A stretch of DNA of 24,741 nucleotides from a virus. The translations under genes were made by a program, and so were the position numbers. The notes under the pieces are model-generated. The model saw nothing but the letters and a program-made list of their open reading frames with translations, made no database searches and was not told the origin of the DNA. Of the stretch, positions 1 through 24,741 are shown piece by piece. Where the stretch lies: positions 1 through 24,741 of the IMG/VR virus record IMGVR_UViG_3300009433_000050. One strand, given 5' to 3'. Position 1 is the stretch's first letter; each line of letters opens with the position of its first letter.

Positions 1-1
1 A

Positions 2-655
2 AACTTTGGTCAAGCAATTGGTGGCGCATTACAAGGCGCTAATCAATTCCAAGAAATGCAAAAGTCACAGAAGATGAATGCCCAAGCTAACCAGATGGCA
101 AGTCAGCTTTTAGGGTTTGATACATCTGGAATGGAACCTAAGACGCGCGATCAATTGATTATGGAAAAATTTAGGCAGGAAGGAGCTTTAAACCTGCAAG
201 AAAACAAATTTAAGCAAGATGCAGAAGCTTTGACACAAAAAACAGATGTTGAAAACAGACAAAAAATTGAACCTTTGCGCGGTGCAATGGATGCTTTAAA
301 CCGAATGAAATCTTTGAGAAAGAAAGGCAATTTAGGACTGGGCTCCTCGTATTCTCCTTTTTCCTCTACTAGAAAAGATGCAGGAGAATATGAGCAACTT
401 GGAAAATCTTTAATACAGTATGCAACTAATATTCCTATTAGAAACAGAATTGAATTTGAAACGCTTGCTGAAAGACTATATGATCCCAATATAACCGATG
501 CATCGGCAGAAGGTATTTTAAATGCTATGGAACGGATTATAAATACATCTTTAAGTGCTTATGGTGCACAATCAACTCAAGAAAGCTCAACAAAAGCATC
601 TGTAGGATCTAAACAACAAAATCGGCCTCCCCTTACTCAATTTGTAGGTAAATGA
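2..655 (+). CDS. 5'-truncated virion-associated protein, partner of the downstream ejection-protein candidate
   Basis: The reading frame is open from base 2 to a TGA at 653-655, so the gene begins outside the window; 217 residues are visible. The first visible residues are Gly/Ala/Gln-rich (NFGQAIGGALQGANQFQEM), a pattern common in phage internal or ejection proteins. A helical, Lys/Glu/Gln-rich middle follows, then a more ordered segment around a PIRNRIEFETLAERLYDP motif. The stop overlaps the next start (ATGA), indicating co-translation with the 764-residue protein. I do not recognise a named family. Placement next to the ejection-protein candidate suggests a structural or DNA-ejection role (inference). 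An internal ATG at 56 is unlikely to be the true start because the frame stays open and compositionally coherent upstream. Confidence 0.8.
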   Translation, partial: NFGQAIGGALQGANQFQEMQKSQKMNAQANQMASQLLGFDTSGMEPKTRDQLIMEKFRQEGALNLQENKFKQDAEALTQKTDVENRQKIEPLRGAMDALNRMKSLRKKGNLGLGSSYSPFSSTRKDAGEYEQLGKSLIQYATNIPIRNRIEFETLAERLYDPNITDASAEGILNAMERIINTSLSAYGAQSTQESSTKASVGSKQQNRPPLTQFVGK

Positions 656-2946
656 TGTCAGCTAATTTTGATTATGAAGGCGCTATTCAAGCAGGCTATT
701 CACCCGATGAAATTAATGAGTTTTTGAAAAGCCAGCCAAGCTACAAGCCGACTAATCAAAAAGGTAAGTTTTTTGAAAACATTATAAATAATGCTTCTAA
801 TTTTTTTGGAAACTTTGGAAGTCCTACAGGTCAAAAACCACAAGAACCAACCCCAATGGAATCCATTGACCAAAGGCTTTTAAAAAAAAATAAAGGCTTT
901 GATGTTCAAGGTGCTTTAGAATCTGGCTATTCACCCGATGAAATTAATGAGTTTTTACAAAGTCAAATACCTGAAAAAACAGCGGCTCAAAAAGCTGGGC
1001 GTGTTGGGGCTCAATTAGGCCTTGGAATGACTGAAATGGAGATGTTGCCTTATGAACTTGCTGTAGCTCCATTTGCTTCTAAAGAGGCGCAACAGGTTTC
1101 ATATCGTGAGAATTTAGGCAATGATATCGAAAACCTCATGATGCAAAAGCAATCAGGAGATTGGACGTTTCAAGATGAGGAATTTTTGCAAAATCTTCAA
1201 GCACAGATGCAAGATCCGTCAAAATCAGATGAGTTTATTAAAACTGCTGACTTAAGCATTAGGGGACTTGCAGAAAAAGCTACAGGTTTAGATTTACATC
1301 CAGAGGGTACATTAGAGAAAGCGGCTAATTGGATTGGATTTATTAAAGACCCAAGCAAAATTGCCAAGGCTGGAGTTAATTCCAAACAAATACTTAAAGC
1401 TATTGCGCCTAGCGGTGAAGAAATTTTAAGGGGTGCTGGTGCAGGTACGGCTTTACAAATGGCAGAAGATGGCCAGTTTGGACCTATGGGAACAATGGCG
1501 GTAGCTGTATTGGGTGATGTTGTTGGAATGGGGGCAAAGGGGGCTTTAAAAGGTGCAAAGAATCTAGTCACAAAACCTAAAGAAACGCTTGCAAAAGTGG
1601 CAGCTTCACTTACACCAAAAGACAAACTGGCAATTCAAAAAGAGCTTATTAAAGACTTTGAGCAAGCAGGAATACAAGCTGATCTAGGCACTTTAACTGA
1701 TAATAATTTGATTAAAGGAATGCAAGCTCGTTTATCTCAATCAAGCCTAACGGGTGAATCCATACAAGAATTTAAAAAAAAATTAACTTCTCAAATTACA
1801 GATGAATATAAAATTCTTGCCGATGCATTAGGTGAAGCAAAATATGCCTCTACTTATGAGGCAGGTGTTGCAATTAAGGAAGGTATTAAATCTTTAAGAG
1901 AAGCAGATGCACAAGTTCATAAAAAGTTATATCAGAATGCCGACAAAGCTTTAAAAGAGGGTGCTTCAGTTGTTTCTACTAAACTATCACAAGCCATTGA
2001 AAGCCTTGAAAAAAAATTAACACCTGGAAAGCTTAAGTCTGGAGAACAAAAAGCCGTCATTGAAGCTTTAGAAACTCTCAAAAAAGACATTTACGATGCT
2101 GGTGGAATTCTTAAGTTTTCGGATGTAAAAAACTTAATGAATAATAAGCTTGGCCTTGAGGACATTATCAATTATGAAGTTCAAGGAGGAGCAAAACAGC
2201 TGTTAAAAGGAGTTGTTGCAGAACTTGATAGAGCCATCATTTCACACGGAAAAGATAACGCCACATTTGCAAAAAATTATGTAATGGCTAATAAAAAGTT
2301 CTCTGATCACGCTAAGACTTTTAGAAATAGAGAAGTTACCCAAATGCTAAAAGAGGGCGATCCCTCTAAGCTTTTAAATAAAATGAATTCAGTTCATGGG
2401 ATTAGACAACTTGATAAAATTATGTCTAAATCACCAGAAGGAAAACAGCTATTTAATAATCTTAAACGCACTAAGCTAGATCAAACGATTGGCGAAAAGA
2501 TGGTAGACAATACCACTCAACAGATAAAATTAGGGACTTTTTCCAATTTGCTAGAAAAAGGAAAAAATAAAGAAGTTATCAAAGAAATTTTAGGCGCAAA
2601 AGATTTTAAAAGGCTTGAACTTATTCAAAAAAATGCAGGTAAACTTGCCGAATCAGCTAATAAATTTTTAAATGCTTCTCAATCTGGAACTGTAGCCACT
2701 GATGTAGTAATTTTAGGAAAAGCGTTGTCGGATTTTTCTTCCTTATTAATGGGTAGCCCCTGGCCTATAGTAAGAACCGTTGGAGGAGTTATAACAGCTA
2801 GAAAAATGGCTAATCTTATTTCAGATTCAGAATTTTTAAAACTTGTTGAGCAAGTAATTAAAGACTCTGGTAAATCAGAAAGCAAATTATTTGAGACAAT
2901 TCAAAAACTCAAGCCTTACCTTGTTGATCAAGAACAAGAAAATTAA
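652..2946 (+). CDS. Putative DNA-ejection / internal virion protein (764 aa)
   Basis: This is a long, Lys/Glu/Ala-rich, mostly helical protein. Two copies of the motif GYSPDEINEFL occur near residues 15-25 and 92-102. Short 'GYS..EI..fL' motifs recur in large virion-internal proteins of podoviruses, which supports an ejection or internal-core role (family recollection plus context). Hydrophobic Gly/Ala-rich stretches lie around residues 245-305 (GAGAGTALQM, AVAVLGDVVGMGAKGALKGA) and 675-725, possibly membrane-interacting as in ejection proteins that cross the envelope. The middle (about 330-660) looks like extended helices. ATG 652 and ATG 655 are both possible starts; the first overlaps the upstream stop. 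No lysozyme or transglycosylase catalytic motif was seen. A convergent membrane-protein gene overlaps its stop codon. Confidence 0.6.
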   Translation: MMSANFDYEGAIQAGYSPDEINEFLKSQPSYKPTNQKGKFFENIINNASNFFGNFGSPTGQKPQEPTPMESIDQRLLKKNKGFDVQGALESGYSPDEINEFLQSQIPEKTAAQKAGRVGAQLGLGMTEMEMLPYELAVAPFASKEAQQVSYRENLGNDIENLMMQKQSGDWTFQDEEFLQNLQAQMQDPSKSDEFIKTADLSIRGLAEKATGLDLHPEGTLEKAANWIGFIKDPSKIAKAGVNSKQILKAIAPSGEEILRGAGAGTALQMAEDGQFGPMGTMAVAVLGDVVGMGAKGALKGAKNLVTKPKETLAKVAASLTPKDKLAIQKELIKDFEQAGIQADLGTLTDNNLIKGMQARLSQSSLTGESIQEFKKKLTSQITDEYKILADALGEAKYASTYEAGVAIKEGIKSLREADAQVHKKLYQNADKALKEGASVVSTKLSQAIESLEKKLTPGKLKSGEQKAVIEALETLKKDIYDAGGILKFSDVKNLMNNKLGLEDIINYEVQGGAKQLLKGVVAELDRAIISHGKDNATFAKNYVMANKKFSDHAKTFRNREVTQMLKEGDPSKLLNKMNSVHGIRQLDKIMSKSPEGKQLFNNLKRTKLDQTIGEKMVDNTTQQIKLGTFSNLLEKGKNKEVIKEILGAKDFKRLELIQKNAGKLAESANKFLNASQSGTVATDVVILGKALSDFSSLLMGSPWPIVRTVGGVITARKMANLISDSEFLKLVEQVIKDSGKSESKLFETIQKLKPYLVDQEQEN
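694..956 (+). repeat. Pair of 32-bp exact direct repeats inside the ejection-protein gene
   Basis: An identical 32-base block occurs at 694-725 and 925-956, 231 bp (77 codons) apart and in frame. It encodes GYSPDEINEFL. Flanking codons are diverged but encode similar residues (DYEGAIQA versus DVQGALES). This looks like an internal duplication of a short protein motif whose core has been kept identical at DNA level. Confidence 0.85.
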
Positions 2947-3161
2947 AATATTTTAGTTGGTCTCATAGGCCAAAATAAATAAGTTAAAAAGCCTAAAAAA
3001 AATCCTAAAGTTTCTAGCCTAAAATAACTACAAACTATGCACAAAATTAATGTATATAAGTGCGGTCTTCCCAAATTAACAATATATTTTATGATGGAAT
3101 CACCAAATAAAGCCACAAATCCTATAAATAATAAAACTAAAAAACCTTGTAATTCTGTCAT
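2943..3161 (-). CDS. Small two-helix membrane protein (72 aa), holin candidate
   Basis: The predicted protein has a hydrophobic N-terminal helix (LVLLFIGFVALFG, about residues 8-20) and further hydrophobic segments (about 35-46 and 53-65) separated by short polar turns. It ends in a basic tail (MRPTKIF). An AAAAGGAA stretch lies about 10 nt before the ATG. Its stop overlaps the end of the upstream-strand ejection gene. It is the last gene of a leftward cluster in which three consecutive products are small membrane proteins. The size and topology fit a holin or another lysis-related membrane protein, but no endolysin is present in the window, so this is inference. It could equally be a moron acting on the host envelope. 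Confidence 0.6.
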   Translation of the reverse strand: MTELQGFLVLLFIGFVALFGDSIIKYIVNLGRPHLYTLILCIVCSYFRLETLGFFLGFLTYLFWPMRPTKIF

Positions 3162-3186
3162 TTTTAAATATTCCTTTTTATTATGT

Positions 3187-3270
3187 TTAAGGAGGAGAGA
3201 TATCTTCTTGAGGGAAAAAAATTGGTAAAATCACCATCATTACGCAAAAAATAATTAAAAAATCTATCAT
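3187..3270 (-). CDS. 27-residue single-span membrane peptide
   Basis: A short gene read on the minus strand. The product is almost entirely one hydrophobic helix (residues 3-19, FLIIFCVMMVILPIFF) followed by the acidic, proline-ended tail PQEDISPP. Support comes from an AGGAATAGGAA motif directly before the ATG and from a 4-nt ATGA overlap with the stop of the preceding 65-residue gene, which implies translational coupling. The next gene downstream is another membrane protein. The function is unknown; small single-span peptides of this kind occur in phage lysis cassettes. No homology is claimed. Confidence 0.55.
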   Translation of the reverse strand: MIDFLIIFCVMMVILPIFFPQEDISPP

Positions 3271-3464
3271 TTCCTATTCCTTTCTTCGATAGCGCAAAGT
3301 CTTCCATGAAAGTCGCGCATTTCTTGTCTAATAGCCTCTAAAATATCGTTAGTTTCTTTTCGATTAGCTTCTAACTTTTTGTCCATATTCATATACAATG
3401 ACAAAACTGTACCTAAATTGGCTGCTACTATAGCAAAAACTGTGAGCACTTGATCTAATTGCAT
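3267..3464 (-). CDS. Small membrane-anchored coiled-coil protein (65 aa)
   Basis: The N-terminal hydrophobic segment (about residues 6-24, VLTVFAIVAANLGTVLSLYM) is followed by a highly charged helical tail with heptad-like spacing (KKLEANRKETNDILEAIRQEM). The architecture is one membrane span plus a coiled coil, as in XhlA-type or spanin-like lysis accessory proteins, though no family match can be asserted. A good SD (AAGGA) lies 8 nt before the ATG. The stop overlaps the start of the 27-residue peptide by 4 nt. It follows a helix-turn-helix gene on the same strand, so the four genes from 3676 down to 2943 probably form one unit. Confidence 0.65.
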   Translation of the reverse strand: MQLDQVLTVFAIVAANLGTVLSLYMNMDKKLEANRKETNDILEAIRQEMRDFHGRLCAIEERNRK

Positions 3465-3478
3465 TTCATTCTTCCTTT

Positions 3479-3676
3479 TTATTGTATGTGATATCCCATA
3501 ATCCCAAGCCTCATCGTCTCAGATTTTGCAATCCGATAAGCTGAGGTTTTCCCTTTCCCAACTTTAAAAGCAAATAAAATGCCTTTCTTAATCATCTTCT
3601 GCACTGTGTTACGATGCACGCCAATATATTCCGCAAATTCATTAACGCTTAAAAAGTCTTTATCTTTGAATCTCAT
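3479..3676 (-). CDS. Helix-turn-helix regulator, MerR/excisionase-like (65 aa)
   Basis: A single DNA-binding domain: the segment FLSVNEFAEYIGVHRNTVQKM (about residues 8-28 from the chosen ATG) has the spacing of a winged helix-turn-helix of the excisionase/MerR type. It is followed by GKGKTSAYRIAKSE, typical of the wing. The ATG at 3676 is preferred. A TTG at 3694 would extend the protein by six residues, but it lies inside the repeat block likely to be its operator. No effector domain is present. It heads the leftward cluster of small membrane proteins and faces the rightward fibre operon, so it may control either or both (inference). Confidence 0.75.
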   Translation of the reverse strand: MRFKDKDFLSVNEFAEYIGVHRNTVQKMIKKGILFAFKVGKGKTSAYRIAKSETMRLGIMGYHIQ

Positions 3677-3689
3677 GCCTAACAGTATG

Positions 3690-3712
3690 TGCAATAAGTG
3701 TTAATAAGTGCA
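3690..3712. promoter_or_regulatory. Operator-like tandem repeat upstream of the HTH gene
   Basis: AATAAGTG occurs twice in direct orientation (3693-3700 and 3703-3710), exactly 10 bp apart, one helical turn. The block is bounded on both sides by TGCA. It lies directly before the HTH gene and about 80 bp before the first fibre gene, a suitable place for an operator read by the HTH protein. This is an inference from position and spacing only. Confidence 0.4.
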
Positions 3713-3728
3713 AGCAAAATAAACGCTA

Positions 3729-3750
3729 TTGACAAAGTTAAAGATATAAT
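3729..3750 (+). promoter_or_regulatory. Promoter-like elements before the fibre operon with non-canonical spacing
   Basis: Perfect TTGACA (3729-3734) and TATAAT (3745-3750) hexamers are both present, but only 10 bp apart, too close to work together as a standard sigma-70 promoter. One of them may pair with a weaker partner; for TTGACA, a CATTGT hexamer sits 17 bp downstream. A transcript starting near 3757 would have a leader of about 30 nt before the ATG at 3788. Confidence 0.3.
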
Positions 3751-3787
3751 TCATTGTGAACTTAAAATTTAAATTTAGAGGTTTATT

Positions 3788-5833
3788 ATGGGAATTGCAG
3801 TTGGTTTTGGGGGGCTCATCAGTGTGCCTCCAGCAGCTATTAGAGGAAGTGGAGCACCACAAGCTTCATTCAAAGCCCAACTTGGGCAATCTTATTTTGA
3901 TATTTCTACATCACCACCTACTGAGTACGTGTTTAATGGCCAAACGTGGGTAACGGCTGGGGCAAATCCTGCTACTACGGTTACATACGGAACAGTTCTT
4001 TTAACAGACAATAGCTCTCCAGTAGCAACAAAAGTTTATGCCGATAATCTAGCAATTGCCGGTGCTCCTGCATGGTCTGAAACTGTATCAGGTATTGGTC
4101 AACTGGCAACTACAGCAGAAGCTCAAGCAGGCGTAGACGATACAGTCGCCATTACTCCTTTAAAATTAGCTCAAGCCCTAGTCGGTTCCCTTCCAATTAC
4201 AGGTGGAGCCGGATCTTTTACAACACTTGCCGCTTCAGGCCTTGCCTCTCTTAGTGGATCTGCAACGATCACAACAGGCGCAACAGCACTTAATTTAGCT
4301 TCAGATGCCTCAACAGGTGCAGTAAATATTGGTACAGGTGCAGGCGCGCGAACAATTACAATCGGTAACGTAACAGGCGCAACAGCTGTGGCCGTCAATA
4401 CCGGTACAGGTTCTTTCACTGTCACATCGACAGGAACAGGAGATATCGTTCTAAACTCAGCCGACACTCTTCTTTTAGATTCAGCTGGAGTGCTTGAACT
4501 CAATTCATCTGCTGGTGTAATTGGAATAGGTAACGATGCCGTCGCACAAGCAATCAATATTGGTACAGGTGCCGCAGCTCGAACAATTACTCTTGGAAAT
4601 AGCACAGGTGCTACAAGCGTAGTCCTAAATGCTGGAACTGGCCCTATTAACATTGGGACAAATGCGATTGCTCACACTGTTTCAATCGGTAATTCAACAG
4701 GCGCAACAAGCGTCGTTATTGACTCAGGAACAGGCCCTATAAATGTCGGAACAAATGCAGTTGCTCATACCGTTACGATTGGTAACGTGACAGGCGCAAC
4801 AGCCGTAAATATCAACGCTGGTTCGGGTGGTTCAGTAATTACCACAACAAACGCAGCTCTAGGGTTGGTTTCTGGAACTGGAGCTATGAATATTTCAGCC
4901 GATGCAGCAGCTACAACCGTCAATATCGGTACAGGCGCAGCTGTTGTAAAAACAATTAACATTGGTGGAACAGGGGCCAACGTTATCGCGATTGGTAACA
5001 CTCAAACAGCGGGTTCAGTTGCAATCGGTACAGCAATGACAGGCGGTACAATTTCAATCGGGGGCACAGGGCTGCAAACTGGAACAGTTTCAATAGCTCC
5101 AGGAACAGGTGCTCAAACCGTCAATATCGGAACCGGTGGAACAGGAGTTAAAACCGTAAATATTGCCACAGGCGCGATAGGGAATATCGTGACCATAGGT
5201 TCAGTAACGGCTGCCGCTTCAATGTCTCTACTTGTAGGAACTGGCAACTTTACTCTTGAGGGTAACGTAGCCTCTACTTACACCATTTCGGGTACTGGTG
5301 TCAATACTGGAACCATTACAATTGACGGCGGAACAGGCGCACGGACTATCAACGTGGCAAACAATACCGGCATCAAGACAATTAATATTGCAGGCGATAG
5401 TGCAACAAGTGCCAATATTATCAAGATCGGTACAGGTGCAGCGGCTCAAACTGTCACAGTAGGTTCTACTAATACAACGTCAACAACCACAATTAATGCA
5501 GGTTCCGGAAACGTAAACGTGACAGGCGGCCATCTAGCGATTGCCTCAGTTGCAAGAACGCTTCTTGTAAATGGTGGAGCAGCAACAGACTTTATTGGTA
5601 CAGGCACTCTTACAGCAGGAACTCAAACCATAAATAATACAAATATTGCAGCAGGTGATGTTATACTCCTTACCAGAGTTGGTGTTGCAGCTTCTACAAC
5701 ACTTGGAGTATTAACTTATACAATTAATGCCGGCGTAAGTTTTACTGTGACAAGTGTTATTTTAGGAACACCTAGTTCAACTCAAACTGGAGATGTCTCC
5801 ACGTACGCCTACTTTATAGTCCGCCCCACATAA
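3788..5833 (+). CDS. Tail fibre / receptor-binding protein with repetitive beta-structure (681 aa)
   Basis: Four regions are visible. Residues 1-100 form a non-repetitive N-terminus likely to attach to the virion. A tail-fibre motif (AEAQAGVDDTVAITPLKLA, about 110-128) resembles the short repeat found in many phage tail fibres. Residues about 178-578 are a Gly/Thr/Ile/Asn-rich repeat domain of units such as INIGTGAAARTITLGN, consistent with a beta-solenoid or trimeric beta-roll shaft. The C-terminal domain (about 600-681, DFIGTGTLTAGTQTINN to STYAYFIVRPT) is non-repetitive and is the likely receptor-binding tip. GAGG precedes the ATG by 6 nt. It opens a rightward fibre module of seven genes. 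The role in host recognition is inferred from composition, motif and context. Confidence 0.8.
   Translation: MGIAVGFGGLISVPPAAIRGSGAPQASFKAQLGQSYFDISTSPPTEYVFNGQTWVTAGANPATTVTYGTVLLTDNSSPVATKVYADNLAIAGAPAWSETVSGIGQLATTAEAQAGVDDTVAITPLKLAQALVGSLPITGGAGSFTTLAASGLASLSGSATITTGATALNLASDASTGAVNIGTGAGARTITIGNVTGATAVAVNTGTGSFTVTSTGTGDIVLNSADTLLLDSAGVLELNSSAGVIGIGNDAVAQAINIGTGAAARTITLGNSTGATSVVLNAGTGPINIGTNAIAHTVSIGNSTGATSVVIDSGTGPINVGTNAVAHTVTIGNVTGATAVNINAGSGGSVITTTNAALGLVSGTGAMNISADAAATTVNIGTGAAVVKTINIGGTGANVIAIGNTQTAGSVAIGTAMTGGTISIGGTGLQTGTVSIAPGTGAQTVNIGTGGTGVKTVNIATGAIGNIVTIGSVTAAASMSLLVGTGNFTLEGNVASTYTISGTGVNTGTITIDGGTGARTINVANNTGIKTINIAGDSATSANIIKIGTGAAAQTVTVGSTNTTSTTTINAGSGNVNVTGGHLAIASVARTLLVNGGAATDFIGTGTLTAGTQTINNTNIAAGDVILLTRVGVAASTTLGVLTYTINAGVSFTVTSVILGTPSSTQTGDVSTYAYFIVRPT
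4553..4831 (+). repeat. Tandem 93-bp (31-residue) coding repeat in the fibre shaft
   Basis: Three near-perfect 31-residue units begin at residues 256, 287 and 318. Each consists of IN(I/V)GT, a TITLGN/TVSIGN/TVTIGN strand, TGAT(S/A)V and a (A/D)(G/S)GTGP-like turn. More degenerate units spread over 4319-5521. Codons such as GGTACAGG and AATATTGG recur, so the DNA itself is repetitive and prone to changes in unit number by recombination. Confidence 0.75.
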
Positions 5834-5848
5834 TATTTAAATTTATAA

Positions 5849-5883
5849 ATGGGTTGTGTATATTAAAAACATACATAACCCAT
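5849..5883 (+). terminator. Intergenic hairpin after the first fibre gene
   Basis: A 13-bp stem forms between ATGGGTTGTGTAT (5849-5861) and ATACATAACCCAT (5871-5883), with one G-U pair and a 9-nt loop. No T-run follows, so it is not a classical intrinsic terminator. It could be an mRNA-stabilising stem, an attenuating pause site or a processing site that separates expression of the first fibre gene from the six genes downstream. Confidence 0.4.
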
Positions 5884-5900
5884 AACGTCTAAGAGGCACT

Positions 5901-6107
5901 ATGAATATCGTCAATAAAGTTGAATGCAAGCTAGAAAACTTTGAAAAATGCCATTTAATTGCGGATGCGGATTGCCCGATGGGTCAAATTTACGATTACG
6001 CATGTGCCTTACTAGCATTCAGCATTCAAAAAATGCAAGAATCGCAACCAAAACCTAAAGAAGAAGTCTCTTCTATAGAAGTTGCAGAAGAACAAAAAGG
6101 TGAATAA
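5901..6107 (+). CDS. Small acidic protein of the fibre module (68 aa)
   Basis: A short, soluble-looking protein with a Cys-containing N-terminal half (ECKLEN, KCHLIADADCPMGQIYDYACALL) and a charged low-complexity tail (about residues 44-68, rich in Lys, Glu, Gln and Pro). An AGAGG motif sits 5 nt before the ATG. The stop shares one base with the start of the next gene (TAATG), which implies coupling to a small structural protein. Position between fibre genes is compatible with a fibre-assembly chaperone or linker, but I do not recognise the family and do not assign a role. Confidence 0.65.
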   Translation: MNIVNKVECKLENFEKCHLIADADCPMGQIYDYACALLAFSIQKMQESQPKPKEEVSSIEVAEEQKGE

Positions 6108-6442
6108 TGACATCAGCTAGAGTCGATGCGCTCAGATCCATTCAATTTGGATCTATAACAAGTTCCTATCAACCGTTAGGAACAGCATTGGGACATCAAT
6201 GGAGAATTTGGAAAATAACAAATTCAACAAATGGTGATATGCTAATTTCGTTTGATGGAACAAATGACAATCTTTTTGTTCCTGCAAACTCATTTATACT
6301 TTATGACATTTCTACAAACGCAGATCAAGACGCTTCATCGGCTTTAGCTATGTCGATAGGAACTCAATACTTAATAAAGTATTCATCGGCTCCGACGTCA
6401 GGTGGAGTGTATTTAGAAGGCATTTACCAACAGGGGCAATAA
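6107..6442 (+). CDS. Small beta-rich phage structural protein (111 aa)
   Basis: The protein has the pattern of a small phage virion family I recall from podovirus genomes: an N-terminal segment ending in a conserved Phe-Gly-Ser-Ile (SIQFGSI), then WRIWKITNSTNGDMLISFDGTNDNLFVPANSF split across residues about 32-62, ILYDIST, and an I-G-T-QYLIKYS segment before a short C-terminal strand. The alternation of hydrophobic residues suggests a compact beta-sandwich. An AGGTGA-type SD precedes the ATG. Both junctions are TAATG overlaps of one base, so it is translated with the 68-residue protein and the coiled-coil protein. A likely job is a head-to-tail or fibre-attachment accessory (inference). Confidence 0.6.
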   Translation: MTSARVDALRSIQFGSITSSYQPLGTALGHQWRIWKITNSTNGDMLISFDGTNDNLFVPANSFILYDISTNADQDASSALAMSIGTQYLIKYSSAPTSGGVYLEGIYQQGQ

Positions 6443-7305
6443 TGACTGCAGACGTTTTAAAAAAACAAGTTGAGTTCATGACAGAGCGTTTTCAAATTTG
6501 CATGCAAATGTTTGAAGACAGCAATGTTAAAGCTAAAAAACTTTCAGATGATTTTAGCTCTATAAATGACCGCATGGACGCTTCATCAAAAAATATAGAA
6601 GTTTTGACAGATCGTTTATTTGAAACCTTGAATGCTATTCGCGTTTTAAAAAAAGACAGTTACGATCAAATTAGCTCTCTTTTGGTTTCGATATCTGCAA
6701 TTACAAGTGAAATTCCTTTGATTAAAGATGAAAACGAAGCCACAAAACAGCTTTTTAATGAATCAAATGCTAAAATTGACTCTGTTTTTTCTAAAATGTC
6801 AGCTTTCACTTACGCAGATAAGAATGAAGTAAAGCCGCTTTACATTGAAATTGACAAGGTCAATAAAAAGCTTTCTGATCTTTCAGATTCTATTATAGTC
6901 ATGTCTAAATCAGTAAATTTGATTATTCAAGATCTAAGGCAAGAGATCTCTCCTTTGCCTGGAAATGTTCAAGTAATCAATGCTCAACTAGATAACCATG
7001 AATCTAGAGTCATAGGTTTGAAAAATGAAATTAATGACATAAGGTGCGATATTAAAAATATGTCTAAATGTATAATGGATGCAATGAGCGTTAGAATTTC
7101 AAAAGCAATGGAGTCTATTCCTAAAAATGAATCTGTTTGTTTAGATGATGTTAAAAAAATGATTGCCTCAAGTCTTGAAGTCGCATTTTTAGATTCAAAA
7201 AACGCAAATGCTCGATCAGTAAACAACGAAACTAAAGTAATGATCTTAGAAAAAAAGCTGGAAAGCCTAAATCTTGCGATAAATAAAATTTCTTTAGGGG
7301 CGTAA
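6442..7305 (+). CDS. Long coiled-coil protein of the fibre module (287 aa)
   Basis: Almost the whole protein shows heptad-like spacing of hydrophobic residues with abundant Lys, Asp, Ser and Asn, for example SSINDRMDASSKNIEVLTDR and LSDLSDSIIVMSKSVNLIIQ. Neither a catalytic motif nor a membrane segment is apparent. A proline-glycine break (SPLPGN, about residue 170-175) may be a hinge between two coiled-coil rods. AGGGG lies just before the ATG. The stop directly abuts the start of the next fibre gene. It may form the trimeric stalk, a whisker-like collar or a connector for the adjacent fibres (inference from structure and position). Confidence 0.65.
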   Translation: MTADVLKKQVEFMTERFQICMQMFEDSNVKAKKLSDDFSSINDRMDASSKNIEVLTDRLFETLNAIRVLKKDSYDQISSLLVSISAITSEIPLIKDENEATKQLFNESNAKIDSVFSKMSAFTYADKNEVKPLYIEIDKVNKKLSDLSDSIIVMSKSVNLIIQDLRQEISPLPGNVQVINAQLDNHESRVIGLKNEINDIRCDIKNMSKCIMDAMSVRISKAMESIPKNESVCLDDVKKMIASSLEVAFLDSKNANARSVNNETKVMILEKKLESLNLAINKISLGA

Positions 7306-9090
7306 ATGTCACAAGCTGGATTTGTAACAATAACTAGCGGAATGCTGCCTCCACAAGTTCCTACTAGTTTTGTGACAAATTTAGGAATAGCCATTCCGGT
7401 TGCAAATGTTTTAAATATTCTTGGAACAACTGTTGCAGCAGGGTCGATCCCTTTTGAATTTACCGGCCTTGGAAATACCGTCACAGGCGAGATTCAAATT
7501 TCCCAAGCAATCGCCGGAACCGATGCAACAAAAGTAGGGCTATCTTCTTTTAATAGTGCTCAATTTTCCGTAGATGCAAACGGATTTGTTTCTCTTGTCG
7601 GCGGAGGAGGGTCTTTAAATACCCTTACAGGTAACACGGGAGGAGCAATTTCCCCGGTCGCAGGAAATATTAACACTTTTGGAAGTGGAAGTATTACAAT
7701 TACGGGCGCGGGAAATACTCTAACAACGCAATTAACAGGTCTTACTAATCACGCGGTACTTGTCGGAGCTGGAACCGATACTATTACTAATCTTGCGATT
7801 GGCACAACCGGACAAGTTTTAACGGGTGTAACAGGTGCAGATCCAATATGGGCATCTCCAGCAGCATCTACCATTACATTGACAGGCACAACAGGCGGAG
7901 CATTAGGACCGTCTAACTCATTTACTTTGCTAGGAGGAACTGTTGCAGCGGGAACCGTGCCAGTTGCCATTGCTGGGGTTGGAACAACTTTAACAACAAA
8001 TGTGCAGATTTCTCAAGCACTAGCAGCAACTGATGCCACAAAAATTGGTCTATCAAACTTTAACAGTGCTCAATTTTCCGTAGATGCAAACGGGTTTGTT
8101 TCTGCATCAGGAACGGGAATAACAACAACTTTAACTGGAAATAGCGGTGTTGCCACACCTGCAGCCAATAATATCAATGTTATAACAGCTAATTCGACGG
8201 TCAAATTTACCGGATCTGGAGCAACGCTTACACAAGATTTTGGTATATCAAATTTAATTTTAGGATCAACATTACCTGCCTTAGCTGGAGGTCTTAATAA
8301 TGTAAGTGTAGGCAATGGATCTTTAAATTCTCTAACTACCTCTACTGTAAACTGTATTTTTGGAAACTCCTCAGGAGCTTTGATAACTACTTCTAGCGGA
8401 AATGTTTCAATTGGGAATTCATGTTTACAATCCTTAACAACAGGAGCAGCCGGAGTAGGTGAAAATAACGTCTTTGGAAATTCTACTCTTATAAACTTGC
8501 AGACGGGTCAATATAACATCGCTTTTGGAACAAACTCAGGAAATGCATATACCACCTCTGAGTCAAGCAATTTATTAATTAGAAATATTGGTGTGGTTGG
8601 TGAATCTAATGTCATCCGAATTGGTACCCAAGGAGCAGGTGCACGGCAGCAGAACCGGACTTTTGTGGCGGGTATTGTAGGAGTTACAGTCGCTAATACT
8701 CAAATGGTAAGCATCGATTCGACCACAGGTCAACTTGGTGTTGTTGCTGCCACTACATTAGTATGGTCAGTCATTACAATAGATCAAACAGCCTTGGTAA
8801 ATAACGGTTATATTTGTAACAAAGCAAGTGCGCTTCTTTTGACGCTTCCGGCAACAGCCGCAATTGGTGACATAATAAAGGTTACTGGGATTAACACAGC
8901 ATTAGGATGGAAAATTGTTCAAAACGCTAACCAGCAAATCTTTTTTGGAAACGCTAGCACAACACTAGGAGCAACAGGATTTTTACAATCAGCTGCAACA
9001 AGAGACTCAGTTGAGTTAGTTTGTGTCGTCTCAGGGGCTAGTACGGTTTACAATGTTATTTCAAGTGTTGGCAACGTAACAATCGCTTAA
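7306..9090 (+). CDS. Tail fibre / adhesin with YadA-like beta-roll and C-terminal tip domain (594 aa)
   Basis: Residues 40-98 and 210-268 are a duplicated block (QISQA..TDATK.GLS.FNSAQFSVDANGFVS). Residues about 330-415 carry NNVSVGNGSLNSL-type repeats resembling left-handed beta-roll heads of trimeric adhesins. Next is IRIGTQGAGARQQNRTFVAG (about 437-456), a segment typical of proteins that end in an S74 endosialidase chaperone. Here no S74 domain follows. Instead there is a C-terminal domain of about 110 residues (WSVITIDQTALVNNGYI, LLLTLPATAAIGDIIKV, GWKIVQNANQQIFFG) likely to be the receptor-binding tip. The start abuts the preceding stop. Role in host attachment is inferred from composition, motifs and context. 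Confidence 0.75.
   Translation: MSQAGFVTITSGMLPPQVPTSFVTNLGIAIPVANVLNILGTTVAAGSIPFEFTGLGNTVTGEIQISQAIAGTDATKVGLSSFNSAQFSVDANGFVSLVGGGGSLNTLTGNTGGAISPVAGNINTFGSGSITITGAGNTLTTQLTGLTNHAVLVGAGTDTITNLAIGTTGQVLTGVTGADPIWASPAASTITLTGTTGGALGPSNSFTLLGGTVAAGTVPVAIAGVGTTLTTNVQISQALAATDATKIGLSNFNSAQFSVDANGFVSASGTGITTTLTGNSGVATPAANNINVITANSTVKFTGSGATLTQDFGISNLILGSTLPALAGGLNNVSVGNGSLNSLTTSTVNCIFGNSSGALITTSSGNVSIGNSCLQSLTTGAAGVGENNVFGNSTLINLQTGQYNIAFGTNSGNAYTTSESSNLLIRNIGVVGESNVIRIGTQGAGARQQNRTFVAGIVGVTVANTQMVSIDSTTGQLGVVAATTLVWSVITIDQTALVNNGYICNKASALLLTLPATAAIGDIIKVTGINTALGWKIVQNANQQIFFGNASTTLGATGFLQSAATRDSVELVCVVSGASTVYNVISSVGNVTIA
7560..8095 (+). repeat. 510-bp-period internal duplication in the second fibre gene
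   Basis: The block encoding QFSVDANGFVS occurs at about 7560-7591 and again exactly 510 bp later with almost identical bases. The similarity extends at protein level over about 59 residues (40-98 versus 210-268). It is an in-frame duplication of a fibre segment. Confidence 0.8.
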
Positions 9091-9098
9091 GGAATCAA

Positions 9099-10577
9099 AT
9101 GGTAACAATAAACAGCGCTAATAACAAAACAGCCGCTCTTGGAACAATTTTACAAGGTCAAGGGATTGCAACTGCATCTGAATATAGTACAGCCACATAT
9201 CCATCTGTTTCCGGAACAAGCGGTAAAATATTAATTTCAGATGGAACTAACATTGTTTCAAGCACACCTACTTATCCAAATGCTTCTGTAACAGCAGGAA
9301 AAGTAATTATTTCAGATGGTACTAATTATATTGCATCAACTCCCACTTATCCAAATACAAGCGGTGGTGCAGGTGTAATTTTAAGGTCTGACGGAACAAA
9401 TAACGTTTATACCACTGCGACATATCCAGCTACTACTACTATAAATCGTATTTTGTTTTCATCGGCTGCTAACGTAATCGGTGAAATAACAACAGCCAAC
9501 AACGGTGTAGTTGTAACCGGAACAACCGGCATCCCGAGCGTTCTTGCTGCAGGTACCGCAGGAGCTATTTTAAGGTCAGGCGCGCCAGCTGCTTGGTCAA
9601 CAACTACTTATCCTGCTACCAACGCAATAAACACAATTTTGTATGCCTCTGCAGCTAACGTAATGTCCGCATTGGCTACAGCAAACAACGGAACTCTTGT
9701 AACGAGTGCAACCGGCGTCCCAAGTATTCTCGTAGGACCCGGAGCCACGGGAAGGATGTTCCAATCAACAGCCGCAGCAGCTCCAGCGTGGAGTACAGCT
9801 ACTTATCCAGCTACGACAACATCACAACAAATACTATACTCAACAGCTGCAAACGTCGTAGGCGAACTGACGACAGCAAACAGCAGATTTCCTGCTACAA
9901 ATGCGGCCGGAACTCTTGCCATGCGGGCTCTAAGTGTTGTTATTCAAACTTTTGTGGCTAATGGAACCTATACGCCTACTTCTGGTATGCTTTTTTGTGT
10001 TGTTGAAATGTGTGGACCTGGAGGAGGCGGCGGCGGTGTTGCTGCTTGTACTGCTGCACAATCTGCACAAGCGGGAGCCGGTGGAGCTGGAGAATATGCT
10101 AGAGGCGTATTCAGTGCTGCGACAATTGGCGCATCTCAGGCAGTCACATGTCCAGCAGGTGGCGCTGGAGGTGCAGCAGGCGCAAATAATGGTACTGCCG
10201 GAGCTAATACAACTGCTTTAGGAGCATTGATTACCGCATTTGGTGGAGCTGGTGGTGCCGGAGCTGCTGCTGTTGCTGCAGGACAAACAACTGCAGGAGG
10301 AGCTGGAGGGACTGGAGGCGCTGGAGGTAGTTTTAGGTCACCAGGTCAACCCGGAGGTAACAGCACAGGTTCTTTTGCCACATTTTCTATGATGGGTAAC
10401 GGTGGCTCTAGTCCTTTTGGTGGAGGTGCCCTAGGATTGGTTGCTGGAGCTGCAGGAACAGCCGCAGGTGGTAACGGTGCTGGAGGTGGAGGCGCTTTAG
10501 GATTTAATTCAGTTGCTCGAGCTGGCGGAAATGGATCATCGGCAATAATAGTTATCACAGAATATGTAATTGCTTAA
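9099..10577 (+). CDS. Fibre protein with C-terminal polyglycine receptor-binding domain (492 aa)
   Basis: The N-terminal half has a repeated motif built on TYP (at residues 33, 58, 83 and 108, a 25-residue period; also near 169 and 235) with (G/K)(K/V)(I/V)(L/I)ISDGTN between copies. Residues about 284-492 form a glycine-rich domain starting FVANGTYTPTSGMLFCVVEM, followed by many GGAGG-type runs and ending IIVITEYVIA. This resembles the glycine-rich phage domain related to the polyglycine-sandwich tip of T4-type gp38 adhesins, whose variable loops determine host range. AAGGA lies 6 nt before the ATG. It is probably a receptor-binding tip protein (family inference). Confidence 0.75.
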   Translation: MVTINSANNKTAALGTILQGQGIATASEYSTATYPSVSGTSGKILISDGTNIVSSTPTYPNASVTAGKVIISDGTNYIASTPTYPNTSGGAGVILRSDGTNNVYTTATYPATTTINRILFSSAANVIGEITTANNGVVVTGTTGIPSVLAAGTAGAILRSGAPAAWSTTTYPATNAINTILYASAANVMSALATANNGTLVTSATGVPSILVGPGATGRMFQSTAAAAPAWSTATYPATTTSQQILYSTAANVVGELTTANSRFPATNAAGTLAMRALSVVIQTFVANGTYTPTSGMLFCVVEMCGPGGGGGGVAACTAAQSAQAGAGGAGEYARGVFSAATIGASQAVTCPAGGAGGAAGANNGTAGANTTALGALITAFGGAGGAGAAAVAAGQTTAGGAGGTGGAGGSFRSPGQPGGNSTGSFATFSMMGNGGSSPFGGGALGLVAGAAGTAAGGNGAGGGGALGFNSVARAGGNGSSAIIVITEYVIA

Positions 10578-10600
10578 AAAACATAAAAAAGAAGATTTAT

Positions 10601-11215
10601 ATGAGTCAATCAGGATCACTTAATAACGGGTCATCATCAAGTGGTGGAGTTTTAGAATTCACAGGCGGAACAGGCACGTCAGGAACATTTCCCGTTTCGC
10701 CTAATGGTTTTGGGCAAGTTTCCCTTTCATCATCGAATGGAACTGTTTCAATAGTGGGAAGTGCAAGCTCGATTGATTTATCGACATCTTCAGGACTGTT
10801 AAACGCTACAGGAACTTTAACAAGTTTGCAAATAAAATCTTTGTTTGCTACTCCAGTATTAGCCATAGCCGCCCCGGGCGCAGGTAAAGTTATTGTAATT
10901 CTTAAAGTATCTGCAAAATTGAATTATGGCGGATCAAACGTTTTTATAGCAGGGTTAAATCAAGGAATTTTATTATATTATGGGAATTCTTCATTTAATT
11001 TTTCGGCAACAACTGTACTTTGTCAGGACACATTTATAAGTGCAAACGTGACTTCTTTTACAACCGGAAATATTACAACGTTAGATTCTGCAAATAGCAA
11101 TTATGATAATAAAGCACTTTATTTTGGAAATCCTATTTCAACTGAAATTTCCGGAAATGCAGCAAATAATAATACAGTAACTTACAGTATTTTATATCAA
11201 ATTGTTTCGATTTAA
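10601..11215 (+). CDS. Short fibre-tip-like protein (204 aa)
   Basis: The first 70 residues are Ser/Gly-rich and low complexity (SLNNGSSSSGGVLEFTGGTG). Residues about 72-204 form a globular domain beginning LTSLQIKSLFATPVLAIAAPGAGKVI. The 'a.tPv.l..aPGaGkv' pattern recurs in C-terminal domains of phage fibre and tail proteins. The end, VTYSILYQIVSI, is a typical final beta-strand. It looks like a receptor-binding tip with only a short shaft. The SD is weak (AGAAG). It is the last rightward gene of the fibre module and converges on a leftward gene 32 bp away, with no convincing terminator between them. Confidence 0.65.
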   Translation: MSQSGSLNNGSSSSGGVLEFTGGTGTSGTFPVSPNGFGQVSLSSSNGTVSIVGSASSIDLSTSSGLLNATGTLTSLQIKSLFATPVLAIAAPGAGKVIVILKVSAKLNYGGSNVFIAGLNQGILLYYGNSSFNFSATTVLCQDTFISANVTSFTTGNITTLDSANSNYDNKALYFGNPISTEISGNAANNNTVTYSILYQIVSI

Positions 11216-11247
11216 TTTATTTCTTTTTAAACTAAATACGTTATGAT

Positions 11248-11436
11248 TTAATCGTAATTGCAGGGGCATTTCATATAATGCTCAAGTCTTGGCGCATAAT
11301 AGTAGTGGTCTTCATACATGATACATGCGCTTAAGTCATTTGGTTCGCTTTCGTCAATGTATACGTAGGCATTATTTTCTAAAGATGCGCTAAGAGATGA
11401 GCAGCTCAAAAATGTGAGTGCAAGTAATTTTTTCAT
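11248..11436 (-). CDS. Small exported protein with signal peptide (62 aa)
   Basis: An N-terminal Sec signal is visible: MKK, a hydrophobic core LLALTFL, then SCSSLSAS with a likely SPase I site after SLSA. The only nearby Cys is not in a convincing lipobox. The mature part of about 44 residues is acidic and aromatic-rich, with several Tyr and His residues and a final CPCNYD. AAGGA lies 5 nt before the ATG, inside the end of the preceding gene, and the two genes overlap by ATGA. A periplasmic role such as envelope modification, superinfection exclusion or lysis is possible; none is shown. Confidence 0.6.
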   Translation of the reverse strand: MKKLLALTFLSCSSLSASLENNAYVYIDESEPNDLSACIMYEDHYYYAPRLEHYMKCPCNYD

Positions 11437-11684
11437 CGTTTTCCTTGGTGTATTTCTATAATTTGAGCGGTATGAACATTTTCGCCTTTTAATGTGTCAA
11501 GTTCATGCCTTAATTGATAGCAAATGTCTCTTAAAGCTTCCATTTCTTCTTGAACTGTTGCAAAGCGAGCAAAAAGCCCTCTTTGGACATTTTGACATTT
11601 CTTATCTAAAAGTCTGAAATCTTTTTGGATAAGTGTTATTGGGTCATTGGACTCAAATAAATCAAGTTGATAGCAAGTTGACAT
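11433..11684 (-). CDS. Small coiled-coil protein (83 aa), unknown function
   Basis: The N-terminus CYQLDLFESNDPITLI is followed by a predicted helix-rich body with heptad-like spacing (RFATVQEEMEALRDICYQLR, about residues 41-60). No catalytic motif is seen. The ATG at 11684 is preferred. A TTG at 11699 would add five residues, but it sits inside a palindrome likely to be regulatory. The gene overlaps the exported 62-residue protein by 4 nt, so the two are probably made together. I do not recognise the family. Confidence 0.6.
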   Translation of the reverse strand: MSTCYQLDLFESNDPITLIQKDFRLLDKKCQNVQRGLFARFATVQEEMEALRDICYQLRHELDTLKGENVHTAQIIEIHQGKR

Positions 11685-11697
11685 GTAAATATTTCTC

Positions 11698-11726
11698 AAA
11701 ATTTCGTTTCGTTGGTACGAAATTTT
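11698..11726. promoter_or_regulatory. Perfect 10-bp inverted repeat in a divergent intergenic region
   Basis: AAAATTTCGT (11698-11707) and ACGAAATTTT (11717-11726) are exact reverse complements with a 9-bp gap. The palindrome lies between the leftward pair starting at 11684 and the rightward small-gene operon starting at 11798, just upstream of the former. The symmetry suggests a dimeric repressor site. It could alternatively form an AT-rich RNA hairpin. Confidence 0.45.
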
Positions 11727-11744
11727 AACATCACGTCTAAATTC

Positions 11745-11773
11745 TTGCGATGTAAAGGAAAGTTTAATACATT
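11745..11773 (+). promoter_or_regulatory. Candidate sigma-70 promoter for the small-gene operon
   Basis: TTGCGA (11745-11750) and TACATT (11768-11773) are separated by exactly 17 bp. Each hexamer matches four of six consensus positions. Transcription from about 11780 would give a short leader before the ATG at 11798. Confidence 0.4.
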
Positions 11774-11797
11774 GAAGAAAATTTAATTTGGGGTCAT

Positions 11798-11926
11798 ATG
11801 AAGGGTTGTAAAGAAGATAAAAAAATGAAAAAAGTTGTGAAGCATCTTAAAGAAGACAAGAAAGAATACAAAGAGATGGGCAAAGACGATTCTAAGCTGA
11901 TTAAATCTATAAAAAAGAAGAAATAG
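11798..11926 (+). CDS. Lysine-rich small protein (42 aa)
   Basis: A very basic, helical-looking product in which about 18 of 42 residues are Lys (KKMKKVVKHLKEDKKEYKEM), ending in a run of Lys. A GGGGT motif precedes the ATG. It lies 2 nt before the next small basic gene and begins a run of four small rightward genes. Such proteins may bind nucleic acid or be packaged with DNA, but no function can be assigned. Confidence 0.5.
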   Translation: MKGCKEDKKMKKVVKHLKEDKKEYKEMGKDDSKLIKSIKKKK

Positions 11927-11928
11927 CG

Positions 11929-12075
11929 ATGCCGCTTATAAAATCTAAAAGCAAAAAGGCAGTTTCTGAAAACATACGAAGAGAAATGGCTGAAGGGATC
12001 CCGCAAAAACAAGCCGTTGCAATTGCTCTCAACGTAAAAAGAAAGCCTACAGCCAAGATTAAAGACAAAAAGTGA
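11929..12075 (+). CDS. Small basic conserved phage protein, DUF6496-like (48 aa)
   Basis: The product begins MPLIKSKSKKAVSENIRREM and continues with GIPQKQAVAIAL and a Lys/Arg-rich tail. The arrangement (K/S)KKA(V/I)SENIR...G.PQKQAVAIAL is a pattern I recall in many small phage and bacterial proteins of the DUF6496 type; function is not known. It overlaps the next gene by GTGA, so translation is likely coupled. The family match is from memory of the pattern, not from a search. Confidence 0.75.
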   Translation: MPLIKSKSKKAVSENIRREMAEGIPQKQAVAIALNVKRKPTAKIKDKK

Positions 12076-12239
12076 TTAACAGGCGCTCGACGATTGACTA
12101 CTACGAAGCAGAAGATGGCAACAAAGTTGTTCTTGAATTTTACGATCGTAAGGAGAATCTCGAGCAAATCATCACAATGGAAAGACATGTAGCTATAGAG
12201 CTATCTAAAGGTATACTTGAACTTTTGGGGGACTATTAA
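12072..12239 (+). CDS. Small acidic protein (55 aa), GTG start
   Basis: It starts at a GTG inside a GTGA overlap with the preceding stop. The product is mixed-charge, with a strand-like segment (DGNKVVLEFYDR) and a helical C-terminus (MERHVAIELSKGILELLGDY). Its Tyr-Glu-Ala start and helix end suggest a small compact domain. It is missed by ATG-only calling. The TAA lies one base before the next ATG, whose SD (GGGGGA) lies inside this gene. Function unknown. Confidence 0.6.
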   Translation: MINRRSTIDYYEAEDGNKVVLEFYDRKENLEQIITMERHVAIELSKGILELLGDY

Positions 12240-12240
12240 C

Positions 12241-12531
12241 ATGATTCCTATAGACAAATCTGGTTATGGAAAAGCGCAATATTGGGAAAAGACAGCTAAA
12301 GATATTGCAGATGAGCATGACGAAAGCTGTGAGCATCTGTGTAACTATTTACCCAAAGTAACTTTTAAATATGATTCAAAAATTAACGATGATTTTTACA
12401 TGCGGTTTCGCGTTAGATGCACTAAATGTAAGCAGCGGTTCTATACTACTGAAATCGTTCTTCGCACTAGATTTATAGAATTTTATGGGCTTGAAAGTCT
12501 AGCAGATAAAAAAAAATTAGCTGATAAATAA
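12241..12531 (+). CDS. Small protein with possible zinc-binding cysteines (96 aa)
   Basis: The chosen ATG follows a GGGGG motif about 9 nt upstream; an earlier TTG would run deep into the preceding gene. The sequence has a Cys pair SCEHLC near residues 33-38 and CTKC near 69-72, which could form a zinc ribbon, with beta-strand-like flanks (YMRFRVR, RFYTTEIVLRTRF). The C-terminus is a Lys-rich low-complexity end. It is the last gene before the terminator at 12636-12673. A nucleic-acid-binding role is possible but unproven. Confidence 0.6.
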   Translation: MIPIDKSGYGKAQYWEKTAKDIADEHDESCEHLCNYLPKVTFKYDSKINDDFYMRFRVRCTKCKQRFYTTEIVLRTRFIEFYGLESLADKKKLADK

Positions 12532-12635
12532 AAGCTCTGTTAAATTCCAGATATCAAAAAACTCCTATTTTTTTGGTAGTTGCAAAAAACAATTCATTTT
12601 CATTTTTCATTCGATCCTTTTGTTATGTGCACACT

Positions 12636-12673
12636 GAGCGGCGTTTCCTGGTTGGTTGGCCGCTCTTTTTTTT
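12636..12673 (+). terminator. Intrinsic terminator of the rightward small-gene operon
   Basis: A GAGCGGC (12636-12642) / GCCGCTC (12659-12665) stem of 7 perfect pairs is followed at once by eight T residues (12666-12673). The orientation fits termination of the genes ending at 12531. The long 16-nt loop is less ideal. Confidence 0.8.
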
Positions 12674-12693
12674 GATATATTTGGCTATCATAT

Positions 12694-12807
12694 TTAAGCT
12701 GATATAGTCATATATTGCTTGGCTCCATTAGCCCCTTTTGGGTCTTGCGGTGGGTATCCGTGAGGAACGCCCACATTGCAAAGTAAAATCAAAGCTAAAA
12801 TAATCAT
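12694..12807 (-). CDS. 37-residue exported or membrane-anchored peptide
   Basis: A short gene read on the minus strand. The N-terminus MIILALILLCNVG is a strongly hydrophobic signal-like segment, followed by a polar, Pro/Gly/Lys-containing tail (VPHGYPPQDPKGANGAK). The ATG overlaps the exonuclease stop by 4 nt (ATGA) and is preceded by AAGGAG at 7 nt, giving strong support for translation. It ends the recombination operon. Cysteine 10 after ILLC is near a lipobox position but does not fit it well. Function unknown. Confidence 0.55.
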   Translation of the reverse strand: MIILALILLCNVGVPHGYPPQDPKGANGAKQYMTISA

Positions 12808-13709
12808 TCTTCTTCTCCTTGAAAACTAATTCTCCATGATTCAGTAGATGGTTTTCTGTTTGACTCTAGCATTTCATGTGAGACTTCTAAAATCTCGGCG
12901 ATCCTTACATAATCGATATGTCCTCGTCTAATAGACTTTGTTAGTTTAATTCCGGCTCCGCATGCAGATTTTTGATTTGCCAGGTGTATGAGCTCTTTTC
13001 GGATGTTTTCTTCGATAAATTCATACCTTTTGAGCTTATCGAGAAGGTCTTTTTTTTCTGTGTAGAGGACCGCGAATTGGTCGCTAAGGTTTGTCCATTC
13101 CGGAGTGTTGATCTCGATATTATCTCGATCGGTTGGCTTTGGGGGATTGCGGTCTTGCACTCTTTGCCAAAAGTCAAGCTCTGCTTGTAATAGTCTGGTT
13201 GTATACTCATGATCCTTCTTAACTGTAAAAATTGTGAAATTTGAGTCAGAAATATAGCTCATGTAGTAGATTTCCTCCAACTGGCAAACTTCCATTATGT
13301 GCTGAAGTTGAGGGATGTACTTTTCCGGTACGACGCCTTTTAAAGCAAGTTCATGATCTGAACGGCCCGGGCATTTTATTTCGCATGCACAAGCATTATC
13401 TAATTCTAGGCCGTCTAATGAAGCGCTCATCCACTCATATTTTGGATGAGTCAAAACCCTCGGAGTCATAAGATAGCCGGTCTCATCCTCAAATTTAGCC
13501 AATGCGAGTGGTTCTAATTCCACCCCTCTACGCATTGCAAAGTTTGAGTTAGTAAGAGTTTCTTGCGGGTTCACTTTTTCATTATAAAGATCAAGAGCGG
13601 TTTTCCAAGGTGAGACACCTAAAATTGCTGCGGCATCTGACGAGCCTAAATGAGCGCGCCTCCAAGCAAACCATGCAGGAGATCGTTGAACTTCGTATCC
13701 TTCAGCCAT
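12804..13709 (-). CDS. YqaJ-type viral recombinase exonuclease (301 aa)
   Basis: A lambda-exonuclease-fold nuclease that would resect double-stranded DNA 5'-to-3' so that its partner annealing protein can load. Motifs are in the expected order: LGSSDAAAILG (about residues 21-31), the Glu-containing helix RGVELEPLALAKFE (61-74), SLDGLE with catalytic Asp99, CEIKCPG with Glu110 and Lys112, and the later Gln/His helix YIPQLQHIME (131-140). The C-terminal 100 residues are helical and variable. It overlaps the Bet-like gene by 8 bp upstream and a 37-residue peptide gene by 4 bp downstream. It forms a two-component recombination system with the annealing protein. Confidence 0.92.
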   Translation of the reverse strand: MAEGYEVQRSPAWFAWRRAHLGSSDAAAILGVSPWKTALDLYNEKVNPQETLTNSNFAMRRGVELEPLALAKFEDETGYLMTPRVLTHPKYEWMSASLDGLELDNACACEIKCPGRSDHELALKGVVPEKYIPQLQHIMEVCQLEEIYYMSYISDSNFTIFTVKKDHEYTTRLLQAELDFWQRVQDRNPPKPTDRDNIEINTPEWTNLSDQFAVLYTEKKDLLDKLKRYEFIEENIRKELIHLANQKSACGAGIKLTKSIRRGHIDYVRIAEILEVSHEMLESNRKPSTESWRISFQGEEE

Positions 13710-14451
13710 TAATTGCGTCGTCTCCGTATTTAACCGTATTTTCTTGGGCTTTCTCAGTTAACCGTGTTTTAATGTTTTCATAGCAAGACAGCGGAAGGCT
13801 TTGCAATGAAGGAATGTTTTTTCTCTCAACTAGCCAGCTTTTAAACTTGGTTTGGTATTCAGTTGTGCATTTAGAAAGCAAGTCACTCAATTCTTCATAT
13901 TGTTGAAGAGAGATAAATGTTTCAATTGCAGGGTTTGTCGCTTGTTGCATTTCATCATCAGAATAAATTCCAGAAAGCTCATTTGGAAATGCCTTTCTTA
14001 AAGCTAAAGACTCTGCGCACTTAGCAAGCATGATATGTTTTTTAGAATCCCAAAATTGATTGGAATAGGCTGGTTTATACTCATCAAAATAAGCGGATGC
14101 TGCAACTTCATGCCATGTGCCATCAGCAGTTTGCTTCTTAACGTAAGAAGTCGCGTATACGAGCTTATCTCCATCATAGACGTAGGTAGACTCCCTACCG
14201 GGGCAATAACGTCCTGTACGCTCAGCAATAAGCCTATAACCATCAATAGAAGTTTGAATAGTCATTTGGTCTTTTCGTTTAACTGCATAAATTTGCTTCA
14301 TAAAAGGATCAAGGCCCGTCTTTTTACAGACGGCTTGGAAAAGTTTTAGCTCATCGTCATTAATGCCTTTGCACAAATAGTTTTTAATTAAAGCCACTTG
14401 CTCTGGATTAAATTGAGCCAATTCATTTTTTTGTGTCATTGCAACTGTCAT
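13702..14451 (-). CDS. bet: Bet/RecT-like single-strand annealing protein (249 aa)
   Basis: A phage recombination protein of the Bet group. The diagnostic stretch is LDPFMKQIYAVKRKD (residues 47-61) followed by MTIQTSIDGYRLIAERTGRY (63-82), then a beta-rich core (YVYDGDKLVYATSYVKKQTA) and a helical segment with CAESLALRKAFPNELSGIYS. The C-terminal 70 residues are probably a variable host-interaction tail. Length is close to lambda Bet (261). GGAG lies 9 nt before the ATG. It overlaps the nuclease gene, the normal SSAP/exonuclease pairing, and would act in recombination-dependent replication and repair of phage DNA. Confidence 0.92.
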   Translation of the reverse strand: MTVAMTQKNELAQFNPEQVALIKNYLCKGINDDELKLFQAVCKKTGLDPFMKQIYAVKRKDQMTIQTSIDGYRLIAERTGRYCPGRESTYVYDGDKLVYATSYVKKQTADGTWHEVAASAYFDEYKPAYSNQFWDSKKHIMLAKCAESLALRKAFPNELSGIYSDDEMQQATNPAIETFISLQQYEELSDLLSKCTTEYQTKFKSWLVERKNIPSLQSLPLSCYENIKTRLTEKAQENTVKYGDDAING

Positions 14452-14452
14452 A

Positions 14453-14800
14453 TTAGTCTTCTCCGTATTCTGCTAAATTTTCATAATGTTCGTTTTCAAG
14501 TGCTTCATCTGTCAAGATCTCTTCCATTTGTTTTAGGTCATTAAGCAATGCAGCTATATGCTTGTCGTTTAAACTAAGTCTGTTTACAATCTCAATAGCT
14601 TGCTCGACTTCCTGCTCATATCCAGATGCGATAGTAACAGCTATCGCGTCTACATAAAATACATCTACAATTTTGCTAATTCTTTGAATAGCATCCATTT
14701 TATACTGATCTAAAGCGTCTAGTACCGCTTCGTTTTTTGTGTATTCCATTCTATAGCTCCTTGTTTGTTCTAAGTACATTTCGTGAGGGCTTGCAAACAT
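14453..14800 (-). CDS. Acidic early protein upstream of bet (115 aa), unknown function
   Basis: A helical, strongly acidic protein. It has a Met/Tyr/Arg-rich start (SPHEMYLEQTRSYRMEY), a segment with hydrophobic stretches (FYVDAIAVTIASGYEQEVEQ) and an acidic tail ending in GED. GGAG lies 8 nt before the ATG, within the end of the 26-residue peptide gene. The stop is 1 nt from the bet start. Position suggests a recombination accessory or host-nuclease inhibitor, as phage operons often carry there, but no recognisable Gam or SSB pattern is present. Function unassigned. Confidence 0.7.
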   Translation of the reverse strand: MFASPHEMYLEQTRSYRMEYTKNEAVLDALDQYKMDAIQRISKIVDVFYVDAIAVTIASGYEQEVEQAIEIVNRLSLNDKHIAALLNDLKQMEEILTDEALENEHYENLAEYGED

Positions 14801-14801
14801 T

Positions 14802-14882
14802 TTAGTCTCCTATCAAAAATAAAAAGAAAGTCGTCGTTATTATTAGCAACATGCCTGCTATGGTTTCTACTGTGTCTTTCAT
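14802..14882 (-). CDS. 26-residue single-span membrane peptide heading the recombination operon
   Basis: A short minus-strand gene. Polar residues MKDTVETIAG precede one hydrophobic helix (MLLIITTTFFLFLIG, residues 11-25). AAGGGG sits 5 nt before the ATG. The stop is 1 nt before the next ATG, and the next gene's SD lies in this gene's last codons, so it also acts as a translational lead-in. It is the first gene after the divergent promoter region. Function unknown. Confidence 0.55.
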   Translation of the reverse strand: MKDTVETIAGMLLIITTTFFLFLIGD

Positions 14883-14890
14883 GATTCCCC

Positions 14891-14946
14891 TTGACGTTTA
14901 ACAGTGGTAGGTTTATCGTTGTATCACAAATGTAGCACAGTATAAC
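14891..14946. promoter_or_regulatory. Divergent promoter/operator region between the recombination operon and the Cro-like gene
   Basis: The 101-bp gap separates two oppositely directed early operons. Rightward elements: TTGACG (14891-14896) with TATCGT 17 bp downstream, and TTGTAT (14919-14924) with TATAAC (14941-14946) at 16 bp. Two direct repeats TGTATCACA (14920-14928) and TGTAGCACA (14931-14939), 11 bp apart, lie among these elements and are plausible sites for the adjacent Cro-like repressor. The inverted pair TTGTAT...ATACAA (14919 and about 14957) adds symmetry. All assignments are by inspection. Confidence 0.5.
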
Positions 14947-14983
14947 AATTAACGCAATACAAATTGGAAACCGGAGAAAAAAT

Positions 14984-15244
14984 ATGCAGTTGAGAGATTG
15001 GATGAAAGCTAACAGATGGACAATGAATGCGATGTGCAAAGAAACTGGGATCGCTAGGCAGACAATTAAAACCGCCATGGATAAATCAAGTGACATTTTG
15101 CTAAAAACAGCGATGGGAATTTATGAGTTTACAAAAGGGGAAGTAACTTATTCTGAAATGTTAAGAGAGAACTACGAACAAAAGAAGCGCTACGACGAGA
15201 GGAAGAAAAATAAGCACCCACTCCCAACGGACAGTGCTATCTAA
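14984..15244 (+). CDS. Cro/CI-type helix-turn-helix repressor (86 aa)
   Basis: A small DNA-binding regulator of the lambda-repressor-like type. The segment WTMNAMCKETGIARQTIKTA (about residues 12-31) has the helix-turn-helix pattern, followed by EFTKGEVTYSEML (48-60), typical of short XRE/Cro-like proteins. The tail is charged and probably disordered. It lacks a LexA/CI-type protease domain. CGGAG precedes the ATG by 8 nt. It sits directly downstream of the divergent operator region and upstream of the replication genes, so it probably autoregulates and represses the leftward recombination operon (inference). Confidence 0.8.
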   Translation: MQLRDWMKANRWTMNAMCKETGIARQTIKTAMDKSSDILLKTAMGIYEFTKGEVTYSEMLRENYEQKKRYDERKKNKHPLPTDSAI

Positions 15245-15306
15245 AACACACTCTAACACAGTGATAAATATTTCTTTCATACTCTCTGTATAACAACAAG
15301 GAAACA

Positions 15307-15339
15307 ATGCGTAAAGATAAAAAATCTGCTATTCGATAA
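15307..15339 (+). CDS. Possible 10-residue leader peptide
   Basis: ATG with AAGGA 5 nt upstream opens a 10-residue frame (MRKDKKSAIR) ending in TAA. It lies in the leader between the Cro-like gene and the initiator gene, just before a series of RNA hairpins. Its brevity makes chance likely, but the SD and position would fit a leader peptide influencing the downstream structures. Confidence 0.25.
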   Translation: MRKDKKSAIR

Positions 15340-15370
15340 GAAGTGAAAAATATATAGTGGATAAAAAAAT

Positions 15371-15452
15371 GACCTGCATAAGTATCTAGCTTACACAGGT
15401 CGGAAGGAAAGTTCGTGGCGAACTTAATTTCAGCATAAAGAGACTGAAATTA
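15371..15452 (+). other. Structured RNA leader: three consecutive hairpins
   Basis: Three consecutive stems are visible. The first pairs GACCTGCATAAG (15371-15382) with CTTACACAGGTC (15390-15401), ten of twelve pairs, loop 7 nt. The second pairs AAGTTCG with CGAACTT (15409-15425), perfect, 3-nt loop. The third pairs TAATTTCAG with CTGAAATTA (15425-15452), perfect 9 bp, 10-nt loop. No T-run follows. Together with the next hairpin they fill most of the gap before the initiator gene, so the gap is probably a regulatory 5' UTR, a small RNA or an origin-linked structure. Confidence 0.55.
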
Positions 15453-15467
15453 TCAATCAATACGGAA

Positions 15468-15501
15468 TTTTCTTCAATTACCAATCTTTAATTGAGGAGA
15501 A
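15468..15501 (+). promoter_or_regulatory. Hairpin sequestering the ribosome binding site of the initiator gene
   Basis: Bases 15468-15480 pair continuously with 15489-15501: 13 pairs with two G-U, loop of 8 nt. The right arm contains the SD GAGGAG (15494-15499), so the whole SD is base-paired when the stem forms. The ATG at 15508 lies 6 nt beyond it. This would limit translation until opened by a ribosome, protein, temperature or competing RNA. The pairing is seen directly; the regulation is inferred. Confidence 0.6.
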
Positions 15502-15507
15502 ATTTCA

Positions 15508-16464
15508 ATGTCAGACGATCAAGAAATCCACGTAGAAGATCTTACAACAGTCAGCAAGTTTTTTAGTCAGATACCAAGCGTCATTCATCATATGGGATTA
15601 GGATGCTATATTGTAGCTTACTATTGTTTATTAAAAGCGGTAGCAGAAGAAAAGAAAACCTGCTTTATGAGTCAAAGCACCATATCTTCACTTTTAGGAT
15701 GCTCCATTAAACAGATCCAGTTAATGACAAACTTTATGGAAAAGCCATTTGCTGCATTGGGCGGAAAATCTTTAATAAAAGTAACTCGCCGAAAAAATGA
15801 GAAGAAAGAAAAAGAAACCAATGTCATTCAAATTGTTGATATTTGGGTTGAAAATATTACGGCTATGAAGGACAGAAAATCTATTCCGAAAACCCCAATG
15901 AAAGAGAAGAAAATTAAAGATAAAGAAAAGTTTAGTACGGAACCAGGTTCGCTACCTACGGAACCAGGTTCGCTAGGTACGGTACCAGGTACCGATAAAG
16001 AAGAACCCTTTAAGAAGAACCCTTCTAAGAATATACCTATATCATCATCATCGGAAGAAAAGCAGGTTGCACCTGCTGATGATGCCGGCGGCGCTGATGA
16101 TGATCCGGATAAAAATATAGGGGAAAACATTTGGTTTAGAAAAACAAACGGGCAAATGAAGAAGATCACTCTTTCGGAAATTTATCTGCGCTTCATCAAG
16201 CTACCCTTTTCAACCGAAACCGTTACCGAAGCCATCTCCCGATTTAAAATCCTCACTAGCCCCATAAATAACGCGCTCAAATACCTTGAATCAATTTGCG
16301 TGACAATAGACAAGGAAAAAGAAAATAAGCCCTTTAAAGCCAAGGAAACAGCCGTTAAAGACCAACCTCAAGAATCAATAAAAACTTCAGAACCAACCAT
16401 GACAGTAGGAGAATATTTAAAATGTCGGAACAAAAAACACCCTTCCCCTTCGGGAAAAGCCTAG
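15508..16464 (+). CDS. Putative replication initiator / replisome organiser (318 aa)
   Basis: The N-terminal region (about residues 20-120) looks like a winged-helix DNA-binding domain: CFMSQSTISSLLGCSIKQIQ (52-71) and KSLIKVTRRKNEKKEKE. A basic linker leads to the repeat TEPGSLPTEPGSLGTVPGT (144-162), then an acidic low-complexity part (about 178-205). The C-terminal domain (about 205-290) is helical and may bind the helicase loader. Architecture, the immediately following DnaC-like gene and iterons inside the gene match the lambda O or DnaD-like initiator arrangement (established for those phages, inferred here). GAGGAG 9 nt before the ATG is occluded by a hairpin. The 3' end overlaps the helicase-loader gene by 43 bp. 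Confidence 0.65.
   Translation: MSDDQEIHVEDLTTVSKFFSQIPSVIHHMGLGCYIVAYYCLLKAVAEEKKTCFMSQSTISSLLGCSIKQIQLMTNFMEKPFAALGGKSLIKVTRRKNEKKEKETNVIQIVDIWVENITAMKDRKSIPKTPMKEKKIKDKEKFSTEPGSLPTEPGSLGTVPGTDKEEPFKKNPSKNIPISSSSEEKQVAPADDAGGADDDPDKNIGENIWFRKTNGQMKKITLSEIYLRFIKLPFSTETVTEAISRFKILTSPINNALKYLESICVTIDKEKENKPFKAKETAVKDQPQESIKTSEPTMTVGEYLKCRNKKHPSPSGKA
15936..15997. repeat. Three iterons inside the initiator gene, candidate replication origin
   Basis: Copies start at 15936, 15957 and 15978, an exact 21-bp period (two helical turns). Copies 1 and 2 share the identical TACGGAACCAGGTTCGCTA; copy 3 is the variant TACGGTACCAGGTACCGATA. Each centres on an interrupted palindrome, GAACC-A-GGTTC or GGTACC-A-GGTACC. 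Directly downstream, AAGAACCCTT occurs twice at a 14-bp spacing (16001 and 16015), followed by an AT-richer stretch. The resemblance to lambda ori within gene O is strong in layout. Confidence 0.65.
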
Positions 16465-16979
16465 AAAATGCTCATGTTGCTCAAATTGATCAATCAAAAG
16501 AGGACATAGAAAAAATCCTGAACTGGATTGATGGAAAGAAAAATATCCTTTATTTCTGCGGAAATGTGGGTACTGGAAAGACATTTCTTTGCGCTGCTTT
16601 TTACAACTTTGTTAAAGAAAAAAATAAGCATATTAGGGCTTTTACAGAATACAAATTATTTGGATTGCTTCGGGCAGAGATTCAAAAAAACTTTGACCCT
16701 TTGATGAAAATTGAGCAAATATGCGAATCGCCTTATGTTATTCTTGACGACATGGGAAGCTCCTCAATGACAGAGTGGCAAAAAGAAATGCTTTTTGAGT
16801 TTGTGAACATAAGAGTTGAAAGCGGACTACCTACTTTAATAACTTCTAACATGAAAAAAAACGATCTTCTTAAAACTTTTCATGAGAGATTCAGCTCCCG
16901 AATTTATGCAGCGAAAAACACAATCATAGAGCTAAACGGTGAAGATCGCCGTCAATGGAAGGAAAAAGATGGTCAGTGA
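16422..16979 (+). CDS. DnaC-like helicase loader, AAA+ ATPase (185 aa)
   Basis: An AAA+ protein of the DnaC/IstB group. Walker A GNVGTGKT is at residues 47-54, Walker B VILDDMG at 106-112, the sensor-1-like TSN at 141-143, and HERFSSRIY at 154-162 carries the conserved arginines. At 185 residues it is shorter than DnaC (245) and lacks most of an N-terminal helicase-binding region. It would deliver host DnaB helicase to the origin, since no phage helicase gene is visible in the window. AGGAG lies 9 nt before the ATG. It overlaps the initiator upstream and the next gene downstream, forming a replication operon. Confidence 0.9.
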   Translation: MSEQKTPFPFGKSLENAHVAQIDQSKEDIEKILNWIDGKKNILYFCGNVGTGKTFLCAAFYNFVKEKNKHIRAFTEYKLFGLLRAEIQKNFDPLMKIEQICESPYVILDDMGSSSMTEWQKEMLFEFVNIRVESGLPTLITSNMKKNDLLKTFHERFSSRIYAAKNTIIELNGEDRRQWKEKDGQ

Positions 16980-17199
16980 AAAAAGAGGAGAGATTGAGCT
17001 TTTATCAAAGAAAGAAAGTGCTGATAGAGCTTGGAATCAGATCTATGCTGACATGGAAAAGGGGGCGAAGGTAGATGATCAGAGGCTTGCTCAAATTATG
17101 GACAATTGTAACCAAGCGGACTTAGCTTTGCTTAAGCGACAAAGAGAAGTTGAAAAGATGGAATTAAAGAAAAAATACATGATACAAGACAGAATTTAA
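16969..17199 (+). CDS. Small helical charged protein (76 aa)
   Basis: The ATG at 16969 is chosen because AAGGA lies 5 nt upstream. A GTG at 16939 is in frame but deep inside the helicase-loader gene. The product is mostly helical with many Lys and Glu residues (LLKRQREVEKMELKKKYMIQ) and a Trp in ESADRAWNQIYADMEKG. It overlaps the helicase-loader gene by 11 nt. Function unknown; it may be a partner of the replication proteins. Confidence 0.65.
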   Translation: MVSEKRGEIELLSKKESADRAWNQIYADMEKGAKVDDQRLAQIMDNCNQADLALLKRQREVEKMELKKKYMIQDRI

Positions 17200-17212
17200 A
17201 AAAGGACGCAAA

Positions 17213-17239
17213 ATGACCAACCTCAAATCCGACTTTTAA
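17213..17239 (+). pseudogene. 8-codon remnant resembling the start of the 81-residue gene downstream
   Basis: After AAGGA an ATG opens MTNLKSDF and then a stop. The eight codons match the first eight of the gene at 17427 (MNDLKADL) at 19 of 24 bases. This looks like a truncated duplicate of that gene's 5' end, though it could be a translated mini-ORF. Confidence 0.4.
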
Positions 17240-17301
17240 TTATATGCGAAAAAGAAATTTTTCAATGATAGCAGTTCTATCTTTACAAAAGGAGTAAAAA
17301 A

Positions 17302-17430
17302 ATGAAAGACAAGAAAAAAATTTACGAAGAAACGTTATCTAAAGCTCAAGAAATGATGGACAAACTTGATATCCTAATGGAAGATCTTGAAAAAATGCAC
17401 AAAGAGCAACAAAATAAGGATGCAGAATGA
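17302..17430 (+). CDS. Small helical protein (42 aa)
   Basis: AAGGAG lies 7 nt before the ATG, a strong signal. The product is a single amphipathic, charged helix (KIYEETLSKAQEMMDKLDIL, then LEKMHKEQQNKD), probably a coiled coil. It overlaps the next gene by 4 nt (ATGA). Function unknown. Confidence 0.65.
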   Translation: MKDKKKIYEETLSKAQEMMDKLDILMEDLEKMHKEQQNKDAE

Positions 17431-17672
17431 ACGACCTTAAAGCCGACCTTCCCTTAGCCATGCTTGCCCACGTTCAAAAGACGGGTCAGGCTTTGGCAAT
17501 TTTAGATGAAGTAATAAATAGCGAAGTATTTGACAACTTATCAAAACACAACCCTTTTTGGGATGCTAGCGACGAAATGGATGAATTACGGATAAAGTTA
17601 GGCTGGATTAGCGATAAGCTCGTACAAGCCGTGGAAATGCTTACAATCGACCAATACGAGGGGAGCTTATAA
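17427..17672 (+). CDS. Small helical protein (81 aa)
   Basis: The start overlaps the preceding stop by ATGA, with AAGGA 6 nt upstream. The product is helical and slightly acidic, with a hydrophobic patch (LPLAMLAHVQKTGQALAILD), a Trp in NPFWDASDEMDELR and another in LGWISDKLVQAVEM. No motif is recognised. Its 5' end has a short degenerate copy at 17213. It is part of a dense early operon. Confidence 0.65.
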   Translation: MNDLKADLPLAMLAHVQKTGQALAILDEVINSEVFDNLSKHNPFWDASDEMDELRIKLGWISDKLVQAVEMLTIDQYEGSL

Positions 17673-17675
17673 AAC

Positions 17676-17831
17676 ATGGGACAAATGGCTATTTCTAGCG
17701 GTAAAATTAATAGGCGGACAGAGCCGGAAAGTGATATTTCAGAAACTCGAATTAGAACCCTTTTAAAAAAGAAATGGAAAAAACAGCAGGACAAACGGGA
17801 CAAGCAGGACAAATGGAAGGCTAAATTATGA
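17676..17831 (+). CDS. Small highly basic protein (51 aa)
   Basis: The ATG follows a GGGGAG about 12 nt upstream. The C-terminal half is extremely basic and repetitive (LLKKKWKKQQDKRDKQDKWK) with the DNA repeat GCAGGACAA. It overlaps the next gene by ATGA. A nucleic-acid-binding or helical partner role is possible; function unknown. Confidence 0.55.
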   Translation: MGQMAISSGKINRRTEPESDISETRIRTLLKKKWKKQQDKRDKQDKWKAKL

Positions 17832-18067
17832 TTAAAACTTTAGGCGAGCTAAAAAGGCAAATCGAAGATGTAATCATCAACAGCAAAGCTGACAGAATGT
17901 CAGAAGTGCTTTACTATCGTCAGTATACAAGCGATCCGCTCTATGTTATCGAAATAAAAACTATTCATATTCATGAATTTGAAAAAGATGATGAGTTTGG
18001 AAAAAAATGCCATGCAGATGAAGTGCCGAAAAAGATTTCTAAAAAGTTTGAAAAGGTGAAGCAATGA
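17828..18067 (+). CDS. Small protein (79 aa), unknown function
   Basis: GGAAGG precedes the ATG by about 8 nt, and 4-nt overlaps occur at both ends (ATGA). The N-terminus is helical (LGELKRQIEDVIINS), the middle is beta-like (EVLYYRQYTSDPLYVIEI) with IHIHEFE, and the tail is Lys-rich. No catalytic motif is clear. It belongs to the coupled small-gene chain. Confidence 0.65.
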   Translation: MIKTLGELKRQIEDVIINSKADRMSEVLYYRQYTSDPLYVIEIKTIHIHEFEKDDEFGKKCHADEVPKKISKKFEKVKQ

Positions 18068-18243
18068 GTAATGTAAAGCCGCTTGAAAAGGATGTTTTTA
18101 ACAATATCGGCCGGAAAACTTTTGAGAAGATCCTACTGAATCAGGAAATAGCTTTAAAACTCACAGAATCTACGCAGGAGCGATTAAATAGGTCGCTTGA
18201 CTGTTCTGGGTCACATTATGAAGTATATGGGTTTAAAACGTGA
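18064..18243 (+). CDS. Small protein (59 aa), unknown function
   Basis: It starts in an ATGA overlap with AAGGTGA upstream. The product has a Lys/Glu-rich helical body (KTFEKILLNQEIALKLTEST) and ends with DCSGSHYEVYGFKT. It ends in a GTGA overlap with a small membrane protein. The family is not recognised. Confidence 0.6.
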   Translation: MSNVKPLEKDVFNNIGRKTFEKILLNQEIALKLTESTQERLNRSLDCSGSHYEVYGFKT

Positions 18244-18329
18244 GTAACGATGCGATCTCTTTAATGATTTGTATAGCGTGGGGATTTACTTTTGGCTATC
18301 TCGTGGGAAAGTACGTAGAGTGGGATTAA
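18240..18329 (+). CDS. 29-residue membrane peptide, GTG start
   Basis: It begins at GTG within a GTGA overlap. Nearly the whole product is one hydrophobic helix (ISLMICIAWGFTFGYLVGKY), ending in EWD. The SD is weak. The 3' end overlaps the RusA-like gene by 10 nt. Its place in a tightly coupled chain favours it being real; function unknown. Confidence 0.45.
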   Translation: MSNDAISLMICIAWGFTFGYLVGKYVEWD

Positions 18330-18691
18330 TTAAATCCTACACGCTTCCAATAGTCACAGTTAGTGAGGGTAATCTTTTTGAGCATTGGCGTGTCTCTCAT
18401 AAAAGACATAAGCAACAAAAGCAAGATGTAAATCATTATTTAAGTGAACTTTCTGCTTATAAAGATAAGAAAATTACTGTAAAATTGATCCGTATAGCAT
18501 CTAGAAAACTTGACGCACATGATAATTTACGCATGAGTTTAAAATTTGTCGTTGATGCAATAGCCGATATTTTGAATCCCGGGAAAGCGGCAGGGAGAGC
18601 AGATGATAGAGATTTGATTGAGTGGCAGTATGATCAAGAGAAAGGCAAGCCGAAAGAGAAGGCGATAAGGGTAGAAATTTATGCCCGATGA
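18320..18691 (+). CDS. rusA: RusA-like Holliday-junction resolvase (123 aa)
   Basis: This would cut four-way DNA junctions to debranch recombining or replicating phage DNA before packaging. With the GTG at 18320 the protein is 123 residues, close to E. coli RusA (120). The N-terminus is the expected beta-strand followed by EHWR (residues 21-24). The metal-binding pattern is LDAHDNLRMSLKFVVDAIAD (64-83), with Asp65, Asp68, Asn69 and Asp79, followed by ADDRDLIEW (94-102) with Asp95, Asp96 and Asp98. The C-terminal IRVEIY strand also fits. Upstream TTG/GTG starts would add a stretch unlike RusA. It overlaps genes on both sides in the early operon and works logically with the Bet/YqaJ pair. Confidence 0.7.
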   Translation: MGLIKSYTLPIVTVSEGNLFEHWRVSHKRHKQQKQDVNHYLSELSAYKDKKITVKLIRIASRKLDAHDNLRMSLKFVVDAIADILNPGKAAGRADDRDLIEWQYDQEKGKPKEKAIRVEIYAR

Positions 18692-18857
18692 TATGTGCAT
18701 GTGTCCGGGGGATGGTTGTCCTTTAAAAAATGAATGCTATCGCTATAGAGCTAAAAAAGCGCATTATGACCAGCTCTATTTTAGAGATGCTCCAAATGAC
18801 GGAAGAAAGTGTGAGTATTTTATTAGATTTCGTGAGGAATCAAAAGTAAAGAAATGA
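18681..18857 (+). CDS. Small cysteine-rich protein (58 aa)
   Basis: Five cysteines are packed near the N-terminus (CMCPGDGCPLKNECYRYRAK, from residue 6), with a further Cys in RKCEYF. The order C..CP...CyRy.ak followed later by C.yF recurs in small hypothetical proteins of phages and bacteria, as I recall it. It is likely a metal-binding knuckle. AGGG lies about 9 nt upstream, and the gene overlaps RusA by 11 nt and the next gene by ATGA. Function unknown. Confidence 0.65.
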   Translation: MPDDMCMCPGDGCPLKNECYRYRAKKAHYDQLYFRDAPNDGRKCEYFIRFREESKVKK

Positions 18858-18994
18858 AAACTCAAAGAGCAATACTCCTGATAAATTTTATCAGCCAGTT
18901 AAAAAAATGCCCGTGTGCAAAGTGTGATAAAGAAATCGAATTTATCAAGAAAGAATTGAATGAGATTTATCCGGAATATGTAACGCATGTTTAA
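18854..18994 (+). CDS. Small protein with CPCAKC motif (46 aa)
   Basis: It starts in an ATGA overlap. A helical N-terminus (RAILLINFISQLKK) precedes CPCAKCDKEIEFIKKELNEI. The three closely spaced Cys could bind metal, but a fourth ligand is not obvious. No family is recognised. It is the last clearly coupled gene of the chain starting at 17302. Confidence 0.5.
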   Translation: MKTQRAILLINFISQLKKCPCAKCDKEIEFIKKELNEIYPEYVTHV

Positions 18995-18995
18995 A

Positions 18996-19073
18996 ATGAC
19001 CGTTATTGCTAACGGCCAAGTATTCAGTAAACATCCTAAGACGAGTTTATTCGTCAAAATAACTCTAAAATAA
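18996..19073 (+). CDS. Possible 25-residue peptide
   Basis: The ATG lies 2 nt after the preceding stop. The short frame has a beta-like pattern (VIANGQVFSKHPKTSLFVKI). There is no good SD; coupling is the only support. It might be a small basic peptide or chance. Confidence 0.35.
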   Translation: MTVIANGQVFSKHPKTSLFVKITLK

Positions 19074-19083
19074 TATATGGATT

Positions 19084-19287
19084 ATGTCAATTATGACCGA
19101 TGAACTTACAGAAGACTTGCAAAACATGAGCAAAGAAGAGCTGATGATGCTTTACGCAGTTCAGACGGCAAAAACGAGCCTAGAGCTTTATTTAACAGAT
19201 GGGCTTACGTCACAAGATTATAGCATGACTTATCAGATTCTGAGTCAGGCACTCTTGTACGTGCAAAATAATCGAGATGAAAAGTGA
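19084..19287 (+). CDS. Small acidic helical protein (67 aa)
   Basis: The frame is acidic and helical (TDELTEDLQNMSKEELMMLY, then TAKTSLELYLTDGL and YQILSQALLYVQNN). The SD is weak; a second ATG four codons downstream is also possible. A small C(UACG)G-loop hairpin follows at about 19310-19323 with TTTT, a weak terminator candidate. Function unknown. Confidence 0.5.
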   Translation: MSIMTDELTEDLQNMSKEELMMLYAVQTAKTSLELYLTDGLTSQDYSMTYQILSQALLYVQNNRDEK

Positions 19288-19347
19288 TATATAATCGCGC
19301 TTAAAGTTCAGCCTACGGGCTTTTAATCAACCAAAAATAGGAGATTT

Positions 19348-19557
19348 ATGAAAACGTTACTACTTGCAACTTTAGTCCTCTCGTCCTGCGCTTGCTATGC
19401 TAACGTCGTCAAGGGACCTGATAAAAACGGTCACTATGTCGTCGATAATTGCGGAAAAGAAATGGAGTGCAAAAATTCTAAAGTTAAATTGATGCCAGAA
19501 TCTGAGGCAAGACAGATGCAGAGTTTTAAATCTAATTCACCTATCGCTTTATTTTAA
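19348..19557 (+). CDS. Small exported protein, possible lipoprotein (69 aa)
   Basis: The N-terminus MKTLLLATLVLSSCACYA is a clear signal sequence. LSSC fits a lipobox (Cys14), while CYA-N is an alternative SPase I site. The mature part is short and polar with two Cys (DNCGKEMECKNSKVKL) that could form a disulfide. AGGAG sits 5 nt before the ATG, and a terminator follows at 19581. It may have its own promoter: an extended -10 TGATATATAAT lies at 19285-19295. It could be an envelope-acting moron or an outer spanin; no partner inner spanin is adjacent. Confidence 0.65.
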   Translation: MKTLLLATLVLSSCACYANVVKGPDKNGHYVVDNCGKEMECKNSKVKLMPESEARQMQSFKSNSPIALF

Positions 19558-19580
19558 ATTTTGACTCCAAGAAAGTCATT

Positions 19581-19620
19581 GGGGCTTATGATTTGCTTTT
19601 GCATTTTATAGCCCCTTTTT
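19581..19620 (+). terminator. Intrinsic terminator after the exported protein gene
   Basis: GGGGCT (19581-19586) pairs with AGCCCC (19610-19615), extendable by two A-T pairs across a one-base bulge, and is followed by TTTTT (19616-19620). The loop is long. It fits termination of the early operon before the packaging module. Confidence 0.7.
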
Positions 19621-19698
19621 CATCAAAAAAAAAAGCACAAAAATTTTCTTTTCTTTTTTATTTAAACTTAGTAGTTTACAGGAAAGTTAAGAGGTCAA

Positions 19699-19887
19699 AT
19701 GCCGTCAGAGATATCCATTACAGTTAAAAACGATGAAAAAAGACAGACAACTAAACATTTGATTTACGACGTTTACGCAGTGCATGAGGAAGACCCGCTT
19801 ATTAAGGATCTTATGGATAAAGCTGTCAAAGAATTTAATGATACTCCTGATAAAGTCAGCGTAAAAATAACTATGGAAGTGAAATGA
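19699..19887 (+). CDS. Small protein (62 aa) leading the packaging module
   Basis: GAGG lies 5 nt before the ATG, after an AT-rich stretch that follows the terminator. The protein alternates beta-like (SEISITVKND), helical (PLIKDLMDKAVKEF) and beta-like (DKVSVKITMEVK) segments, suggesting a small alpha/beta fold. Its stop overlaps the next gene by ATGA. Function unknown. Confidence 0.6.
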   Translation: MPSEISITVKNDEKRQTTKHLIYDVYAVHEEDPLIKDLMDKAVKEFNDTPDKVSVKITMEVK

Positions 19888-20063
19888 ATTACGAAGCTGT
19901 ACTTTATGACACGGACGGATGCGATCACGTTTTGAAATATGTCAATAAATTTGAACTTGATTCTCTTTTTAAAGCTTATGAAAATAATTGGGCATTTTTT
20001 GGCTGTGGCATCTGCATTAAAATGGCCGATGTTAAGTTGATTAGATACAAAGAGGTTGAATAG
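19884..20063 (+). CDS. Small protein (59 aa) upstream of terminase
   Basis: It begins in an ATGA overlap with GGAAG upstream and ends directly at the terminase small-subunit ATG (gap 0). The sequence has two Gly/Cys clusters (TDGCDHVLKYV and FFGCGICIKM) and a Lys/Arg-rich end. Not recognised; probably co-expressed with the terminase. Confidence 0.6.
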   Translation: MNYEAVLYDTDGCDHVLKYVNKFELDSLFKAYENNWAFFGCGICIKMADVKLIRYKEVE

Positions 20064-20525
20064 ATGCCAGCAGGTAGACCACGAACATCCACACCTCCAC
20101 CCGAAGAAATGATTCTTTTAGGTGAGGAAATGCTTAAATGGATAGAAAATAATAATCCTATTCATCTTTCTCAATGGTGGAGTATAGAAAAGTTTATTGA
20201 TTCTAAAGTGTGGCGTAATATGATTGAAGCTTCTGAATTTTCCCCCTATTATACGAAAGCTTTAAAAATGATCGGAATGAATTACATTAGTAAAGATTCT
20301 TGTGTAGAGCCTAGAATTAAAGATAGATGGCAAAGAGTTTACTTTAAAGACTTGAAGAATGAAGAAGACGAAACAGCACGATTTTTGCAATCTCTCCGCA
20401 TTGAAGAACTTGAAAAGCTTCCGACTGACGTATTAGACAAGTTTACTGCTTTGATGGCTCAAATGAAACACAATCAATCCTCAAACAGTGATTTGACAAG
20501 CAAAAGCGCAGAGACTAAATCATAG
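20064..20525 (+). CDS. terS: Terminase small subunit (153 aa)
   Basis: It would recognise phage DNA and start packaging with the large subunit. The N-terminus MPAGRPRTSTPPPEEM is an AT-hook-like GRPR motif common in small terminases. It is followed by helical segments with HLSQWWS (about 34-40) and EFSPYYTKALKM (57-68), a pattern I recall from this family. A C-terminal acidic helix (residues about 110-135) could contact the large subunit. AGAGG lies 9 nt before the ATG. The large subunit gene starts 357 bp downstream, separated by an opposite-strand gene that overlaps this gene's last 52 bp. Confidence 0.75.
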   Translation: MPAGRPRTSTPPPEEMILLGEEMLKWIENNNPIHLSQWWSIEKFIDSKVWRNMIEASEFSPYYTKALKMIGMNYISKDSCVEPRIKDRWQRVYFKDLKNEEDETARFLQSLRIEELEKLPTDVLDKFTALMAQMKHNQSSNSDLTSKSAETKS

Positions 20526-20851
20526 CCCGTAATAGGCGCATTTAAAGCGTTGGTAGGAAGATTTTCATATGACTTTATCATCTCATCCAACATTTTTAAT
20601 TTTTCTTTTCGTGTTGGTTTTTCTATGTAAAGCGGCTTTACTTCTGCTTTTTCCTCGTCTTTGACAGTAATAATTATCTCATTCCCTTGATCATCTACTC
20701 GTAGGAAATTACTCCAATCATTAGCCATAGCGGTATATTCGTGGGCGCCTCCTGTGATGCTAATCTCTCCACATTTGCAAGAGACATGATCGTGAAGATG
20801 AAAGCTTTCAATGATTGAGTGACATAGCTTGCATTTAGCTCTATTTTTCAT
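20474..20851 (-). CDS. Zinc-ribbon protein on the opposite strand between the terminase genes (125 aa)
   Basis: The N-terminus CKLCHSIIESFHLHDHVSCK (residues 7-26) followed by CGE has two Cys pairs and His residues, consistent with a zinc ribbon. The pattern CKLC..iieS...HD.v.CkCG recurs in small phage/host proteins of unknown function (family recollection, DUF7695-like). The rest is helical and charged, ending in a hydrophobic helix (YDLVSALLLVKSLFED). The start is supported only by AAGG about 8 nt upstream. A possible promoter (TTGCTT-18-CATAAT, minus strand 20909-20880) overlaps the start of the large terminase gene. It may be a regulatory or superinfection moron. Confidence 0.7.
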   Translation of the reverse strand: MKNRAKCKLCHSIIESFHLHDHVSCKCGEISITGGAHEYTAMANDWSNFLRVDDQGNEIIITVKDEEKAEVKPLYIEKPTRKEKLKMLDEMIKSYENLPTNALNAPITGYDLVSALLLVKSLFED

Positions 20852-20882
20852 GAATTAGCCTTTGTGATATCGTGACGGCATT

Positions 20883-22151
20883 ATGAAAGATTTATTAGCC
20901 CCAAAGCAAGTCCAATTTATAAACGAAAGCACGCGCCATTGGAATTTAGCACACGGTTCAGTTCGCTCAGGCAAGACCGTGGGCACGCTTATACGTTTTA
21001 TGCAAGCAGCATATGATTGTGTGGATAGTCAAATCTTTATGGTTGGACATAGCTCGGCTACAATCTACGAGAATGCCATCCGATTACTTCTAGAGTCAGA
21101 GCAACTAAGCGTATTCCGTCCCTTCTGCACGTGGTATGCAGGCAAACGCCAACTAAAGTTCAGGGATAAGACTATCTCATGCCTAGGAGCCAAGGATGAG
21201 GGCGCAATAGGCCAATTCCAAGGTAAAACGATGAGCCTTGTGTATTGCGATGAGATCACGCTTTATCCTGAGTCCATTATTGACATGATCGACACACGGC
21301 TTTCAAATCCTTGGAGCATGGGCTTTGCGTCTATGAACCCGTCGCATCCGGGACATAAGGTTAAGCAATGGATAAATATGGCCGAGGAGGGCGACCCGAA
21401 CTACTATCAATTGCATTTCACGTTAGATGACAATCCTTATGTCGATGATGCCTACAAAAACAGGATCAAGGCTAGCCTTTCAGGGCTTTTCTATAAGCGG
21501 AATTACCTTGGCCTATGGTGCCTTGCTGAAGGAGCTATCTTTGACTTCTTTGACAGAGATATTCATGTTCTTAAACGCCCTCCGCGAGCTGCAGAATATT
21601 GGATAGCAGGGATAGATTACGGAACTAGCAATGCATTTGGATGTGTGCTAATTGGTGTTTCAACAGGTCACGCGACACAGACGGGAAAATGCTTATGGGT
21701 AGAGAAAGAGTATTACTGGAATAGCAAAGCCACCGGCAGGCAAAAGGTCAATAGCGAGTATGCTCGGGATGTTGAGGAATTCTTAGAGCCTTATGGCGTA
21801 AGAGCTATTTATATTGATCCAAGCGCGGTAAGTATGAAGTTAGAGCTTCAGCGTAAAGGGTTGCCCGTCATACAGGCAGATAATGACGTGACCGAGGGTA
21901 TTAGGGAGATGACAAGCCAGATGGCAGAGGGTAATTTATTCGTACTGGATTGCTGTCCTAATCTAATCCGAGAGATTGAGGGTTATGTTTGGGATTCAAA
22001 GAAAAGTATTGAGGGTGAAGATGCTCCAGTTAAGAGGGGGGATCATTTATGTGACGCTTTAAGATATTGTTTGAATACAGCCAAAATAATAACCTACAAT
22101 CCTTACACTCACAACCCTAATCAATATTTACAAAATAGGTTTTCACGATAG
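20883..22151 (+). CDS. terL: Terminase large subunit (422 aa)
   Basis: The packaging motor and nuclease. The ATPase domain has Walker A GSVRSGKT (25-32), followed by FMVGHSSATIYENAI and Walker B LVYCDEIT (119-126) with the catalytic Glu. The nuclease domain carries AGIDYG (Asp245), IYIDPSA (Asp312) and VKRGDHLCDALRY (Asp387, Asp391), the acidic triad of terminase nucleases. Length is typical of terminases of the PBSX/Terminase_3 type. No good SD precedes the ATG. By eye its base composition is more GC-rich than the surrounding small genes and the HNH gene that follows. It sits before the portal, the normal packaging order. Confidence 0.96.
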   Translation: MKDLLAPKQVQFINESTRHWNLAHGSVRSGKTVGTLIRFMQAAYDCVDSQIFMVGHSSATIYENAIRLLLESEQLSVFRPFCTWYAGKRQLKFRDKTISCLGAKDEGAIGQFQGKTMSLVYCDEITLYPESIIDMIDTRLSNPWSMGFASMNPSHPGHKVKQWINMAEEGDPNYYQLHFTLDDNPYVDDAYKNRIKASLSGLFYKRNYLGLWCLAEGAIFDFFDRDIHVLKRPPRAAEYWIAGIDYGTSNAFGCVLIGVSTGHATQTGKCLWVEKEYYWNSKATGRQKVNSEYARDVEEFLEPYGVRAIYIDPSAVSMKLELQRKGLPVIQADNDVTEGIREMTSQMAEGNLFVLDCCPNLIREIEGYVWDSKKSIEGEDAPVKRGDHLCDALRYCLNTAKIITYNPYTHNPNQYLQNRFSR

Positions 22152-22153
22152 TG

Positions 22154-22182
22154 TTTACATAAATTCTTAGACATGATACCAT
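22154..22182 (+). promoter_or_regulatory. Promoter of the HNH gene
   Basis: TTTACA (22154-22159) and TACCAT (22177-22182) are 17 bp apart, and the -10 is preceded by TGA (extended -10). The expected start site is about 22189, next to the ATG at 22190. The transcript would therefore be leaderless. Confidence 0.6.
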
Positions 22183-22189
22183 AAGTTAC

Positions 22190-22768
22190 ATGGAACATCA
22201 ACTACATTTTAATCGTAAATTCTACAAAGATTTAAAAACTGGGTATTGGATATCTACCGATCGCCCAAGAACAAGAGCCCATCGATGGGTTTGGATATCT
22301 ATTCATGGATTGATACCTAAGGGTTATCACATTCATCATAAAAATGATGATAAATCAGATAATTCTATTGAAAATCTTGAATTGATAGAACAATCAAGAC
22401 ATATGAGAATTCATTATACTGAAGAAAAAAAAGAATGGGCTAAAAAATGGGTTGATGAAATACGACCATTAACTAAAGCATGGCATGCAAGTGAAGAAGG
22501 AAGAGCATGGCATAAATTACACGCATTAAAATGTAAATTTGGGAAAGGTGATCCAGTCAAGTACACCTGTAATTGTTGTGGAAAATCTTTTGAAAGCACA
22601 AAAAAAGCTAGAGCTTTTTTCTGTTCCAATAATTGTAAAAGTAAATTTAGACGCGATGAGGGATTAGACGATGTAGAAAAAAAATGCCCATCTTGCCAAA
22701 GCGTATTTAAAAGCAACAAATACGCAAAAACAATTTATTGCTGTCGAGCTTGTGTTTTCAAAAAATAG
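22190..22768 (+). CDS. HNH endonuclease, free-standing homing type (192 aa)
   Basis: A DNA-cutting enzyme of the HNH group, likely a selfish element that spreads by cutting homologous phage DNA. The N-terminal HNH core is HRWVW (31-35), GLIPKGYHIHHKNDDKSDN (40-58) with the catalytic His pair at 49-50 and Asn58, then ENLELI (61-66). The C-terminal part has two CxxC zinc-finger-like modules (CNCCGKSFESTKKARAFFCS and CPSCQSVFKSNKYAKTIYCC), probably for DNA recognition. It has no SD but its own promoter. It sits between terminase and portal genes and, by eye, is more AT-rich than either, consistent with recent insertion. Confidence 0.9.
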   Translation: MEHQLHFNRKFYKDLKTGYWISTDRPRTRAHRWVWISIHGLIPKGYHIHHKNDDKSDNSIENLELIEQSRHMRIHYTEEKKEWAKKWVDEIRPLTKAWHASEEGRAWHKLHALKCKFGKGDPVKYTCNCCGKSFESTKKARAFFCSNNCKSKFRRDEGLDDVEKKCPSCQSVFKSNKYAKTIYCCRACVFKK

Positions 22769-22816
22769 CACCCAAGACACATTGATATATTTAAAACTTT
22801 AATGTACATTCTACTT

Positions 22817-22841
22817 TTAGCCAGAAAAGGCTAATCGGAGG
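22817..22841 (+). promoter_or_regulatory. Hairpin and strong SD directly before the portal gene
   Basis: TTAGCC (22817-22822) and GGCTAA (22829-22834) form a perfect 6-bp stem with a 6-nt loop. GGAGG (22837-22841) follows 2 nt later. The SD is 5 nt upstream of the ATT at 22847 and has no ATG, GTG or TTG in the portal frame nearby. Confidence 0.6.
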
Positions 22842-22846
22842 ACGTC

Positions 22847-24741
22847 ATTTCACTTACACCAACAGCATGGAACAATTCAGTCGAGCCAAATGAAGGCAAT
22901 ATAAGAACGTGGATGACTGGCCTTTATACGCGTTATCAGCCGTTAGAAAGCGCGAGATGGAATCAAGCCAACATCGATACGCTCTTTTATGCTGGCGAGC
23001 AATCCTTCGTTAATCGCTATTTCAATTTTAACAACACCCGATCGAACAACAACTATTATTTTAACCTGATTCAACAGCCTATAAACATTGTCACGGGTTA
23101 TGAGCGTCAGCACCGCAAGAATTTTAATTATATTCCCACAGAAGGCGCAGATCCTCTCACTACCGATCAATACAATAAGCTGATCACTCATGCGTGCAAT
23201 GCCGGAAGTATTCATGAAATGAAGTCTAAAGCAAAAGAGCTTGCTGCTATCTCTGGCATGGTTTTAGCTCAGCCTTACTTAGATTTCACAGGAGATGATC
23301 AGGCTCAAGGCACGCTTAAGGTCAAAATTTGGGAATACAATAGCTTTATCGTAGATCCCTACTTCCGTAATCCAGATATGTCCGACGCTCAGTTTGTTTG
23401 GTGCCAAGAGTACATTAGCAAGAACGAAGCAGAGGCGCGATTCCCTGGAAAAACACAGGGCATTAACTCTATGTCTGGAGCTTCTCAAACATATGGCTCC
23501 TTCTACTTCTTGCCTGAGAATTACAACTTAGCTAAAAACGATCTTCTTGTGGTGTCATATGTCTGGTACAAATGGAGACGCAAAAAGAAGCGTCTTTATA
23601 GCCGTACTCGCAACCAATTCTTTGACTTTGCGGGTGGTGATGGCAATCTAGAGTCATTACTTTACAACATCCCAGATATGGAAGAAGTGACTGTGGAAGT
23701 GCCATGCTGGAAACTTTGCGTTGTCCTTAACGATAGATTGATGTTCCAAGGCGAAAACCCTCTTGGCTTTGATGCTTGCCCATTCGTTCCGTATTATTGG
23801 AACTACGATCCTCATATAAACTATCCTGAGTTACGGGTAAGGTCATTAGTCCGTCCCATGCGCACGCCTCAGTTTCTAGCGAATCATAAGATCATAAACA
23901 ATAATGATATTGCAGCAGCAACGATCAACGCAGGTTGGAAGCGCAAAATTGGTGCAGTAGCTAACGAGGACAATCTTAAGAAAGCCGGGCAAGGTTGGGA
24001 CGTAATTATCAATCTCGGCTATGAAATGACTGACGTTGAAAAAATCATCCCAAGCGCAGTTCCTGAGTCAGATCTAGCACTAGCCCAGCAGATGATTGAT
24101 TTAGTTCCTACTGTTGCCGGTATCAATGTCGAGAACTGGAGCGGTCAAGAAAATAAGCAGATTAGCGCATTGACTACACTAATGAAGCAAGCGGCTAACC
24201 TGCTTGTATTTCAGAAATACTTTGATCAGTGGGATTTGTCTGATAGCCTGCTTGGAGATTTACTTTTACAGATTCCTTTAAACAACTGGAACGCTGAAAA
24301 AGTGGCATTGTACATTGGCGAGGAACCATCGCCTTATTTCTACTCTAAAGTGTTTAGTAAATATCAAGTACTTGTCGAAGAATCAGACCTCACGCCTACT
24401 CAAAATAACTTGCAAGCCCAACAGATGATGGAGATCAATGAGAGATTCGGCCGAGAGGTATTTACTCCTTCCATGATCATTCCTAAGATGAATATCTCTG
24501 GCAAGTCTGAAATCATTAAGATACTTGAGCAACAAGAACAGCAAGCAGCTGCAATGCAACAAGAGCAAGCACAAGTTCAACACGCCTTTGAACATGCTAA
24601 GATGCAAGAATTGATGAGTAGAGCTGTAACTAATATATCTATTGCTAGAGAAAGACATGGTAGAGCTGAATCCAATTTAGGACTTTACGAAGAGCGTTTG
24701 AGCATGATAGAACGTAATAATGCCCTCACATTAAAAGAGAA
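22847..24741 (+). CDS. P22-like portal protein, 3'-truncated, probable ATT start
   Basis: The dodecameric ring through which DNA is packaged and ejected. The frame is open from a stop at 22832-22834 to the window end (631 residues visible). Features include ARWNQANIDTLFYAGEQSFV, NNNYYFNLIQQPINIVTGYE and the KWRRKKKRLY region. Residues about 515-631 form a long, Gln/Glu-rich coiled helix (IKILEQQEQQAAAMQQEQAQ), the type of barrel helix seen in P22 portals. No ATG, GTG or TTG lies between the in-frame stop and 22913; ATT at 22847, 5 nt after GGAGG, is therefore the likely start. The alternative ATG at 22913 lacks an SD. Confidence 0.85.
   Translation, partial: MSLTPTAWNNSVEPNEGNIRTWMTGLYTRYQPLESARWNQANIDTLFYAGEQSFVNRYFNFNNTRSNNNYYFNLIQQPINIVTGYERQHRKNFNYIPTEGADPLTTDQYNKLITHACNAGSIHEMKSKAKELAAISGMVLAQPYLDFTGDDQAQGTLKVKIWEYNSFIVDPYFRNPDMSDAQFVWCQEYISKNEAEARFPGKTQGINSMSGASQTYGSFYFLPENYNLAKNDLLVVSYVWYKWRRKKKRLYSRTRNQFFDFAGGDGNLESLLYNIPDMEEVTVEVPCWKLCVVLNDRLMFQGENPLGFDACPFVPYYWNYDPHINYPELRVRSLVRPMRTPQFLANHKIINNNDIAAATINAGWKRKIGAVANEDNLKKAGQGWDVIINLGYEMTDVEKIIPSAVPESDLALAQQMIDLVPTVAGINVENWSGQENKQISALTTLMKQAANLLVFQKYFDQWDLSDSLLGDLLLQIPLNNWNAEKVALYIGEEPSPYFYSKVFSKYQVLVEESDLTPTQNNLQAQQMMEINERFGREVFTPSMIIPKMNISGKSEIIKILEQQEQQAAAMQQEQAQVQHAFEHAKMQELMSRAVTNISIARERHGRAESNLGLYEERLSMIERNNALTLKE

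Follow-up and report, generated by a model that had tools for sequence, protein, structure and literature searches.

Genomic setting of the initiator leader

The stretch of DNA analysed here in its entirety (24,741 nt, hereafter the window) comes from an IMG/VR virus record of 24.7 kb. YqaJ exonuclease and RecT genes run leftward, and the rightward genes are, in order, a cro-like gene, a replication initiator gene and a gene for a DnaC/IstB-like ATPase (Table 1). The assignment of the initiator gene (15508-16464) is supported by a sub-cut-off HTH_36 match of its product (E 3e-4), the adjoining ATPase gene, homology, via relatives, to annotated DnaD-like phage initiators and the iteron-like repeats inside the gene. 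These repeats are a possible lambda-type origin; the lambda O gene likewise carries iteron-type repeats internally. Tandem repeats of 15-23 bp were also observed in the initiator genes of L017, L020, L030, L109, L123 and L096, and the presence of repeats inside initiator genes suggests that lambda-type intragenic origins may occur across the phage family.

The nearest relative with a matching early region, L002, has a terminase 96% identical to that of the window. The two share their DNA up to 15281 and again from ~16040. In between, with sharp boundaries, a single unit made up of the leader and the initiator's N-terminal half has been swapped (15284-16040 in the window, 4110-4990 in L002). 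The left edge of the exchanged leader is marked by a 31-nt block directly following the cro-like gene, which, judged by eye only, resembles a boxA/nut-like antitermination site.

Table 1 Features of the initiator leader and its surroundings in the window; ON and OFF refer to the predicted alternative leader structures
Feature	Position	Strand	Remarks
Candidate early rightward promoter, TTGACG-17-TATCGT	14891-14919	+	conserved in L002
Gene for cro-like small DNA-binding protein	14984-15244	+	start of early operon; homologous gene in L002; family position
31-nt block CTCTAACACAGTGATAAAYATTTCTTTCATA	15251-15281	+	identical in L002 except for one T/C
Short ORF MRKDKKSAIR	15307-15339		in the leader; good SD
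Predicted antisense RNA, ~83 nt	15362-15444	-	extent inferred from promoter and terminator
Predicted intrinsic terminator of antisense RNA	15371-15401	-	12 pairs, then ATTTTTTT
Pre-emptor: SD-like GAAGGAAA (15403-15410) and TTCGTG (15412-15417)	15403-15417	+	pairs with 15461-15475 in ON
Perfect inverted repeat AAGTTCG-TGG-CGAACTT	15409-15425	+	upstream stem-loop of antisense RNA; in the mRNA, open when ON is formed
Short ORF MANLISA	15415-15438		GTG start; good SD, which is the pre-emptor segment; wholly inside the antisense-covered stretch
Leader hairpin TTAATTTCAG/CTGAAATTA	15424-15452	+	enclosed by ON helix
Predicted antisense promoter, TTGAAG-17-GATAAT	15449-15477	-	PWM score 9.8, shuffle P 0.04; sigma70-like model
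ON partner of pre-emptor	15461-15475	+	15468-15475 is part of the anti-SD arm
OFF hairpin	15468-15501	+	anti-SD arm 15468-15480, loop 15481-15488, SD arm 15489-15501
Initiator SD, GAGGAG	15494-15499	+	within OFF stem; paired probability 0.96; opening energy 8.7 kcal/mol
Replication initiator gene, 318 aa	15508-16464	+	HTH_36-like; DnaD-like relatives
Three 21-bp near-palindromic iteron-like repeats	15936-15998	+	inside initiator gene; third copy by eye
Gene for DnaC/IstB-like helicase-loader ATPase	16422-16979	+

A hairpin sequesters the initiator Shine-Dalgarno sequence

The stem consists of 13 uninterrupted pairs, two of them G-U, closing an 8-nt loop. The right arm contains the entire Shine-Dalgarno sequence (SD), which is separated by 8 nt from the ATG at 15508. 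The earlier note on this DNA had described precisely this pairing; its description is exact, and the structure is far beyond chance. The bare hairpin has a folding energy of -10.9 kcal/mol, and the segment 15461-15510 folds at -13.8 kcal/mol (z -4.4 relative to shuffles, 0 of 200 being as stable). Hairpins with at least 13 contiguous pairs and no more than two G-U pairs occur twice in the whole window, compared with 0.07 times in shuffled sequences; the sole other example, at 5849-5883, lies between two rightward genes and has no clear T-run. The paired probability of the initiator SD is the highest among 37 window genes examined, and its opening energy has a shuffle P of 0.01. The statement that most genes of this phage have exposed SDs is broadly correct, with the qualification that weaker local structure leaves a number of further SDs 0.7-0.9 paired.

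The AU-rich stem with its two G-U pairs bears a superficial likeness to an RNA thermometer, and temperature was among the triggers considered in the earlier note. However, the lock probability computed in silico stays at 0.95-0.99 across 15-60 °C, and this reading is extremely improbable.

An Rfam search gave no match at the gathering score. An exact search of viral contigs for the hairpin returned three matches; the one examined, in L010, falls within coding sequence and proved to be unrelated and due to chance. No close homologue sharing the window leader was found in the viral contigs, phages, plasmids or genomes searched, and recurrence of the structure was consequently tested in non-homologous leaders. 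The proposal in the earlier note that its reading would be refuted by homologous phages lacking the pairing could not be applied literally: L002 carries another module, with a weak lock (SD opening energy 3.6 kcal/mol), and the wider family shows locks built from unrelated sequences.

A competing pairing and a predicted antisense unit

A competing fold is predicted for the leader. In this ON fold, 15403-15410 pairs with 15468-15475 and 15412-15417 with 15461-15466, giving 14 canonical pairs. Since the ON partner includes part of the anti-SD arm (15468-15475), the ON and OFF structures are mutually exclusive. Transcripts ending before the SD arm are predicted to adopt ON (block probability 0.85) whatever their 5' end, and the nascent segment 15362-15486 folds at -35.3 kcal/mol as compared with -16.7 kcal/mol for its shuffles (z -6.3, no shuffle as good). 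Once the SD arm is present, OFF is the predicted preference in complete leaders, with a probability of 0.90-0.93. The complete leader has energies of -39.5 kcal/mol in ON and -41.7 kcal/mol in OFF, a gap of 2.2 kcal/mol, and its fold has a z of -4.3 with no shuffle equally good. OFF thus being the more stable form in the window, ON could arise there only kinetically. The P value of the window's own pre-emptor is modest (0.035-0.10).

On the opposite strand, the leader contains a promoter-like sequence and a terminator-like hairpin, which together would delimit a short antisense RNA; its start site is uncertain, and the promoter score presupposes a sigma70-like host. The predicted RNA (-23.4 kcal/mol, z -5.0) begins with an unstructured 5' tail and ends with the terminator stem-loop; between them are a first stem-loop and then a U/C-rich spacer, which is weakly paired and forms the complement of the pre-emptor. 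L002 has a like arrangement of different sequence, in which the promoter-like sequence is TTGAAT-17-AATAAT and T7 comes after the hairpin.

The -35 box of the predicted antisense promoter sits in the anti-SD arm. The inverted repeat that forms the OFF hairpin could be read as a DNA element, an operator or origin site for a protein, that overlaps this box and hides the SD only incidentally. Its centre precedes the predicted antisense start by about 41 bp, a usual position for a regulator, and the finding that leader and initiator N-terminus were exchanged together, as seen on comparison with L002, is in line with such a site. Across the family, however, the repeats are unrelated in sequence and yet place the SD in one arm far above expectation, which a DNA site does not need. 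This reading is very improbable.

Recurrence of the lock across the phage family

The family was defined by the terminase: 221 viral loci matched, of which 80 related loci were taken, and a second terminase yielded 38. Early regions were found via gene order and fetched where needed, and the identity and start codons of the initiators were likewise assigned from gene order. For 30 initiators the median SD opening energy was 6.1 kcal/mol, whereas 711 non-initiator genes from these loci had a median of 2.2 kcal/mol (P 1.3e-9; several initiators are homologous and the members therefore not fully independent, so that P values, calculated as if they were, are optimistic). Values above 5 kcal/mol were found for 73% of the initiators versus 12% of the other genes, and the difference in opening energy holds when the initiators are compared with genes having leaders of at least 80 nt (P 2.3e-8). 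The locking hairpins of family members are unrelated in sequence. For example, L091 and L135 have initiators 51% identical and SDs that are both locked, with different arms.

In the smaller follow-up set from the second terminase, each genome contributed a single start, which for L161 was that of the first replication-type gene beyond the cro-like gene. Here 4 of 5 initiators with a lead SD had opening energies of at least 7.8 kcal/mol, although one of these, L126, was no better than its shuffles. Roughly a quarter of the scored initiators, about 8 of 35, are without a strong lock. In addition to L002, weak locking was found in L112, L116, L122, L123, L037 and L140, all with lower values, and L108 was borderline in one test. 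Among the best matches from isolated phages, no terminase exceeded about 36% identity. The DnaD-like initiator genes of eight isolated phages belong to tightly packed operons, where leaders are short or absent, and consequently provide no test of the switch. Related terminases were also present in the MAG contigs L094, L095 and L096, binned as Nitrospiraceae, Bacteroidetes and Simkania (Chlamydiae); the binning may be wrong.

An antisense-strand intrinsic terminator was found in 23 of 33 leaders, against 1.8 expected; some leaders have no detectable one, in part because an overlapping gene call shortened the scan region. Promoter-like sequences are enriched upstream of these terminators (Fisher 2.5e-5; sense-strand control 0.45). 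Two sense-strand devices were considered and rejected. For an attenuation terminator, sense-strand terminators were present in 3 of the 33 leaders only, and the OFF hairpin of the window is not followed by a T-run; a sense promoter inside the leader, which would give an unlocked mRNA, showed no enrichment. In L122 (G029), an antisense terminator at 2482-2504, in coordinates on the reverse complement of the stored locus, lies directly 5' of the initiator SD, and the antisense RNA would therefore cover the SD and start codon rather than the leader.

Pre-emption of the anti-SD also recurs. In 27 locked initiator leaders its probability averaged 0.69, compared with 0.51 when the upstream sequence was shuffled (Fisher 2.7e-4), whereas 57 other locked genes of the same phages gave 0.50 with either sequence (Fisher 0.64). 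The direct comparison of initiators with these control genes gave P 2e-4, and a separate duplex-energy test at the initiators gave a Fisher value of 1.4e-4. In the 18 leaders with a predicted antisense RNA, the anti-SD pairs within the antisense-covered stretch with a value of 0.48 versus 0.15 expected (P 5e-4). The clearest cases are L020, L042, L059, L105, L114 and L115. For L042, L114 and L115 the complete free leader is predicted to be ON at rest, though the local -70 region is locked.

A proposed two-state leader controlled by an antisense RNA

The reading favoured here on computational evidence, with a probability of about 0.6, is that the hairpin represents the OFF state of a two-state leader that would limit initiator synthesis under the control of a short antisense RNA from the opposite strand of the leader. 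On the emerging early transcript, the anti-SD segment 15468-15475 would first pair with the pre-emptor at 15403-15410, the helix being extended to 15417; the SD would then be free, and the initiator translatable, provided that the ON state lasts long enough. Binding of the antisense RNA, predicted to run on the minus strand from about 15444 to 15362, would make the pre-emptor unavailable and let the anti-SD close on the SD. Because more phage genomes would make more antisense RNA, initiator synthesis should drop as copies accumulate. The suggestion in the earlier note that translation of the initiator is switchable is upheld as to the lock and the idea of a switch, but not as to a thermosensor or a shared control by leader peptides. 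A small RNA is the best-supported of the controllers it listed, in the form of an antisense RNA predicted from the leader sequence itself.

Alternatively, the hairpin could be a static brake that merely lowers initiator translation, possibly only on nascent or freshly opened mRNA, with the antisense unit acting otherwise, as in lambda pO/OOP, e.g. by interfering with rightward transcription. At equilibrium the window leader is OFF, and in silico it remains so when the antisense-covered part is blocked; moreover, the lock and the antisense unit can each be explained separately, and in lambda convergent pO transcription reduces pR transcription and affects replication (PMC3985674). However, a brake of this kind predicts neither the enrichment of pre-emptors at initiators nor their place inside the antisense-covered stretch, and it is considered unlikely.

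Relation to known systems

In copy control of the pSK41/pSA564 type, the antisense RNA measures ~83 nt and contains two stem-loops along with a short spacer and a 5' tail; it is the complement of a part of the rep leader that precedes the start by about 100 nt. The leader adopts exclusive ON and OFF structures: in ON its central segment finds a partner upstream, whereas in OFF this segment pairs with the ribosome binding site and thereby hides it (PMC5703833, PMC8129170). The window matches these RepA_N plasmids (pSK41, pSK1, pSA564) in size, layout and logic, the phage parts being predicted from sequence. The setting differs, consisting here of tailed phages with a DnaD/HTH_36-like initiator and a lambda-like early operon. 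The window initiator is not RepA_N, and the plasmid search gave no match. Furthermore, the OFF hairpin of pSA564 has been proposed to be a transcription terminator, whereas that of the window is not one, as no U-run follows it. On this comparison the window system would work like pSK41/pSA564 copy control and yet not be a member of that family, given its non-RepA_N initiator, the absence of a terminator after the OFF hairpin and the lack of any sequence relation found.

The three parts predicted here, an SD lock, a competing upstream segment and an antisense RNA over this segment, are those of pSK41/pSA564 and also of pT181. In pT181 the 87-nt antisense RNAI binds the rep leader, and the ribosome binding site lies in a stem-loop whose 5' arm is contested by a "pre-emptor" (PMC5703833). 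ON is a kinetic state in pT181, as it would have to be in the window. However, pT181 acts mainly via transcription termination at this stem-loop, and the phage hairpin has no T-run.

The predicted antisense unit also resembles lambda OOP/pO in specifying a short antisense RNA that has a promoter and a terminator to itself and is encoded between the cro-like/cII region and the initiator, immediately before the latter and on the strand opposite to the rightward early transcript. The activity of pO affects lambda replication (PMC3985674). OOP is antisense to cII, whereas the predicted window RNA falls wholly within the initiator leader, over the pre-emptor. No complementarity to the 3' end of a cII-type gene was found in the window, the antisense RNA ending near 15362 and the cro-like gene at 15244. 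The SD of lambda O is not strongly locked (3.4 kcal/mol).

Antisense RNA control of an initiator is a textbook mechanism of plasmid copy control. The literature covered, which was partial, yielded no account of a phage initiator controlled in this way. It is tentatively proposed, at somewhat less than even odds, that a large tailed-phage lineage represented by over 200 uncultured contigs controls its initiator as plasmids do, through an antisense RNA together with an ON/OFF leader that hides the SD, with the leader and DNA-binding domain exchanged as a unit. Given such joint exchange, phages that co-infect a cell or reside in it could fall into replication-incompatibility groups set by their antisense/leader pairs. 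If so, phage genome amplification would be tied to copy number, replication exclusion between related phages would be possible, and a reason would be supplied for OOP-like antisense units beside phage initiators. As one structure recurs with unrelated sequences, the proposal can be tested by simple reporters.

Short open reading frames in the leaders

The initiator SD of R1/IncFII plasmids (CopA-tap-repA) is also held in a hairpin, with an antisense RNA directed against the leader, and opening of that hairpin requires translation of a leader peptide. The first two elements are alike in the phage leaders, whereas leader-peptide opening is not a feature they share. Coupling of the IncFII type, in which the lock is opened by a ribosome translating a short upstream ORF that the antisense RNA can block, would be compatible with the two short ORFs of the window and their good SDs, and with the location of MANLISA inside the antisense-covered stretch; in L020 and L042, moreover, ORFs cross the anti-SD. 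However, neither window ORF extends to the anti-SD at 15468, and an ORF over the anti-SD arm was found in only 4 of 20 leaders (L020, L042, L119 and L121). Coupling to a leader peptide is accordingly very improbable, and ribosome passage over such a peptide, as suggested in the earlier note, finds no covering ORF in the window.

The ORF of L020 has 60 codons and runs across the lock. That of L042 (4813-4851; MSMPITIDIFLI) has 12 codons and a stop codon just past the anti-SD, so that a terminating ribosome could keep the anti-SD open.
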